From Arenibacter certesii DSM 19833 (GTDB lineage Bacteria > Bacteroidota > Bacteroidia > Flavobacteriales > Flavobacteriaceae): a DNA stretch of 64,000 nucleotides. The notes under the pieces were generated by a model. The model saw only the letters and a program-made list of their open reading frames with translations. It was not told the origin of the DNA and ran no database searches. The stretch spans positions 1-64,000 of the forward strand of contig NZ_AUCB01000016.1 in the NCBI RefSeq assembly GCF_000429545.1. Reading direction: 5' to 3'. The position numbers were made by a program, and so were the translations under genes. Each line of letters begins with the position of its first letter. The stretch's first letter is position 1. Positions 1 to 64,000 of the stretch are shown piece after piece.

Positions 1-530
1 ACAAGCGCAGAAAGGTTCAATTGGGTAAGTACCCCATCCTCATCCGTATAGTCTAGGTTTATATTATCTCCATTTAAAGTAAGAGTAGTTAGTGTCTCAA
101 GATTACTAACATCAATAATTGAAGGATTACCTGCTTCATCCGTATAGGTAAAAGTTCCATCAGCGTTTTGGATTAAAGCGGTAAGAGTCTCCATGAACCT
201 TAGACTACTTAGATCCACACTAACACTTCCTCCATTTTCTAATGATAGAGAAAGTTGATCTGTTATGGGGTCAAAATTAAAGCTCTGTAGTTGTTGCCTG
301 TCCGTGGCCGTCAATTCCCAAGAGTCGCCATCCCAATAATAAATGGTCCCTGTATTTATATTTACATAAATATCCCCCATATCTGCACCACTAGGGTTTG
401 CACTCCCAGGTGCGGAAACTATCGTTCCGCTTAAAACCTTACAATCGCATTGGTCTTCCAAGCTAACTGTGGTTTGGGCAAAGGCAAAGCTGGATATTAG
501 AAAAATAAAAAGTAGAATCTTTATGTTCAT
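1..530 (-). CDS. Secreted repeat protein, partial (3' end outside window)
   Basis: The frame is open from an ATG at 530 down to base 1, so at least 176 residues are present and the C-terminus is missing. The N-terminus (MNIKILLFIFLISSFAFAQ) is a clear signal peptide with cleavage expected after the FAFA/Q region. A Cys pair follows (DQCDCK), then a segment with IYYWDGDSWEL that resembles the 'product presentation' stretch of flavobacterial exported proteins. From about residue 105 onwards degenerate repeats appear, built on TLTALIQNADGTFTYTDEAG and SNLETLTTLTLNGDNINLDY. I recognise the style (repetitive secreted Flavobacteriia proteins) but not a defined function. Adhesin or cell-surface filament is an inference from the repeats and from PorP/SprF nearby. 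Confidence 0.75.
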   Translation of the reverse strand, partial: MNIKILLFIFLISSFAFAQTTVSLEDQCDCKVLSGTIVSAPGSANPSGADMGDIYVNINTGTIYYWDGDSWELTATDRQQLQSFNFDPITDQLSLSLENGGSVSVDLSSLRFMETLTALIQNADGTFTYTDEAGNPSIIDVSNLETLTTLTLNGDNINLDYTDEDGVLTQLNLSAL

Positions 531-991
531 GACGGTTGGATTACTTTATGGTATTTTGAATCTGTAATACTGATGAAGTGTATATCTCGTTTAAACCATT
601 GGAAATAAGAATTTTCTACACTTTACAAATATTAACCATCTAGCCCCCTACATAAAATAAATGTTGTGTAATGCCCTATTACAATTGTATAGAGCAAAAA
701 AACAGGGGTCTGATCACAGTGAAGGACCATATATAAGAAAAGCTATTCGTCGACCTACTCCGCAACCGTAGTATTTCATCGATGAAAAACAACCTAAATA
801 AAATTGATTTGTGATTATTTTTTACTTGCATTCTTCAACTTAACAATAAAGCTTTTGCAGTTAATTAAACTGATCAACAATTATTCATAAAAAAATAGGG
901 TGAGATATGTGGAATACGGAAAGATTGGGCAAACCTTCATAAGTTCACGCTTATGAAATAGAACGTCTTTTGTGGTATAACAAAGGAGGCT
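531..991. other. Intergenic region with no supported gene
   Basis: These 461 bases separate two minus-strand exported-protein genes. They are AT-rich, no frame stays open with a plausible start, and I see no strong hairpin followed by a T-tract. It should hold the promoter of the repeat protein that starts at 530, but I find no convincing TAnnTTTG box close to that start. Confidence 0.5.
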
Positions 992-2659
992 CTAGTCTTT
1001 ATTTACCCGATAGGTAATCCTTCTATTGGTTATAATCGTTTTCACCTTAACTGTCAACAATGCTGAAGCAGAATTTATTGCAGTACAGGTAGAGCCCGAT
1101 TTTGATGACAAAACACGGTATCGATAACCGTTTTTAACTAATCCAATTGACTTTACTGTTAAGGCAGTTGACTGGGTGCCAGCATACTCGGCCCCATCAG
1201 TTATATTATTGAAAACAATTCCCCCATCTGTACTTACCTGCCACTGGTAAGAATCTGCATTAGTTGTAGTAACCGTGAAAATGGCATTTCCACCGGTAAA
1301 AACGGATTGGTTTGGACCAATAACCGCAGTTGAAGGGGTATTTTGGGCAACTTTTATGGCCGTTCTTGCACTACTAGTGCAATTCCTAGCGTTTCTTGCC
1401 TCGGCATAAAAAGTACCAGGGCCTAAAGGGGTGTACGTTGTATTGCCCATTAATAATAATGTACCACCACTGGCCGCATCATACCAGTCTACCGTCTGCC
1501 CTACAACTACCGATGCAGTAATATTAGGAACTGTATCTCCTGAACAATAGGTTTTATTACCTCCACTTGTGGGCGAGTTAACCACACAAGTACAATCTGG
1601 TGCTGTTATCGGAATACTTTCAGAGCAACCATTTCCATCGGTAACCTTTACTACAATATTGGTTCCCGATGGCACATTTGTAACCTCCCATCTATTTCCC
1701 GAGGTATTAGCTACACTTCCAGCACTACTTGTTACCGTACCCGATCCAACAGTTACCTCTAAAGTATAGGTCGTAGTAAATGGAAAAAGTTTAAAAACAC
1801 AACGTGGGGAGCTAGTAACCGATATTGTTGGCCTCGGTAAAATTGTTAATTTTACAGCAGTCCTAAAAAGACTTTTCCTATTTGGATCAGCATTATCTAT
1901 ACTTTCCCCGTAATAAGTCTCAGTTCCCACCGAACTTAGGGTAGGTGGAGAAACGGGAGAACCACCACTCGTAGCTTTGTACCATACAATATGAGCCCCA
2001 GATGGAGGAATTGCCGTATCATTGGCGTTCAAGGTTTGTATAGTTTTATCTGCGCATTCGGCAATATTCCCGTTACTAGAGGGAGGAGGTAAGGCAGCTT
2101 CTAGTTCATCAAAAGAATACTCACCTTTATTTCCCTTACATGAAGAAAATGCCCGATCTCCTAGAAGTATTCTTTTAGCTTCTGAACATTTTGCCTCTAT
2201 TTTCCCGCCATTATTATATATAATGGCCTCTTCAGGTAGTTTCAAAGCTGTATTTCCTTGCCATGAGATAATACCGTCACTTTGTATGGCGACTAACATT
2301 ATATTCACTTCCCAATCACTATTATCCGAGAACAATAAGGTGTCATTACCTCCAGTTTGATCTCCAATAATAAGCCTGTCTATAGTATAGGATATTATGT
2401 TCGTATTTAGGCTTACTGTATTATTACCTCCTATAGTTACAGAGCTAACATTACTGTTTTGGCCAGGATAGGAAGTAGCATTCATCCAAGTGGAACCATT
2501 GAACGTTTGCCATATATTGACGTTATTCCAGTTACCACTAGCTTTTGATCTATAATCTCCGGTAACCTGGGCCATAATAGGAAAGCATACTACCAAAAAC
2601 AACGTCGTTGATATTAAGCGTTTAAAATTATAGTTTAGATTTTTAAATATGAATGGCAT
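992..2659 (-). CDS. Exported surface protein with Ig-like repeats
   Basis: A 555-residue protein with an N-terminal signal peptide (residues 1 to about 30, ending PIMAQ), followed by VTGDYRSKASGNWNN, an opening typical of flavobacterial secreted proteins. Three Ig-like segments follow: about 205-270 (YKATSGGSPVSPPTLSSVGT), about 360-430 (SGDTVPNITASVVVGQTVDW) and about 440-535 (GPNQSVFTGGNAIFTVTTTN). These resemble the Ig-like modules found beside CHU_C sorting domains. The protein ends in a basic tail (TNRRITYRVNKD) and I see no canonical type IX sorting domain. It lies 158 bases upstream, in map terms, of the PorP/SprF gene on the same strand. A role in adhesion or the cell surface is inferred; the exact function is unknown. 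Confidence 0.7.
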   Translation of the reverse strand: MPFIFKNLNYNFKRLISTTLFLVVCFPIMAQVTGDYRSKASGNWNNVNIWQTFNGSTWMNATSYPGQNSNVSSVTIGGNNTVSLNTNIISYTIDRLIIGDQTGGNDTLLFSDNSDWEVNIMLVAIQSDGIISWQGNTALKLPEEAIIYNNGGKIEAKCSEAKRILLGDRAFSSCKGNKGEYSFDELEAALPPPSSNGNIAECADKTIQTLNANDTAIPPSGAHIVWYKATSGGSPVSPPTLSSVGTETYYGESIDNADPNRKSLFRTAVKLTILPRPTISVTSSPRCVFKLFPFTTTYTLEVTVGSGTVTSSAGSVANTSGNRWEVTNVPSGTNIVVKVTDGNGCSESIPITAPDCTCVVNSPTSGGNKTYCSGDTVPNITASVVVGQTVDWYDAASGGTLLLMGNTTYTPLGPGTFYAEARNARNCTSSARTAIKVAQNTPSTAVIGPNQSVFTGGNAIFTVTTTNADSYQWQVSTDGGIVFNNITDGAEYAGTQSTALTVKSIGLVKNGYRYRVLSSKSGSTCTAINSASALLTVKVKTIITNRRITYRVNKD

Positions 2660-2863
2660 ATTACCTTCCGATTACAGAAATACAGCTTTGAATTGCTAAA
2701 TATACCTAGTACTATAAATTCATAATATAATTTGTTGTGAATGAAGTATAAACTGTGGTAAACTCCAATAGATAGAAAATATTGTAAGTGGATTGTTCAG
2801 ACAAGCAAGAAAAAGTTAGCATTCAGCAAAAATTAGGTGCTATGAGCAGTAACTTTAACCATT

Positions 2864-3817
2864 TTAAAAGAAGCGGGGGGTTACCATTCTACTGTACCAA
2901 CCTTTAATTTCAAACCGCAAAAACACTTCAAAGGAGCCGTCATTAAATCGTGTGCCTCCCAACTCCGTAATCTCACGATCATAAGCTAAACCTAGCATTA
3001 TGTTATCATTTAGCTGAAAGCCTACTAAGGCACTTAATGCGGCATTCCATCTATAAGCTGCCCCAAAGCTAATTTGATCCTTGTAAAGAAAGTTTGTCGA
3101 TAGATCTACCTGTAATGGAGCTCCTCCCACTACCTTGGTCAATAGTGCAGGTTTAAATTTCCAGTAATAATTAAGATCAAAGACATAACCGGTTATAAGG
3201 TAAAAATTCATTCTTTGGGTAGAAAGGAACTGCACCGAATTGGCATCTCTTTGGGAATTATCAAAATGTTGCGTTTCCACAAGATTGGGAACAGATAGTC
3301 CGGCATAGAATTGATCCGAATGATAATACACTCCTACCCCAAAATTGGGTGAAAATTTATTATCAATATTATCCCCTTGTACATTCTCAGAAGTATAATT
3401 GTTTAATTCGGTAAAATCCAGATTCAGCAAATTACCTCCTGCCTTTAATCCAAAGGATACTTTACTATCCATGGATACATCTATCGTATAGGACAATATA
3501 GCATCGAATTGCGTTTCTTGTACGACACCATCTCCTACATTATCGTTTATTACAGAAATTCCATATCCTAACCTACTTCTCCTTATGGGTGAGTGCAGGT
3601 TTATGGTTTGGGTTTTTGGTGCGCCTTTAAGTCCTAGCCATTGTGATCGGTATAATGCGACAATACTCAATTGCCCCCTAGATCCAGCATAAGCAGGATT
3701 TACACTCATTGTATTGTACATATACTGGGTATATTGGGCGTCTTGCTGTGCATATAGCCCAATAGATAGGGAAAATAAGAATAAAACAGTAACAAAAAGA
3801 CTCTGTTTATAGTTCAT
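2864..3817 (-). CDS. PorP/SprF family type IX secretion protein
   Basis: A 317-residue outer-membrane beta-barrel protein. I place the start at the ATG at 3817 rather than the in-frame ATG at 3853, because the shorter form begins MNYKQSLFVTVLFLFSLS, an ideal signal peptide. The mature protein opens QQDAQYTQYMYNTMSVNPAY, the hallmark of the Bacteroidota PorP/SprF family. It continues with the alternating hydrophobic strands of a barrel, including LGYGISVINDNVGDG and the terminal FEVFLRFEIKGW. In Flavobacterium johnsoniae SprF is needed for secretion of the adhesin SprB, and paralogues usually sit next to the protein they help to export. The neighbouring exported proteins are therefore candidate clients, by inference. 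Confidence 0.9.
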   Translation of the reverse strand: MNYKQSLFVTVLFLFSLSIGLYAQQDAQYTQYMYNTMSVNPAYAGSRGQLSIVALYRSQWLGLKGAPKTQTINLHSPIRRSRLGYGISVINDNVGDGVVQETQFDAILSYTIDVSMDSKVSFGLKAGGNLLNLDFTELNNYTSENVQGDNIDNKFSPNFGVGVYYHSDQFYAGLSVPNLVETQHFDNSQRDANSVQFLSTQRMNFYLITGYVFDLNYYWKFKPALLTKVVGGAPLQVDLSTNFLYKDQISFGAAYRWNAALSALVGFQLNDNIMLGLAYDREITELGGTRFNDGSFEVFLRFEIKGWYSRMVTPRFF

Positions 3818-4539
3818 CTTGTATAATATATTTAATAACCCACTTAAAGTCAATCACCATCCATAACCATTCACTGATTAAACAGGAACTGGAAATGTAA
3901 TAAAAAAAAACTCCTGTGGTAATAATGTGACAGGAACCTATACGTTTCCACTTATAAGTTAGGTTCTACTTCCATAGGATTACCATTATCCTATGATTAA
4001 TCAGCACCCCATTCTATAGCAGTGGTCTACCAAAACCATCAGGTACATTACTATATGGACCTACGGCACTAATTATGCTATCAAAAGATAGAATTAGTCC
4101 CATAACCAAAACGCCAGCATAAGTTTTATGTCCAATGATACTTATTCCTGAGATTAAGAATGATAAATTTGCCTATAATCATCAACAAAAGCAGATTAGG
4201 CATCAATGATGTAAGTATTGGGGAATACCACAAATTATAGGACTAAGTTAAATTAAAATATTCACCATCATATTTTTTGCGACTACAATTATGGCTAAGA
4301 ATCTAGCAACGACACTAATAATCGATAAAGCACCATTTCCAAAAAACATAGTCTAATATCTTATCAGTTTAATATCGTCACTATATTAAGTCGATTTAAA
4401 TAGGATGTAATATCAGGTAAAAAATGGATTTCAATATAATTGGGTTATAAACCAAGATTTAATCGCTTTGCCTTATTTGGTTACTTTTGAGGGATGAAGA
4501 AAGTTTATTTGCCCTATTTTTGCACAAATTAATTGAATA
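3818..4539. other. Long intergenic region, possibly with a gene remnant
   Basis: This stretch of 722 bases between the divergent PorP/SprF and prfC genes holds no complete gene. On the minus strand a 49-codon stop-to-stop frame ends at 4014. It reads, in part, GHKTYAGVLVMGLILSFD and then VGPYSNVPDGFGRPLL, which looks more protein-like than chance, but I cannot assign a family. An 8-base inverted repeat (CATAGGAT at 3973-3980, ATCCTATG at 3988-3995) lies just beyond it. The right end must hold the prfC promoter. Confidence 0.4.
4516..4523 (+). promoter_or_regulatory. Putative -7 box of the prfC promoter
   Basis: TATTTTTG matches the Bacteroidota -7 consensus TAnnTTTG and ends 16 bases before the prfC ATG. 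No TTG lies at the usual 17-21 base spacing; the nearest is about 26 bases away, so the upstream element is weak or absent. Confidence 0.5.
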
Positions 4540-6129
4540 ATGAGTTTTAAGAATCAAATTCAACGAAGAAGAACCTTCGGAATTATTGCTCACCCCGATG
4601 CAGGTAAAACTACTCTAACAGAGAAGTTACTTTTATTTGGTGGAGCTATACAAGAAGCAGGCGCCGTTAAAAATAATAAAGTAAAGAAAAGTGCTACGAG
4701 TGACTTTATGGAGATTGAGAAGCAAAGAGGAATTTCCGTTGCTACCTCTGTATTGGCATTTCTTTACAGGGACAGGAAGATTAATATTCTAGATACTCCA
4801 GGGCATAAGGATTTTGCCGAGGATACTTTTAGAACCCTTACAGCGGTAGACAGTGTTATTGTTGTGGTAGACGTAGCCAAAGGGGTGGAAGAGCAGACAG
4901 AAAAACTGGTGGAAGTCTGTAGGATGCGTAAGATACCAATGATCGTTTTTATCAATAAAATGGACAGGGAAGGTAAGGATGCATTTGATCTCTTGGACGA
5001 GGTGGAACAGAAACTTGGACTTAATGTAACCCCGCTAAGTTTCCCAATAGGTATGGGGTACGACTTTAAGGGAATCTACAATATTTATGAGAAAAATATT
5101 AATCTTTTTAGTGGCGACAATAAAAAGAACATAGAGGAAACTATTGCTTTTGACGATATAGAAAATCCTGGATTAGAAAAAATAATTGGTGCAAAAGCGG
5201 CAAACGAATTACGCGACAATTTGGAATTGGTGAACGGAGTTTATCCAGATTTTGATAAAGAGCTCTATTTAAAAGCAGAGCAGCAACCCGTATTTTTCGG
5301 CTCCGCATTAAACAATTTCGGGGTAAGAGAACTCTTGGATTGCTTTATTGATATTGCTCCCCAGCCCCAACCTAAAATGGCTGAAGAGCGATTAGTACGA
5401 CCTGAGGAAACTGAATTATCGGGATTTGTATTTAAAATTCACGCCAACATGGATCCTAAGCACCGCGATCGCTTGGCTTTTATAAAAGTGGTTTCTGGTA
5501 CTTTTGAAAGAAATAAACTTTATTTACACGTAAGACAGGGTAAAAAGCTAAAATTCTCCAGCCCCAATGCTTTTTTTGCAGAGAAAAAGGAAATTGTGGA
5601 CATCTCCTATCCCGGAGACATTGTTGGTTTACACGATACTGGGAATTTTAAAATTGGGGACACTTTAACTGAAGGAGAAATATTGCACTATAAAGGAATC
5701 CCAAGTTTTTCACCAGAACATTTTAGGTATATAAACAATGCAGACCCATTAAAGTCGAAACAATTAAACAAGGGTGTAGATCAGCTAATGGATGAAGGTG
5801 TAGCTCAATTATTTACGCTGGAGATGAATAACAGGAAGGTTATTGGTACTGTTGGTGCTCTACAGTTTGAAGTGATACAATATCGATTGGAGCACGAGTA
5901 CGGCGCTAAATGTTCCTATGAGAACTTCCCGGTATACAAAGCCTGTTGGGTAGAAGCAAAAGATAGCAAAAGTGAGGAGTTTAAGGAATTTAAAAGGGTA
6001 AAACAGAAGTTTTTGGCAAAAGACAAACGCAATCAATTGGTTTTCTTGGCAGATTCTCAATTTTCATTACAGATGACCCAGCAAAAATATCCCAACGTTA
6101 AACTACACTTTACTTCGGAGTTTAATTAA
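4540..6129 (+). CDS. prfC: Peptide chain release factor 3
   Basis: A 529-residue translational GTPase that recycles RF1 and RF2 from the ribosome after peptide release. The GTP-binding motifs are clear: P-loop AHPDAGKTT at residues 17-25, DTPGHKDF from residue 85, and NKMD at 139-142. The RF3-specific C-terminal half contains GALQFEVIQYRLEHEYG. Length matches the usual 525-530 residues of RF3, which separates it from EF-G. The start ATG at 4540 has no Shine-Dalgarno sequence, as expected in this phylum. It is transcribed alone and ends at a strong bidirectional terminator shared with the convergent DUF3467 gene. Confidence 0.97.
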   Translation: MSFKNQIQRRRTFGIIAHPDAGKTTLTEKLLLFGGAIQEAGAVKNNKVKKSATSDFMEIEKQRGISVATSVLAFLYRDRKINILDTPGHKDFAEDTFRTLTAVDSVIVVVDVAKGVEEQTEKLVEVCRMRKIPMIVFINKMDREGKDAFDLLDEVEQKLGLNVTPLSFPIGMGYDFKGIYNIYEKNINLFSGDNKKNIEETIAFDDIENPGLEKIIGAKAANELRDNLELVNGVYPDFDKELYLKAEQQPVFFGSALNNFGVRELLDCFIDIAPQPQPKMAEERLVRPEETELSGFVFKIHANMDPKHRDRLAFIKVVSGTFERNKLYLHVRQGKKLKFSSPNAFFAEKKEIVDISYPGDIVGLHDTGNFKIGDTLTEGEILHYKGIPSFSPEHFRYINNADPLKSKQLNKGVDQLMDEGVAQLFTLEMNNRKVIGTVGALQFEVIQYRLEHEYGAKCSYENFPVYKACWVEAKDSKSEEFKEFKRVKQKFLAKDKRNQLVFLADSQFSLQMTQQKYPNVKLHFTSEFN

Positions 6130-6180
6130 TTGATACTTCCCCTACTATTGTAGGACCGAATTACACAGTAATTATAAACA

Positions 6181-6212
6181 AAAAGGCCCTTTGCATCTGC
6201 AAAGGGCCTTTT
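6181..6212. terminator. Bidirectional intrinsic terminator of prfC and the DUF3467 gene
   Basis: A perfect 15-base-pair inverted repeat: AAAAGGCCCTTTGCA at 6181-6195, loop TC, and TGCAAAGGGCCTTTT at 6198-6212. The A and T ends give a U-tract in both directions, suiting the convergent genes on either side. Confidence 0.93.
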
Positions 6213-6215
6213 GTA

Positions 6216-6527
6216 TTATGCCTCTCCTGTAGGTCCAAAATTAATTGGAATTGGGGGTTGATCGTAGTCTTTGATTGGACCGTGGGCTTGCTCAAAGCGA
6301 TTTACATTATCACTTAACGCCTTTAAAAACTTTTTGGCATGCTGGGGTGTAAGTACAATTCTACTTTTCACTTTAGCTTTTGGTGCCCCCGGCATCATAC
6401 TAATAAAGTCTACCACAAATTCGGATACGGAATGGTTGATTATAGCAAGATTGGAATATATTCCTTCTGCAGTCTTTTCGTCCAATTCTATATTGATCTG
6501 ATTTGGTTTTTGGTCTTTCTCGCTCAT
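6216..6527 (-). CDS. DUF3467 domain protein
   Basis: A small cytosolic protein of 103 residues starting at the second ATG (MSEKDQKPNQINIELDEKTA); an ATG three codons earlier (6536) is also possible. The family signature is visible: EGIYSNLAIINHSVSEFVVDFISMMPG followed by the SRIVLTPQHAKKFLKALSDN segment and the tail PPIPINFGP. DUF3467 is widespread in bacteria and has no established biochemical role; homologues are often placed next to rpoC in Bacteroidota, as here. It lies 98 bases downstream of the rpoC stop on the same strand, beyond the rpoC terminator, so it is probably expressed separately or by readthrough. Confidence 0.85.
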   Translation of the reverse strand: MSEKDQKPNQINIELDEKTAEGIYSNLAIINHSVSEFVVDFISMMPGAPKAKVKSRIVLTPQHAKKFLKALSDNVNRFEQAHGPIKDYDQPPIPINFGPTGEA

Positions 6528-6587
6528 TATTTTCACCGATTTATTTCTAGTTCATAAGGTTTAAAGTAACCTATTTTAGACAAACAA

Positions 6588-6625
6588 AAAAAAACCTCGA
6601 TGGGTCACATCGAGGTTTTTAATTT
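6588..6625 (-). terminator. Intrinsic terminator of the rpoBC operon
   Basis: The arms CCTCGATG (6595-6602) and CATCGAGG (6608-6615) pair around a 5-base loop and are flanked by A and T runs that extend the stem. On the minus strand a run of T follows. It lies immediately after the rpoC stop codon and closes the ribosomal protein/RNA polymerase cluster. Confidence 0.9.
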
Positions 6626-9600
6626 TTAGAATTTCAGTTCCTCTTTTCGGGCCATGATTTCATCGTATTCCTCTTTAGAGCCAACAATGATATTATCATA
6701 ATCCCTCATTCCCGTTCCAGCTGGTATCTTATGTCCCACTATAACGTTCTCCTTCAATCCTTCTAAGTAATCTATTTTACCGCTTACCGCAGCTTCGTTC
6801 AATACTTTGGTCGTTTCCTGGAAAGAAGCAGCTGAGATAAATGATTTGGTCTGTAACGACGCCCTAGTAATCCCCTGAAGGATTGGCGTGGCCGTAGCTG
6901 CAACCGCATCCCTAGCGATAACCAAATTCTGATCATTTCGCTTTAAGATAGAATTTTCATCCCTTAGTTGACGTTGAGTGATAATTTGACCTGGTTTCAG
7001 GTTTTCAGAATCACCAGCGTCTTCTACCACTTTCTTTCCGTATATCTCATCGTTCTCTACGATAAAGTCTTCCTTATGAACCAACTGATTTTCTAAGAAA
7101 ATAGTATCACCTGGATCCTGGATACGAACCTTACGCATCATCTGACGAACTACAACCTCAAAGTGTTTGTCATTAATCTTCACACCCTGTAAACGATATA
7201 CTTCTTGCACTTCGTTTACCAAGTACTGCTGAACTGCAGACGGACCTTTTATCGCCAATATATCTTCTGGAGTAATTGCCCCATCGGATAACGGCATACC
7301 GGCACGTACATAGTCATTTTCCTGAACCAGGATCTGATTAGAAAGTTTTACCAAGTATTTCTTGACCTCTCCTAATCTAGATTCGATAATGATTTCGCGG
7401 TTTCCTCGTTTAATCTTTCCGAAGGAAACAACACCGTCAATCTCAGAAACTACAGCTGGGTTAGATGGGTTACGTGCTTCGAACAATTCGGTAACTCTTG
7501 GAAGACCTCCAGTAATATCCCCAGACTTGGCGGATCTACGTGGTATCTTAACCAAGATCTTACCTTCTTTAATCTTATCACCATCATCTACCATAATATG
7601 CGAACCAACTGGTAAGTTGTAAGAACGCAATACTTCATCCTTATTATTCTTAATCAATAAGGTAGGGATCAGCTTTTTATTTCTAGACTCAGAAATTACT
7701 TTTTCCTGGAAACCGGTTTGCTCATCAATTTCTACCTGATAGGTAACTCCTTGTTCAATATTCTCATAAGCGATCTGCCCAGGGAATTCTGAAACGATAA
7801 CCCCGTTATAAGGATCCCAAGAACAGATTACTTGACCTTTCTCTACTTTATCTCCGTTCTTAATGAACAATTGAGAACCATAAGGAATATTGTTAGTACT
7901 TAGGGTAATACCAGTTTTAGGATCTGACACCTTAACTTCAGAAGTTCTAGAAATTACAATTTGCGTTTCTTTTCCTTCTTCGTTTTTATTGGTCACCGTT
8001 CTAAGCTCCTCAATTTCAGCGATACCAGAGAATTTAGCTTCTAGTTTATTATCTTCGGAAATGTTACCTGCAATACCTCCCACGTGGAAAGTTCTTAAAG
8101 TTAACTGTGTTCCTGGTTCACCAATAGATTGTGCAGCAACAACTCCAACAGCCTCTCCTCTTTGTACCATTTTATTGGTAGAAAGGTTTCTTCCGTAACA
8201 TTTACCACAAATACCCTTCAATGCCTCACAAGTCAATGCAGAACGCACTTCAACCATTTCAATCGGAGAAGCGTTAATACGCTTCACATCCGCTTCCATA
8301 ATCTCTTGTCCGGCGGTTAAGAGTTTTTCTTCGGTTATTGGATCATACACATCGTGTAGGGAAACCCTTCCTAGGATTCTCTCACCTAATGATTCTACTA
8401 TCTCTTCGTTCTTCTTAAGAGCTTCTACTTGAATACCTCGTAGCGTTTCACAGTCTTCTGTATTAACGATCACATCTTGGGAAACGTCTACCAAACGACG
8501 TGTTAAGTAACCTGCATCCGCCGTTTTCAACGCCGTATCCGCAAGACCTTTACGCGCACCGTGAGTAGAAATAAAGTATTCCAAGATGGATAATCCCTCT
8601 TTAAAGTTAGATAAAATCGGGTTTTCAATAATTTCTCCACCACCAGCAGTAGATTTCTTAGGCTTAGCCATCAATCCACGCATACCGGTCAACTGACGAA
8701 TTTGCTCTTTAGAACCCCTTGCTCCAGAATCCAACATCATATATACGGAGTTAAACCCTTGCATATCTTCACGAATCCTCTTCATCGCCAATTCGGTCAA
8801 CACCGTATTAGTAGATGTCCACACGTCTATCACCTGATTATAACGTTCGTTATTGGTAATAAGACCCATGTTATAGTTTGCCATAATACCATCTACTTGT
8901 TCGTTGGCATCTGCAATCATTTCATCTTTCTCTGGTGGAATAATAATATCCCCTAAGCTAAAGGAAAGTCCACCTCTAAAGGCGAATTCATATCCCATAG
9001 TCTTAATTTTATCCAAGAATTCTGCCGTTTCAGGTACACTAGTAACACTTAAGATATTACCAATAATATCCCTTAACGATTTTTTATTCAACACTTCGTT
9101 GATATATCCTGCTTCTTCTGGCACTACCATATTAAACAAGACTCTACCTACGGTGGTTGGTATAATTTGATTTACCAATTCCCCAGCTTCGTTAAAGCTC
9201 TTTGCACGTACCTTGATACCTGCATTAAGGTCTAAACGTCCTTCGTTATGAGCGATAACAACCTCTTCATCTGAATAAAAAGTAAGTCCTTCCCCTTTAA
9301 CTTTCAGTTCGGGAGTGGATTTCTTTTCCTTGGTCATATAGTACAGACCCAAAACCATATCCTGTGAAGGTACAGTAATAGGAGAACCATTTGCCGGGTT
9401 CAAAATATTATGAGACGCCAACATCAATAGTTGTGCCTCTAAAATTGCTTCTGGGCCCAATGGAAGGTGAACCGCCATCTGGTCACCATCAAAATCCGCG
9501 TTAAATGCCGTACAGACCAATGGGTGTAGACGAATTGCCTTACCTTCAATAAGTTTTGGCTGAAACGCTTGTATCCCCAAACGGTGCAATGTAGGAGCAC

Positions 9601-10924
9601 GGTTCAATAGAACCGGGTGTCCTTTTAACACGTTATCAAGAATATCCCAAACAACAGGCTCTTTACGGTCTATTATTTTCTTAGCAGATTTCACCGTTTT
9701 GACTATACCTCTTTCGATCAATTTTCGGATAACGAAAGGTTTGTACAGTTCTGCGGCCATATCTTTTGGAAGACCACATTCGAACAATTTCATCTCTGGT
9801 CCAACAACAATCACCGAACGAGCGGAGTAATCCACACGTTTACCTAAAAGGTTCTGACGGAAACGTCCTTGTTTTCCTTTTAATGAATCTGAAAGTGATT
9901 TTAATGGTCTATTAGATTCTGTTTTTACTGCCGAAGCCTTACGGGTATTATCAAACAATGAGTCTACCGCTTCCTGAAGCATACGCTTCTCATTCCTAAG
10001 AATAACTTCAGGTGCTTTAATCTCTACCAATCTTTTAAGACGGTTGTTTCTAATAATAACCCTTCTATAAAGGTCATTTAAATCGGAGGTAGCAAAACGG
10101 CCACCATCCAACGGTACTAATGGGCGTAATTCTGGTGGAATAACGGGAATAACCTTCATGATCATCCATTCTGGGTTATTCTCCCTATTCTCCTGAGACT
10201 CTCTTAGGGCCTCTACTACCTGAAGCCTTTTTAATGCCTCTGTTTTACGCTGCTTGGAAGTTTCTGTATTTGCCTTATGTCTAAGCTCATAAGATAATTC
10301 ACTTAGATCTATCCTCGTTAAAAGATCTATAAGACACTCCGCTCCCATTTTAGCGATAAACTTGTTCGGGTCGGTATCTTCCAAATACTGGTTTTCCTGT
10401 GGGATGGACTCTAAAACATTTAGATACTCCTCTTCACTTAAGAAATCCATTTTCTTAATTTCTTCCCCTTCTGGACCTTTGGCAATACCGGGCTGAATTA
10501 CTACATAACGTTCGTAGTAAATGATCATATCCAATTTCTTGGAAGGCAATCCCAATAGGTATCCAATTTTATTTGGCAAAGAACGGAAATACCATATATG
10601 GGCTACAGGCACAACCAAGTTAATGTGTCCTACCCTGTCCCTACGTACTTTTTTCTCTGTTACCTCTACGCCACATCGATCACAAACAATCCCACGGTAG
10701 CGAATTCTTTTGTACTTACCACAAGCACACTCGTAGTCCTTTACAGGACCAAAGATACGCTCACAGAAAAGACCGTCACGCTCAGGTTTGTGCGTTCTAT
10801 AGTTAATAGTTTCAGGTTTTAAAACCTCACCTCTGGACTCTGCCAAAATAGCTTCTGGAGAGGCCAAACCGATTGAAATTTTATTGAACCTTTTAACGGT
10901 ATTATTATCTTTTAGTCTAGCCAT
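6626..10924 (-). CDS. rpoC: RNA polymerase subunit beta'
   Basis: A 1432-residue catalytic subunit of RNA polymerase, the usual size for Bacteroidota. The N-terminal zinc site is intact (Cys66, Cys68, Cys81, Cys84 in CACGKY...CDRCG). The active-site loop [12 protein letters not shown], which holds the Mg2+-binding aspartates, is near residues 472-483. The second zinc cluster is seen as CETLRG (about 823) plus [16 protein letters not shown] near residue 900. The start ATG at 10924 lies 62 bases after the rpoB stop, so both are on one transcript. Many antisense frames inside the gene are shadows of its codon bias. Confidence 0.99.
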
Positions 10925-10986
10925 AACTATATTCTGATACTAATTTAATTCTAATTGTTAGGAATAGTGTTGAAAACCTATTCTTG

Positions 10987-13900
10987 TTATTCTTCCAATC
11001 TAATGTCTAAACCTAAACCTTTAAGTTCGTGCATTAATACGTTGAAAGATTCTGGTAACCCAGGTTCTGGCATGGTTTCTCCCTTAACGATAGACTCATA
11101 TGTCTTGGCTCTTCCAATAACATCATCCGATTTAACCGTTAATATTTCCCTTAGGGTTGCCGAGGCACCATAAGCTTCTAAGGCCCAAACCTCCATCTCT
11201 CCAAATCGCTGACCACCAAATTGTGCTTTACCACCTAATGGTTGCTGCGTAATAAGCGAGTAGGGTCCTATAGAACGCGAGTGCATCTTATCATCTACCA
11301 TATGTCCTAATTTCAACATATAGATAACCCCTACGGTTGCCGGTTGGTCAAAACGTTGACCAGTACCTCCATCATATAAATAGGTATGTCCATATCGAGG
11401 AATGCCTGCTTCATCTGTGTAGGTATTGATCTGATCCAAATCAGCACCATCAAAAATCGCGGTAGCATATTTCTTCCCTAATTTCAATCCGGCCCATCCT
11501 AAAACAGTTTCGTAAATCTGTCCAATATTCATACGGGATGGTACCCCTAGTGGGTTTAATACAATATCTACCGGGGTTCCATCTTCCAAGAATGGCATAT
11601 CTTCATGACGCACTATCCTAGAAACAATACCTTTGTTTCCGTGACGTCCCGCCATTTTATCCCCAACTTTTAGTTTACGTTTTTTAGCCACATAAACTTT
11701 GGCCAATTTCATAATTCCTGAAGGCAATTCATCTCCTACAGAAATTGTAAACTTGTCCCTTCTAAGGTTACCTTGAAGGTCGTTCAATTTAATCTTATAG
11801 TTATGCAACAAATCGGTTACCAATGTATTGCAGTCCTTGTCCGTAGTCCAGCTTCCACCTACTAAGTGAGCGAAATCGTCTACTGCGTTCAACATTCTCA
11901 AGGTATATTTCTTTCCTTTTGGAAGTACTTCCTCCCCAAGGTCGTTCAACACTCCTTGTGAAGTTTTACCATTGACCAATGTAAACAGCTTTTCTACCAA
12001 TACATCTTTAAGTTGCTGGAATTTAACTTCGTATTCCAACTCCAATTTCGCCAATTCTTCTTTATCTTCAGAACGCTTACGCTTATCTTTTACAGATCTA
12101 GAGAATAATTTTTTATCGATAACCACTCCGTGTAAAGAAGGTGAAGCTTTTAAGGAAGCATCCTTAACGTCTCCTGCTTTGTCACCAAAGATAGCGCGCA
12201 ATAATTTTTCTTCAGGTGTAGGATCGGACTCTCCTTTTGGAGTAATCTTACCGATAAGGATATCACCAGGCTTCACTTCTGCTCCAATACGGATCATTCC
12301 GTATTCGTCCAGATCCTTGGTAGCTTCCTCGGAAACGTTTGGAATATCATTTGTTAATTCCTCAGCTCCCAATTTAGTATCCCTAACTTCCAACGCATAT
12401 TCATCTACGTGTATAGAAGTAAAGATATCCTCTCTAACCACTTTTTCGGAAATTACGATAGCATCCTCAAAGTTGTAACCTTTCCATGGCATAAACGCCA
12501 CTACAAGGTTTCTCCCTAAGGCCAACTCGCCATTTTCGGTGGCATAACCTTCACAAAGAACTTCTCCTTTTCTTACCCTAAATCCTTTTCTAACAATTGG
12601 TTTAAGGTTAATACTTGTACCTTGGTTAGTTTTTCTAAACTTCACCAACTCATAGGTCTTGGAGTCTTCATCAAAACTAATTAATTTTTCATCCTCCGTT
12701 CTGTCGTACCTAATAGTAATCTTTTGAGAATCAACGTATTCTACAACCCCATCGCCTTCAGCATTTATCAATACCCGAGAGTCTGAAGCAACCTGACGCT
12801 CTAATCCAGTACCAACAATAGGTGCCTCTGGTCTAAGTAACGGTACAGCTTGTCTCATCATGTTAGATCCCATCAAGGCCCTGTTCGCATCATCATGTTC
12901 CAAGAAAGGAATCAACGATGCTGAAATAGAAGCGATCTGGTTAGGAGCAACATCCGTATAGTTAAGTTCTACTGGATCTACCACGGGGAAATCGCCTTCT
13001 TCCCTTGCAATAACTTTCTCTGGAGTAATATTTCCTTCATCATCCATAGGAATGTTAGCTTGCGCTATTTTCATTCCCTCTTCCTCTTCGGCACTCAGAT
13101 AAATAAAGTCGTTTATATTAACTTTTCCATCTTCCACTCTGCGGTATGGTGTTTCTAAGAAGCCCATTGGGTTTACCTTAGCAAATACCGAAAGTGAAGA
13201 AATTAATCCAATATTAGGTCCTTCTGGAGTTTCAATAGGACAAAGTCTTCCGTAGTGGGTATAGTGAACGTCACGCACCTCAAATCCTGCTCGTTCTCTT
13301 GATAATCCACCTGGTCCTAATGCAGACAATCTTCTCTTGTGCGTAATTTCCGCCAAGGGGTTAGTCTGGTCCATAAACTGGGACAACTGGTTGGTACCAA
13401 AGAATGAATTAATTACAGAAGATAAGGTTTTAGCATTAATCAAATCAATAGGTGTAAACACCTCATTATCACGAACGTTCATACGCTCACGAATAGTTCT
13501 AGCCATACGGGCAAGACCTACACCAAACTGTTGTGATAATTGCTCACCAACTGTTCTTACCCTTCTATTTGAAAGGTGATCAATATCATCGATCTCCGCT
13601 TTGGAATTGATCAACTCAATTAAATACTTTATAATAGTAATGATATCTTCTCTGGTAAGGACCTGCTTGTCCATTGCGATATCCAAACCAAGTTTTTTGT
13701 TCATTCTATAACGTCCTACCTCACCCAAGTTATAACGTTGGTCAGAGAAGAACAATTTATCTATAATACCACGAGCGGTCTCCTCATCTGGCGGCTCTGC
13801 ATTACGCAATTGACGATAGATGTGTTCCACAGCCTCTTTTTCGGAGTTTGTTGGATCCTTTTGGAGCGTATTATGAATAATAGCATAATCGCTCTGTGCA

Positions 13901-14796
13901 TTATTTTCTTTATGGAGAAGGATAGTTTTAACATCAGCATCCAAGATTTCTGCAATATGATCTTTCTCCAAAACGGTATCACGATCCAATACAATCTCAT
14001 TACGCTCAATGGATACTACTTCACCGGTATCCTCGTCCACAAAATCCTCATGCCACGTGTTCAATACTCTTGCCGCTAATTTACGGCCCAGCACCTTTTT
14101 CAATCCGGCATTGGAAACCTTAACTTCTTCCGAAAGGTCGAAGATTTCCAAAATATCCTTATCCCTTTCATAACCAATTGCTCTGAACAAGGTAGTTACT
14201 GGTAATTTTTTCTTTCTATCAATATACGCGTACATAACGCCATTGATATCAGTTGCAAATTCTATCCAAGAACCTTTAAATGGGATTACCCTGGCCGAAT
14301 ACAATTTAGTTCCATTTGCATGGAAGGATTGTCCGAAGAAAACCCCTGGAGAACGGTGTAGCTGAGAAACAACAACACGTTCAGCACCGTTTACCACAAA
14401 TGTACCACTAGGGGTCATATATGGAATAGTACCTAAATACACATCCTGAACAATGGTTTCAAAATCCTCATGTTCTGGATCTGTACAATATAATTTTAAT
14501 CTTGCTTTTAAAGGAACACTATACGTAAGTCCACGCTCTATACATTCTTGTATGGAATATCTAGGTGGATCAATAAAATAGTCTAAAAATTCTAGTACGA
14601 ATTGGTTCCTAGTGTCTGTAATGGGAAAGTTTTCCATGAAGGTGTTGTACAACCCTTCATTGCCCCTTTCGTCAGATTTGGTCTCAAGTTGAAAAAAATC
14701 TTGAAATGATTTAATCTGAATGTCCAAGAAATCCGGATAATCCGGCGTGTTCTTAGCGGATGCGAAACTTATTCTTTCAGTCTGATTTGTGAACAT
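10987..14796 (-). CDS. rpoB: RNA polymerase subunit beta
   Basis: A 1269-residue subunit that, with beta', forms the catalytic core. I choose the ATG at 14796 ([20 protein letters not shown]), which matches the start of flavobacterial RpoB. The frame remains open to 14886, but the extra 30 residues are not conserved-looking and would overlap the transcribed leader just after the hairpin at 14863-14906. The rifampicin-binding region is recognisable: [19 protein letters not shown] then [20 protein letters not shown]. The C-terminus carries [20 protein letters not shown]. In the rif region the key residues look wild type (Q, D, H, R and S present), so resistance is not suggested. Confidence 0.98.
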
Positions 14797-14862
14797 CGAT
14801 GGACAAAATTTTGATCGTGAATACTTAATTGGGTCGTGTATCCCTTTATACACGGTATGTAT

Positions 14863-14906
14863 AAAAAGGCTTAGGTCTAGCCACAAAAAGCGGAAAGACC
14901 TAAACC
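14863..14906 (-). terminator. Attenuator-like hairpin between rplL and rpoB
   Basis: In the minus-strand RNA the arm GGUUUAGGUCU (from 14906 to 14896) pairs with AGACCUAAGCC (14878 to 14868), 11 pairs with one G-U. An inner CCGC/GUGG stem closes a U5 loop. A short U5 tract (14867-14863) follows directly. It sits 22 bases after the rplL stop and 66 bases before the rpoB start, so complete termination would silence rpoBC. A partial terminator is therefore the likely role, as known for the E. coli rplL-rpoB attenuator. The structure is seen; partial readthrough is inferred. Confidence 0.75.
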
Positions 14907-14928
14907 AGAATAATTATGGTTGATGCTA

Positions 14929-15306
14929 TTATTTAAGCTCAACTTCAGCTCCTGCTTCTTCCAATTGAGTTTTAATTGCTTCAGCTTCATCCTTAGCAAT
15001 ACCTTCTTTAATAGCTTTTGGCGCGCTATCAACGATGTCCTTAGCATCTTTCAATCCTAAACCAGTTAATTCCTTAACCAATTTAACAACTGCTAATTTA
15101 GAACCACCGGCTGCTTTTAATATTACGTCGAATTCTGTTTGCTCTTCAGCAGCTTCACCACCGTCGGCAGCGCCACCAGCAGCAACAGCAACTGCAGCAG
15201 CTGCAGGCTCAATACCGTATTCTTCTTTTAATATAGCGGCCAACTCATTTACTTCTTTTACTGTAAGGTTAACCAATTGTTCTGCGAAATCTTTTAATTC
15301 TGCCAT
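14929..15306 (-). CDS. rplL: Ribosomal protein bL12 (L7/L12)
   Basis: A 125-residue acidic protein of the large-subunit stalk that recruits translational GTPases. It shows the N-terminal dimerisation segment ([20 protein letters not shown]), an Ala/Gly-rich hinge at about 35-55, and the C-terminal factor-binding domain ([20 protein letters not shown], ending EAGAEVELK). It follows rplJ by 53 bases in the rplJL pair. The Ala-rich hinge produces a long antisense frame that is not a gene. Confidence 0.98.
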
Positions 15307-15359
15307 TTTTCTATCGTTTAATAAAATTTTAAAATATAATTGTTTTTAGTGCGTACGTA

Positions 15360-15875
15360 TTATCTTTCTGATAATGTCTTAAGGATTCCGGCAAGTTTAC
15401 CTCCACCAGATTTAAGTCCAGAAATAACATTCTTGGCTGGGGATTGTAACAATCCTATGATTTCTCCAACCATTTCCTCTTTAGACTTAATACTTTCTAA
15501 AGCATCCAATTGATCATCACCAATATATATTGCCTCGGCTATATATGCTCCTTTCAACAAAGGTCTATCAGTCTTCTTTCTGAAGTTTTTGATAAGCTTC
15601 GCAGGTGCATTTCCAGTTTCCGAAAGCATAATGGAAGTACTTCCCTTTAAAACCTCAGGAAGTTCCCCAAAGTCCTTTTCAGAAGCTTCCATCGCTTTTG
15701 CAAGCATGGTATTTTTAACTACGGCAAGCTTAATATTTGCTTTGTAACATGCCTTTCTTAAAGCTGAAGTTCTCTCAGCATTTAATCCAGAAATATCAGC
15801 TAAATATATAGTAGAGCTCTCCCCTAACTGCGCAGTTAAATCCTGTATAACATTTTTCTTCTCTTCTCTTGTCAT
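15360..15875 (-). CDS. rplJ: Ribosomal protein uL10
   Basis: A 171-residue protein that anchors bL12 dimers to the large subunit. The N-terminal rRNA-binding domain is visible (MTREEKKNVIQDLTAQLGES, SGLNAERTSALRKACYKANI, LAVVKNTMLAKAMEAS), and the C-terminal helix that binds bL12 follows the NVISGLKSGGGKLAGILKTL tail. It begins 21 bases after the rplA stop, leaving little room for a long autoregulatory leader of the E. coli type between the genes. Length is normal. Confidence 0.98.
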   Translation of the reverse strand: MTREEKKNVIQDLTAQLGESSTIYLADISGLNAERTSALRKACYKANIKLAVVKNTMLAKAMEASEKDFGELPEVLKGSTSIMLSETGNAPAKLIKNFRKKTDRPLLKGAYIAEAIYIGDDQLDALESIKSKEEMVGEIIGLLQSPAKNVISGLKSGGGKLAGILKTLSER

Positions 15876-15896
15876 AATAAAAACTTTTGACTACAG

Positions 15897-16586
15897 TTAA
15901 TCTACTTTTGGATCTAATGCAACGCTAGGGCTCATAGTACTAGACATATAAACTGACTTCATATATACTCCCTTAGCTGCCGTTGGTCTTAATTTCATCA
16001 AGGTATCCAACAACTCCTCGGCATTTTCTGCAATTTTATCTGCTGAGAAAGAAACTTTCCCGATAGCTGCATGCACGATTCCTGTTTTGTCAACTTTAAA
16101 ATCAATTTTACCAGCCTTCACTTCTGTAACCGCTTTAGCTACATCCATAGTTACTGTACCAGTCTTTGGGTTAGGCATAAGACCTCTTGGCCCCAAAACC
16201 CTTCCTAAAGGACCTAATTTACCCATTACGCTGGGCATTGTGATAATTACATCAACATCGGTCCAACCGTTTTTGATTTTATCCAAATACTCATCCAAGC
16301 CTACATAATCAGCACCAGCTTCTGTAGCCTCTGCTTCCTTGTCCGGCGTTACCAAAGCCAAAACTTTTACATCCTTACCAGTTCCATGAGGAAGTGTTAC
16401 TACCCCACGCACCATTTGGTTAGCTTTTCTTGGATCTACACCCAAACGTACCGCTAATTCAACAGACGAATCAAATTTTGTATTGGTTATCTCTTTTACT
16501 AAAGCAGCTGCTTCTGAAACAGAATAGAGCTTGCTCTTATCTATTTTACTGTGAGCTTCTTTTTGCTTCTTCGTTAATTTTGCCAT
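15897..16586 (-). CDS. rplA: Ribosomal protein uL1
   Basis: A 229-residue protein of the mobile L1 stalk that interacts with E-site tRNA. Diagnostic segments are [20 protein letters not shown] near residue 42 and [20 protein letters not shown] near residue 121, followed by [20 protein letters not shown]. It starts 20 bases after the rplK stop, in the usual rplK-rplA order. In many bacteria uL1 represses translation of this pair; I see no obvious mimic of the rRNA site here. Confidence 0.98.
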
Positions 16587-16606
16587 TCTAAATTGCTTTT
16601 AAGATT

Positions 16607-17044
16607 TTAAAAAGGTCTCGTGCCTGAAACTCTTAAACCCATAGATCTTGCTGTACCAGCTACCATGCTCATTGCGGATTCTACCGTAAAGGCATTTAAA
16701 TCTACCATTTTGTCTTCAGCGATTGCTTTAACTTGATCCCAAGTAACACTCGCTACCTTGTTTCTGTTAGGCTCGCCAGATCCTTTTTTAACCTTAGCCG
16801 CTTCCATTAATTGAACTGCCGCCGGCGGTGTCTTTATAACAAAGTCGAACGACTTGTCTTTATAAACCGTGATTGCAACGGGCAGGACTTTCCCTGCTTT
16901 ATCCTGTGTACGCCCATTAAATTGCTTACAGAATTCCATTATGTTAACCCCGGCAGCACCTAAAGCGGGTCCAACCGGTGGCGACGGATTCGCTGCACCT
17001 CCCCTAACTTGTAGTTTAACTACTTTACTTACTTCTTTTGCCAT
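16607..17044 (-). CDS. rplK: Ribosomal protein uL11
   Basis: A 145-residue protein of the GTPase-associated centre that binds 23S rRNA. The N-terminal proline-rich motif [20 protein letters not shown] is intact, and the C-terminal rRNA-binding domain ends [16 protein letters not shown]. Length is standard. The gap to nusG upstream is 106 bases, the longest within secE-rpoC apart from rplL-rpoB, but I see no TAnnTTTG box there. Confidence 0.98.
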
Positions 17045-17150
17045 TGTTTCTAATTAAAATTAAAGTCGTGTTAATTTTGGAAGCAACACTACTTTTAACT
17101 ATGTAACAGTTCTTATTAAATTCTTATTTACTTAAATTCCTTAATATAAA

Positions 17151-17702
17151 TTACACCTTTTCAACCTGCATATAACTAAGCTCCAAAGGTGTTTTTCTAC
17201 CAAAGATCTTCACCATCACCTCTAGCTTACGCTTCTCCTCATTAATCTTCTCTACCGTACCATTAAAGCCATTGAAGGGACCATCTATTACTTTCACTGT
17301 CTCTCCAAATACAAAGGGAATAGCAACACTGTCCGTCTTAACGGCCAATTCATCTACCTTCCCTAGCATTCTATTTACTTCAGATTTTCTCAACGGCACT
17401 GGATCACCACCTTTGGTTTCACCCAAAAATCCAATAACATTAGTAATGGAACGGATAATATGAACCATCTCACCACCAAGGTTTGCTTTTACCATAATAT
17501 ACCCAGGAAAATAAACACGTTCTTTGTTTATTTTTTTCCCGTTTCTAATCTGAACTACTTTTTCTGTTGGGACAAGGACTTCTTCTAGATAATCCTCAAA
17601 ACCCAAACGAGCAACCTCAGTCTCTATATAGCCTTTAATTTTATTCTCTTGACCACTTACAGCTCTTACAACATACCATTTCTTATCCAACACTTCTGAC
17701 AT
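17151..17702 (-). CDS. nusG: Transcription termination/antitermination factor NusG
   Basis: A 183-residue elongation factor that binds RNA polymerase beta' and couples it to Rho or ribosomes. The NGN domain opens KKWYVVRAVSGQENKIKGYI and contains the RVYFPGYIMVKA strand. The C-terminal KOW motif reads VKVIDGPFNGFNGTVEKINE. It starts 10 bases after the secE stop, so the pair is co-transcribed as in most bacteria. Confidence 0.98.
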   Translation of the reverse strand: MSEVLDKKWYVVRAVSGQENKIKGYIETEVARLGFEDYLEEVLVPTEKVVQIRNGKKINKERVYFPGYIMVKANLGGEMVHIIRSITNVIGFLGETKGGDPVPLRKSEVNRMLGKVDELAVKTDSVAIPFVFGETVKVIDGPFNGFNGTVEKINEEKRKLEVMVKIFGRKTPLELSYMQVEKV

Positions 17703-17712
17703 AGAGCTCTCC

Positions 17713-17901
17713 TTAATTGATTATATTATTGAAATAAAGCAGAATTAGTTCACTAAACAAACTATCCACACCCCAAGTCGCCAATGCAAAAATTATAGAA
17801 AATACAGCCACAATAACCATAAGATTGGTGGATTCGGCCCTTGGAGGCAAAGTAACATTATTCTTAAGTTCGTCTATAGATTCTGATATATATGTAAACA
17901 T
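17713..17901 (-). CDS. secE: Preprotein translocase subunit SecE
   Basis: A 62-residue essential subunit of the SecYEG channel in the short, single-span form common outside the Proteobacteria. A cytoplasmic amphipathic helix (SESIDELKNNVTLPPRAEST) precedes one transmembrane segment at about 28-58 (LMVIVAVFSIIFALATWGVD). It lies between tRNA-Trp and nusG, its usual context in this phylum. Confidence 0.95.
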   Translation of the reverse strand: MFTYISESIDELKNNVTLPPRAESTNLMVIVAVFSIIFALATWGVDSLFSELILLYFNNIIN

Positions 17902-18070
17902 GCAGCGCGTTATTTATTGTCTTAACTATTTCGAAAGGACATGTGGTATATCCCAACATTTTCGGATTATCCTATCTAACTTCATTCTGGCATCTATGGT
18001 TGGCTATCTTTTATAGAATTTCGCCTAACACCAGTTTGACCTAATAGGGCAAGAACCCATTTTTATTTTG

Positions 18071-18143
18071 CACGGGCGGAGAGGCTCGAACTCCCGACAC
18101 CTGGTTTTGGAGACCAGTGCTCTACCAACTGAGCTACACCCGT
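18071..18143 (-). tRNA. tRNA-Trp (anticodon CCA)
   Basis: The minus strand folds as a complete cloverleaf. The acceptor arms ACGGGTG and CGCCCGT pair with one G-U, the anticodon arm CTGGT-CTCCAAA-ACCAG gives CCA, and the T loop is TTCGAGC. The discriminator base is G and no CCA tail is encoded. It lies between tuf and secE. Confidence 0.97.
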
Positions 18144-18216
18144 TTCTGTGACGATTTACTTAACCAAACTCCTGATATTAAAAACATTAGGAACAGATTT
18201 AGCTACATCACTTATA

Positions 18217-18263
18217 TTTACATTGAAAGGTATCTCGCTTTAGCAAGACACCCTCAATGTAAA
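18217..18263 (-). terminator. Long two-part RNA hairpin downstream of tuf
   Basis: The outer arms TTTACATTGA and TCAATGTAAA form 10 perfect pairs, and an inner 10-pair stem closes on a UAAA loop. In minus-strand RNA the inner stem has two G-U pairs, which would be A-C mismatches in plus-strand RNA, so selection acted on the tuf transcript. There is no T-tract after it. It may be a processing or stabilising element, or a poor terminator, between tuf and tRNA-Trp. Confidence 0.7.
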
Positions 18264-18284
18264 ATTTATCTTATCAAAAAATAA

Positions 18285-19472
18285 TTAGTCAATGATCTTA
18301 GTAACCTGACCTGCACCTACTGTTCTACCACCTTCACGGATCGCAAAACGTAAACCTACGTTAAGTGCAATTGGCGACAATAAATCAACAGTAATAGTAA
18401 GGTTATCACCTGGCATAACCATTTCTACTCCACTTGGAAGATTAATAGTACCAGTAACATCAGTTGTTCTTACGTAGAACTGTGGACGGTAGTTATTGTG
18501 GAATGGAGTATGACGTCCACCTTCTTCTTTTTTAAGGATATACACCTCAGCTTCAAACTTAGCGTGTGGCGTTACAGAACCTGGCTTACAGATTACCATT
18601 CCTCTTTTTATTTGAGATTTTTCAATACCTCTTAAAAGGATACCAACGTTATCTCCAGCTTCTCCTCTATCCAAAATCTTACGGAACATCTCAACTCCAG
18701 TAATAGTAGAAGTTAATTTTTCAGCTCCCATTCCGATAATATCTACAGAATCTCCTGTATTTGCAACACCAGTTTCAATACGACCAGTAGCAACAGTACC
18801 ACGACCAGTAATTGTAAATACATCCTCAACTGGCATCAAGAAAGACTTATCAACATCTCTTGTAGGCAATTCGATCCAAGAATCAACAGCTTCCATTAAA
18901 GACAAAACAGTATCAACCCACTGCTGCTCACCGTTAAGTGCTCCTAATGCAGAACCAGCAACAACAGGACCATTATCCCCGTCGTACTCATAGAAAGAAA
19001 GCAATTCTCTTACTTCCATTTCTACCAACTCCAACAACTCCTCATCATCAACCATGTCAACTTTGTTCAAGAAAACAACGATTCTTGGAATACCAACCTG
19101 ACGTCCTAAAAGGATATGCTCACGCGTTTGTGGCATTGGACCATCTGTAGCAGCAACAACCAATATAGCACCATCCATCTGAGCAGCACCAGTAACCATG
19201 TTCTTTACGTAATCGGCGTGACCTGGACAGTCAACGTGAGCGTAGTGACGATTAGCAGTTGCGTACTCTACGTGCGAAGTATTAATGGTAATACCTCTTT
19301 CCTTTTCCTCAGGAGCGTTATCGATAGAATCGAAACTTCTCATTTCAGAAAATCCCGCGTTAGCCAATACAGTAGTAATAGCTGCGGTCAATGTAGTTTT
19401 ACCGTGATCCACGTGTCCAATAGTACCTATATTTAAATGCGGTTTGGAACGATCAAATGTTGCCTTTGCCAT
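18285..19472 (-). CDS. tuf: Elongation factor Tu
   Basis: A 395-residue GTPase that delivers aminoacyl-tRNA to the ribosome. The motifs are intact: GHVDHGKTT at about 19-27, [20 protein letters not shown] near 81 and [12 protein letters not shown] near 136. Domains 2 and 3 follow ([19 protein letters not shown]; ending [17 protein letters not shown]). It follows four tRNA genes on the same strand and precedes tRNA-Trp, matching the tufB-type arrangement known from E. coli. Only one tuf is visible in this window. Confidence 0.99.
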
Positions 19473-19526
19473 GTTTGTTAAATTTAATTCTTAGTTTATA
19501 TTAGTGTACAAATAATGCCTTAATTG

Positions 19527-19598
19527 AGCCAATGATGAGATTTGAACTCATGACCTCTTCCTTACCAAGGAAACGCTCTACCCCTGAGCTACACCGGC
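19527..19598 (-). tRNA. tRNA-Thr (anticodon GGU)
   Basis: The acceptor arms GCCGGTG and CATTGGC pair with two G-U or U-G contacts. The anticodon arm reads TTTCC-TTGGTAA-GGAAG, giving GGT. The T arm contains TTCAAAT. CCA is not encoded. It is the last of four tRNAs upstream of tuf. Confidence 0.96.
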
Positions 19599-19778
19599 TT
19601 TTAAAATTACGAGAAGCAAAGAAAACCTCTACCCCTTGTGTATGCCATTAACCCAAAGTTTAATGAACTCGAGCGAAACTTTTACAGCTTCACCCCTGAC
19701 CGAATAACTCAATTCAAGTCAAATCAATCCCAATCACATAAAGCCCCATATAAAGGAGCCTTTTGCTTTTGAAATTTG

Positions 19779-19851
19779 AGCGGGAGACCGGGTTCGAACC
19801 GGCGACATTCAGCTTGGAAGGCTGACGCTCTACCAACTGAGCTACTCCCGC
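19779..19851 (-). tRNA. tRNA-Gly (anticodon UCC)
   Basis: The acceptor arms GCGGGAG and CTCCCGC pair perfectly. The anticodon arm reads TCAGC-CTTCCAA-GCTGA, giving TCC. The T loop is TTCGAAC. CCA is not encoded. It is the third tRNA of the operon. Confidence 0.97.
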
Positions 19852-19929
19852 ATTGCAATTTTTAGGCAAACCTAAAAATTTAATTCATTATTTCAAAAAA
19901 ATACGTTGTATTTTTATTACAAAATTTTG

Positions 19930-20011
<82 letters not shown>

Positions 20012-20302
20012 AACGTAATATTATTACAATTTTAAAGAACGTAAGAAAATTAAATTCCCTTTACTTTCATTTAAGCTGCTTACCAGAAGATTTCTCCTCC
20101 GCTCCCTTAGAACAACAACGCCATTCTAAATGTATGCAACTTCATTTCAAAAAGTGAGCAAAAATAATATTTATTTTTGTTTTTCCTAAAGTTGGCCGGA
20201 ATTTTTTTCCCACTAAATTCGAGACAAATCTCTAAGCGCGAATTCTTTTCAACCTTACTTCAAAATTTCAACAAAAACAATCGAAACTGTTGCTTTTACT
20301 TG

Positions 20303-20376
20303 AGCCGATGGAGGGACTCGAACCCACGACCTGCTGATTACAAATCAGCTGCTCTAGCCAGCTGAGCTACATCGGC
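20303..20376 (-). tRNA. tRNA-Thr (anticodon UGU)
   Basis: The acceptor arms GCCGATG and CATCGGC pair perfectly, and the anticodon arm CTGAT-TTGTAAT-(A)TCAG gives TGT. The T loop is TTCGAGT. It is the first gene of the tRNA-tuf operon, close behind the promoter at 20426-20454. Confidence 0.96.
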
Positions 20377-20395
20377 CTTTACTTCTTTTCCTTTC

Positions 20396-20424
20396 AAAAA
20401 AAAGTCCGCTATTTCTAACGGACT
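20396..20424 (-). terminator. Intrinsic terminator of hpf
   Basis: On the minus strand AGTCCG (20424-20419) pairs with CGGACT (20408-20403) around a 10-base loop and is followed by a run of eight T. It ends the xerC-hpf unit and overlaps the expected transcription start of the tRNA-tuf operon. Confidence 0.8.
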
Positions 20425-20425
20425 G

Positions 20426-20454
20426 CAAATGTAAAGCTTTATTTATTTATTCAA
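20426..20454 (-). promoter_or_regulatory. Promoter of the tRNA-tuf operon
   Basis: On the minus strand a TTG (20454-20452) is followed after 18 bases by TACATTTG (20433-20426), matching the Bacteroidota consensus. Transcription would begin about 45 bases before tRNA-Thr(UGU), inside the hpf terminator hairpin. Confidence 0.65.
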
Positions 20455-20473
20455 AACATTTTTTAATTTTTTT

Positions 20474-20776
20474 TTATGCATTTAGCCTTATTTTTTCTTT
20501 TCGCTTCACCAATTGGCGCTCCAAACTACTACAAGCGGTGTCTATTGCCTCTTCAAAAGTCTTGCATTGCTTCTTCACCACAAACTTATCCCGAGGAACT
20601 AAAACTTTGATTTCCACTATCTTATTCTCCTTAGTACTTGTATTTTCTACCTTAAGGTACACATCCGTACTAACTATTTTATCATAAAACTGCTCTAGCT
20701 TACCTAATCTTGTCTCCATAAAATCAATTAGCTTACCATCAGCCGTAAAATTCACCGATTGCGTGTTTACTTTCAT
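20474..20776 (-). CDS. hpf: Ribosome hibernation promoting factor
   Basis: A 100-residue short-form HPF/RaiA (S30EA) protein that binds the decoding region of idle 70S ribosomes. The fold is recognisable from MKVNTQSVNFTADGKLIDFM, the KIVSTDVYLKV strand and the basic helix FEEAIDTACSSLERQLVKRK. Length suits short HPF, without the C-terminal dimerisation domain of long forms. It starts 36 bases after the recombinase stop and is probably co-transcribed with it. It lies beside translation genes, which agrees with its role. Confidence 0.95.
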   Translation of the reverse strand: MKVNTQSVNFTADGKLIDFMETRLGKLEQFYDKIVSTDVYLKVENTSTKENKIVEIKVLVPRDKFVVKKQCKTFEEAIDTACSSLERQLVKRKEKIRLNA

Positions 20777-20812
20777 ATATTATATTTTTAAAGTTAAACA
20801 ATCCTATACATA

Positions 20813-21703
20813 CTATTTTTTGTTTCTAGGATGCGCCGATAGATGTACTTTTTTCAATTCCGCAATACTATTATGAGTATAAACCTGGGTTGAAGCCAGA
20901 CTTGAATGACCCAATAATTCTTTTACAGCATTCAAATCCGCTCCCTTGTTTAACAAATGGGTTGCAAAGGTATGCCTTAAAATATGCGGACTCCTTTTCA
21001 CCTTAGTCGACACCTCACTAAAATACCTATTTATAACTCTATAAACAAGCGATTCATATATTTTATTGCCCTTGGTGGTAAGAAAAACAAAAGCTGGATC
21101 CTGAATGGTCTCTAAGCTTTCCCGTTCCGCCATATAATCAAAGATTGAGCGCTTTAAGGATCCCAATAAAGGTATAATACGCTCTTTGTTTCTCTTCCCC
21201 AGCACTTTAAAAGTTCCTCCATCTAAATCAACATCCTTTATCCGAAGGTTTATTAGTTCCGCCCTCCTGATTCCCGTTGCGTATAAAAGTTCGATTATAA
21301 GCTTATCACGCTTTCCCTCAAAAGTACCTTCATAGACCACCTTCCCCAATACCTCCTCCATTTCCCTTTCGGAAAATGGAATCTCAATTCGCTTAGGCGT
21401 TTTTAACGCTTTGTGTTTCGCCAATGGATTAACAGATAATCTTTCTGTTCCCAAAAGAAATCTATAATACGCTTTTAAAGAAGCTACCTTTCGGTTAATT
21501 GATCTATTGGAAATACCAGACTCCACCAATTTAATAATCCAGCTTCGTATTAACGAATAGTTAGCCTCATCAATATCCGTTAAATTAAATTGAAGGGCAG
21601 CGAACTCCTTAAAATCAAGAATATCCTTTTCATATGCAAGGACAGTGTGGGAAGAGTAATTTCTCTCTAGGGATAAATAAGATATAAATGAATCTATAGA
21701 CAT
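20813..21703 (-). CDS. xerC: XerC/XerD-like tyrosine recombinase
   Basis: A 296-residue site-specific recombinase, the size of XerC/D proteins that resolve chromosome dimers at dif. The N-terminal SAM-like core-binding domain covers about 1-85. The catalytic residues are all seen: Arg in TGIRRAELINLRIKDVDL, Lys in VLGKRNKERI, His-x-x-Arg in SPHILRHTFATHLL, His in LLGHSSLASTQVYTH and the Tyr nucleophile in that last motif. The setting between rpsU and hpf is a conserved core location, not an integrase next to an att site, so a housekeeping role is likely. Which Xer partner it is cannot be told from one copy. Confidence 0.85.
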   Translation of the reverse strand: MSIDSFISYLSLERNYSSHTVLAYEKDILDFKEFAALQFNLTDIDEANYSLIRSWIIKLVESGISNRSINRKVASLKAYYRFLLGTERLSVNPLAKHKALKTPKRIEIPFSEREMEEVLGKVVYEGTFEGKRDKLIIELLYATGIRRAELINLRIKDVDLDGGTFKVLGKRNKERIIPLLGSLKRSIFDYMAERESLETIQDPAFVFLTTKGNKIYESLVYRVINRYFSEVSTKVKRSPHILRHTFATHLLNKGADLNAVKELLGHSSLASTQVYTHNSIAELKKVHLSAHPRNKK

Positions 21704-21790
21704 AAACCAAATTTACAAAAGTTAATCTCAGAAGCTCTTAAGATTTCAACTTTTCCTCTAACCACGCTTTACGACCTATAAAAACAAACA

Positions 21791-21823
21791 AAAACGTCCC
21801 ACCAAAAAAGGTAGGACGTTTTA
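21791..21823 (-). terminator. Intrinsic terminator of rpsU
   Basis: The arms AAAACGTCCCACC (21791-21803) and GGTAGGACGTTTT (21810-21822) pair with a single C-A mismatch around an AAAAAA loop. On the minus strand T follows the stem. It separates rpsU from the recombinase gene. Confidence 0.85.
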
Positions 21824-21849
21824 CTTTTACTATAGTATGTTACAGGGAT

Positions 21850-22044
21850 CTAGATTTCCTCTTCATCCCTTAGATGCTGAATATACGCGGCTTTCTGTCT
21901 CTGAGCTCTGTTTAGAACAGATGGCTTAGTGAACTGCTGACGCTTTCTCAATTGTCGCATTCTACCGGTTTTATCGAACTTTCGCTTGTAACGCTTCAAA
22001 GCTCTATCTATATTCTCTCCTTCTTTTATTGGTATTATTAACAT
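21850..22044 (-). CDS. rpsU: Ribosomal protein bS21
   Basis: A 64-residue basic protein of the small subunit (MLIIPIKEGENIDRALKRYK, then RQQFTKPSVLNRAQRQKAAY). In Bacteroidota, bS21 together with bS6 and bS18 helps to sequester the 3' end of 16S rRNA, explaining why Shine-Dalgarno sequences are rare in this phylum. This gene is an exception: AGGAGG stands 9 bases before its ATG, within a short leader from a consensus promoter. Transcription ends at its own terminator, so it is probably a single-gene unit. Confidence 0.97.
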   Translation of the reverse strand: MLIIPIKEGENIDRALKRYKRKFDKTGRMRQLRKRQQFTKPSVLNRAQRQKAAYIQHLRDEEEI

Positions 22045-22053
22045 GGGCGATAA

Positions 22054-22059
22054 CCTCCT
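22054..22059 (-). promoter_or_regulatory. Strong Shine-Dalgarno sequence of rpsU
   Basis: The minus strand reads GAGAGGAGGTTATCGCCC immediately before the ATG, so a full AGGAGG lies 9 bases upstream of the start. This is unusual here; almost no other gene in the window has such a site. It suggests translation of bS21 depends on ribosomes lacking bS21. Confidence 0.85.
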
Positions 22060-22079
22060 CTCTTTTGTGATTAAGGGTG

Positions 22080-22109
22080 CAAATATATATCATTAATATT
22101 CAAATTCAA
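22080..22109 (-). promoter_or_regulatory. Promoter of rpsU
   Basis: On the minus strand TTG (22109-22107), a 19-base spacer and TATATTTG (22087-22080) match the Bacteroidota consensus. The start of transcription would lie about 30 bases before the rpsU ATG, so the Shine-Dalgarno sequence is inside the leader. Confidence 0.65.
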
Positions 22110-22294
22110 TTAAATATTTTAAAATATTTTAAAAACCTTTAAAATTCGCTTCCTCGCAAGCCCAACCCAAGTATCTTATTACCACATTACATATTGCACC
22201 TATATCCTACTAGCTAATTCCACTACAAAAACAGTTATAGTGCCCCAAAGATCTACAGAAAAATAGCGATAAAATAAATTTACGTTACCCCGTA

Positions 22295-22642
22295 TTAGGC
22301 ATTACTGCCAAATACTTGTAGGCCAATAACCGAAATGATAAGTGTAGAAAGAAAAAACAGCCTCCAAAAGGTAACTGGCTCCTTAAACATTAATATACCG
22401 GCAATTACGGTACCCACAGCCCCAATAGCACCCCAGACAGCATATGCAGTGCCTACAGGAATAGCCTTCTCACCTCCCATGGCCTTAAAAAGTAGGTACA
22501 TGCTAATACTCACACATATAATAAAGGCAACCAACCATCCCCACATCTCCTTGCCCGATGTCTGTTGGGCCTTTCCCAAACTTATAGCAAATCCGGTCTC
22601 AAACAAACCACCTAGTATCAATACTATCCAATTAACACTCAT
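22295..22642 (-). CDS. SMR family small multidrug/guanidinium exporter
   Basis: A 115-residue inner-membrane protein with four transmembrane helices and the SMR signature. The essential Glu lies in the first helix (ILGGLFETGFAISLGKA, about residue 15). Helix 3 begins PVGTAYAVWGAIGAVGTVI. The GTAYAVW...GAVG form and the overall resemblance to SugE/Gdx point to guanidinium export rather than broad drug efflux, but this is inference, and no guanidine riboswitch is seen upstream. SMR proteins work as antiparallel dimers exchanging substrate for protons. It stands alone on the minus strand. Confidence 0.85.
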   Translation of the reverse strand: MSVNWIVLILGGLFETGFAISLGKAQQTSGKEMWGWLVAFIICVSISMYLLFKAMGGEKAIPVGTAYAVWGAIGAVGTVIAGILMFKEPVTFWRLFFLSTLIISVIGLQVFGSNA

Positions 22643-22762
22643 AATGAAAGAATAACCAAATTAAGCCTCGTTAGCAAGCATAATAGTAAACCCAACAGAT
22701 CACAAGCCATAAAATCGAATTCAATAATTAATATGGAGTGTGATTTAGATAAAAACCTATGC

Positions 22763-23926
22763 TTATTTTAAAATATGTCTTGCGATTACAATTTTTTGAA
22801 TTTCGGTAGTCCCCTCACCAATAGTACACAGCTTAGAATCCCTATAAAATTTCTCTACTGGATAATCTTTTGTATACCCGTATCCACCGTGAATTTGGAC
22901 CGCTTCATTTGCCACCTTCACGCAAACTTCGGAAGCAAACATCTTAGCCATGGCACCTAACTTGGTCACACTACGGCCTTCATTTTTAAGAAAGGCGGAT
23001 TTATGAAGCAGTAGTTCTGCAGCTTCTATTTCCGTTGCCATATCTGCCAATTTAAAAGAGATACCTTGAAATTGACTGATCGGCTTTCCAAATTGCACCC
23101 TTTCCTTAGAGTATTGTAAAGCAGCTTCATAAGCTCCTTTAGCAATACCTAGGGACAAGGCCCCAATAGAAATTCTACCTCCATCCAATATTTTCATGGA
23201 TTGAATAAAACCTTCTCCCACCTCTCCTAATCTATTGGCATCTGGGATTCTACAATTATCAAAGACCAATTCCGCAGTTTCACTTGCGCGCATTCCCAGT
23301 TTATTTTCCTTTTTTCCACTACTAAATCCAGGAGTACCTTTTTCTATCACAAAAGCAGTCATGCCACGGCTATCGCCTTTTTCACCGGTTCTAGCAATAA
23401 CCACTGAAATATCCCCACTTTTACCATGAGTGATAAAATTCTTGGCCCCATTAAGCACCCAAGAATCACCCTCTTTTATTGCAGTAGTGTTCATTCCCCC
23501 CGCATCGGAACCTGTATTGTGTTCTGTTAGCCCCCAAGCCCCTATCCATTCTGCGGTAGCTAATTTAGGAATCCATTTTTCTTTTTGATCCTTATTTCCA
23601 AAAGTGAGGATATGATTTGTACATAAAGAATTATGTGCAGCCACTGAAAGACCAATGGATGGATCTACTTTAGAGATCTCTTCTATAATACTAATATATT
23701 CATGATAACCCAATCCGGAACCTCCCAGTTCTACCGGAACCAGTACTCCCATAAAACCCATCTCCCCTGCTTTTTTAAAAACTTCTACAGGAAAGGTCTG
23801 TTCCTCATCCCATTCCATTACAAAGGGTCTTATATGTTGTTCAGCAAACTCCTTTGCGGAGGCAGCCACCATCTTCTGAGTTTCAGAATAATCAAAACTC
23901 ATTTCGTTAGGGGTCTCTATCACCAT
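22763..23926 (-). CDS. Acyl-CoA dehydrogenase
   Basis: A flavoenzyme of 387 residues catalysing the alpha,beta-dehydrogenation of acyl-CoA. The N-terminal helical domain, middle beta domain (WGLTEHNTGSDAGGMNTTAI) and C-terminal helical domain are all present. The signature AYEAALQYSKERVQFGKPIS and the catalytic Glu in TIGEGTTEIQKIVIARHIL are seen. Substrate chain length cannot be read from the sequence; short- or branched-chain substrates are common for this subgroup. An alternative start at the ninth residue (MSFDYSETQKMV) matches relatives well. A minus-strand TATATTTG box (23963-23956) lies about 30 bases upstream, within the end of the neighbouring gene. Confidence 0.93.
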   Translation of the reverse strand: MVIETPNEMSFDYSETQKMVAASAKEFAEQHIRPFVMEWDEEQTFPVEVFKKAGEMGFMGVLVPVELGGSGLGYHEYISIIEEISKVDPSIGLSVAAHNSLCTNHILTFGNKDQKEKWIPKLATAEWIGAWGLTEHNTGSDAGGMNTTAIKEGDSWVLNGAKNFITHGKSGDISVVIARTGEKGDSRGMTAFVIEKGTPGFSSGKKENKLGMRASETAELVFDNCRIPDANRLGEVGEGFIQSMKILDGGRISIGALSLGIAKGAYEAALQYSKERVQFGKPISQFQGISFKLADMATEIEAAELLLHKSAFLKNEGRSVTKLGAMAKMFASEVCVKVANEAVQIHGGYGYTKDYPVEKFYRDSKLCTIGEGTTEIQKIVIARHILK

Positions 23927-23946
23927 TATATTAGCTATTACTATAT

Positions 23947-24840
23947 TTATAATTGCAAATATAACTGAATTATATCTAATTTTTCCGAAGGGAAATCTTC
24001 AATATCCAATAGTTGATTATAGGAAGATATAGCTCCGTTATACTCTCTATATGCAATTATCCTGTTAGCGAGCTTATAATTTATATATACTAGCTGCACC
24101 AATTCCGATGCGGAAGCGTCATTAATATTTATTTTAACGATCTCCGGAGTTTCCACAATTTTAAAACGCTCCCATACCCTAGTCACCACGTCTTCTTCCA
24201 ATCCATACACATGCTCCAATTGCTCTTCTGCTACAAACCCACCCAACCGATCTCTAAACTTTATAATACGTGCTGATAACACCTCACCTATCCCTACCAC
24301 CTTCCTTAGATCCGATACTGTTGCCAGATTAAGGTCTTTAATAATTGTTTTAGTAGGGACTTTGCGCACCCCAACTGCTGAAGATATATTTACGCTATTA
24401 TGGGAGCCCTTTGATTTTTGCGTCCAGCCCGGAAATTTAAATTGAGGGGACATAACCCTTAACAAGGAGTCTGATATTTGAGTAACTTCTTGAAATTCCA
24501 ACGCTGAGTTTACATAGGTATTGTTAGCTCTAAATTTATGCAACCTATCAATTTCTTCTGGTGACATCCCAAGCACATAGCCTTTATAATCGGTAATAAA
24601 ATTGGGGTTATAATCATAGACCACTACTGAATCTTGTTGTGCATATTTTATTTTGAGTTGATCTATTTCCGATTGAAGTTCCGTATCTACTTTTAATTGG
24701 GGCTCAACCTCACTAGTTAAAAATGTGCTTCCAAAATAAAACAACAATTGAAGTAGTACAATAATTAACAGCAAAAAGAAAATCCCATTTCGTTCTTGCT
24801 TATTAAAACTGAAATGGGATTTTATGGATCTTTTGCTCAA
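23947..24840 (-). CDS. Helix-hairpin-helix (ComEA-like) membrane-anchored protein
   Basis: A 297-residue protein with a single N-terminal transmembrane segment at about 18-38 (NGIFFLLLIIVLLQLLFYFG) and a mostly extracytoplasmic or periplasmic remainder. The C-terminal half carries repeated helix-hairpin-helix motifs of the ComEA type: DLNLATVSDLRKVVGIGEVL (about 170), EEQLEHVYGLEEDVV (about 205) and NINDASASELVQLVYINYKL (about 240). ComEA binds incoming DNA during natural transformation; related proteins in Bacteroidota are poorly characterised, so a DNA-uptake role is only a possibility. It follows the small transporter partner gene by 3 bases. Confidence 0.85.
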   Translation of the reverse strand: MSKRSIKSHFSFNKQERNGIFFLLLIIVLLQLLFYFGSTFLTSEVEPQLKVDTELQSEIDQLKIKYAQQDSVVVYDYNPNFITDYKGYVLGMSPEEIDRLHKFRANNTYVNSALEFQEVTQISDSLLRVMSPQFKFPGWTQKSKGSHNSVNISSAVGVRKVPTKTIIKDLNLATVSDLRKVVGIGEVLSARIIKFRDRLGGFVAEEQLEHVYGLEEDVVTRVWERFKIVETPEIVKININDASASELVQLVYINYKLANRIIAYREYNGAISSYNQLLDIEDFPSEKLDIIQLYLQL

Positions 24841-24843
24841 AAT

Positions 24844-24999
24844 TTATTGTTTTTGTCTCTCCTCGATATCGTCATTTTCCGAATAGGAGTCCGGCTCTTG
24901 CTTTGGAGCTGTGGTCAATACCTTATAAAAAAAATAGGCTGCAAAGAATATAAAGACTCCCTGCGCAAGTATCATGATAGTTAATGCTGATGAATTCAT
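24844..24999 (-). CDS. Small single-span membrane protein coupled to the NSS transporter
   Basis: An open frame of 51 codons, too short for most gene finders. The protein starts MNSSALTIMILAQGVFIFFA, forms one transmembrane helix at about 5-28 and ends in a charged tail (APKQEPDSYSENDDIEERQK). Its ATG (24999-24997) overlaps the TGA of the sodium-dependent transporter gene upstream (ATGA, 4-base overlap), which indicates translational coupling. Small partner subunits of this kind are known for NSS transporters (for example MetS with MetP in Corynebacterium), and this one fits that pattern in size and position. The partner role is inferred. Confidence 0.8.
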   Translation of the reverse strand: MNSSALTIMILAQGVFIFFAAYFFYKVLTTAPKQEPDSYSENDDIEERQKQ

Positions 25000-26810
25000 A
25001 TGGTTGCCCTCCCCTCTTTTCTTCTTTTATTATATGCTAAATATACTAATAATGAAATAAATAGGAATAAAGACACCAAAATTGCCCTTCCTATATTTTT
25101 ATAAAAAACATCATTTATGAAATCCCCCTCAGCAATTGCATCGCCAGGTTTTATAATATCTCCCACAACAACAGTTGTTTTTTGATCTTCTGAAAACGTA
25201 TATTCCTTAAAGTCGATAAAATCCTCATACAAAGCCACATCATTTTCTTTATCGAACTTTTTACGAGTATTATCGAAAGAAAATTTAATATAGTGATCAC
25301 CAACTTCCTCAACAATACCAAATGCAGTTCCCGACTTATCAAAATTCTCCGCATAATAAACATTGGCAAATGCAGCCCTATTAAAAGTATCTTGATGCGT
25401 TATCTTATCGTACATGCTGGGAAGACTCGCAAAAAAGACCCATCCCAACAATAAAGGTGTCACATATTTAATAATATACTTATAAATTTCAGGGATTTTA
25501 ATATCGGCTCCTAAATTAATTTCCTTCCAACCCTTATCAATTCCAAATACCCAGGAATACAAAATGACCTCAAAAAATGCAAAGAACACCAAACTCACGG
25601 TTCCGGCCCAATAATCATAATCATCGAACACCCCTTCCTGAAAAAAGAATACGGTTGGCAACCCCAGAATTAGGGCCAACCCTCCAAAAGACCATGCTCC
25701 TTTTGTACTGCTCCATCCAAACTCATCCTTCATAAAGCCCAACCAAGGCGTTCCCATTGCCAGAGAACTTGTAATTCCGGAAAAGAACAATAATCCAAAC
25801 CACATTACCCCGGCAATTGCTGCGAGCACGGGGCCCCATTGTTGAAATAAATAGGGCATGGTCTGAAAGGCCATTCCGAATCCGGCATTGTTCATTACCC
25901 AATCCAACCCTAAGTACCCGGCTGCGATAGGAATTACGATGGCACTACCGATAACCACCTCTACAAATCCGTTCATAAAACCTGCTGTGACAGAGTTAAG
26001 AGCTATATCGTCCTTACTCTTAACATAAGAGGCATAGCAATGAATAGTACCTAGACCTACCGATAGTGTAAAGAATATTTGTCCCGCTGCTGCCAACCAA
26101 ACCTTCGGATTAAGCAATGAATCGTATTGGGGAGTCCATAAGAAGTTAAGTCCGTCCCAGGCATTTGCATCCGGAAAAAGTTCCGATGCACCACTTGTTC
26201 CCAAGGTATAACCACGTATTGCCAAGAGAACCCCAAATAGAATCAATAAAGGCATCCCAATTTTTGCAACTTTCTCTACCCCACGGATACCTTTTGACAA
26301 TATGAACGTATTGAAGGCTAAACAGAGCACAAAGAAAATAATAGCCTCATAAGGAATACCAGTAGTACTTTTGGTTACATCTACATAAGAGTTAAAAAAC
26401 CCAGCGACCTCACCTTGGGTCATGCCAGAAAAAGTTCCTTTTAAAGAGTGATAGACGTAGGACATGGTCCAAGATTCTATATAGGAATAGTAGGCAACAA
26501 TAGCCAAATTGGTAAAAATACCAAACACCCCAATATATTTAAGCGCTCTTCCTTTTACCATAGAATCCAAAATGTACGGAGTACTATGGTTTCCAAACCT
26601 GCCGCCATAACGGCCAGAGGACCACTCTATAAACAGCAAGGGAATTCCCATTAATAGAAAGCAAACTAAATAAGGGATAATAAATGCTCCTCCCCCATTT
26701 TCAACAGCTTGTATTGGAAATCTCAAAAAATTCCCCAATCCTACTGCATTCCCGGCCATTGCCAAAATTAGCCCTACACGCGACCCCCAAGATTCTACTG
26801 ATTTTGCCAT
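24996..26810 (-). CDS. Sodium-dependent neurotransmitter:sodium symporter (NSS/SLC6) family
   Basis: A 604-residue inner-membrane protein with about 12 transmembrane helices. Helix 1 has the unwound substrate/Na+ site (LAMAGNAVGLGNFLRFPIQA), where the conserved NAVGLGN..RFP signature of the LeuT fold is intact. Another hallmark, the helix 6 region, reads AAAGQIFFTLSVGLGTIHCY. The C-terminal part (about 480-575) is a longer soluble insert, with VEEVGDHYIKFSFDN, before a last membrane helix; this is not typical of LeuT. Substrate is probably an amino acid. The gene ends in an ATGA overlap with its small partner gene. Confidence 0.93.
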   Translation of the reverse strand: MAKSVESWGSRVGLILAMAGNAVGLGNFLRFPIQAVENGGGAFIIPYLVCFLLMGIPLLFIEWSSGRYGGRFGNHSTPYILDSMVKGRALKYIGVFGIFTNLAIVAYYSYIESWTMSYVYHSLKGTFSGMTQGEVAGFFNSYVDVTKSTTGIPYEAIIFFVLCLAFNTFILSKGIRGVEKVAKIGMPLLILFGVLLAIRGYTLGTSGASELFPDANAWDGLNFLWTPQYDSLLNPKVWLAAAGQIFFTLSVGLGTIHCYASYVKSKDDIALNSVTAGFMNGFVEVVIGSAIVIPIAAGYLGLDWVMNNAGFGMAFQTMPYLFQQWGPVLAAIAGVMWFGLLFFSGITSSLAMGTPWLGFMKDEFGWSSTKGAWSFGGLALILGLPTVFFFQEGVFDDYDYWAGTVSLVFFAFFEVILYSWVFGIDKGWKEINLGADIKIPEIYKYIIKYVTPLLLGWVFFASLPSMYDKITHQDTFNRAAFANVYYAENFDKSGTAFGIVEEVGDHYIKFSFDNTRKKFDKENDVALYEDFIDFKEYTFSEDQKTTVVVGDIIKPGDAIAEGDFINDVFYKNIGRAILVSLFLFISLLVYLAYNKRRKEGRATI

Positions 26811-26886
26811 TTTCTACTTACGCTTATTGATCGGTAATTTTAATTAAGTGGCGCAAGTTCGGGAAAAATTATATTTATAACGAATT

Positions 26887-26937
26887 AAATATAAAATTCC
26901 GCTTAAACACTTGCATTTACAGCAAGGTTAAGCGGAA
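26887..26937 (-). terminator. Intrinsic terminator of the AGCS gene
   Basis: The arms TTCCGCTTAA (26897-26906) and TTAAGCGGAA (26928-26937) pair perfectly. A second inner stem CTTGC/GCAAG closes the loop. On the minus strand the stem is followed by TTTTATATTT, a T-tract. It separates the AGCS and NSS transporter genes. Confidence 0.85.
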
Positions 26938-26976
26938 ATACTTATAAGATTCTCATCTTTTTCTGAATATGATAAA

Positions 26977-29040
26977 CTAAGCTTTTTGTTTTTTATACAA
27001 CTGGTTAGATTTAAGTTTTATCCAATATTCCTTTAAATCTGATTTCACTTCCCCAGACATGATATATAGTCCTATTATATTAGGAAACGACATAGCCAGA
27101 ATCATCATATCTGAAAAATCCAGTACAGCTCCTAAACTAACTGAAGCCCCAATAACCACAAACACAAGGAATAACATTTTATATACAAACTCTACTTTTT
27201 TGCTTTTCCCAAAAAGATAAGTCCACGCTCTCATTCCGTAGTACGACCAAGATATCATCGTTGAAAAGGCAAACAAGAAAACTGCTAGCGCCAATACATA
27301 GGGAAACCAAGATATTACACTCCCAAAAGCATCGGAGGTAAGCTGGGCACCACCAAGGCCACCAACCTCATGCATTCCGGTAAAAATTAGCACCAAGGCC
27401 GTAAGGGTACAAACCACCACGGTATCTATAAAAGGTTCCAAAAGCGCAACAAACCCTTCTGAAGGTGGGTTATTTGTCTTTGCCGTACTGTGGGCAATTG
27501 CAGCAGATCCTACTCCTGCCTCATTAGAGAAAGCAGCTCGCTGGAAACCTACTACCAATACTCCAATCACGCCACCTTTTAAAGCACTTGGGCTAAATGC
27601 GCCATTTACTATAGCAGAAAATGCCGGACCAATATTTTCAATATTTATGATAATAACAGCCAATGCCGCTACAATATAGATAGATGCCATAATGGGTACA
27701 ATTTTCCCCGTTACTTTGGCTATACTACTTATACCTCCAATTATAACTATCCCTACTAATATTGCGGTAATGATTCCAAACCAAAAGCCCATTCCTTGTA
27801 AGGCGGGAAACTGTCCGGATAGCTGCTCAAAAGATTGGTTGGCCTGAAACATATTTCCTCCACCAAAAGAGGCGCCTACGGCCAAAACAGCAAACAATCC
27901 TGCCAAAACTTTTCCAAATCCTTTCATATTACGCTTTTCCAAACCGTAGCGCAAATAGTTCATTGGACCACCAAAAACACGACCATCGGGAAGAATATCC
28001 CTATATTTCACCCCTAGTGTACATTCGACGAATTTTGAAGACATCCCCAATAGGCCACAAACAATCATCCAAAATGTTGCTCCTGCACCCCCTAATGAAA
28101 TAGCCACCCCTACTCCTGCAATATTACCTAAACCTACTGTACCTGATACCGCAGTAGCCAAAGCTTGAAAATGGGTTACTTGCCCTGGTGCATCAGGATC
28201 GTCATATTTCCCCCTAGCCAAATCCAATGAGTGCCTAAAACCTTTAAGGTTAATAAAGCCCATTCTTACGGTAAAAAAGAAAGCGCCAATAACCAACCAA
28301 ATTACAATAAATGGTATAGCCTTCTGTTGTTTATCCCCATTAGGATGTAACACAGCTACAGGTTCATCATATTTTACACTGGCCAAGAAATGAGCGCCTT
28401 GCTCAATAACATGTTCTTTATTGTCGGAATTATAGACCACTCCACCTTCTTGGGCAAGGTAATTTAGCTTCCCTGCTACTGGAGAAATTATAGTGTCCAA
28501 TTCACCACCATTGCGTGATATAACCGCTATTTTATCCCCATTCTTTACTTTCTGACCTTCGGGCATTAACCACTGCTTCAACATAAATTTCCCTTCCATT
28601 TCAGTGGACCAATTAGGAATACTTATAAGTTTTTGGTCTGCATAGACCACAGGGTCATAAATACCTATCGCCGCAAAGGGATCCCAAAACAAAACAGCAC
28701 CCATAGCACTAACAGCTGGAGTCATAAACCCATTAAAAACTTCGGTTATAGCCTCTGTTGGGACAGTATATTCTTTGGTTACGCTCTGTCCATTTGCATC
28801 GGAAATCACTACCGTATATGGCAATCCTTCTATCAGGCCAAAAGCCTGATTGGAAGTCAAAGGTGTTTCTTGGCTACTCCATTTATATTGGTAAGGAGGC
28901 GTACCTCCCTCCACTTCTACTTTAATAACTCCGTCGTTAATACGAATTGATGGATTTAAAAGGGTTTCCTTCACTATAAGTTCCTGAGAAAAAATGGTTA
29001 GGGAAATTAAGGAGATAATAAAAGTTAGAATGTTTCTCAT
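26977..29040 (-). CDS. AGCS sodium:amino acid symporter with exported N-terminal extension
   Basis: A 687-residue protein, about 230 residues longer than a plain AGCS symporter. A signal peptide (1-18) is followed by a SprB-like repeat at about 30-95 ([20 protein letters not shown], then [14 protein letters not shown]). After a hydrophobic stretch comes a biotinyl/lipoyl-like hammerhead domain at about 130-235 ([33 protein letters not shown]); it lacks the lysine expected for modification. The remaining residues form the symporter with its signature [20 protein letters not shown] and [20 protein letters not shown]. Alanine or glycine transport with Na+ is expected. The combination recurs in Bacteroidota to my knowledge, but the function of the extension is unknown. 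Confidence 0.9.
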
Positions 29041-29114
29041 AATGGGTTGAAAAGGTTGAGTTTTCTTAGGTTTTAGTTAAATTATTTGAGCAATATCATA
29101 AAAATAATCAATGC

Positions 29115-29146
29115 AAAAAAATAAAATGATTGAAAATAAATCAATC
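29115..29146 (-). terminator. Terminator-like hairpin at the end of the K+ channel gene
   Basis: GATTGA and TCAATC (29128-29133 and 29141-29146) form a 6-pair stem with a 7-base loop, overlapping the stop codon. On the minus strand a T-rich run follows. The stem is short and AT-rich, so efficiency is uncertain. Confidence 0.45.
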
Positions 29147-30148
29147 TAAATGGAACATTTCATTTAATTTTTTAATCTGTTCTGGTCTCCCCAACACAAT
29201 TATTTTACCTCCAGGTAGAAGCTTTAAATCTGCTTCCGGATTAATAATATACGCACCCGAGGGCTCTATATATCCAATGATAGTACAGCCCGTTTTATTT
29301 CTAAGGTCTAGGTCTCTGATGGAATTATTTTCTAATTTTCCCATAAAGTTATCTATGGAAACCTCTTCTAGATTGGTAGTATGCTCCCCTTCTACAGAAA
29401 GCTTGTCCATAAAAGTAATAAGATCGGGCATAACTACAAGTGAAGCCATATGATCACCTCCAATTTTATCTGGCATTACTACCTTATTGGCACCAGCAAG
29501 TTTCAACTTTTTCTGAGTAGTAACTTGGGCCGCCCTACTGATAATAAACAGGTCTTTATTTAATTGCCTCGCCGAAAGCACTACAAACAGGTTTGCTGCA
29601 TCATCTGGCATAGCCGAGATAAGATATTGAGCCTTTAGTATTCCCGCTTCATGCAAAACCTCATCCTCATTAGCATCCCCTTCCACGTATAAAATATCGC
29701 TACCGAGTTTTTCTATTACCTCCTTGTCCTTTTCCACTACAACGAAAGGTCTTTTATAGGCTCTTAATCGTTCTGCAGCCTGTATACCGTTTCTTCCATA
29801 ACCACATATAATTACGTGATTAGATAAACCCGAAATTTTATTTTGCACCTTTTTTTTCTTTAAAAGTTGTAGTGAATTGCGACTTAAAATATATTCTGTA
29901 ATCACCGAAATAGCGAAGGCAAAAATAAATACGCTAGAAATAATTAAAACAACGGTAAACATTTTGGAAGCAACATCCAATGGCCTTACCTCGGAAAAAC
30001 CCACCGTAGTGACGGTAATTATGGTCATATAAAAGGCATCTACCCATGTATAACCCGATAAAAACCGATACCCCAACACTCCAAATAAAAGCACAAGCAC
30101 TAGCAAGCTAAAGGCCTGATACATTTTGGAACGAAAGAGTTTATTCAT
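29141..30148 (-). CDS. Two-helix potassium channel with RCK (TrkA-N/TrkA-C) domains
   Basis: A 335-residue inner-membrane channel of the MthK/Kch type. Transmembrane helix 1 is at about 11-27, the pore loop carries TVGFSE at 48-53 and helix 2 is at about 62-83. The filter departs from the canonical TVGYGD: Phe replaces Tyr and Ser-Glu replaces Gly-Asp. The RCK domain starts at about 111 with a Rossmann motif (VIICGYGRNGIQAAERL), and a TrkA-C domain occupies about 250-330. RCK domains bind nucleotide or ions and gate the pore. It begins 2 bases after the PspC gene and is part of the DUF2851-PspC-channel unit. Confidence 0.9.
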   Translation of the reverse strand: MNKLFRSKMYQAFSLLVLVLLFGVLGYRFLSGYTWVDAFYMTIITVTTVGFSEVRPLDVASKMFTVVLIISSVFIFAFAISVITEYILSRNSLQLLKKKKVQNKISGLSNHVIICGYGRNGIQAAERLRAYKRPFVVVEKDKEVIEKLGSDILYVEGDANEDEVLHEAGILKAQYLISAMPDDAANLFVVLSARQLNKDLFIISRAAQVTTQKKLKLAGANKVVMPDKIGGDHMASLVVMPDLITFMDKLSVEGEHTTNLEEVSIDNFMGKLENNSIRDLDLRNKTGCTIIGYIEPSGAYIINPEADLKLLPGGKIIVLGRPEQIKKLNEMFHLD

Positions 30149-30150
30149 AT

Positions 30151-30378
30151 TTACAGGTCAAAAACAGAAGTTCTTTTAGTATATACCAGATCTTTTATTC
30201 TTAACCAAAAAGCCATGAAAAGGTAAAGGGCAAAACCAAATCCTAAGGTTACAAAAGTAAGGTAGATAAAAGTGGTTCTTACCACCCTAGTTCTAATTCC
30301 TAAACGCTCTGCGATGCGGCGGCAGACCTCGAATCCCCTTTTCTGAAAATAATAAAGTAACTTATAAAAAATTTTCAT
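30151..30378 (-). CDS. PspC domain protein, short
   Basis: A 75-residue membrane protein with the PspC fold: an amphipathic, arginine-rich start (EVCRRIAERLGIRTRVVRTT) and a transmembrane helix at about 37-60 (FIYLTFVTLGFGFALYLFMA). PspC in enterobacteria senses envelope stress, but stand-alone short PspC proteins of Bacteroidota are uncharacterised. It lies 9 bases after the DUF2851 gene and 2 bases before the K+ channel gene, so the three form an operon. A link between envelope stress and K+ flux would be speculation. Confidence 0.85.
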   Translation of the reverse strand: MKIFYKLLYYFQKRGFEVCRRIAERLGIRTRVVRTTFIYLTFVTLGFGFALYLFMAFWLRIKDLVYTKRTSVFDL

Positions 30379-30387
30379 GATCTAAAA

Positions 30388-31671
30388 TTAGGCTTTTCCC
30401 TTCAATAATCCATGCCCCACTACACATTGCAGACATTTATTTTTAATGCAGTACTCATTATACAACTGTAGTGTGGCCTGACTCTCCAGAGCAGAAGGCA
30501 AGGATACATTTAGTTCTTTAAAATTGTTGATCACATTATTACTTTCCGCCTTTACCTCAGAAATAATTTGCACAACCTCTTCACTTACATCCCTACCCAT
30601 GTGTTTAGAGTAGCCCATTTTAATTGGCAGTATCGTATTTATAATCAAAAGATCTATAAATTTCTTTGTCAACTTTTTAGGATTAGTTCCAGACTCCTTC
30701 CCAAAAGTATAATGGCTGTCCCAATAGGGACTTGCCGCAACAGCAAAGAGTTCATATACCTCTTCCACTGATTTAGCTGCAAGCACCTCACTAAATATAT
30801 TTCTTTGCAAAAAATACAGATTGGCCAATTGAGATAACCTAATGGTTGGAAAATTAGGAGGCCTTAGCTTAAAGAATTGAGGTTTCTGCATATAATTTTC
30901 CGATAAGGGGAATTTAGTTTTTAAAAACTGAAACTCTTTTTTTAACCCATTATAATAGTAATCTCCTTGAATGTCCTCTGACAATAGCCCCGCCACCCCA
31001 AAAAATACACTTTCTAACTGCATCACATTATTTTGAATCTTACGGATCATGGAAAAATCTAACTGTTTTGCAATCTCAAAAAAAGCATCTCCATTGATCT
31101 TTACTCCAAAATTCTTTGTCAACATTATAAAAAACACCCTCTCCCAATCATTCTTCGACTCTTTAAGTAGGTGGTCTACCAAGTTCCATTTCTTTTCCAA
31201 TCGCTCAAAATAGAGTCGCTCCAACCAATTTTCCCAAACTAAAGATGAGGCATTCGAAACCTCATTGCCGCAATTTAGGAACTTCACTTTATGTTGATGG
31301 AACAATTCCTGGTATGCTACCAATACTTGGGGAGGTATATAATCTTTAAGAACCAGCGTAGGGATTGCCGTATTATCCTTTCTATATACATTTACGTCGT
31401 CTTCCCAGACCACGTGTAGAATAACATTATTATAATTGGGATCTTGCTCATGATGGTGGGCGTACCAATCGGAAGACTTTATATGAATTTCCACTGTACC
31501 CGCCCATAGCTGTTCCCCAATCTCAACTTTAGAATTAAAGAAATCTGGACCCGCTAATAAATTATGGCTACCTACCTCAAAAACCTGAACAGGCTCATTG
31601 TTGGAGGTGTAGAGTTTACCCATCCGAAATTTTTGGTACTTCCAGATATAATGCAAAAAATCTTCCCGCAT
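30388..31671 (-). CDS. DUF2851 family protein
   Basis: A 427-residue cytosolic protein characteristic of Bacteroidota. The family's opening (MREDFLHYIWKYQKFRMGKL) and the segment AGPDFFNSKVEIGEQLWAGT with EIHIKSSDWYAHHH match DUF2851. The C-terminus has Cys residues (CIKNKCLQCVVGHGLLKG), which may bind a metal. The function of the family is unknown; the EVGSHNLLAGPDFFNSKVEI region recalls a nuclease-like core, but I cannot confirm it. It heads the unit with PspC and the K+ channel. Confidence 0.88.
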   Translation of the reverse strand: MREDFLHYIWKYQKFRMGKLYTSNNEPVQVFEVGSHNLLAGPDFFNSKVEIGEQLWAGTVEIHIKSSDWYAHHHEQDPNYNNVILHVVWEDDVNVYRKDNTAIPTLVLKDYIPPQVLVAYQELFHQHKVKFLNCGNEVSNASSLVWENWLERLYFERLEKKWNLVDHLLKESKNDWERVFFIMLTKNFGVKINGDAFFEIAKQLDFSMIRKIQNNVMQLESVFFGVAGLLSEDIQGDYYYNGLKKEFQFLKTKFPLSENYMQKPQFFKLRPPNFPTIRLSQLANLYFLQRNIFSEVLAAKSVEEVYELFAVAASPYWDSHYTFGKESGTNPKKLTKKFIDLLIINTILPIKMGYSKHMGRDVSEEVVQIISEVKAESNNVINNFKELNVSLPSALESQATLQLYNEYCIKNKCLQCVVGHGLLKGKA

Positions 31672-31970
31672 AATCCAAAGTAAGAAAATTATTCGAGTTT
31701 TTCTGCATTGATCACGATTATCATCTCAATGCGAAAGGGAAGAACCAATGCACAGGCTTATTAATTACCTCTAAATAGGGCCGTGGCCCATTGGACCGAA
31801 ACTACAGATACACTCCAACGTCCTCCAGAACGGAATAGGCTGCTAAATGCAGGGCATTCATATCCGATTAAGCAGGTAACAGCCACATCGCCCCACTATA
31901 AAACAGCAACAATTCTATTTTATAAATGAGCAATATGTGCTATTTGCTTATGAAATTATAAAATCCAAAG
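31672..31970. other. Intergenic region with a short remnant frame
   Basis: The 299 bases between DUF2851 and rhodanese genes contain no complete gene. The middle (about 31,775-31,900) is richer in G and C than other spacers here. The minus strand holds a stop-to-stop stretch of about 31 codons (with CPAFSSLFRSGGRWSVSVVS). A gggcc-gt-ggccc inverted repeat lies near 31,780. It may be an intergenic repeat or decayed sequence; I cannot tell. Confidence 0.3.
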
Positions 31971-32285
31971 CTAGTCCTCAAGAATCTCGCCTTGCCAGTT
32001 CATTATACCACCTTCTAGGTTGTAAGCATTTTCAATGCCCAATTTATTCATAAGGGCACATGCCTGACCACTTCGTTGCCCAGACCTACAATAAACATAG
32101 TAATTCTTGGACTTATCCAATTTCTCCAATTCGGTAATAAACTCCTGCCCCATACGGATATCCAGGTTTGTCATATTGGGAATATACCCTTCTTCCACCT
32201 CTTCTGGTGTTCTAACGTCCAAGATAAAAGCATTCTGATCGCTTTCTAATTGGGCACTCCATTCTTCTTGAGATAAATCTGCCAT
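31971..32285 (-). CDS. Rhodanese-like domain protein
   Basis: A 104-residue single-domain rhodanese with no signal peptide. The catalytic Cys66 lies in the active-site loop YCRSGQRSGQA, and the domain start reads FILDVRTPEEVEEGYIPN. Such proteins carry persulfide sulfur for sulfurtransfer or redox signalling. It is transcribed alone; on the minus strand a TTG, 17-base spacer and TATTTTTG (32333-32306) form a plausible promoter about 20 bases upstream of the ATG. Confidence 0.93.
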   Translation of the reverse strand: MADLSQEEWSAQLESDQNAFILDVRTPEEVEEGYIPNMTNLDIRMGQEFITELEKLDKSKNYYVYCRSGQRSGQACALMNKLGIENAYNLEGGIMNWQGEILED

Positions 32286-32305
32286 ATCATTCTAGTTTAA
32301 GTTTT

Positions 32306-32333
32306 CAAAAATAAGACTTTTAGTAAACTCCAA
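32306..32333 (-). promoter_or_regulatory. Putative promoter of the rhodanese gene
   Basis: Minus-strand TTG (32333-32331), 17-base spacer and TATTTTTG (32313-32306). The -7 box ends 21 bases before the ATG. Confidence 0.5.
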
Positions 32334-32444
32334 GTACTAATTTAACCTAAGGTTTTCTGAAAAATGAGCCCATTAAAAATTCCCCACACCCGTTTTTAAC
32401 AAAATTTTAATATTGAAAAATACTGGATTTCCAAAAACACGCCA

Positions 32445-32471
32445 TACATTTGTATATACAATTGTTGTATA
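32445..32471 (+). promoter_or_regulatory. MarR-type promoter and palindromic operator
   Basis: A -7 box TACATTTG (32445-32452) is followed by the perfect inverted repeat TATACAA-TTG-TTGTATA (32455-32471), which ends 3 bases before the marR-type ATG. The repeat resembles the TACAAtt..aaTTGTA operators of OhrR-like MarR proteins. An operator lying at the start of transcription suggests autorepression. The repeat is seen; binding by the adjacent regulator is inferred. Confidence 0.7.
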
Positions 32472-32474
32472 GAC

Positions 32475-32921
32475 ATGGATGTAGAAAAAATCATAAAAAC
32501 CGATAAACCGATTCCTATAGAAAGTAGGACGCTAATTCATATTAGCCTTGTACAAAACAAGATTAATGAGATAATGGCGCAGGCGATTAAACCCTTCGAC
32601 ATTTCCTTGCAGCAGTTTAATGTACTTAGGATATTAAGGGGACAAAAAGGGAAGCCTGCAAATCTGTCTACGCTAAATGAAAGAATGGTTACCAAAATGA
32701 GCAACACAACCAGACTTGTAGACAAATTGATTCTAAAGGATTATGTAAATCGAAAAGTTTGCCCGAGCAATAGGCGGAAAATAGAAATTACTATTACTCC
32801 TAAAGGTGAGGCAGATCTATTAAAAATTGATAAGAACATTATTGAAGCGGAAAGAGAAATAGTCCAAAATTTTAACCTTCAAGAACTAGAGGAATTAAAC
32901 AGACTCTTGGACAAGTTTTAA
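32475..32921 (+). CDS. MarR family transcriptional regulator
   Basis: A 148-residue winged-helix regulator. The recognition region (NLSTLNERMVTKMSNTTRLV) and the wing (KDYVNRKVCPSNRRKIEITI) match the MarR fold, with dimerisation helices at both ends. The only Cys is at about residue 97 in the wing, so one-Cys redox sensing is possible but it is not at the usual OhrR position. It precedes a nitroreductase and a YceI gene on the same strand (spacers 37 and 34 bases), a grouping common in Flavobacteriia. A palindrome lies just before its start. Confidence 0.93.
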   Translation: MDVEKIIKTDKPIPIESRTLIHISLVQNKINEIMAQAIKPFDISLQQFNVLRILRGQKGKPANLSTLNERMVTKMSNTTRLVDKLILKDYVNRKVCPSNRRKIEITITPKGEADLLKIDKNIIEAEREIVQNFNLQELEELNRLLDKF

Positions 32922-32958
32922 AAATAAAGACTAAAAATCGTATACCTATATATTAAAG

Positions 32959-33591
32959 ATGAGCAACTACTTAGATAACTTAAACTGGCGATATGCCACC
33001 AAAAAATTTGATACTACGAAAAAAGTATCACCAGAAAAATTAGAAAGCTTATTAGATGCTATATCCTTAAGTGCCTCCTCTTACGGGTTACAGCCTTATG
33101 AAATCTTTGTAATTGAAGATAAAGCGGTGAGGGAAAAACTAAAACCTGCTGCATGGGGCCAAGCTCAGATCACTGATTCATCGCATGTTATTGTATTAGC
33201 ACATCAATCTACTTTTGGCGAAGAACTAGTAGATAATTATTTAGAGAAAGTCAGTGCCACCCGTAATATTCCTCTTAAAGATTTAGGGGGTTATGCTGAC
33301 TTTATGAAATCTAAATTGGTAACACTTCCCGAGTCTGAAAAAGCTTCTTGGACAGCTAGACAAGCATATCTTGCTCTGGGAAATCTATTGTCAGCAGCGG
33401 CAGATCTTAAAATAGATAGCTGCCCGATGGAAGGATTTGACGCTCCAGATGTAAATGAAATCCTTGGACTTACTGAAAAGGGTTTAAACGCCGCGGTGTT
33501 GGTAGCCATAGGCCATAGATCTGAAGAAGATACCACCCAACACAATAAAAAAGTACGAAAGCCTAAAAAAGAATTAATTACCCACATATAA
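32959..33591 (+). CDS. NAD(P)H-dependent nitroreductase-family oxidoreductase
   Basis: A 210-residue FMN enzyme of the NfsB group. The FMN-binding Arg/Lys region is in LNWRYATKKFDTTKKVSPEK, the SLSASSYGLQPYEIFVIEDK segment contributes to the flavin and substrate pocket, and the C-terminal GLNAAVLVAIGHRSEEDTTQ motif is typical. Substrates are likely quinones or nitro compounds; the natural substrate is unknown. It lies between the MarR regulator and YceI in an apparent three-gene operon. Confidence 0.92.
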   Translation: MSNYLDNLNWRYATKKFDTTKKVSPEKLESLLDAISLSASSYGLQPYEIFVIEDKAVREKLKPAAWGQAQITDSSHVIVLAHQSTFGEELVDNYLEKVSATRNIPLKDLGGYADFMKSKLVTLPESEKASWTARQAYLALGNLLSAAADLKIDSCPMEGFDAPDVNEILGLTEKGLNAAVLVAIGHRSEEDTTQHNKKVRKPKKELITHI

Positions 33592-33625
33592 ATTAAATAT
33601 AAACACAAAAACAAATAGTTGAATT

Positions 33626-34204
33626 ATGAGAAAAATTGCATTAACATTAGTATTGGCCGTAGTTACAGGTTTCACAGCAACTGCTTCTAACCCAGTAGAA
33701 AACGATAAAAAAGAGGTGAAAGTATCAGAAAGTACCGTAACCTGGAAAGGATATAAAGTTACTGGATCACATTATGGAGTTATTGACCTAAAAGACGGTG
33801 CTTTAACTTTTAACAATGATCAACTTACCGGAGGTGAATTTGTTGTAGACATGACTACCTTGGTTTCTCATGACTTAGAAGGAGAATATAAAGGAAAATT
33901 AGAGGGACATTTAAAATCGGACGATTTCTTTGGAGTAGATAAACATGCAACCTCTAAATTAGTTTTTACAAAAGTTACTCCAACTGGAAAGAACTCCTAT
34001 GAAGTAATTGGCAACCTTACCATCAAAGGAAAAACCAACCCAATTACTTTTAACATGTCCGTATACGGGAGCAAGGCTACAGCCACATTGAAAGTAGACC
34101 GCTCTTTATATGATGTTAAATACGGATCTGGTAGTTTCTTTGATAATTTAGGAGACAAAACTATCTATGACGAATTTGATCTAGTGGTAGATCTCGTATT
34201 CTAA
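33626..34204 (+). CDS. YceI family periplasmic lipid-binding protein
   Basis: A 192-residue exported protein with a signal peptide of about 20 residues (MRKIALTLVLAVVTGFTATA). The lipocalin-like beta-barrel is recognisable from STVTWKGYKVTGSHYGVIDL, LTGGEFVVDMTTLV and SLYDVKYGSGSFFDNLGDKT. YceI proteins bind isoprenoid or fatty-acid ligands in the periplasm; the exact ligand is unknown. It closes the MarR-nitroreductase-YceI unit and is followed by an intrinsic terminator at 34224-34249. Confidence 0.93.
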   Translation: MRKIALTLVLAVVTGFTATASNPVENDKKEVKVSESTVTWKGYKVTGSHYGVIDLKDGALTFNNDQLTGGEFVVDMTTLVSHDLEGEYKGKLEGHLKSDDFFGVDKHATSKLVFTKVTPTGKNSYEVIGNLTIKGKTNPITFNMSVYGSKATATLKVDRSLYDVKYGSGSFFDNLGDKTIYDEFDLVVDLVF

Positions 34205-34223
34205 GAAAATGGTTCCATTGTTT

Positions 34224-34249
34224 AAAACCTCACATTTGTGGGGTTTTTT
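34224..34249 (+). terminator. Intrinsic terminator of the MarR-YceI unit
   Basis: AAAACCTCAC (34224-34233) pairs with GTGGGGTTTT (34238-34247) with one G-U and a 4-base loop, followed by further T. Confidence 0.85.
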
Positions 34250-34270
34250 ATTTTTTACGTAACACATCGT

Positions 34271-34300
34271 TTGTAGTTTTAAAATTCATTCCTATATTTG
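34271..34300 (+). promoter_or_regulatory. Promoter of the trp operon
   Basis: TTG (34271-34273), a 19-base spacer and TATATTTG (34293-34300) fit the Bacteroidota consensus fully. Transcription should begin close to 34307, only a few bases before the leader peptide ATG at 34309, so the leader is nearly leaderless. Confidence 0.8.
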
Positions 34301-34308
34301 GCTACACA

Positions 34309-34365
34309 ATGAAAAACTCTATATCAAATACTTGGTGGTGGATCAACTTACGAAAAACATCGTGA
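34309..34365 (+). CDS. trpL: trp operon leader peptide (WWW)
   Basis: An 18-codon frame encoding MKNSISNTWWWINLRKTS and ending in TGA. Three consecutive Trp codons (34333-34341) are improbable by chance. The gene lies between a consensus promoter and an intrinsic terminator upstream of trpE. The Trp codons, terminator and operon are seen; attenuation by ribosome stalling is inferred from the established enterobacterial mechanism. The peptide is too short for standard gene finders. Confidence 0.92.
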   Translation: MKNSISNTWWWINLRKTS

Positions 34366-34393
34366 GAAGAGCACTATTGTAGTATAACTATAT

Positions 34394-34426
34394 AAAAAGG
34401 CTTGTCATCACGACAAGCCTTTTTTT
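34394..34426 (+). terminator. Attenuator terminator before trpE
   Basis: AAAAAGGCTTGTC (34394-34406) pairs perfectly with GACAAGCCTTTTT (34412-34424) around a 5-base loop and is followed by T. Its loop and right arm contain TCACGA (34408-34413), complementary to TCGTGA (34360-34365) over the leader stop, a possible antiterminator pairing of 6 bases. Confidence 0.92.
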
Positions 34427-34481
34427 CGTTTATCAAATAAGTAAAAACACCAAGTTGTAGGAAAGAATTAAAAGATTTAAA

Positions 34482-35879
34482 ATGAAATATCCTTTAGAAT
34501 CACACCATAAGAAGATCCTTGCAGACACTATTACTCCTGTTAGTGTATATTTAAAAATAAGGGACCGATTTCCAAATAGCATTTTATTGGAAAGTAGCGA
34601 CTATCATGCTAATGATAATAGTTTCTCTTATATCTGTTGCAATCCAATTGCTTCCATTACACTGGAGAATGAGGTAATGGTGCAACAATTCCCAGATGGT
34701 ACTACAGAAGAGACCGCAGTAAACAAGGATACAGATATCCCTAACCTTCTACACCAATTTAGTCAAAGGTTCCAAACTTCTGACAACAATTTTAAGTTTA
34801 TAAATAATGGGCTTTTTGGATATATGGCGTATGATGCGGTTAGGTATTTTGAAGACATTACCATATCCAAAAAAGACAACAGCGTTGCGATCCCAGATAT
34901 CTATTATGCCGTATATAGCAATATAGTGGCCATTAACCACTTTAAAAACGAGGCCTATATTTTTGCACATTGTTACCAATCTGAAAATAACATTCCAGAG
35001 ATTGAGCAAATCCTAAGTGCTAAAAACTTTGCCTCTTATAATTTTAGTAAGAGTGGTAATCCAGTTTCTAATATAGAAGACCACGAATATAAAGAGCAAG
35101 TGACATTGGCAAAGCAACATTGCCATAGGGGAGATGTTTTTCAATTGGTATTGTCAAAGCGATTTTCTCAAGAATTTAAAGGAGACGAATTTAATGTTTA
35201 CCGAGCATTACGTTCCATAAACCCTTCGCCCTATTTGTTCTATTTTGACTATGGCGATTTTAAAATATTTGGAAGTTCGCCCGAAGCACAATTAATCGTT
35301 AAGGATGGTAAGGCCGAGATACATCCTATTGCCGGCACCTTTAAACGGACTGGAAACGACGAACAAGATGCAGAATTAGCTAAGAGATTAAAGGTAGATG
35401 ATAAGGAGAATAGTGAACATGTAATGTTAGTTGACCTTGCTAGAAACGACCTAAGTAGAAATGGAAGCATGGTAAAAGTGGAGAATTATAGGGAGGTTCA
35501 ATTTTTCTCCCACGTAATCCATCTGGTATCAAAGGTATCCGGCCAAAAGAAACCAGAGGTATCTACCATGAAAGTAGTGGCAGATACCTTTCCTGCAGGT
35601 ACCCTAAGTGGCGCTCCTAAACACATGGCCATGCAATTGATAGAAAAATATGAGAAGACCAACCGAGGCTATTATGGAGGAGCAATCGGATTTATGGACT
35701 TTAACGGCAATTTCAATCACGCTATAATGATCCGCACCTTTTTAAGCAAAAACCATCAATTACATTATCAGGCGGGAGCAGGACTGGTAGCCGCCTCGGA
35801 TCCTGAAAATGAACTACAGGAAACCTATAATAAATTAGGTGCGCTTACTAAAGCATTAGAAATAGCAGAATCCATATAA
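34482..35879 (+). CDS. trpE: Anthranilate synthase component I
   Basis: A 465-residue enzyme that makes anthranilate from chorismate and ammonia, the first committed step of Trp synthesis. The N-terminal LLES motif (FPNSILLESSDYH, about 35) binds Trp for feedback inhibition. The catalytic domain shows HPIAGTFKRTGND, LVDLARNDLSRNG, and TFPAGTLSGAPK near the C-terminal third. The length is near the lower end for TrpE. It is the first structural gene after the attenuator, starting at the ATG at 34482. Confidence 0.97.
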   Translation: MKYPLESHHKKILADTITPVSVYLKIRDRFPNSILLESSDYHANDNSFSYICCNPIASITLENEVMVQQFPDGTTEETAVNKDTDIPNLLHQFSQRFQTSDNNFKFINNGLFGYMAYDAVRYFEDITISKKDNSVAIPDIYYAVYSNIVAINHFKNEAYIFAHCYQSENNIPEIEQILSAKNFASYNFSKSGNPVSNIEDHEYKEQVTLAKQHCHRGDVFQLVLSKRFSQEFKGDEFNVYRALRSINPSPYLFYFDYGDFKIFGSSPEAQLIVKDGKAEIHPIAGTFKRTGNDEQDAELAKRLKVDDKENSEHVMLVDLARNDLSRNGSMVKVENYREVQFFSHVIHLVSKVSGQKKPEVSTMKVVADTFPAGTLSGAPKHMAMQLIEKYEKTNRGYYGGAIGFMDFNGNFNHAIMIRTFLSKNHQLHYQAGAGLVAASDPENELQETYNKLGALTKALEIAESI

Positions 35880-35955
35880 CGCCGTTGACGGAATTATATA
35901 GATCCAAAGTAGGAAGACGTAAAATCAACAAGAAATAGAACAATATTCGATACAG

Positions 35956-36570
35956 ATGGATAATAATCAACATAAAACAAAGACAAGTTCCTCTCAGGGG
36001 ACACCTAAAGGAGCCATCCTTGTCATAGATAATTACGATAGTTTTACCTATAACTTGGTACATTATCTGGAAGATTTAGACTGTGAAGTGGTTGTAAGGA
36101 GAAATGACCAAATAACCCTTGATGAAGTGGATGCCTTTGATAAAATTGTTTTATCCCCAGGTCCTGGTATACCAGATGAGGCCGGATTATTAAAAGCTAT
36201 TATTACCCAATATGCCCCAACCAAAAGTATTTTTGGTGTGTGTTTGGGGCAACAGGCCATAGCCGAGGTTTTTGGTGGTACCTTAATCAACTTAGATCAA
36301 GTATTCCATGGTGTAGCTACTAAAATTAAAGTGGTAGAAGACGATGCACTTTTTGCAGGGTTACCTAAGGAACTTGAAGTGGGCCGTTACCATTCGTGGG
36401 TGGTAGATCCGAAACTTCCAGAAGTCTTGATAGCCACCTCCTACGACGAAAACGGGCAGGTAATGTCCTTACACCATACAAGCTATGACGTGAGTGCCGT
36501 TCAATTTCATCCAGAATCGGTACTTACCCCTATGGGTAAAGAGATACTAAGAAATTGGGTCAGGAATTAG
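35956..36570 (+). CDS. trpG: Anthranilate synthase component II (glutamine amidotransferase)
   Basis: A 204-residue class I amidotransferase that supplies ammonia to TrpE. The catalytic Cys is in GVCLGQQAIAEVFGG (about 95), and the His-Glu pair lies in VQFHPESVLTPMG near the C-terminus. About 18 residues (MDNNQHKTKTSSSQG...) precede the conserved ILVIDNYDSFTYNLVHYLE; no closer ATG exists, so a disordered N-terminal extension seems real. It is followed by a heptanucleotide tandem repeat. Confidence 0.95.
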   Translation: MDNNQHKTKTSSSQGTPKGAILVIDNYDSFTYNLVHYLEDLDCEVVVRRNDQITLDEVDAFDKIVLSPGPGIPDEAGLLKAIITQYAPTKSIFGVCLGQQAIAEVFGGTLINLDQVFHGVATKIKVVEDDALFAGLPKELEVGRYHSWVVDPKLPEVLIATSYDENGQVMSLHHTSYDVSAVQFHPESVLTPMGKEILRNWVRN

Positions 36571-36580
36571 TAGGAGGTAT

Positions 36581-36636
36581 GTAGTGAGTAGTGAGTAGTG
36601 AGTAGTGAGTAGTGAGTAGTGAGTAGTGAGTAGTGA
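36581..36636 (+). repeat. Tandem heptanucleotide repeat, 8 perfect copies
   Basis: Eight consecutive perfect copies of GTAGTGA fill 56 bases in the trpG-trpD spacer. A related sequence recurs as an inverted pair in the trpF-trpB spacer. It is too short and simple to be CRISPR. Copy number probably varies by slippage. Confidence 0.97.
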
Positions 36637-36721
36637 TATTAATAAAATTTGAGGTAAATACAGGGAATAGTAACGGTTTAATCTGAATTATATATCCTGG
36701 TCCCTAAATAGTAAACATGAA

Positions 36722-37717
36722 ATGAAAGATATATTAAATAAGCTGATCAACCATGACGTACTTTCCAAAGAGGCAGCAAAACAGGTATTGGTCAACATAG
36801 CAAAAGGAGATTATAACACCAGTCAGATTGCAGCTTTCCTAACGGTATATATGATGCGAAGTGTCACCATTGAAGAATTGGAAGGATTTAGGGATGCCCT
36901 ACTAGAACTGTGTTTGGCAGTAGACCTGTCACAATACAACCCAGTGGACCTATGTGGTACTGGAGGGGATGGAAAAGACACCTTCAATATCTCTACACTT
37001 GCAAGTTTTGTAACTGCAGGAGCTGGTGTTCATGTAACAAAACATGGCAATTACGGTATTTCCTCTAAATGTGGGAGTAGTAATGTAATGGAATTTTTAG
37101 GTATTAAATTTAGTAACGACCCTGGATTCTTGGAAAAATGTTTAGCAGAAAGTGGGATTTGCGTGCTGCATGCCCCCTTATTCCACCCCGCCATGAAAAA
37201 CGTAGCCCCCATCCGGAAAGAGTTAGCAGTCAAAACTTTTTTCAATATGTTGGGCCCCATGGTTAATCCCGCTTTTCCAAAAAATCAAATGGTAGGGGTA
37301 TTCAATTTAGAACTCGCCAGAATGTACGGTTACCTTTATCAAAAGACGGACAAAAACTTCACCATATTACACGCCTTGGACGGATATGATGAAATTTCCT
37401 TGACCTGTAATACCAAGACCATTACCAATACCACTGAGACCATGCTAAAGCCTGCAGATTTTGGGGTAGATATGATCTCCCCTTCCGAAATTGTGGGTGG
37501 CGACAGCATTGAAGATTCGGCACAAGTTTTTATGGATGTACTTAGTGGCAAAGGAACCTCAGCACAGAATAATGTAGTCTGCGCCAACGCTGGCATCGCA
37601 ATTGCCACTGTGAAAAGAATTAGTCCAAAGGAAGGATTTGAGCTAGCCAAGGAATCCCTGATTAGTGGTAAAGGGCTGCAAGTACTTAAAAAACTACAAA
37701 CCCTTAGTAGTAATTAA
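36722..37717 (+). CDS. trpD: Anthranilate phosphoribosyltransferase
   Basis: A 331-residue enzyme that joins anthranilate to PRPP. The PRPP site is clear in LCGTGGDGKDTFNISTLASF (about 80) and HGNYGISSKCGSSNVMEFLG. The N-terminal helical domain reads LNKLINHDVLSKEAAKQVL. Length is standard (about 330-345). It follows the GTAGTGA repeat block by 85 bases. Confidence 0.97.
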   Translation: MKDILNKLINHDVLSKEAAKQVLVNIAKGDYNTSQIAAFLTVYMMRSVTIEELEGFRDALLELCLAVDLSQYNPVDLCGTGGDGKDTFNISTLASFVTAGAGVHVTKHGNYGISSKCGSSNVMEFLGIKFSNDPGFLEKCLAESGICVLHAPLFHPAMKNVAPIRKELAVKTFFNMLGPMVNPAFPKNQMVGVFNLELARMYGYLYQKTDKNFTILHALDGYDEISLTCNTKTITNTTETMLKPADFGVDMISPSEIVGGDSIEDSAQVFMDVLSGKGTSAQNNVVCANAGIAIATVKRISPKEGFELAKESLISGKGLQVLKKLQTLSSN

Positions 37718-37749
37718 AAAAAAATTCCTCCTTCAATTAAAATATAAAC

Positions 37750-38535
37750 ATGAACATACTGGATAAAATAGTTATAGATAAGAGAAAAGAGGTGGAACTA
37801 AAGAAATCCATTGTTCCCATATCACAGTTGGAAGCTTCCATTTTATTCGAAAAAACTACCAGTTCCCTGGTACATAAACTTAGGAATAGCAATAGTGGCA
37901 TCATTGCAGAACACAAACGAAGATCCCCGTCCAAAGCGGTAATCAATCAAAACAATAGTGTTTTCGATGTGGCCATAGGATACGAAAATGCAGGAGCTTG
38001 CGGGATGTCCGTTTTAACCGATGGTAAATATTTCGGTGGATCTATGGACGATCTTTTGCTGGCCAGGGCCTCTGTAAAATTACCATTGCTTCGCAAGGAA
38101 TTTGTTATAGATGAATATCAGATATTAGAAGCCAAGGCCTATGGTGCTGATGTTATTCTCTTGATCGCCGCTATTCTAACAAGAGCTGAGATTAAAGCCC
38201 TCTCCCAATTTGCACAAAGTCTAAAACTAGAGGTGCTATTAGAGGTGCACAATGAAGAAGAGCTACAGAAATCCAAAATGCCCAGCTTAGACCTCCTAGG
38301 GGTTAATAACAGGAATCTAAAAACATTTACGGTAAGCTTAGAAACCAGTAAAACCCTTTCTACACTTATCCCAAATGATTTTGTAAAGGTTTCCGAAAGC
38401 GGTATCAGTTCTGTAGAGGCCATAAAAGAACTTCAGCCCTATGGATTTGAAGGGTTTTTAATAGGAGAGAATTTTATGAAAACCGATAATCCTGGTGAAA
38501 GTGCATCCCAATTCATAAAACAGGTAACCTCATGA
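37750..38535 (+). CDS. trpC: Indole-3-glycerol phosphate synthase
   Basis: A 261-residue TIM-barrel enzyme forming indole-3-glycerol phosphate from CdRP. It shows IIAEHKRRSPSKAVI (catalytic Lys), SVLTDGKYFGGS, LLRKEFVIDEYQILEA, LLEVHNEEEL and GVNNRNLKTF, which are standard active-site segments. It is a single-function protein, not fused to TrpF as in enterobacteria. Its stop overlaps the trpF ATG by 4 bases (ATGA), indicating translational coupling. Confidence 0.97.
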   Translation: MNILDKIVIDKRKEVELKKSIVPISQLEASILFEKTTSSLVHKLRNSNSGIIAEHKRRSPSKAVINQNNSVFDVAIGYENAGACGMSVLTDGKYFGGSMDDLLLARASVKLPLLRKEFVIDEYQILEAKAYGADVILLIAAILTRAEIKALSQFAQSLKLEVLLEVHNEEELQKSKMPSLDLLGVNNRNLKTFTVSLETSKTLSTLIPNDFVKVSESGISSVEAIKELQPYGFEGFLIGENFMKTDNPGESASQFIKQVTS

Positions 38536-39188
38536 AACTAAAAGTGTGTGGCATGAAATACCCAGATAATATGTTGGAAGTAGCCAGCCTACAGCCGGAT
38601 TATCTTGGATTTATTTTTTGGGAACCCTCAACCCGGTTCTTTAATTCCACCCTTGCCAATATTCCAAAAAACATTAAAAAGGTAGGTGTTTTTGTGGATG
38701 CACCCGTAAAGGAAATCATAGAGAAAATAAGAAAATACAGTTTACAGGCAGTTCAGCTCCATGGGAAGGAGAGCCCTGAATTTTGCAGTGAACTGAGACA
38801 AACCTGTAAAGCAACATTAGACGACGCGGAAAAGAAACTAGAAATCATTAAAGTTTTTTCCATCAAGGATAATTTTGATTTTAGTGTATTGGAAGCCTAT
38901 GAGGAGGTGTGTGATTATTTTTTGTTCGACACCAAAGGAAAATTACCAGGTGGTAATGGTTATGCATTTAGTTGGAAAATCTTAAAAGAATACCCTTCCA
39001 AAAAGCCCTACTTTTTAAGCGGGGGAATTGGAATAGAAGAAACAGGTAAAATAATAGACTTTCTACAAAGGCCGGAATCCAAATACTGCTACGCTATAGA
39101 TGTAAACAGTAAGTTTGAAGCAGAACCGGGATTAAAAGAAGTGGAAAAATTAAAGGAATTTAAAAAAAGATTAGTGAGTATTGAGTAG
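38532..39188 (+). CDS. trpF: Phosphoribosylanthranilate isomerase
   Basis: A 218-residue TIM-barrel isomerase. The catalytic Cys is in LKVCGMKYPDNML (Cys7 by convention) and the catalytic Asp/phosphate site in FDTKGKLPGGNGYAFSW and FLSGGIGIEETGKI. The last codons (LVSIE and stop) lie inside a GAGTAGTG-type repeat whose inverted copy follows. It overlaps trpC by 4 bases. Confidence 0.95.
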   Translation: MKLKVCGMKYPDNMLEVASLQPDYLGFIFWEPSTRFFNSTLANIPKNIKKVGVFVDAPVKEIIEKIRKYSLQAVQLHGKESPEFCSELRQTCKATLDDAEKKLEIIKVFSIKDNFDFSVLEAYEEVCDYFLFDTKGKLPGGNGYAFSWKILKEYPSKKPYFLSGGIGIEETGKIIDFLQRPESKYCYAIDVNSKFEAEPGLKEVEKLKEFKKRLVSIE

Positions 39189-39232
39189 TGCCTATCGAGA
39201 TTTTCACTACTCCATACCCACTACTCAATACT
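39177..39232 (+). repeat. Inverted repeat of the GTAGTGA family
   Basis: AGTATTGAGTAGTG (39177-39190) and its exact complement CACTACTCAATACT (39219-39232) are 14-base arms around a 28-base loop. The left arm includes the trpF stop codon. Further related copies (cactact, actcaatact) stand at about 39205 and 39237. It could form a hairpin in trp mRNA between trpF and trpB. Confidence 0.85.
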
Positions 39233-39254
39233 TTGTACTCAATACTGAAAAAAC

Positions 39255-40436
39255 ATGAATTATAACGTAGACGAAAAAGGATATTACGGTGAGTTTGGTG
39301 GAGCATTTATTCCGGAGATGCTTTATCCCAATGTAGAGAATCTAAGGCAGCAGTATTTAAAGGTGATGGAAGAACCTTCCTTTAAAGCCGAGTTTGACCT
39401 ATTGCTGAAGAACTATGTAGGTAGACCTTCTCCTTTATATTTCGCTAAGCGCCTTTCGGAAAAATACAATACCAAAATATATCTAAAGCGTGAAGATCTT
39501 AACCATACCGGGGCCCATAAGGTTAACAATACCATAGGGCAGATCCTTATGGCAAAGCGACTGGGCAAGACTAGAATTATTGCAGAGACCGGTGCCGGAC
39601 AGCATGGTGTGGCCACTGCCACCGTTTGCGCCCTAATGGGAATGGAATGCATTGTTTATATGGGTGAGATTGATATTGCCCGTCAGGCTCCAAACGTGGC
39701 TAGAATGAAAATGTTGGGTGCCGAGGTACGACCTGCACTTTCTGGAAGTAGAACCTTAAAGGATGCTACCAATGAAGCAATTAGAGATTGGATCAATAAT
39801 CCTGTAGATACCCATTATATTATAGGTTCTGCCATTGGCCCCCATCCCTACCCCGATATGGTCACTAGATTCCAGTCCATTATTTCTGAAGAGATAAAGT
39901 GGCAGCTGAAGGAACAAGAAGGCAAGCAGAATCCAGATTATGTAGTGGCCTGTGTTGGTGGTGGCAGTAATGCCGCCGGAACCTTCTATCATTTCCTACA
40001 CGAAGAAGAAGTGGGGATTATTGCGGTAGAAGCTGCTGGTAAGGGAGTAGATAGTGGCGAAAGTGCTGCTACATCAGTTTTAGGGAAAGAAGGAATTATC
40101 CATGGCTGCAAAACGCTTTTAATGCAGACCCCAGATGGGCAGATTACCGAACCCTACTCTATTTCAGCTGGGTTAGATTACCCTGGTGTTGGACCAATGC
40201 ATGCCCACCTGTACAAAACGGGAAGGGCAGAATTTATTCCGGTAACCGACGATGCTGCTATGGAAGCGGGAATGGAACTATCCAAATTGGAAGGTATTAT
40301 TCCGGCTATAGAATCGTCGCACGCATTTGCCATATTAAAAACTAGAGCCTTCAAACCTAATGACGTCGTGGTAATTAACCTATCTGGCCGTGGGGATAAA
40401 GATTTAAGCACCTATATAAAATACTTTGAGCTATAA
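39255..40436 (+). CDS. trpB: Tryptophan synthase subunit beta
   Basis: A 393-residue PLP enzyme that condenses indole with serine. The Schiff-base Lys lies in [15 protein letters not shown] (about 87), with [17 protein letters not shown] and the PLP-phosphate loop [10 protein letters not shown] near 235. Length and the opening [17 protein letters not shown] are typical of TrpB1, the form partnered with TrpA. trpA follows 51 bases later. Confidence 0.98.
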
Positions 40437-40487
40437 GCAAAAGATATGATTCCCGCTTTTGTTGGGATCCCTAAACATACTTTTAGA

Positions 40488-41255
40488 ATGAACAGAATAC
40501 ATCAAAAATTACAATCGGATAAAAAATTATTCTCCATATATTTTACGGCTGGCTATCCGAATTTAAACGATACCGTTAAAATAATCCAGGCTCTGGAAAG
40601 TAATGGAGTAGATATGATAGAGATTGGGTTGCCCTTTAGCGATCCCTTAGCAGACGGTCCTACCATTCAGGCAAGCTCTACCCAAGCCTTAAAAAACGGA
40701 ATGACTACCGCCATTTTGTTTGAACAATTAAAGGATATAAGATCATCGGTAAGCATTCCCTTAGTCATTATGGGGTATTTCAACCCCATCTTACAATATG
40801 GCGTAGAAGCGTTTTGCAAAAAATGTGAGGAAGTAGGTATAGACGGACTCATTTTACCCGATTTACCACTAGATGTATATCAGGAGCGGTATGAGGCTAT
40901 TTTTAAAAAATACGGATTGATAAATATTTTCCTGATTACTCCACAAACCAGTGATGACCGTATTGCACAAATAGATGCTGCATCAGAAGGATTTATTTAC
41001 ATGGTGAGTTCTGCCAGTGTTACCGGTTCTTCAGATGGCTTTGGCACCGTTCAGGAGTCTTATTTTCAGAGAATTGAGAAGATGGGATTAAAATCGCTGC
41101 AAATCATTGGGTTTGGAATTAGTAATTCCGAGACCTTCCAGCAGGCTACTAAATGGGCAAAAGGCGCCATAATAGGATCGGCATTTATAAAATATATTAC
41201 TAAAAATGGTACTGATACGATTGGAGATTTCGTCAAGCAAATCATTAAATCATAA
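40488..41255 (+). CDS. trpA: Tryptophan synthase subunit alpha
   Basis: A 255-residue TIM-barrel lyase that releases indole into the TrpB tunnel. I start it at the ATG at 40488 (MNRIHQKLQSDKKLF); the frame is open to an earlier ATG at 40446, but its 14 extra residues (MIPAFVGIPKHTFR) are not typical. The catalytic Glu is in DMIEIGLPFSDPLADGP and the catalytic Asp in IDGLILPDLPLD. GFGISNSETFQ near the end binds phosphate. Confidence 0.95.
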   Translation: MNRIHQKLQSDKKLFSIYFTAGYPNLNDTVKIIQALESNGVDMIEIGLPFSDPLADGPTIQASSTQALKNGMTTAILFEQLKDIRSSVSIPLVIMGYFNPILQYGVEAFCKKCEEVGIDGLILPDLPLDVYQERYEAIFKKYGLINIFLITPQTSDDRIAQIDAASEGFIYMVSSASVTGSSDGFGTVQESYFQRIEKMGLKSLQIIGFGISNSETFQQATKWAKGAIIGSAFIKYITKNGTDTIGDFVKQIIKS

Positions 41256-41257
41256 AG

Positions 41258-41476
41258 GTGAAAGAACTCCTTAATAATTGGAAAATTATAGCACTCTTAT
41301 GCCTTACCCTAGGTTTGGCACCCTACTTCCCAGAGCCGCATTTGTTGGGTAAACTTACGTGGGTCTGGGGTGGCGCCAAGGGTATGCAGCCAATGGATTG
41401 GTTTGATTTGATACTTCATGGATTCCCCTTTCTTTTATTTTTTAGGTTACTGCTCGTAAAAATCTTAAAAACATAA
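41258..41476 (+). CDS. Small membrane protein downstream of trpA
   Basis: A 72-residue protein starting at GTG, only 2 bases after the trpA stop, so it is very likely part of the trp operon. Two hydrophobic stretches appear at about 8-22 (WKIIALLCLTLGLAP) and 48-68 (FDLILHGFPFLLFFRLLLVK). Between them lies FPEPHLLGKLTWVWGGAKGM. Similar short proteins occur in Bacteroidota, without known function. The placement may be chance or may indicate membrane or transport work linked to Trp. Confidence 0.7.
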   Translation: MKELLNNWKIIALLCLTLGLAPYFPEPHLLGKLTWVWGGAKGMQPMDWFDLILHGFPFLLFFRLLLVKILKT

Positions 41477-41730
41477 CTTCATCATCACGACTATTAGAGG
41501 GTTGCGGAATTCCCTCATTGCTGCATTAACTTTTAGAATAAACGGCATACTGCTGCCTCAAAATTATATACTGACCCTGCCTGTAATTTAACTACTAGAC
41601 AGATTGAATATCCAAAATTAACAGCTACCTTTAATATAGTAAACCACTAGCTAATAAGCCCTTAATACCTTAGAAAAGTAATTGTCCCCTTTATAAGAAG
41701 AGTATCCTGAATGTCATTTAAACCGATGTC

Positions 41731-42138
41731 ATGAGATCAATTCTTTTACTTCTAGCATTACTACTGGTCAATTCCCAAATAGCAGGTCAGACCAAAGAAT
41801 TCTCCAAAGACTATTTTTTACAAAAAAGCAAAAAACAAAACACCACCGGCTGGATTTTATTAGGCGGAGGAACTGCAATGGTCATAGGCGGGATAACGGC
41901 ATTCAATTCTAGCTGGGATAGTGGCTCCAATAGTTCTGCTGATATAGGTGGTGTTTTTGTGTTGGTAGGAATCCTAGCCGATGGAGCTAGCATACCATAT
42001 TTTATCAGCGCAGCTAATAATAAGAAAACAGCAATGTCCATTACATTTGATTATAAACCTATTTATTTACCTGGGGAAAGCTTAGTTGCCACCAAGCCAT
42101 ACTCTATAGTTTCACTGAAAATAAAACTTGACCGTTAA
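41731..42138 (+). CDS. Hypothetical exported membrane protein
   Basis: A 135-residue protein with a signal peptide (about 1-20, MRSILLLLALLLVNSQIAGQ) and two further hydrophobic stretches, about 40-58 (TGWILLGGGTAMVIGGITAF) and 72-95 (GGVFVLVGILADGASIPYF). The soluble tail reads MSITFDYKPIYLPGESLVAT. Short proteins of this form are frequent in Flavobacteriia with no assigned function. It stands alone, about 250 bases after the trp operon. Confidence 0.7.
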   Translation: MRSILLLLALLLVNSQIAGQTKEFSKDYFLQKSKKQNTTGWILLGGGTAMVIGGITAFNSSWDSGSNSSADIGGVFVLVGILADGASIPYFISAANNKKTAMSITFDYKPIYLPGESLVATKPYSIVSLKIKLDR

Positions 42139-42232
42139 CAATCCTCCAAATCATTCTTTTTAGTATTCAGTTAACTGATTGTACTCTGTTCCTTTAGTAA
42201 ATTCAGGAATCCATAAGGGTATGGAATGAAAA

Positions 42233-42943
42233 TTAAAAAAACTCTCGATACTGCAAAACCCTGAAATCTATGGTAGTGAATTCGGGGTTTTTTGCTTTCA
42301 TACCTTTATAAGCTGCCATACTTCCTACTGCTCTATTGGCTGCCCCAGAGGGCGCCGTAAGCGAAACAGTCCTAATTACCCTAGCTGTTTCCGAAGTAGC
42401 GCATAGAGGTAGGTCGGTTTGGGGTAGTACAAATTCATGAATACGAGGGATTTCATCAGACAGCAACTTTAATTTAACCCCATATTCTTTTATATACTTT
42501 CTAAAAAAATACTCAGGTCCATTTTTACTATTTCCACCAGTAAACAACAAGGTATCAATTTTAGGATAATCATGTAAATACCCGAACATATCTCTCAATT
42601 CAATATTCTGCAATCCAAGATCCGAGGCGTCTATTTTTACTCGCTCAGCACTATTTACAATATCACAAATACCAATACGGTATTCCCGTAAAAAATCTTT
42701 TCGCTGTTGCACTGCCAATTCAGTATTTTCAAATGCGAGCCCCAGTCCAAACATCTGGTCCAATATTGGCCATAATTGACCATCCCTGCTGCCATAACAG
42801 AAATCGACATCTCCTTCCTTTAAATCGCCAATGGTAAACCTTGGTGGAGGCAGGGTTCCAACGATAAGCTTAGTAGCCTCTGGAAACAGGAAAGGTTCAT
42901 AGGGATGGGTATGAATAAATATTTTAGGTGTCAAATTAATCAT
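42233..42943 (-). CDS. Uracil-DNA glycosylase superfamily protein
   Basis: A 236-residue protein of the UDG superfamily (MUG/TDG-like). The active-site region reads ATKLIVGTLPPPRFTIGDLK followed by FCYGSRDGQLWPILDQMFGL, and the C-terminal part has a short LTAPSGAAN motif, corresponding to the second UDG motif. This branch may remove uracil or mismatched T, but specificity cannot be stated, and a canonical catalytic Asp or Asn is not obvious to me. It stands alone upstream (map-wise left) of pyc and is probably a DNA-repair enzyme. Confidence 0.75.
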   Translation of the reverse strand: MINLTPKIFIHTHPYEPFLFPEATKLIVGTLPPPRFTIGDLKEGDVDFCYGSRDGQLWPILDQMFGLGLAFENTELAVQQRKDFLREYRIGICDIVNSAERVKIDASDLGLQNIELRDMFGYLHDYPKIDTLLFTGGNSKNGPEYFFRKYIKEYGVKLKLLSDEIPRIHEFVLPQTDLPLCATSETARVIRTVSLTAPSGAANRAVGSMAAYKGMKAKNPEFTTIDFRVLQYREFF

Positions 42944-42992
42944 TCAATGGTAAAAAAGGAGCTCTATAATTTTATATAATTTACAATGAAAA

Positions 42993-45900
42993 TTATTTTA
43001 AAACAAGTACCAGATCCTCCGAATTAACTAAAGTACCCCCATTTAATTGTATCCTATCTACCACCCCTTCTTGGGTAGCAGTTACGGTGGTTTCCATTTT
43101 CATAGCTTCTATCACAAACAGTGGTTGATTTTTTTTCACTTCCTGATTTTTCTTTACCAGCACGCTAGATAGCATTCCCTGTAATGGAGCTCCTATCTGT
43201 TTTACATCGGCAGGGTCTACTTTTACATTTTCAATCTTATTAACTTTAACAGACTTGTCTTTGATCATTACATTCCGTAATTGTCCATTGACTTTAAAGT
43301 AGGTACTCACATTTCCCGAATCGTCCGGTTCCCCTCTTAACATTAGTGAAACTAAAATGTTCTTGCCCCTATCTAATTCTACAATAATCTCCTCCCCCAC
43401 TTCCATCCCATAAAGGAAATTCTTGGTGGGGATATTCATGACATTACCATACTTTATATGGTTATTATAGGCATCGGTAAAAACTTTTGGATACAATTTA
43501 TAGGAAAGAAAATCTGTTATTAATAGTTCACGCCCCATCCCAACATTAAATTCGCTTTTAAAAGCTTCAAATTCAGCCTCAAAATCGATCGCTTCCAAAT
43601 GAGCATTGGGTCTATCTGTATAAGCCTGCTGGTCTTTAAGGACCATTTTTTGTAATTTTTTTGGAAATCCTCCTACTGGTTGCCCTAGATCACCTTTAAA
43701 ATAACCAATTACAGATTGCGGAAAAGAAATTGTATCACCCTTTTCTAAGACATCTTTAACTGTTAGGTTATTGGCAATCATATATTGGGCCATATCACCT
43801 ACCACCTTAGAACTAGGGGTAACCTTAACGATATCTCCAAAAAGGGTATTTACTTCTCCGTACATTTTAGTGACTTCGGGAAACTTATCTTCTAAGCCCA
43901 AAGCTATTGCCTGTCCCTTGAGGTTAGAATATTGACCCCCTGGTATTTCATGCTGGTACACTTCCCCAGTCCCAGATTTCAATCCAGATTCAAAGGTATA
44001 ATAGTAATTTCGTACGGTTTCCCAATAATTTGAATATTCCGCCAGTTTACTGGTATCCAACTTATTTTCTCTCTCCTGAAAACGCAACATTTCTACAACG
44101 GAGTTAAAATTGGGTTGGGATGTAAGTCCCGATAGTCCGCCCAATGCCACATCAACTACATCTACCCCCGCTTCAATCGCTTTTAGGTACATTGCGGCCT
44201 GGGTAGAGGAGGTATCATGGGTATGCAGATGTATAGGAATATTGATTTCCGATTTTAAAGCAGATATCAATTCATAGGCAGCATAAGGCTTTAACAATCC
44301 GGCCATGTCCTTCACCCCTAAAATATGGGCACCAGCGTTTTCAATATCCTTTGCCAGTTGTACATAATACTTTAAATCGTACTTAGATTTTGAGGGATCT
44401 AGTATATCCCCAGTATAACAGATGGATCCTTCTGCTAAGCCTCCCGTCTTGGTTCTTACATATTCTATGCAGGGAGCGATGGATTTCATCCAGTTAAGGG
44501 AATCGAAAATCCTAAAAACATCTACCCCAGACTTCCAAGATTCCTCAACAAAACGCGCTATCATATTATCTGGATAGGCGGTATACCCTACTCCATTGGA
44601 GCCCCGTATCAGCATTTGCAATAGAATGTTGGGCATGGCTTTTCTTAGCAATTCTAATCGCTCCCACGGATTTTCTTGTAAAAACCGAAGACATACGTCA
44701 AAAGTAGCACCTCCCCAAACCTCCATACTGAATACCTCTGGGTGATTTTTAGCATACCCTTCAGCAACCTTCAACATATCAATGGTACGCATCCTTGTCG
44801 CCAATAGGCTTTGGTGGGCATCCCGCATCGTGGTATCGGTAAAATGAATCTTTTTTTCATTTTTAAGCCATTGTGAAAATTGATCTGGGCCCAATTCCGT
44901 CAAAAGATCTTTTGTTCCCTTAGGAAACCCCTCCATATTAGGAAAAGAAGGTACTATCGGTTTGGAAAACACATGGCCCTTATCCATTTTTTTTACGTCA
45001 GGATTCCCGTTTACAATAACCTCTCCTAGAAACTCCAGCAACTTATTGGCCCTGTTCCTAGGTTCCACAAATTGGAATAACTCCGGTGCATTATTAATAA
45101 AGTTTACTGTTACCTTCCCCTCTCTAAAAGTGGGGTGTTTTAAGATATTATCCAAAAACGCCATATTGGTCTTTACCCCCCTAACACGGAATTCTGCCAA
45201 GGCCCTTCTCATTTTACGGCAAGACCCGTCCAACGTTCTACTTAGCGCAGATACCTTTACTAGCATGGAATCGAAGAATGGAGAAATAACCACTCCTTGG
45301 TAAATACTACCCGCATCTAATCGGATACCCAAACCAGAGGCACTACGGTAGGTAGTTACCACCCCATAATCTGGTTTAAAGTCATTGGCAGGATCTTCGG
45401 TAGTTATTCTACATTGTAAGGCATACCCCGTAACTATAATGGCGGCCTGATCTTGAATTTTGATTTGTTTGTCCGATAATCGATATCCGCCCGCTATAAA
45501 TAATTGTGCCTTTACCAAATCTATATTGGTAATCATTTCGGTTACCGTATGCTCTACCTGTATCCTCGGGTTTACCTCAATAAAATAGATGCTGCCATCG
45601 TCATCTACCAAAAATTCTACGGTACCAATATTGTTATAGTCTACCGCTTTACAGATAGCAATGGCATATTTGTATAAATTATCCTTGGTATCTTGCGGCA
45701 GCCCTATTGATGGAGCAAACTCTATTACCTTTTGATATCTCCTCTGCACAGAACAGTCTCTCTCGTACAAATGCACCATGTTTCCATGGGTATCTGCAAC
45801 AATTTGAATCTCTATATGCTTGGGGTTCTCCACATATTTCTCTAGGAATACCGTATCATCACCAAATGCATTTAAAGATTCCCGTTTCGCCTCGGGAAAC

Positions 45901-46445
45901 CCTTTTCTAAGTTCTTCTTCGGTACGAATAACGCGCATACCTCTTCCCCCACCACCAGAGGCAGCTTTCAGCATTAAGGGATACCCAATTATTTTAGCTT
46001 CGGATAATGCCACCGCAACATCCACTAAATCCTTATCACTGCTTCTTATGATGGGAACCCCATTGGCGACTGCAACTTCCTTTGCTGTGATCTTATCGCC
46101 TAAAGCTTTTAGCACCGATACTTTTGGACCAACAAAAATAATTCCATTGTCCTCACATTTTTGTGCAAATTTTGGGTTCTCAGATAAAAACCCATATCCG
46201 GGATGAATAGCATCTACTCCATTATCCTTAGCAATCTTAATTAAAGCATCCATATCCAAATAAGGCTTTAACGGCTCATTATCGCCTCCTATCTGATAAC
46301 TTTCATCCGCCTTATATCGATGTAGGGAATACCGGTCCTCATAGGTATAAATCCCAACAGTTTTAATCCCAATTTCTACACATGCTCGAAAAACACGAAT
46401 GGCGATCTCTCCCCTATTTGCTACTAATACTTTTTTTATTTTCAA
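42993..46445 (-). CDS. pyc: Pyruvate carboxylase
   Basis: An 1150-residue enzyme that carboxylates pyruvate to oxaloacetate. The domains in order are: biotin carboxylase (1-460, opening KKVLVANRGEIAIRVFRACV, ATP-grasp MLKAASGGGGRGMRVI), carboxyltransferase (about 530-830, HFTDTTMRDAHQSLLATRMR), a middle allosteric domain, and the C-terminal BCCP (about 1075-1150) with the biotinyl Lys in FVIEAMKMETTVTATQEG. The single-chain, four-domain form is typical of Bacteroidota. The birA gene in this window should modify that Lys. A promoter lies at 46493-46523. Confidence 0.98.
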   Translation of the reverse strand: MKIKKVLVANRGEIAIRVFRACVEIGIKTVGIYTYEDRYSLHRYKADESYQIGGDNEPLKPYLDMDALIKIAKDNGVDAIHPGYGFLSENPKFAQKCEDNGIIFVGPKVSVLKALGDKITAKEVAVANGVPIIRSSDKDLVDVAVALSEAKIIGYPLMLKAASGGGGRGMRVIRTEEELRKGFPEAKRESLNAFGDDTVFLEKYVENPKHIEIQIVADTHGNMVHLYERDCSVQRRYQKVIEFAPSIGLPQDTKDNLYKYAIAICKAVDYNNIGTVEFLVDDDGSIYFIEVNPRIQVEHTVTEMITNIDLVKAQLFIAGGYRLSDKQIKIQDQAAIIVTGYALQCRITTEDPANDFKPDYGVVTTYRSASGLGIRLDAGSIYQGVVISPFFDSMLVKVSALSRTLDGSCRKMRRALAEFRVRGVKTNMAFLDNILKHPTFREGKVTVNFINNAPELFQFVEPRNRANKLLEFLGEVIVNGNPDVKKMDKGHVFSKPIVPSFPNMEGFPKGTKDLLTELGPDQFSQWLKNEKKIHFTDTTMRDAHQSLLATRMRTIDMLKVAEGYAKNHPEVFSMEVWGGATFDVCLRFLQENPWERLELLRKAMPNILLQMLIRGSNGVGYTAYPDNMIARFVEESWKSGVDVFRIFDSLNWMKSIAPCIEYVRTKTGGLAEGSICYTGDILDPSKSKYDLKYYVQLAKDIENAGAHILGVKDMAGLLKPYAAYELISALKSEINIPIHLHTHDTSSTQAAMYLKAIEAGVDVVDVALGGLSGLTSQPNFNSVVEMLRFQERENKLDTSKLAEYSNYWETVRNYYYTFESGLKSGTGEVYQHEIPGGQYSNLKGQAIALGLEDKFPEVTKMYGEVNTLFGDIVKVTPSSKVVGDMAQYMIANNLTVKDVLEKGDTISFPQSVIGYFKGDLGQPVGGFPKKLQKMVLKDQQAYTDRPNAHLEAIDFEAEFEAFKSEFNVGMGRELLITDFLSYKLYPKVFTDAYNNHIKYGNVMNIPTKNFLYGMEVGEEIIVELDRGKNILVSLMLRGEPDDSGNVSTYFKVNGQLRNVMIKDKSVKVNKIENVKVDPADVKQIGAPLQGMLSSVLVKKNQEVKKNQPLFVIEAMKMETTVTATQEGVVDRIQLNGGTLVNSEDLVLVLK

Positions 46446-46492
46446 CGCTATAGTTTTTTAGAGATGTTGGTTTCAACAAGTCGGTTGTCTCA

Positions 46493-46523
46493 CAAACTTA
46501 GCACTTTAGGTCTAGCATGACAA
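46493..46523 (-). promoter_or_regulatory. Putative promoter of pyc
   Basis: On the minus strand TTG (46523-46521), a 20-base spacer and TAAGTTTG (46500-46493) match the Bacteroidota consensus. The expected leader is about 40 bases. Confidence 0.6.
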
Positions 46524-46652
46524 CACATAAAGTAGTTATGTTTAAAGAAAATTGTTGTAAAACAATAGGAAACCGCAAGATAAGGTCATACCTTAAAACT
46601 TTGAATAACCCAATTAATAATATATTTTTAGGGCAACTAAAATTGGAAAGTA

Positions 46653-46781
46653 ATGGGAAAAGGAGATAAGAAATCTAAAAGGGGTAAAATAATTAATGGA
46701 ACCTATGGTACCAGACGAAAACGAAAAATAAAAAGAAAGCCTAGTGTAGAGGAAAAGATTAATGTGGAGAAAAAAAAGTAA
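46653..46781 (+). CDS. 30S ribosomal protein bTHX
   Basis: A 42-residue, strongly basic protein: MGKGDKKSKRGKIINGTYGT, then RRKRKIKRKP. The conserved opening GKGDKKSKRGKI is the mark of the THX family, which sits at the top of the 30S head in Thermus and is widespread in Bacteroidota. The acidic/basic tail (SVEEKINVEKKK) is an extension of unknown value. It lies alone between pyc (minus strand, divergent) and a convergent lipoprotein gene, and is too short for most gene finders. Confidence 0.9.
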   Translation: MGKGDKKSKRGKIINGTYGTRRKRKIKRKPSVEEKINVEKKK

Positions 46782-46805
46782 ATAGAATATAGATTCTGAA
46801 AAGGA

Positions 46806-47168
46806 TTAATCTATTCTAAAATTCAATTCTATCTCACCCTCTTCAGAAATAGTGAGCCCATAAGTGTAAAAACCATCTTTTAATGGAGATTCTCCAACAT
46901 AGTCGATTGGTTGCAATGTGTAATTTTCGCTCCCTACTATTATATTAATATAGGAGTAATTATAGGCAGTTTCATATTCCAAATATTTTGAAAAAGATCC
47001 AGCAGCGATATTTTTATGCACTTTGCTAGAACTACCAACCTCCACAACATCAAAATGGACACTGCTTTCGTTCTTTACCCTAATATGAACCCCCTCAAGA
47101 TTGTCATCACGATCCGTACAACCCATATTAAGAACTATAGTCAATATAAACAAAGCACACTTTTTCAT
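46806..47168 (-). CDS. Small lipoprotein, unknown function
   Basis: A 120-residue exported protein. The signal peptide ends at a lipobox (VLNMGC), so Cys17 should be lipidated. The rest forms a single small beta-rich domain (VHIRVKNESSVHFDVVEVGS, ending EEGEIELNFRID). I do not recognise a family. It stands 24 bases from the bTHX gene (convergent) and 61 bases from yaaA. Confidence 0.7.
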   Translation of the reverse strand: MKKCALFILTIVLNMGCTDRDDNLEGVHIRVKNESSVHFDVVEVGSSSKVHKNIAAGSFSKYLEYETAYNYSYINIIVGSENYTLQPIDYVGESPLKDGFYTYGLTISEEGEIELNFRID

Positions 47169-47229
47169 TTTATATTTTATTTATGGAAAACGGTTTGAAA
47201 ACTATGAGTATTATTAGGTAGAACATTAC

Positions 47230-47991
47230 CTATCGGATAAATACAGGCTGATTTTCCTTTAAGGTATGCGCCTTGCTAAATAGATATCCATCTTTATCAA
47301 ACCCTCTTACATCGTCCAATGTTTTGGCATTGGAATCCAATAAATATCGCACCATAGATCCCCTTGCCTTCTTGGCATAAAAGCTGATTATCTTTAAATT
47401 ATCATTTTTCCAATCTTTAAAAATAGGAGTGATTACAGGTACTTTTAGCTTTTTTTCTTCCAAAGCACTATAATATTCATTACTTGCCAAATTTATAAAC
47501 AGCTCGTCCTCTTGCAATTCCGAATTCAGGTGATCAGTAAGTTGTTTTTTCCAAAATTCGTATAGATTTTTTTTCCTGCCCACCTTTAAAGAGGTTCCCA
47601 TTTCCAATCTGTAGGGCTGCATAAGATCCAATGGCCTAAGAATCCCATATAGTCCCGACAGGATACGAAGTTGTCCTTGTAATTGTGTCATTTTTTCAGG
47701 AGCAATGGTATAGGCATCCAAACCTTGATAAACGTCGCCGCTAAAGGCATAAATTGCCTGCCTTGCATTTTCAAGGCTAAAGGGTGTAGAAAAAGATTGG
47801 TTCCGCTCCCAATTAAGTTGGGCCAATTTATCCGATATTCCCATTAATTCCGATAAGGCTATGGGCTTTTTCTTCTTCAACACTTTATTTAATTGAACGG
47901 CATGGTCTAGAAATAAAGGTTGAGAAAAATCATTTATGGGTAATTTAGTTTCAAGATCCAACGACTTCGCCGGGGAAATAACAATCTTCAT
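47230..47991 (-). CDS. yaaA: Peroxide stress protein YaaA
   Basis: A 253-residue protein of the UPF0246 family. It opens MKIVISPAKSLDLETKLP and contains FSTPFSLENARQAIYAFSGD and SGLYGILRPLDLMQPYRLEM, the family hallmarks. In E. coli YaaA lowers free iron during peroxide stress and binds DNA. Length is normal (about 250-258). It is transcribed alone or with the rluD unit 90 bases upstream; no terminator is seen between them. Confidence 0.95.
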   Translation of the reverse strand: MKIVISPAKSLDLETKLPINDFSQPLFLDHAVQLNKVLKKKKPIALSELMGISDKLAQLNWERNQSFSTPFSLENARQAIYAFSGDVYQGLDAYTIAPEKMTQLQGQLRILSGLYGILRPLDLMQPYRLEMGTSLKVGRKKNLYEFWKKQLTDHLNSELQEDELFINLASNEYYSALEEKKLKVPVITPIFKDWKNDNLKIISFYAKKARGSMVRYLLDSNAKTLDDVRGFDKDGYLFSKAHTLKENQPVFIR

Positions 47992-48080
47992 TCTTCAATA
48001 TTTTACAAATAATCCAATCTATATACTCACCACTGCAATCCCATCCATCTAAAAAAAAACTAGTGGGGCTTTAAGCAGCG

Positions 48081-49112
48081 TTATTCTGTCTGACTGTGTT
48101 GGGCATAATGCCTCCATTTTTCAATGCACTGTGCCATATCGTCCGGTATTTCGGAATCGAACCTCATATACTCTCCAGATACAGGATGTACAAATCCTAG
48201 TGTTTTTGCATGCAGCGCTTGTCTTGGTAGAAGTTTAAAAGCATTATCTACAAATTGTTTGTATTTCGTAAATTTAGTTCCCTTCAAGATTTTCTCACCA
48301 CCATATCGCTCATCATTGAACAAGGTATGGCCAATATGCTTTAAATGCACTCTTATCTGGTGTGTTCTTCCCGTTTCTAGATTACAGGAAATAAGGGTTA
48401 CAAACCCCAATCGCTCTAGCACCTTAAAATGGGTAACTGCTTCCTTTCCCTGATCCCCTTCTGGGAACACCATCATCTGCAATCTGTTTTTCGGATTTCT
48501 TGCAATATGCCCCTCTATAGTTCCTTTATCTTCCGCTACATTTCCCCATACCAACGCAATATATTCGCGCTCACTAGATTTATCAAAAAACTGTTTGGCC
48601 AGATGCGTCATAGCCGCTTCCGTCTTTGCCACTACCAATAGCCCAGAGGTATCCTTATCTATCCTATGGACCAATCCTGGACGGTCATCGCTATTCTTCG
48701 GCAAATTCCCTTGATGATATAGTAGGGCATTGATCAATGTCCCCGAATAATTACCGTGACCAGGGTGCACCACCATTCCAGCCGGCTTGTTCACCACCAA
48801 AAGAACATCGTCCTCATAGACAATATCCAATGGGATGTTTTCTGGAGTTAATAATAATTCGTGTGGTGGATGCGGAAACATTACACGTATATGGTCCCCG
48901 GCTTTAACCCTATAATTTTGTTTTACCGAAGCCCCATTCACCCATATATTCCCGTCTTTTGCTGCGTGTTGGATTTGATTCCTAGTAGCATTTTCAATGA
49001 AATTCATTAAAAACTTATCTACTCTTAATGGGTCTTGGCCTTTTGATGCTACAAAACTATGGTGTTCAAAAAGGTCATCCTCATTTAATTCATAATCGTC
49101 GTTTTCTACCAT
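48081..49112 (-). CDS. rluD: RluD-type 23S rRNA pseudouridine synthase
   Basis: A 343-residue enzyme with an N-terminal S4 RNA-binding domain (about 25-80: RVDKFLMNFIENATRNQIQH) and a RluA-family catalytic domain. The catalytic Asp is in GLVHRIDKDTSGLLVVAKTE (about 145). The final motif RTHQIRVHLKHIGH is also typical. RluD modifies helix 69 of 23S rRNA; the paralogue RluC cannot be excluded without comparison. It starts 2 bases after the PASTA gene stop. Confidence 0.9.
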   Translation of the reverse strand: MVENDDYELNEDDLFEHHSFVASKGQDPLRVDKFLMNFIENATRNQIQHAAKDGNIWVNGASVKQNYRVKAGDHIRVMFPHPPHELLLTPENIPLDIVYEDDVLLVVNKPAGMVVHPGHGNYSGTLINALLYHQGNLPKNSDDRPGLVHRIDKDTSGLLVVAKTEAAMTHLAKQFFDKSSEREYIALVWGNVAEDKGTIEGHIARNPKNRLQMMVFPEGDQGKEAVTHFKVLERLGFVTLISCNLETGRTHQIRVHLKHIGHTLFNDERYGGEKILKGTKFTKYKQFVDNAFKLLPRQALHAKTLGFVHPVSGEYMRFDSEIPDDMAQCIEKWRHYAQHSQTE

Positions 49113-49114
49113 AG

Positions 49115-49702
49115 TTATTCCGAATCTGCCTTTATTTGAGCCCTATCAGAGATATTTCCATTACCACAAACTAATTCTATCTTGGAAGTTTTTGGTAATT
49201 TATCTCCAGGCTTTATATATTTTCCCTTGTATTTTATTTGGTACACCATATCCTTTCCCAACTCGTCAATATAAGTAACGCGCTCCACATCCAATCCTAC
49301 CGCCTTAAGCATAGAACTGGCATTTCTTTGGGTTACTTGAATAATATTGGGAATAGTAACTTTTTTATATCCTGACGGATTTACCGTAATATATATTTTC
49401 CTGCCTTCCTTAACCTTACTACCGGCTAGCGGATTCTGATCTATTATAGAGAATCGGGGGTAAGACGGATTATAATTAGCGGAATCTAATACAGAAAACC
49501 GCAAGCCCGACTTATCTATTAAGGATCTGGTTTCCGTTACAGAGAGCCCAGCCAAATCTGGAACTTCAACAAACTGTCCATGATTGGTAGTTTTCTTTAA
49601 CCATTGCATAGCACCAAAGACCACTAATACCAAAACCAATATTGCAAGTCCCAACTGTATTAATAAAGTCTTACTAAATAAAAATTTGAAAAAGTTCCGC
49701 AT
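49115..49702 (-). CDS. PASTA domain membrane protein
   Basis: A 195-residue protein. I place the start at the ATG at 49702 (MRNFFKFLFSKTLLIQLGLA), which gives an N-terminal transmembrane anchor at about 10-35; the frame is open for 21 more codons upstream, and a minus-strand TATCTTTG box (49729-49722) lies in that stretch, supporting the shorter form. Two PASTA repeats follow (VPDLAGLSVTETRSLIDKSG and IPNIIQVTQRNASSMLKAVG), with a third partial unit. PASTA modules bind peptidoglycan-like or beta-lactam-like ligands. The setting, next to rluD and divergent from ddl, is conserved in Flavobacteriia. Confidence 0.9.
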   Translation of the reverse strand: MRNFFKFLFSKTLLIQLGLAILVLVLVVFGAMQWLKKTTNHGQFVEVPDLAGLSVTETRSLIDKSGLRFSVLDSANYNPSYPRFSIIDQNPLAGSKVKEGRKIYITVNPSGYKKVTIPNIIQVTQRNASSMLKAVGLDVERVTYIDELGKDMVYQIKYKGKYIKPGDKLPKTSKIELVCGNGNISDRAQIKADSE

Positions 49703-49888
49703 AATTAATTTTCTTGAACAGCAAAGATAGAAAACCGAATGCTTTTTTCTTTGTTTTGAATGCATGATATTTGCCGATTCAAATTAAAGAGTTAAAAACA
49801 CTAAGAAACAACCCAATCCAGATTATAACGGCAACAGGAAAATAGGCATTGCACCGCTTAGCAATCAGGAACATTTAATTTTTATAGG

Positions 49889-50872
49889 ATGAAAAAAAAC
49901 ATTGCCATTATTATGGGTGGCTATTCTAGCGAGTATGGAATTTCCCTGATGAGTGGGGATGTGGTTTTCCAAAATTTAAATAAGGAGAAATTTAACGCCT
50001 ACAAAATTCACATCCTTGAAGAAAAGTGGGTCCTAGTGGATGAAAACAATGAAGAGCATTTGGTTAACAAAAATGACTTTTCAGTAAATTTGGGCTCCCA
50101 TAAACTGACATTTGATTGTGTTTTTAATGCTATACACGGTACACCGGGCGAGGATGGCATTATGCAAGCTTATTTTCATCTTATAGGCATTCCTCAGACA
50201 TCCTGCGATTACTATCAAGCTGCGCTTACCTTTAACAAGCGAGACCTTTTAAGCGTACTAAAACCGTACGGAATTAAGTCGGCCACCTCTTATTACCTCA
50301 ATAAAGGCGATAAGATAGTCGCCGAGGATATTATAAAAAAAGTGGGGTTACCCTGTTTTGTAAAGGCCAATAAGGCTGGATCCAGTTTTGGCATCACCAA
50401 AGTTTATCAAATAGAAGAAATGCCTGAAGCCATCAAAACCGCCTTTTTAGAGGATGATGAAATTCTTGTAGAATCATTTTTGGATGGTACAGAAGTATCG
50501 GTAGGGGTTATCCAACATCAAGGAAAAACGAAAGTGCTTCCGATAACCGAAATCGTTTCTGAAAATGATTTTTTTGATTATTCCGCAAAATATAAAGGAG
50601 AAGCCCAAGAAATTACTCCAGCCAGAATTTCCAAAGTACAGGAACAAAATGTAGTCCGAGTCGCTAAGTTGGCTTATGACACTCTGAAAATGAAGGGATA
50701 TTCTAGAAGTGAGTTTATTTTTGTAGGGGACGAACCGTACATGTTAGAAATGAACACCACCCCTGGCTTGACCAATGAAAGTATTTTACCACAACAGGCA
50801 GCTGCGGCAGGTATCTCGCTATCAGAACTCTTTGAAAGTGCTATTTGGCAAGCTTTGGAAGAAAAGAAGTAA
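49889..50872 (+). CDS. ddl: D-alanine--D-alanine ligase
   Basis: A 327-residue ATP-grasp enzyme that joins two D-alanines for peptidoglycan. It opens KKNIAIIMGGYSSEYGISLM, with HGTPGEDGIMQAYFHLIGIP, CFVKANKAGSSFGITKV and the C-terminal metal-binding segment YMLEMNTTPGLTNESILPQQ. Length is standard for DdlB. It diverges from the PASTA gene and stands 93 bases before coaD. Confidence 0.97.
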   Translation: MKKNIAIIMGGYSSEYGISLMSGDVVFQNLNKEKFNAYKIHILEEKWVLVDENNEEHLVNKNDFSVNLGSHKLTFDCVFNAIHGTPGEDGIMQAYFHLIGIPQTSCDYYQAALTFNKRDLLSVLKPYGIKSATSYYLNKGDKIVAEDIIKKVGLPCFVKANKAGSSFGITKVYQIEEMPEAIKTAFLEDDEILVESFLDGTEVSVGVIQHQGKTKVLPITEIVSENDFFDYSAKYKGEAQEITPARISKVQEQNVVRVAKLAYDTLKMKGYSRSEFIFVGDEPYMLEMNTTPGLTNESILPQQAAAAGISLSELFESAIWQALEEKK

Positions 50873-50965
50873 CTTTACGGAAATTTTGAATGTAAAGAAT
50901 TTACCTACATTAATATTCCTATGTTCATCGTAACAGTGTAATGCTCACTATATTAATCCGAAAGA

Positions 50966-51424
50966 ATGAAAAGACGCGCAATTTTTCCAGGATCATTTGA
51001 CCCTTTAACATTGGGACATTACGATATTATTCAACGTGGCATAACCCTATTTGACGAATTGATTATCGCCATTGGAGTAAACACGGATAAAAATTATATG
51101 TTTTCCCTAGAAGAACGCAAACGTTTTATTTCAGAAGCTTTTGAAGGAGAGCCCAAAATAAAAGTGCTTACCTATGAAGGGTTAACGGTAGATTTTTGCA
51201 AAAAAATGGATGCTCAATTTATTCTAAGGGGACTCAGAAATCCTGGGGATTTCGAATTTGAAAAAGCTATTGCCCATACTAATCGAAAACTATCAGAAAT
51301 TGAGACTGTTTTCCTACTAACTTCATCAGGAAAATCTTATATTAGCTCTTCTATTGTAAGAGATGTAATACGAAATGGAGGGGATTACACCGGCTTGGTA
51401 CCCGATTCAGTTCGCGTAAACTGA
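50966..51424 (+). CDS. coaD: Phosphopantetheine adenylyltransferase
   Basis: A 152-residue enzyme of CoA synthesis that adds AMP to 4'-phosphopantetheine. The nucleotidyltransferase motif FPGSFDPLTLGHYDIIQRG (with the T/HxGH histidine) is at about 8-26, and RGLRNPGDFEFEKAIAHTNR and SYISSSIVRDVIRNGGD are typical. It forms hexamers in other bacteria. Transcribed from the + strand with ddl 93 bases upstream. Confidence 0.97.
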   Translation: MKRRAIFPGSFDPLTLGHYDIIQRGITLFDELIIAIGVNTDKNYMFSLEERKRFISEAFEGEPKIKVLTYEGLTVDFCKKMDAQFILRGLRNPGDFEFEKAIAHTNRKLSEIETVFLLTSSGKSYISSSIVRDVIRNGGDYTGLVPDSVRVN

Positions 51425-51531
51425 ACGAATCCCTCCATATTAATATTTACACCACTTAAATAGAGCAATTCACAACAAACAATTCTATACTTGGTAGGAA
51501 TAAAATAATATTGCATTAAATTAATATATTG

Positions 51532-53382
51532 ATGTTTAGGAATACTCCAGTCATTATCAACCAATTTCTACTTAAGCAGTTGCCCAAAGCAACTGCATTA
51601 ATTGATAGGGATTTTAAGGTTGTTTTTGCATCCGATAAATGGGTCGAGGAGTTTAACTTGTCTACTAGGGATATTTTGAATGAGAATATCCAGGACCTAT
51701 TAGGCCTCAACAGCGATCAATGGATAAATGCTGTACTCGGTTGTTTTAAGGGAAAAACATCAGACAGCTTTCAGGAAAATTACACTACCATAGAACATGG
51801 AACAAGATGGTTTCAATGGGACATGCTTCCTTGGTATAACGAAGACGAGAACATAATAGGAGCAATTATCCAAGCAGAGGATATTACCTTACACGCCAAT
51901 AACGAACAAAAACTTGAACAACTCCAATTTATCCTAAAAGAAACCGTTGAAATAGGAAAGATTGGAAATTGGGAATATAAGCAGTCTCAAGATATTTTTA
52001 CCTCTTGTTCCATGATCAATACCATATTGGAAATAGAGGAAAACTCCAAGTTAACCTTGGATGAGTATATTGAATTTTACAAGATAGGATACAATAGAAA
52101 CACCTTATCAATGGCCATCTTTTCCGCTATGGAAAACAAACGCGCTTGGAACGAAAAATTACAGCTGATAACGGCAAAGGGAAATCAGAGATGGGTAAAT
52201 GTTTCCGGAAAACCCCTATATAACAGCGGGAAGTATGTTGGTATAATTGGTATCGTTCAAGATATTACCGACTATGTGCTAAAAGAACATCAAACAAAAA
52301 CCAGTGAACACCTTTTAAAGACTCTAATCAATAATATTCCACTTCAAATCTATATCAAGGATACTGAATCCAAAAAAATATTAGCCAATAGAATGGAGTT
52401 GGATCACTGTGGGATAAGCAATGAAATTGATATTATTGGGAAGGACGATTTTGATATTTATGACAAAGAATTAGCGCAAAAATATAGGAATGAAGATTTA
52501 GAGGTCATGATTTCCCAAACTCCAATGATCAATAAGGAATTACGTCATAAAAATCCCGACGGGTCTAGCAGCTATTTCCTAAGTTCCAAAATACCATTAA
52601 AAGGCACAAATGGGGAAACCACAGGATTGGTTGGTATTACCATGGACATTTCCGAAATAAAACAAAAGGAGAAAGACTTAAAAAATCTTATCAACGTTAC
52701 CTCGCTACAAAATAAAAAACTGTTAAACTTTGCACATATTATATCGCACAATCTGCGATCGCATTCGGCCAATTTTTCCATGTTATTGGAGTTTTTGATC
52801 GCAGAACAAGAAGAAGCGGAGCGCCAAAAAATTGTAGGTATGTTAACGGATGCCTCCAATAACCTAATGGAAACACTTCATACTTTAAATGATATAGTGA
52901 CCATTAATTCAGAATCTGCTACTAGCAAGGTAGAGGTGGATTTAAACATACAAGTAAATAAAGTCCTGAATAATTTAAATTCACTTTTAGAAGAGAATAA
53001 GGCAACTGTTATCACGGATATTCCAATAGGTACTCGCATACACGTAATCCCCAGCTACCTGAACAATATTCTGACCCAAATTATCTCTAATTCCATTAGG
53101 TACAAAAAACCTAATGTCAATCCCTTAATAAAGCTTGGTCTAAGCTATGTACAAAATTACACGGTACTAAGTATTGAAGATAATGGACTGGGATTGGACA
53201 TGAAGAAATATGGCGAAAAATTATTTGGTATGTACAAAACATTCCATGATAACCAGGATACTAAAGGGTTGGGGCTATTTATTGTCAAGAATCAGATCGA
53301 AACTATGGACGGAAAAGTAAATGCTCACAGTCAGGTTGGAGAAGGAACCACATTAAATTTATATTTCAATGAGGAAAATTAA
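51532..53382 (+). CDS. PAS-containing histidine kinase, cytosolic
   Basis: A 616-residue kinase with no transmembrane segment. I start it at the ATG at 51532, one codon after a TTG. Three PAS-type regions are suggested, about 15-125 (ATALIDRDFKVVFASDKWVE), 130-245 and 255-380 (SSYFLSSKIPLKGTNGETTG). The dimerisation H-box, FAHIISHNLRSHSANFSML, is near residue 400-420, with the HNLRSH form common in Bacteroidota. The ATPase domain shows IISNSIRYKK (N box), ENDNGLGLD-type G1 (IEDNGLGLDMKKYGEKLFGM) and KGLGLFIVKNQIETMDGKV. It overlaps the response regulator gene by 14 bases. The signal is unknown. Confidence 0.9.
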   Translation: MFRNTPVIINQFLLKQLPKATALIDRDFKVVFASDKWVEEFNLSTRDILNENIQDLLGLNSDQWINAVLGCFKGKTSDSFQENYTTIEHGTRWFQWDMLPWYNEDENIIGAIIQAEDITLHANNEQKLEQLQFILKETVEIGKIGNWEYKQSQDIFTSCSMINTILEIEENSKLTLDEYIEFYKIGYNRNTLSMAIFSAMENKRAWNEKLQLITAKGNQRWVNVSGKPLYNSGKYVGIIGIVQDITDYVLKEHQTKTSEHLLKTLINNIPLQIYIKDTESKKILANRMELDHCGISNEIDIIGKDDFDIYDKELAQKYRNEDLEVMISQTPMINKELRHKNPDGSSSYFLSSKIPLKGTNGETTGLVGITMDISEIKQKEKDLKNLINVTSLQNKKLLNFAHIISHNLRSHSANFSMLLEFLIAEQEEAERQKIVGMLTDASNNLMETLHTLNDIVTINSESATSKVEVDLNIQVNKVLNNLNSLLEENKATVITDIPIGTRIHVIPSYLNNILTQIISNSIRYKKPNVNPLIKLGLSYVQNYTVLSIEDNGLGLDMKKYGEKLFGMYKTFHDNQDTKGLGLFIVKNQIETMDGKVNAHSQVGEGTTLNLYFNEEN

Positions 53383-53779
53383 TTCAATTTTCATAGTAGA
53401 TGATGATCCGATTACCGTGTACGGAATCAAAAAAATTTTAAAATCAGTTGTTAATTGCGAGGAAGTTTTAGATTTCCAAAATGGCAAAAAAGCCATTGAC
53501 CATTTGCAGGCATTAATCTTGGAGAAAAAAGAATTCCCAGACATTATATTCTTGGATATCAATATGCCTATTATGGACGGTTGGGAGTTTTTGGATGAAT
53601 TCATTAAATTCCCAATAGCAAAATCCGTCAATATAAACATTGTTAGTTCTTCCATAGACCAAAACGATATAGATAAAACTGATAGTTACAAGCCAGGCAC
53701 CCATCACCGTATTCTTTTTAACAGCAAACCCATACGCAAAGAAGAAATTACTGAAATTACCAATGCGGTCACCACTTAA
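53369..53779 (+). CDS. Single-domain response regulator
   Basis: A 136-residue CheY-like receiver. The acidic pocket is Asp11-Asp12-Asp13 (IFIVDDDPITVYG), the phosphoacceptor is Asp63 (FLDINMPIMDGWEFLDE), the switch residues are in NIVSSSIDQ and the conserved Lys is in LFNSKPIRKEEI. There is no output domain, so it must act by protein contact or as a phosphate shuttle. It overlaps the kinase by 14 bases in another frame and is the probable partner. Confidence 0.93.
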   Translation: MRKINSIFIVDDDPITVYGIKKILKSVVNCEEVLDFQNGKKAIDHLQALILEKKEFPDIIFLDINMPIMDGWEFLDEFIKFPIAKSVNINIVSSSIDQNDIDKTDSYKPGTHHRILFNSKPIRKEEITEITNAVTT

Positions 53780-53792
53780 CCCAGTGGTTTTT
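53771..53792 (+). terminator. Terminator overlapping the response-regulator stop codon
   Basis: ACCACT (53771-53776) and AGTGGT (53783-53788) form a 6-pair stem with a 6-base loop, followed by TTTT. The stop codon TAA is in the loop. The stem is short. Confidence 0.55.
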
Positions 53793-53912
53793 AGTTAACT
53801 TTGATTTATACAAAATTAAATACAATCCCTTACATCAAAATTAATTCCCATTTATTGTATTATTTCCGGGGATATTTCTTTTGATTATCAACTATAAATC
53901 AAAGTATAAAGA

Positions 53913-55658
53913 ATGAAATTCATATTTGCGCTTAGCTTGGTGCTCAGCTTAATTTCCTGCGAGACCCAAATGGAAAGTAAGACAAAGGAGATTACCACCA
54001 TTTTTGAAAAGAGCAACGGAAAAGAAACCGCAACGTACCTCCAAGCCATTGATTTCTACATTGAACTTGCCAAGGAATTTTCCGAAATAAATATTCAGAC
54101 CATAGGCTCCACTGATAGTGGCTATCCGCTACATATTGTAACTTATAACACCGAAGCCGAATTTAATTTTAATAAAATAGGCAAGGAGAAGAACGTAATC
54201 CTCATCAACAATGGAATTCATCCTGGTGAAAGCGATGGCATAGACGCTAGCATGCTATTATACCGAGATCTAGCCTTAAAGAAGATAAGGCCTCCAAAAA
54301 ACACTGTACTTGTCACTATCCCCGTTTACAATATTGGGGGTGCATTGAGCAGAAATTCCACCTCCAGGACAAACCAGAATGGTCCCAACTCCTATGGTTT
54401 TAGAGGAAATACAAAGAACTACGACCTTAATCGGGATTTTATTAAGGCGGACACAAAAAATGCACACACTTTTTCCAAAATCTTTCACCTGGTAAAGCCA
54501 GACATTTTTATAGATAATCACGTAAGCAATGGTGCAGATTATCAATATACTCTTACCCATTTATTCACTCAACATAACAAACTAGACGGTGAATTAGGGG
54601 AATACTTACACCAAGAAATGATGCCCTCGCTAGAAAAATCATTAACAGATGCAGGTTGGGACATCACCCCTTACGTTAATGTGTTTAACACTGTCCCAGA
54701 GAACGGGTTTCACCAGTTTATGGATTATCCTCGCTATTCCACCGGATACACGGCCTTATGGAATACCTTAGGGTTAATGGTAGAGACCCATATGCTAAAA
54801 CCTTACAAGCAAAGGGTAGAGGGCACCTATATATTAATGGCAAAACTAATAGACCTTGCCGAGAAGGATCACAAAAAAATAAAAAACCTAAGGGAACACT
54901 CCTTTGAAAGGTACTTGGAGAAAATGACCTATCCCCTACAATGGGCAATAGACAGCACAAAAGTCAGCCTTTTAGAGTTTAAAGGATATAGCGCAGACAC
55001 CCTTGTTAGCGAAGTAACAGGCTTGCCTAGATTAAAATACGATCAGAAAAAACCTTTCACCCAAGAAGTCACTTACCACAATTACTATACGCCTACCAAA
55101 GAAGTAGAAATACCAAAAGCATACCTAATAAAAAAAGGATGGGAAAACATCATCACTCTATTAGAAAACAATCAGATTAGTTATGAAATTTTAAAAGAAA
55201 AGAAAACCTACAATGTAGAATCGTATAAGATTGATACTTTTGAGACCTACCAAAATTCTTATGAGGGTCATTACCCACACTACAATACCAATGTTGTAGC
55301 CACACTGGAAAATATTGAATTTACCCCAGGCGATATTTTGGTTCCAACCAATCAAAAAGGATTACGATATTTAATGGAAACCTTAGAGCCCGAGGCAACA
55401 GATTCTTTTTTCAACTGGAACTTTTTTGATGTAATACTGCAGCGAAAAGAAGGATTTTCCCCTTATGTCTTTGAGGATATAGCCTTAGCAACCTTAAAAA
55501 AAGACTCAAAACTAAAGTCGGCTTTTATTCTAAAAAAGGAGAGGGACAGTCTTTTCGCAAGCAATTGGTATGCACAATTAGATTGGATCTATAAGCGATC
55601 CAAGCATTACGACCCCCACTTTATGCAATATCCGGTTTACCGGGTCCTTAAAGATTAG
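53913..55658 (+). CDS. M14 family metallocarboxypeptidase, lipoprotein
   Basis: A 581-residue exported protein. The signal peptide ends in a lipobox (SLVLSLISC), predicting a lipid-anchored enzyme. The catalytic zinc ligands fit HPGES (about 98-102: GIHPGESDGIDASML) and a later His in IDNHVSNGADYQYT; the substrate-binding NRDF is seen, and a catalytic Glu is likely in TLGLMVETHMLKPY (about 290). The C-terminal 250 residues carry no clear further motif. Metallopeptidases of this group degrade proteins or peptidoglycan outside the cell; the substrate is not known. It is convergent with the NUDIX gene, 5 bases apart. Confidence 0.9.
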   Translation: MKFIFALSLVLSLISCETQMESKTKEITTIFEKSNGKETATYLQAIDFYIELAKEFSEINIQTIGSTDSGYPLHIVTYNTEAEFNFNKIGKEKNVILINNGIHPGESDGIDASMLLYRDLALKKIRPPKNTVLVTIPVYNIGGALSRNSTSRTNQNGPNSYGFRGNTKNYDLNRDFIKADTKNAHTFSKIFHLVKPDIFIDNHVSNGADYQYTLTHLFTQHNKLDGELGEYLHQEMMPSLEKSLTDAGWDITPYVNVFNTVPENGFHQFMDYPRYSTGYTALWNTLGLMVETHMLKPYKQRVEGTYILMAKLIDLAEKDHKKIKNLREHSFERYLEKMTYPLQWAIDSTKVSLLEFKGYSADTLVSEVTGLPRLKYDQKKPFTQEVTYHNYYTPTKEVEIPKAYLIKKGWENIITLLENNQISYEILKEKKTYNVESYKIDTFETYQNSYEGHYPHYNTNVVATLENIEFTPGDILVPTNQKGLRYLMETLEPEATDSFFNWNFFDVILQRKEGFSPYVFEDIALATLKKDSKLKSAFILKKERDSLFASNWYAQLDWIYKRSKHYDPHFMQYPVYRVLKD

Positions 55659-55663
55659 CTTAC

Positions 55664-56251
55664 CTATTCTTCAAACAAAATTCTAATATTTGCATAGGAA
55701 TTTTCCAACGCTTTTTTAATTTTCCCTGGCCCCTTCCATTTCACTTTTTCAATGCCTTCACTGGCTTCTCCCACCAATTCTCCCTTATAATTGGTTCTCA
55801 TGGCGAACCAATGCACCTCTTTTAATTTATAACCACCATTCCTTTTAAAAATGTGATAGGTAGTCTTTAGAAAGTTTTCAATTTTAAGCCCTTTCACACC
55901 TGTTTCCTCCTCCACTTCCCTAAGAGCGCACTCCTCTATAGTCTCTCCTTTGTCCAGTTTGCCTTTTGGAAGGTCCCATTTCCCTTCCCTATAAATAAAG
56001 AGCACTTTACCCTCTTTATTGGTCACCACACCCCCTGCAGCGACCACCAAAGGTATTTTTTTAGCAAATTTCTTTAATATTTCCTCTTTATTTGGATGAT
56101 AAATAAAAGCTTCTTTTAGCTTTTTTGAAGCCAAGGAGCTGATAGCCTCATTAATAGAGGAAGCATTTAACAAGAAATATTTATTGTTGGTGGCGTCAGA
56201 CAATTTATTTGTTAAAATCAAAGGTGACTCATTAACAAAAACTTTATACAT
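55664..56251 (-). CDS. NUDIX hydrolase
   Basis: A 195-residue enzyme with an N-terminal extension of about 65 residues before the NUDIX fold. I start at the ATG at 56251 (MYKVFVNESPLIL); the longer frame to 56374 would overlap pyrE and starts with an atypical sequence. The Nudix box reads GKLDKGETIEECALREVEEETGVKGL, complete with the catalytic Glu residues. Substrates of this group include nucleoside diphosphate derivatives; the exact one is unknown. The ATG is 7 bases from the divergent pyrE ATG. Confidence 0.92.
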   Translation of the reverse strand: MYKVFVNESPLILTNKLSDATNNKYFLLNASSINEAISSLASKKLKEAFIYHPNKEEILKKFAKKIPLVVAAGGVVTNKEGKVLFIYREGKWDLPKGKLDKGETIEECALREVEEETGVKGLKIENFLKTTYHIFKRNGGYKLKEVHWFAMRTNYKGELVGEASEGIEKVKWKGPGKIKKALENSYANIRILFEE

Positions 56252-56254
56252 TTG
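56247..56254 (+). promoter_or_regulatory. Putative pyrE -7 box giving leaderless mRNA
   Basis: TACATTTG fits TAnnTTTG and ends 5 bases before the pyrE ATG at 56259, so transcription would start at or near that ATG. No TTG is seen at the usual distance. The box overlaps the NUDIX start codon. Confidence 0.45.
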
Positions 56255-56258
56255 CGTT

Positions 56259-56900
56259 ATGGTTTTAGATAAAGACACAGCAAAAAAAACGGCCGAACTT
56301 CTGTTGCAAATTAATGCAATAAAGTTGAAACCTGAAAATCCTTTTACATGGGCTTCTGGTTGGAGGTCTCCCATCTATTGTGACAATCGTATAATTTTAT
56401 CCTATCCGGTTATCAGAAATTATATGCGGGAACAATTAGGAAAGCAATTAGAAACCCTTTATGGCAAGCCCGATGTTATTGCCGGAGTGGCAACAGGCGC
56501 CATTGGAATAGGGATGTTGGTAGCGGAATATTTGGGTCTTCCTTTTATTTATGTAAGACCGGAAGCCAAAGCTCATGGACGTCAAAATCAAATTGAGGGC
56601 CATTTGGAAGCTAACCAGAACGTGGTAGTTATAGAAGATTTAATAAGCACTGGAAAAAGCAGTCTTAACGCAGTAGAAGCACTGAGAAACAATGGAGCTA
56701 ACGTTAAAGGAATGCTAGCTGTATTTTCCTATGGCTTTGCAGTTGCAAACGAAAACTTTGAGAAATACAATGTGGAATTACACACTCTAAGTGATTACGA
56801 CCACCTTTTGCAACAAGCCACAGAAACCAATTACATAAAGGAAGATCAACATAAAACGCTAATGGAGTGGAGGACAGAGCCCGCTACCTGGCAACCATAA
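56259..56900 (+). CDS. pyrE: Orotate phosphoribosyltransferase
   Basis: A 213-residue pyrimidine-synthesis enzyme that makes OMP from orotate and PRPP. I start at the ATG at 56259 (MVLDKDTAKKTAELLLQINA); the open frame continues 25 codons upstream, but the earlier part runs across the NUDIX start region. The PRPP-binding motif is VVVIEDLISTGKSSLNAVEA (about 127), and GVATGAIGIGMLVAEYLGLP and FTWASGWRSPIYCDNR are typical. The SRPBCC gene follows 3 bases later. Confidence 0.96.
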   Translation: MVLDKDTAKKTAELLLQINAIKLKPENPFTWASGWRSPIYCDNRIILSYPVIRNYMREQLGKQLETLYGKPDVIAGVATGAIGIGMLVAEYLGLPFIYVRPEAKAHGRQNQIEGHLEANQNVVVIEDLISTGKSSLNAVEALRNNGANVKGMLAVFSYGFAVANENFEKYNVELHTLSDYDHLLQQATETNYIKEDQHKTLMEWRTEPATWQP

Positions 56901-56903
56901 ATT

Positions 56904-57296
56904 ATGCATTTAGAGACACCAAAGAAAACCGTAAACAAAAGCAGCAAAGAAGTTTTTGATTTCCTTAACGACATTAAGAATTTTGAAACTCTAATGCCCG
57001 ATAACATAAGCAAGTTTGAGGTGCTTAATGAAGAGCGATTTTTGTTTGCTCTTAAGGGAATGCCAGAAATAGTATTGCAGAAAAAAGAGCAGACTCCTTA
57101 CTCACAAATTGTTTTAGGTGCCGCAAGTGATAAATTACCTTTTTCATTGACAGCAGATATCGTAGAAATTAACGACTCTGAAAGCGAGGTAGTTCTAAGC
57201 TTTGAAGGCCAGTTTAATGCCATGATGGCGATGATGGTTAAATCACCCATCACTAACTTCATAGGTACGCTATCTCAGAACCTATCTAAGATATAA
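56904..57296 (+). CDS. SRPBCC-fold protein, small
   Basis: A 130-residue cytosolic protein of the SRPBCC (START-like) fold: KEVFDFLNDIKNFETLMPDN, LFALKGMPEIVLQKKEQTPY, LSFEGQFNAMMAMMVKSPIT. These small proteins bind hydrophobic ligands, but the ligand is unknown. It starts 3 bases after the pyrE stop, so the two are co-transcribed. It converges with birA across a stem-loop near 57335. Confidence 0.8.
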   Translation: MHLETPKKTVNKSSKEVFDFLNDIKNFETLMPDNISKFEVLNEERFLFALKGMPEIVLQKKEQTPYSQIVLGAASDKLPFSLTADIVEINDSESEVVLSFEGQFNAMMAMMVKSPITNFIGTLSQNLSKI

Positions 57297-57317
57297 AAAC
57301 TTAACCTTACCCCTACA

Positions 57318-57352
57318 CTCCTTCTCTTCTATTATTTTAGAAAGAGAAGGAG
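57318..57352. terminator. Terminator-like inverted repeat between convergent genes
   Basis: CTCCTTCTCTT (57318-57328) and AAGAGAAGGAG (57342-57352) form an 11-pair stem with a 13-base loop between the pyrE unit and birA. No clear T-tract follows in either direction, so terminator function is uncertain. Confidence 0.45.
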
Positions 57353-57455
57353 CTATTTACCTTTACAAATACCCAAGTCTATTAATTATTCCTTTCTTGG
57401 GATACTTCGCTACCCACGCAATTCTTTTACTCCCCTATTTCGATAGTAAAAGTCC

Positions 57456-58187
57456 TTAATACATCAAGCTCACTTCTTTTAAATCAAACTCCCGCATAAC
57501 ACTATCCTCTAAAAGCAGTACTAGTTTACCAGAAGGAGATACCCCTTTTATAAATCCCATAAATAGCTCCCCATTGGTATTTTGAAAAGTGGAAGGTTTA
57601 TCCTTTCTAAAAAGTTGGTCCTCATAATTAGCAAACATGGTCTTAAATTCTTCTTCCTCTGCGTGTACTAAAAAGACTTTTAATTGATTAACTATTGAGA
57701 AAAGTAGCTCATCTAAATCAAAATTAGTACCCAATAAAAGCTTTAAAGAGGACACCTTTGGCAAGTTTAAAAAGTTGAATTGATTCACATTAAGGCCAAT
57801 TCCAATTACAGAAGTATGTATAAACCGTCCTGAAAGAACATTTTCTATCAAAACACCACCAATTTTGAACCGACCTGACATAATGTCGTTGGGCCATTTT
57901 ATTTTCAAATCTGGCACATTCAATTGTTCTAACGCCGAAAAAATTGCTAAAGAAACACAAATATTTATGCGGAATTGATTTATTACCGACATTTCCTCGT
58001 ATCGCTTTAACACGCTAAAGGTCAGGTTCTTACCAGGCTCCGAAATCCACTTGGTTCCCATCTGACCTCTTCCATGTGTCTGGGATTTAGTAGAAACTAC
58101 CGTAAAATCTGCTATATTGCTCTCTTGCATTAGGTGTTTTAAATATGCATTTGTAGAGTCCGTGGCACTAAGTTTGATTAACTGCAT
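57456..58187 (-). CDS. birA: Biotin--[acetyl-CoA-carboxylase] ligase
   Basis: A 243-residue BPL catalytic and C-terminal domain without the N-terminal DNA-binding domain of E. coli BirA, so it cannot act as a biotin repressor. The active-site sequence is TKSQTHGRGQMGTKWISEPG, then IKWPNDIMSGRFKIGGVLIE and SVIGIGLNVNQF. Its targets in this organism should include the pyruvate carboxylase BCCP Lys and ACC. It diverges from rsfS (92 bases). Confidence 0.95.
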   Translation of the reverse strand: MQLIKLSATDSTNAYLKHLMQESNIADFTVVSTKSQTHGRGQMGTKWISEPGKNLTFSVLKRYEEMSVINQFRINICVSLAIFSALEQLNVPDLKIKWPNDIMSGRFKIGGVLIENVLSGRFIHTSVIGIGLNVNQFNFLNLPKVSSLKLLLGTNFDLDELLFSIVNQLKVFLVHAEEEEFKTMFANYEDQLFRKDKPSTFQNTNGELFMGFIKGVSPSGKLVLLLEDSVMREFDLKEVSLMY

Positions 58188-58252
58188 TTACAATTGTATG
58201 TTTATAATATAATGTATTGTTAAAAACAATGCTTTAAAAAACAAAATTATAA

Positions 58253-58260
58253 TAACTTTG
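58253..58260 (+). promoter_or_regulatory. Putative -7 box upstream of rsfS
   Basis: TAACTTTG fits TAnnTTTG and ends 19 bases before the rsfS ATG. No TTG lies at the normal distance. Confidence 0.45.
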
Positions 58261-58279
58261 TAAAAATTAAATTTTTTGA

Positions 58280-58657
58280 ATGCAGAATAGGAAAAGTAGC
58301 GCAGATGAGTTAATCGCTTTAATTATAAGTGGTATAGAAGAAGTTAAAGGGCACGATATAAAATTACTAGATCTTAGAGATATTGAGAATACTGTTTGTG
58401 ACTACTTTATAATTTGCAATGGTACTTCCAACACCCACGTAAATGCCATAGTAGGCTCTATCCAAAAAACTGTAAGCAAAGCCATAAAAGACAAACCATG
58501 GCACGTAGAAGGCTCTGATTATGCCGAATGGGTGCTAATGGACTATGTCAACGTAGTGGTGCATGTGTTTCAGAAACAGGCGAGAGAACATTATGATATT
58601 GAAGGTCTTTGGGGCGATGCCAAAGTAACCTTAGTTGAAAGTAGCTTCAATCAGTAA
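58280..58657 (+). CDS. rsfS: Ribosome silencing factor
   Basis: A 125-residue RsfS/Iojap protein that binds uL14 and blocks 50S-30S joining when nutrients run short. It is recognised by SADELIALIISGIEEVKGHDI, TVCDYFIICNGTSNTHVNAI and DYAEWVLMDYVNVVVHVFQK. Length is typical. It starts the cluster rsfS-ftsH-LUD-cdsA-psd-ACBP. Confidence 0.96.
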   Translation: MQNRKSSADELIALIISGIEEVKGHDIKLLDLRDIENTVCDYFIICNGTSNTHVNAIVGSIQKTVSKAIKDKPWHVEGSDYAEWVLMDYVNVVVHVFQKQAREHYDIEGLWGDAKVTLVESSFNQ

Positions 58658-58666
58658 AAAATAATA

Positions 58667-60694
58667 ATGGCAAAAGAAAATAATACAAGTCCTAAAAAAC
58701 CAAAATTTAATACTTGGTGGATATACGGAATTATAGCAGTAATGCTAATTGGGTTTCAATTTTTCGGTAGTGGAAATTTTGCGAGCACCAAAAAAGCAAA
58801 CACGTCAGAACTTCAAGATTTCCTGAGAAATGGTGATATCAAGAAAATACTGATTATCACCAATACCAAACAAGCCAAAGTATTCCTTAATGAGGAGGCG
58901 CTAAAGAAAGACGTTCATAAAGATGTTGCCGACCAGGCCTTCTCAATGAGCGCTACAGCCACGCCCCAATATGTGGTTAACTACGGGGACCAACAGAACT
59001 TTGAGAAAACAATTTACGCTATCAAAGATCAGAATACCAGCTTGGATACAGAAGTTGTTTTCGACACTGAGAACAATGTTTTCATGGACCTTGTATTTAC
59101 GTTGCTCCCTTTTATACTTATTATTGGAATTTGGATATACCTTATGCGACGTATGTCTGGAGGTGCCGGAGGCGGTGCAGGCGGACAGATATTTAACATA
59201 GGAAAATCCAAGGCAAAACTCTTTGACGAAAAAACAGATACCAGAACCTCTTTTAAAGATGTTGCCGGACTAGAAGGTGCAAAAGAAGAAGTAGAGGAGA
59301 TTGTAGAGTTTTTAAGAAACCCAGATAAATACACCTCTTTAGGAGGGAAAATACCAAAAGGAGCGCTCTTAGTAGGACCTCCAGGAACAGGCAAAACCCT
59401 TCTTGCCAAGGCAGTTGCAGGGGAAGCCAAAGTACCCTTCTTCTCACTTTCAGGTTCAGATTTCGTTGAAATGTTCGTTGGGGTAGGTGCTTCTAGAGTT
59501 AGAGACCTATTTAAGCAAGCAAAAGACAAATCGCCCTCTATAATATTTATAGACGAGATAGACGCCATTGGTAGGGCTAGAGGAAAAAATAGTCTAACCG
59601 GCTCTAATGATGAAAGGGAAAACACCCTTAACCAGTTGTTGACGGAGATGGATGGTTTTGGCACCAATACCAACGTAATTGTACTTGCTGCCACAAACCG
59701 TGCAGATGTTTTAGACAAGGCATTAATGAGAGCTGGACGTTTTGACAGGCAAATTTATGTAGACCTTCCAGACATTAGGGAACGTAAAGAAATATTTGAG
59801 GTCCATTTAAGACCCATTAAAACGGCCGAGACCCTAGATGTTGATTTTCTAGCCAAGCAAACACCCGGTTTTTCTGGTGCAGATATTGCCAACGTATGTA
59901 ACGAAGCAGCATTAATTGCAGCAAGAAAAGAGAAAAAAGCAGTTACCAAACAAGACTTTTTGGACGCTGTGGATAGAATAGTGGGCGGACTAGAGAAAAA
60001 GAACAAAATAATCACTCCAAGGGAAAAAGAAACCATTGCCTATCACGAGGCTGGTCATGCTACTGTTAGCTGGATGCTGGAACACGCAGCACCTTTAGTT
60101 AAAGTTACTATTGTACCAAGGGGCCAGTCTCTAGGAGCTGCCTGGTACCTACCAGAAGAACGCCTGATCGTTAGACCAGATCAAATGAAGGATGAGATGT
60201 GTGCCGCCTTAGGAGGTAGAGCTGCAGAAAAAGTAATATTCGGAGAAATCTCCACGGGTGCCCTTAGTGATTTGGAAAAAATTACTAAGCAAGCTAGAGC
60301 CATGGTAACAGTTTACGGACTTAATGATAAAATAGGGAATTTAACCTATTACGATTCCTCAGGACAAAACGAGTATGGTTTCACCAAGCCGTATAGCGAA
60401 CAAACGGCACATACCATTGATACGGAAATTTCCAAGCTTGTAGAAGAGCAATACCAAAGAGCTATTGATCTTTTATCTGAAAATAAGGATAAACTTAAAG
60501 AGTTAGCTGAGCGTTTATTGGAAAAAGAAGTTATATTTAAGGACGATTTAGAGAAGATATTTGGACGGCGACCTTTTGAAAAAGATCAATTACTTGATGC
60601 AGAGGAAGCTGCGAATAAAGAAAAATTGTCTAAAGTAAATGATTCTGCGGAAGAAGAAGGTGAAAACAAGATTGAGCCGAAGACTGAAAAATAA
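58667..60694 (+). CDS. ftsH: ATP-dependent zinc metalloprotease FtsH
   Basis: A 675-residue inner-membrane AAA+ protease. Transmembrane helices are at about 16-36 and 140-160 (VFTLLPFILIIGIWIYLMRR), with a periplasmic domain between. The Gly-rich linker GGAGGGAGG precedes the AAA core: Walker A GPPGTGKT near 236, Walker B IIFIDEIDAIGR and the SRH region ATNRADVLDKALMRAGRFDR. The zinc site HEAGH begins at about residue 460. The acidic tail extends to 675. It starts 9 bases after rsfS. Confidence 0.98.
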   Translation: MAKENNTSPKKPKFNTWWIYGIIAVMLIGFQFFGSGNFASTKKANTSELQDFLRNGDIKKILIITNTKQAKVFLNEEALKKDVHKDVADQAFSMSATATPQYVVNYGDQQNFEKTIYAIKDQNTSLDTEVVFDTENNVFMDLVFTLLPFILIIGIWIYLMRRMSGGAGGGAGGQIFNIGKSKAKLFDEKTDTRTSFKDVAGLEGAKEEVEEIVEFLRNPDKYTSLGGKIPKGALLVGPPGTGKTLLAKAVAGEAKVPFFSLSGSDFVEMFVGVGASRVRDLFKQAKDKSPSIIFIDEIDAIGRARGKNSLTGSNDERENTLNQLLTEMDGFGTNTNVIVLAATNRADVLDKALMRAGRFDRQIYVDLPDIRERKEIFEVHLRPIKTAETLDVDFLAKQTPGFSGADIANVCNEAALIAARKEKKAVTKQDFLDAVDRIVGGLEKKNKIITPREKETIAYHEAGHATVSWMLEHAAPLVKVTIVPRGQSLGAAWYLPEERLIVRPDQMKDEMCAALGGRAAEKVIFGEISTGALSDLEKITKQARAMVTVYGLNDKIGNLTYYDSSGQNEYGFTKPYSEQTAHTIDTEISKLVEEQYQRAIDLLSENKDKLKELAERLLEKEVIFKDDLEKIFGRRPFEKDQLLDAEEAANKEKLSKVNDSAEEEGENKIEPKTEK

Positions 60695-60754
60695 AATCTG
60701 AATTAATCCGTTGTTTTCTTTGAATTGAGAGCTAAATGAAGCGTTTATATTTTA

Positions 60755-61366
60755 ATGGGATTGTTTGATAAGCTTTTTGGGGGAGGCAAGAAAAAGGTTC
60801 CTAAAGAACAAATGGAAACCACAGGGCAACATATGCCCGATCTCCAAATCCCTGTGGATGAAAAGTTCACTATTAACTTTAAACGCAATGGGGGTAAATT
60901 TTTGTATTGTGATTCCTTTGAAGAAGTCTATGTCAATTTAGACAATATCATTATTGAGAATAAATGGCAGGATCAAACCTTTTTCACTATGGACGAACGC
61001 TTGGAGGAAAAATTCTCCAAACGAGATATCAGTTTTACCCCTATTCCAAGTCAAAGCGAGGTATTCTTTACTACATGTGAGCATTTAATTGCACAAAATG
61101 GCTCTATATTGGTTTGCTCAAATCAATTAAAAGAAAGGAAGTTAAATGAACTTCCCTCTAACTTAATTGTTTTTGCAACTACAAGTCAATTAGTAGAGTC
61201 CATTGGGGAGGGTTTAAAAACGATCAATAAGAAGTACAAAAAGCAAATTCCGGCCAACATCACCACCATTAAACATTTCTTGCCTACCGATGAGAATTCA
61301 GATGATTTCTTAACTTACGGAAGTAGTTCTAAAAATCTTTATCTTTTACTTCTGGAAGACTTGTAG
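60755..61366 (+). CDS. LUD domain (LutC/YkgG-like) protein
   Basis: A 203-residue protein of the LUD superfamily. The N-terminal part is acidic/basic (GLFDKLFGGGKKKVPKEQME) and the remaining domain contains EVFFTTCEHLIAQNGSILVC, NLIVFATTSQLVESIGEGLK and DDFLTYGSSSKNLYLLLLED. LutC acts in lactate oxidation, but here there are no lutA or lutB genes beside it; the fold alone does not define the substrate. It lies 60 bases after ftsH and ends 1 base before cdsA, a position conserved across Flavobacteriia to my knowledge. Confidence 0.75.
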   Translation: MGLFDKLFGGGKKKVPKEQMETTGQHMPDLQIPVDEKFTINFKRNGGKFLYCDSFEEVYVNLDNIIIENKWQDQTFFTMDERLEEKFSKRDISFTPIPSQSEVFFTTCEHLIAQNGSILVCSNQLKERKLNELPSNLIVFATTSQLVESIGEGLKTINKKYKKQIPANITTIKHFLPTDENSDDFLTYGSSSKNLYLLLLEDL

Positions 61367-61367
61367 T

Positions 61368-62171
61368 ATGAAAGAAATTTTAAGGCGGTTATTAACAGGG
61401 GCTGTATTTGTCATATTATTATTGTCGGCCATTTTTCTAAGTTCCGATGCATTCGACTTCCTTTTCATGACCTTTGGCCTTATTTGTCTCTATGAATACA
61501 AACGAATGGTGAAGCTTAGGGGCTATCATGTATTTATAGCCTATTTGGGCTTGTGGTGGGCCTACATCTATTTAGTTCAAGATAAGATTCTCATTAATAT
61601 TTTGATGTTTGCAACAATAACAGTTAATTTTGCGCTGTTATTTTATTTGTTTTCTGGAAAGGAAAAATTATTCAACAATTTACAAAAATTCCTTATCGGC
61701 TTATTTTATATAGGGGGAGGATGTATTTTTCTAACCATGATTCCATATAAGGACAGTGATTTTGCGCAATTCCTGATTATGGGGATATTCATCCTGATCT
61801 GGGTAAACGATTCTTTTGCTTATTTAGTTGGCAAGACCATAGGGAAAACAAAATTGTTTCCATCGGTTTCGCCTAAAAAGACTGTAGAAGGAACCTTAGG
61901 AGGCTACGTATTTGCATTGGGAGCCGCCTATTTCATGTCCAAATATGAAACCAATGTCTCGCTTGTCCAATGGCTGATCCTCGCAACGGTTATTGTTTCT
62001 GCGGGCAGCCTAGGGGACCTTGTTGAATCGAAGTTCAAAAGGGCAGCTGGAGTAAAAGATAGCGGGGCCATTTTGCCAGGCCACGGAGGGATGTTAGATC
62101 GATTAGATAGTTTAGTTTTTGCCGCACCTTTTGCATATTTAACTTTAACAATTTTTAAACATGTTTCATAA
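61368..62171 (+). CDS. cdsA: Phosphatidate cytidylyltransferase
   Basis: A 267-residue integral membrane enzyme (about seven helices) that makes CDP-diacylglycerol from phosphatidate and CTP. The family signature is intact: SVSPKKTVEGTLGGYVF and GSLGDLVESKFKRAAGVKDS followed by LPGHGGMLDRLDSLVFAAP. It starts 1 base after the LUD stop and overlaps psd by 11 bases, so these genes are translated together. Confidence 0.96.
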   Translation: MKEILRRLLTGAVFVILLLSAIFLSSDAFDFLFMTFGLICLYEYKRMVKLRGYHVFIAYLGLWWAYIYLVQDKILINILMFATITVNFALLFYLFSGKEKLFNNLQKFLIGLFYIGGGCIFLTMIPYKDSDFAQFLIMGIFILIWVNDSFAYLVGKTIGKTKLFPSVSPKKTVEGTLGGYVFALGAAYFMSKYETNVSLVQWLILATVIVSAGSLGDLVESKFKRAAGVKDSGAILPGHGGMLDRLDSLVFAAPFAYLTLTIFKHVS

Positions 62172-62835
62172 AGAAGGACAGAAAATTATTGTCACCACAT
62201 TTATCCTTGTATGTTCAGTGGTTTTGTTGAGCCATTACCTCATAGATATTTCATGGCTAAAACTTACCCTACAAATTGGTGCCTTACTAATTCTTATCCT
62301 GATTCTTCAATTCTTTAGGAATCCTTCTCGCAAGGGCACTAAAAATTTTGACGATATATTAGCACCTGTTGATGGTAAAGTAGTAGTTATAGAAGAGGTT
62401 GATGAAAATGAATACTTTAAGGATAAGCGCATACAGGTGTCTATTTTTATGTCCCCTATAAATGTTCATGTAACCCGTTACCCAGCTACGGGAGTTATTA
62501 AGTTCTCCAAATACCATCCTGGAAAATATTTGGTAGCTTGGCACCCAAAGGCCAGTGAAGAGAATGAAAGAACAACAGTAGTACTAAATACACCAAAGTT
62601 TGGTGATATCCTATACCGACAAATAGCTGGTGCTTTGGCTCGTAGAATTGTAAACTACGCAGAAGTTGGAGAGAGCGTTCACCAGGGAGAAGATGCCGGT
62701 TTCATAAAATTTGGTTCTCGAGTAGATTTGTTCCTGCCTTTGAACAGTGCCATTTGTGTTAAATTGGGCCAGAAGGTTGTTGGAGCCCAAACCTGTATAG
62801 CAACCAAAAAGGTTGAAAAAGAAAATGAATACTGA
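62161..62835 (+). CDS. psd: Phosphatidylserine decarboxylase
   Basis: A 224-residue membrane-associated enzyme of the short PSD type that makes phosphatidylethanolamine. The pyruvoyl cofactor should arise by cleavage at FGS in AGFIKFGSRVDLFLPLNSAI (about residue 180-183). Two N-terminal hydrophobic segments (about 8-45) anchor it. VDGKVVVIEEVDENEYF and MSPINVHVTRYPATG are typical. It overlaps cdsA (11 bases) and ACBP (11 bases). Confidence 0.95.
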   Translation: MFHKEGQKIIVTTFILVCSVVLLSHYLIDISWLKLTLQIGALLILILILQFFRNPSRKGTKNFDDILAPVDGKVVVIEEVDENEYFKDKRIQVSIFMSPINVHVTRYPATGVIKFSKYHPGKYLVAWHPKASEENERTTVVLNTPKFGDILYRQIAGALARRIVNYAEVGESVHQGEDAGFIKFGSRVDLFLPLNSAICVKLGQKVVGAQTCIATKKVEKENEY

Positions 62836-63094
62836 TCAGAAACTACATAAGGAATTTACCGAGGCCGTCAACTTTGTTAATGACTATACCGACCCTTTAC
62901 CTGCAGATCTATTGCTAAAGCTATACGCCTATTTCAAAATTGCCAACCGCAGTTTTAGCCATCCAGGAAGCAGAACCCCTTTAATAAATGCATTTAAGGC
63001 CAACGCATTAATACAAGCTAAGAATGTAAGCACAAAAGAGGCAATGGAAAAATATATTGCATTGGTAAATAAAGAGATCAAACAAAACCTCTAA
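62825..63094 (+). CDS. Acyl-CoA-binding protein
   Basis: An 89-residue acyl-CoA-binding protein (ACBP) of the eukaryotic type, found in some bacteria. I start at the ATG at 62825; the earlier in-frame TTG at 62813 is less likely. Helices match ACBP: LHKEFTEAVNFVNDYTDPLP, DLLLKLYAYFKIANRSF and NAFKANALIQAKNVSTKEAM ending KYIALVNKEIKQNL. The conserved YxxFKQA position reads LYAYFKIAN. It binds long-chain acyl-CoA, consistent with cdsA and psd upstream, which it overlaps by 11 bases. Confidence 0.88.
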   Translation: MNTDQKLHKEFTEAVNFVNDYTDPLPADLLLKLYAYFKIANRSFSHPGSRTPLINAFKANALIQAKNVSTKEAMEKYIALVNKEIKQNL

Positions 63095-63186
63095 TATTGC
63101 ATTACCGGTTTAATACCCTTAGATACATCATATTTTTATAAGCTAAAAGAGCTTCACATGCCCAATTATTTGGATAAACGTATATA

Positions 63187-64000
63187 TTATCCTATTCCAA
63201 CACTTTCGCTCTTAGAAAGCGGCTCATTGGCTGTACGCCCCATCATATCCATTCTCCCTGTCTCTAGATAGGTGAAATATACCCCGCCAATCATGGTGAC
63301 CAAAAAATAAGCTATCATCATTATATTACCATTGGGCAAATAGGTGCCAAGTCCAAACCAATCCCCATAGAACAAAATCCAACAAACACCTACCAACCCC
63401 CTACCCAGCTCTATCCAAACGGCATACTTCTTTCTATCCATAAGTGTAGTATAACCATAGATTCCCACAAAAATAAAGCCACTGAACCAGAGCAGTCCAT
63501 CAAAACCAATTTCTACATAATTATAGAACATAAACATCATCAACAGCAAACTAAATACCATCTGCAGAATAGAATATAATTTTATTCCCAATGTAGCTTT
63601 GGGAGCGTAGCGCTCAAAATGATATACGTCTGTTATAATATCTATAGGATGTGCTTCTATAACATCTTGAGGCCTCCATCCTGTAGGCATAAACCAGATG
63701 CGCATCTTATCCCAATAATTTGTGGTATACCAGGCATCTTTTAACATCCGCCATAAATGCTGAAAGTTTATTAGAATAGGGTTCCATGTAGCTGCCGGCT
63801 TTAAAACTCCATACTGTGGGGGCACGTCTTTTAATTCCTCTTGGAAAGTACCAAACATTCTATCCCATATACAAAGAACCTGTCCCAAATTTTTATCTAT
63901 ATACTCAGGATTAATTGCGTGGTGCACCCTGTGCTGGGAAGGGGTAACTAAAACATACTCTAACCATCCCATTTTATTAATGTGCCTAGTATGATACCAA
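63187..64000 (-). CDS. Fatty acid hydroxylase/sterol desaturase family, partial (5' end outside window)
   Basis: An inner-membrane di-iron enzyme of at least 271 residues whose frame continues past 64000 on the minus strand. In-frame WYHTRHINK (at the window edge) and SQHRVHHAINPEYI supply two of the three histidine boxes, so the ATG at 63972 is internal, not the start. Later hydrophobic segments (about 130-165, 185-200 and 215-245 of the visible frame) fit membrane helices, and the end is GRTANEPLSKSESVGIG. The family oxidises sterols or fatty acids; in Bacteroidota the substrate is usually unknown. Confidence 0.9.
   Translation of the reverse strand, partial: WYHTRHINKMGWLEYVLVTPSQHRVHHAINPEYIDKNLGQVLCIWDRMFGTFQEELKDVPPQYGVLKPAATWNPILINFQHLWRMLKDAWYTTNYWDKMRIWFMPTGWRPQDVIEAHPIDIITDVYHFERYAPKATLGIKLYSILQMVFSLLLMMFMFYNYVEIGFDGLLWFSGFIFVGIYGYTTLMDRKKYAVWIELGRGLVGVCWILFYGDWFGLGTYLPNGNIMMIAYFLVTMIGGVYFTYLETGRMDMMGRTANEPLSKSESVGIG

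Follow-up and report, generated by a model that had tools for sequence, protein, structure and literature searches.

How is tryptophan biosynthesis controlled in the marine bacterium Arenibacter certesii DSM 19833? The question arises from a 64,000-nt stretch of its genome (contig NZ_AUCB01000016.1, positions 1 to 64,000, referred to as the window), in which an NCBIfam scan assigned seven ORFs on the + strand (34482..41255) to trpE, trpG, trpD, trpC, trpF, trpB, and trpA. The families for G (TIGR00566), D, C, B, and A scored over the curated cutoff, and the best families for E and F were below it. Among the best 80 of 577 relatives, the closest named TrpE is that of Arenibacter latericius, which is 95% identical. 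An earlier note on this DNA had described a consensus promoter, an 18-codon ORF with three Trp codons, and a perfect terminator ahead of trpE, whose ATG lies at 34482, and each of these parts was found where it had been placed. Together with sequence comparison and folding models, they make it very probable that the element, a member of the Rfam family RF01692, controls trpEGDCFBA by ribosome-mediated transcription attenuation.

Leader ORF and terminator upstream of trpE

The leader ORF (MKNSISNTWWWINLRKTS, 18 codons, 34309..34365, + strand) extends from the ATG at 34309 to the stop codon TGA at 34363 to 34365. Its three Trp codons (TGGTGGTGG, 34333..34341, + strand), as read from the sequence, constitute the putative stalling site. 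Among ATG ORFs of 5 to 45 codons on both strands of the 64 kb, it alone contains WWW, and each of 10 dinucleotide shuffles of the 64 kb yielded 0 WWW ORFs of that size. Downstream, an intrinsic terminator hairpin (34394..34424, + strand) comprises 13 pairs and a 5-nt loop (34407 to 34411) and is followed by T. Folding of the leader RNA gave a z value of -7.4. Two terminator-like sites, this hairpin included, were detected from 34150 to 34550, compared with a shuffle mean of 0.1, and the eight core terminator pairs were kept in 814/816 cells across 103 genus representatives.

Conservation was assessed in DNA upstream of trpE at 187 loci chosen without reference to the motif, namely, 80 named loci (the best 80 of 577 relatives) and 107 genus-level loci from 120 genomes; these 187 are not all independent, with some sequences common to both sets. 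The stretch taken per locus was 450 nt, except at L213, where the leader is located farther than 450 nt away and 680 nt were taken, and G066, with trpE at a contig end, and G079, with a partial trpE, were left out. An ATG ORF with WW was present within the stretch in 175/187 regions versus 1/187 shuffled regions. In 8 of the 12 misses, the leader is located farther upstream, behind an inserted ORF. Two others (L171 and L209, both of which match RF01692) keep the Trp run, with an in-frame TTG and no ATG. For L076, the stretch obtained was coding sequence of trpE and not the DNA ahead of it, and no leader was found upstream of trpE at L243. The earlier note had made its reading depend on conservation of the Trp codons in relatives, and the reading passed this test, with a Trp-run leader at 185/187 trpE loci in total (175, 8 farther upstream, and 2 with TTG). 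The parts of the element and their conservation are established by these comparisons.

The counts bear on the view that the leader ORF is a product of chance and that the hairpin either terminates transcription from the upstream gene (end at 34204) constitutively or serves as a general brake. By itself, the 34394 to 34424 hairpin is a good terminator. However, the other terminator-like site, at 34224 to 34247, is a separate hairpin that already follows the upstream gene, and both the rarity of WW leader ORFs in shuffled regions and the conserved Trp run argue against chance. We consider this view hardly credible.

Of the 103 modelled genus representatives, which exclude L076, L171, L209, and L243, 91 carry WWW and 12 carry WW. 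The number of codons ahead of the first W was measured in 100 of them and is eight in 83. The peptide around the run (such as NTWWW) is fairly constant among relatives. A leader that senses tryptophan without a ribosome, through a protein (TrpR or TRAP-like) or a tRNA (T-box) that binds RNA or DNA, would give no use for an in-frame Trp run after eight codons. The RNA is strongly folded, but nothing positive was found for such sensing, and neither TrpR (PF01371) nor a T-box (RF00230) had a match in the organism's own genome. We regard it as very improbable. A tRNA-Trp gene (anticodon CCA) is located in the window at 18070 to 18143 on the - strand, ~16 kb away from the attenuator by which its charging would be sensed.

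At the eight loci with a displaced leader (L097, L126, L133, L145, L149, L154, L156, and L162), the leader lies 490 to 578 nt before trpE. An ORF of ~95 codons, with palindromes such as TTTCCGCGAAGGCGGAAA beside it, separates the attenuator from trpE. We take this ORF to resemble a GIY-YIG nuclease, and the arrangement suggests a mobile unit that was inserted under Trp control.

Promoter and predicted 5' end of the leader RNA

A -33 element (TTTG, 34270..34273, + strand) and a -7 element of the form TAnnTTTG (TATATTTG, 34293..34300, + strand), separated by 19 nt, were read from the sequence ahead of the leader ORF. The commonest spacings from TTG to the box among genus representatives were 19 (n = 54) and 20 (n = 26), and TAnnTTTG was found 20 to 80 nt 5' of the first Trp codon in 101/103 representatives versus 294/5150 shuffles. 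A sigma-70 promoter scan of 34150 to 34550 returned no site on the + strand. The promoter of the trp leader is of the Bacteroidota type.

According to the accessible part of PMC9723704, TAnnTTTG sits at -12 to -5 in F. psychrophilum promoters. Because of this placement, transcription is predicted to start near 34305, which would leave a 5'UTR of ~4 nt (34305..34308, + strand). The earlier note had called the ORF nearly leaderless; the 5'UTR predicted from the -7 box is indeed short, at ~4 nt, but not zero. Distances from the box to the first in-frame ATG, which are start predictions made from the position of the -7 box, were 8 nt or less in 40, 9 to 13 nt in 19, and at least 14 nt in 41 of the 100 measurable genus representatives; two of those 40 have a gap of 0 or 2 nt, too short for the predicted start.

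If transcription starts ~4 nt before the leader ATG, the ribosome has to be loaded almost at the 5' terminus of the RNA. A near-leaderless trp leader has precedent, since the S. meliloti trpL transcript begins at the ATG, as given in the accessible text of PMC7298713. Leaderless mRNAs account for 5.5% in F. psychrophilum, and the phylum Bacteroidota is said to be without Shine-Dalgarno sequences (both from PMC9723704). In B. thetaiotaomicron, 5'UTRs of <10 nt account for about 3.7%. The trp leader would constitute a natural test of ribosome start on near-leaderless RNA, because attenuation demands prompt ribosome loading on nascent RNA.

Predicted antiterminator pairing and three-state folding

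A 6-base complement between the stop region of the leader and the terminator had been proposed in the earlier note as a possible antiterminator. This complement, TCGTGA (34360 to 34365) with TCACGA (34408 to 34413), is exact and forms the core of a longer antiterminator helix. In the stalled-ribosome model, 34360 to 34375 forms 14 pairs with 34398 to 34413 as part of a fold of -16.2 kcal/mol. The helix takes the terminator 5' arm from 34398, the loop, and two 3'-arm bases, and the terminator 5' arm and loop make up most of its 3' strand. The core of its 5' strand (region 2, 34360..34375, + strand) overlaps the leader stop codon. In the ribosome-free fold, an upstream segment, CTTACGA (region 1b, 34347..34353, + strand), pairs with 34360 to 34366.

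TCGTGA was present in 148/175 leaders, and in 140/148 the last Trp codon lies 18 to 19 nt before its start. Relative to the stop codon, its offset in the 148 leaders was -3 in 103, -8 in 23, and +6 in 12, with 10 others; one genus reads TCG TGA where another reads TTC GTG AAC TAA. Because the distance from the core to the Trp codons is fixed while the offset to the stop varies, the constraint is on the RNA and not on the peptide.

Within the family, the columns of region 2 and its partner strand (2:3) were paired in 582/612 cells (shuffle maximum, 577; slid partners, 4 to 52%). Most 2:3 pairs hardly vary, and two-sided changes amounted to 8 cells spread over 4 pairs (shuffle mean, 0.7; maximum, 3). 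A control slid by -2 gave 15 two-sided cells, with only 196/567 of its cells paired. Region 1b was paired in 409/715 cells, above the shuffles (maximum, 380) but no better than with its partner slid by -3 (392/694). Clear individual cases were provided by L223 (TCGCAAT with ATTGCGA), L236 (GGATTCAG with CTGAATCC), and L239 (GCGAG with CTCGC). L237, which matches RF01692 but was modelled with the wrong hairpin, was kept in the column, spacing, folding, and shuffle counts. A simpler test of each leader against its own mononucleotide shuffles was weak, with 95/175 at ≤0.05 and a median of 0.04.

Column counts from MAFFT under-report covariation, because divergent leaders (L229, L236, and L238 to L242) are shifted by a few columns, and an alignment-free swap test was therefore performed, in which the complementarity of a leader with its own terminator is scored against that with the terminators of other leaders. 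The class set consisted of 217 genomes and 68 trpE upstream regions (29 + 39 loci). A WW ORF was present in 49/68 regions, 5 of the 49 belonging to the same family as the window, and was not found within the stretch taken in 19/68. L261 and L280, with WW ORFs but without a convincing terminator nearby, were excluded, which left 42 class leaders; with the window leader, 43 were tested, in 22 family groups. Own pairs scored 724, compared with 555 (sd, 19) for permuted pairs, and 0/5000 permutations scored as high. With one leader per family, 0/1000 were as high in each of 20 draws. The leader strand of the pairing starts 11 to 21 nt after the Trp run in 36/43 own pairs (permuted mean, 19.6; maximum, 31; 0/5000 as many). 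Several groups pair GAACAGC with GCTGTTC, on the 5' arm and loop, and other groups use the loop and 3' arm. Own pairing was poor for four leaders outside the family (L268, L270, L282, and L296), and therefore not every leader is explained.

Pairing is thus partner specific across families, and this, together with the fixed position, supports the 6-base complement as an antiterminator. A conserved Trp-run leader, a positioned antiterminator, and partner-specific pairing are best read as peptide-based transcription attenuation, as the earlier note had held. At four loci in two other family groups (L291, L300, L305, and L306), the leader is located ~1.4 kb upstream of trpE, with room for a gene between.

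Folding was modelled for the 103 representatives with nascent RNA that extended five bases into the terminator 3' arm, and the antiterminator was scored as present when at least 6 bases of the terminator 5'-arm end, loop, and 3'-arm start were paired upstream. When a ribosome occupied the last Trp codon, it was present in 103/103, by a lax criterion that dinucleotide-shuffled leaders also reach in 1233/4120 (30%). With a ribosome at the stop it was present in 1/103, and with no ribosome, in 23/103, where the loop region is also paired upstream. The stalled result of 103/103 held at footprints of 6, 9, 12, and 15 nt. Shuffled leaders were as stable as the real ones in 223/4120, and in 3/103 the stalled fold was no more stable than the shuffle mean. 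For the ribosome-free window leader, 1b:2 forms and the terminator wins in the fold. Computation yields three states, in which the antiterminator would exclude the terminator and is predicted to form only with a ribosome stalled at the Trp codons. The full terminator fold reached -21.0 to -24.5 kcal/mol, compared with -16.2 kcal/mol before completion. Since the terminator is favored once complete, switching has to be under kinetic control, as it is in E. coli trp attenuation.

We infer the following course of translation, stalling, timing, and tryptophan effect. When charged tRNA-Trp is plentiful, the ribosome would reach TGA and cover TCGTGA, and the terminator would form. When it is scarce, the ribosome would stall on the Trp codons and cover region 1b, leaving region 2 free to pair with the terminator 5' arm and loop (34398 to 34413). 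This pairing would precede completion of the 3' arm, and the polymerase would continue into trpE. If no ribosome is present, 1b:2 pairing would let the terminator win.

Relation to RF01692 and to other attenuators

The window element is a member of RF01692 (Bacteroid-trp) and is not new as a kind. A search against Rfam release 15 matched 34289..34406 on the + strand with 61.8 bits (gathering cutoff, 49; model positions 1 to 131 of 131). The alignment covered the model over its full length, eight positions being flagged as outside standard pairs, and the free fold has a stem in the same place as the RF01692 consensus stem. Matches at E ≤ 0.001 were obtained in 178/249 same-family genomes and in 42/395 of a phylum sample. 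The match spans the -7 box and upstream DNA, probably untranscribed, and ends in the terminator 5' arm. The element has in common with RF01692 its position before trp genes, a Trp-coding leader, a structured stem, and a conserved terminator 5' arm; unlike the window element, the model as matched shows no antiterminator. With the antiterminator, a listed Rfam family becomes a testable switch with named bases.

In holding that the locus, if confirmed, would be a first record in Bacteroidota, the earlier note went too far. Going by the accessible portions of these papers, RF01692 was listed in Table 1 of Weinberg et al. in 2010 (PMC2864571), a 2019 paper located it ahead of the trp operon of F. 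psychrophilum and compared it to E. coli trp attenuation (PMC6414381), and clues for leader peptide attenuation were described before amino-acid operons of F. psychrophilum (PMC9723704). In the portions available of the literature on the family, we found no antiterminator, spacing rule, or near-leaderless start for RF01692. Lopatovskaya et al. 2010 reportedly covered Bacteroidetes, and parts of this analysis may therefore already be in print.

At the gathering cutoff, RF01692 matched 4/42 class leaders and missed 38/42, and the analysis points to Bacteroidia trp leaders beyond the present reach of Rfam. There is, in our estimation, an even chance that the class Bacteroidia has a single old system of Trp attenuation, for the most part unannotated, with ribosome loading at the very RNA 5' end. 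Selection would hold a ruler (~8 codons, the Trp run, and ~11 to 21 nt to the antiterminator strand), and the pairing sequences would drift freely and even shift from the terminator 3' side to the 5' side. RF01692 would then be only the flavobacterial, sequence-conserved branch.

The E. coli trp attenuator resembles the Arenibacter element in its Trp codons, three mutually exclusive states, and an antiterminator made from the terminator 5' arm. Unlike in E. coli, the Arenibacter leader is predicted to have almost no 5'UTR, its antiterminator strand overlaps the leader stop codon, and its most conserved core pairs the loop and the first 3'-arm bases.

S. meliloti trpL/rnTrpL, from a different phylum, is similar in that its transcript starts from the ATG, compared with a predicted ~4 nt before the ATG here. 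There trpE(G) alone is attenuated, whereas in Arenibacter seven genes form one operon (S. meliloti data from the accessible text of PMC7298713). By analogy with S. meliloti peTrpL/rnTrpL in the same text, either the leader peptide or the short RNA left by termination might act in trans in addition to, and not instead of, attenuation. The start of the S. meliloti trpL transcript at the ATG and the attenuated RNA expected here, which would be discrete at ~120 nt, are consistent with such action, but the C-terminal part of the leader peptide is in different reading frames among relatives. One conserved peptide function is disfavored because of these frames, and we think trans action unlikely.

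For other amino acids, structured 5' elements at pheA and hisG of F. psychrophilum were stated to be without Rfam hits in the accessible part of PMC9723704. Two further sites were observed in the A. certesii genome. Upstream of hisG (L312, contig C22), a leader, MKNNRKHHHHFYTFVQAS, contains four His codons, 7 nt separate its ATG from a preceding TACTTTTG box, and a hairpin resembling a terminator was seen by eye before hisG; this layout is the same near-leaderless arrangement, for histidine. Upstream of a prephenate dehydratase gene (L313, contig C18), a possible leader, MTKQYFWNGFYFYFFFQRGMGLF, is rich in Phe and Tyr and is followed by a terminator-like hairpin, likewise seen by eye.
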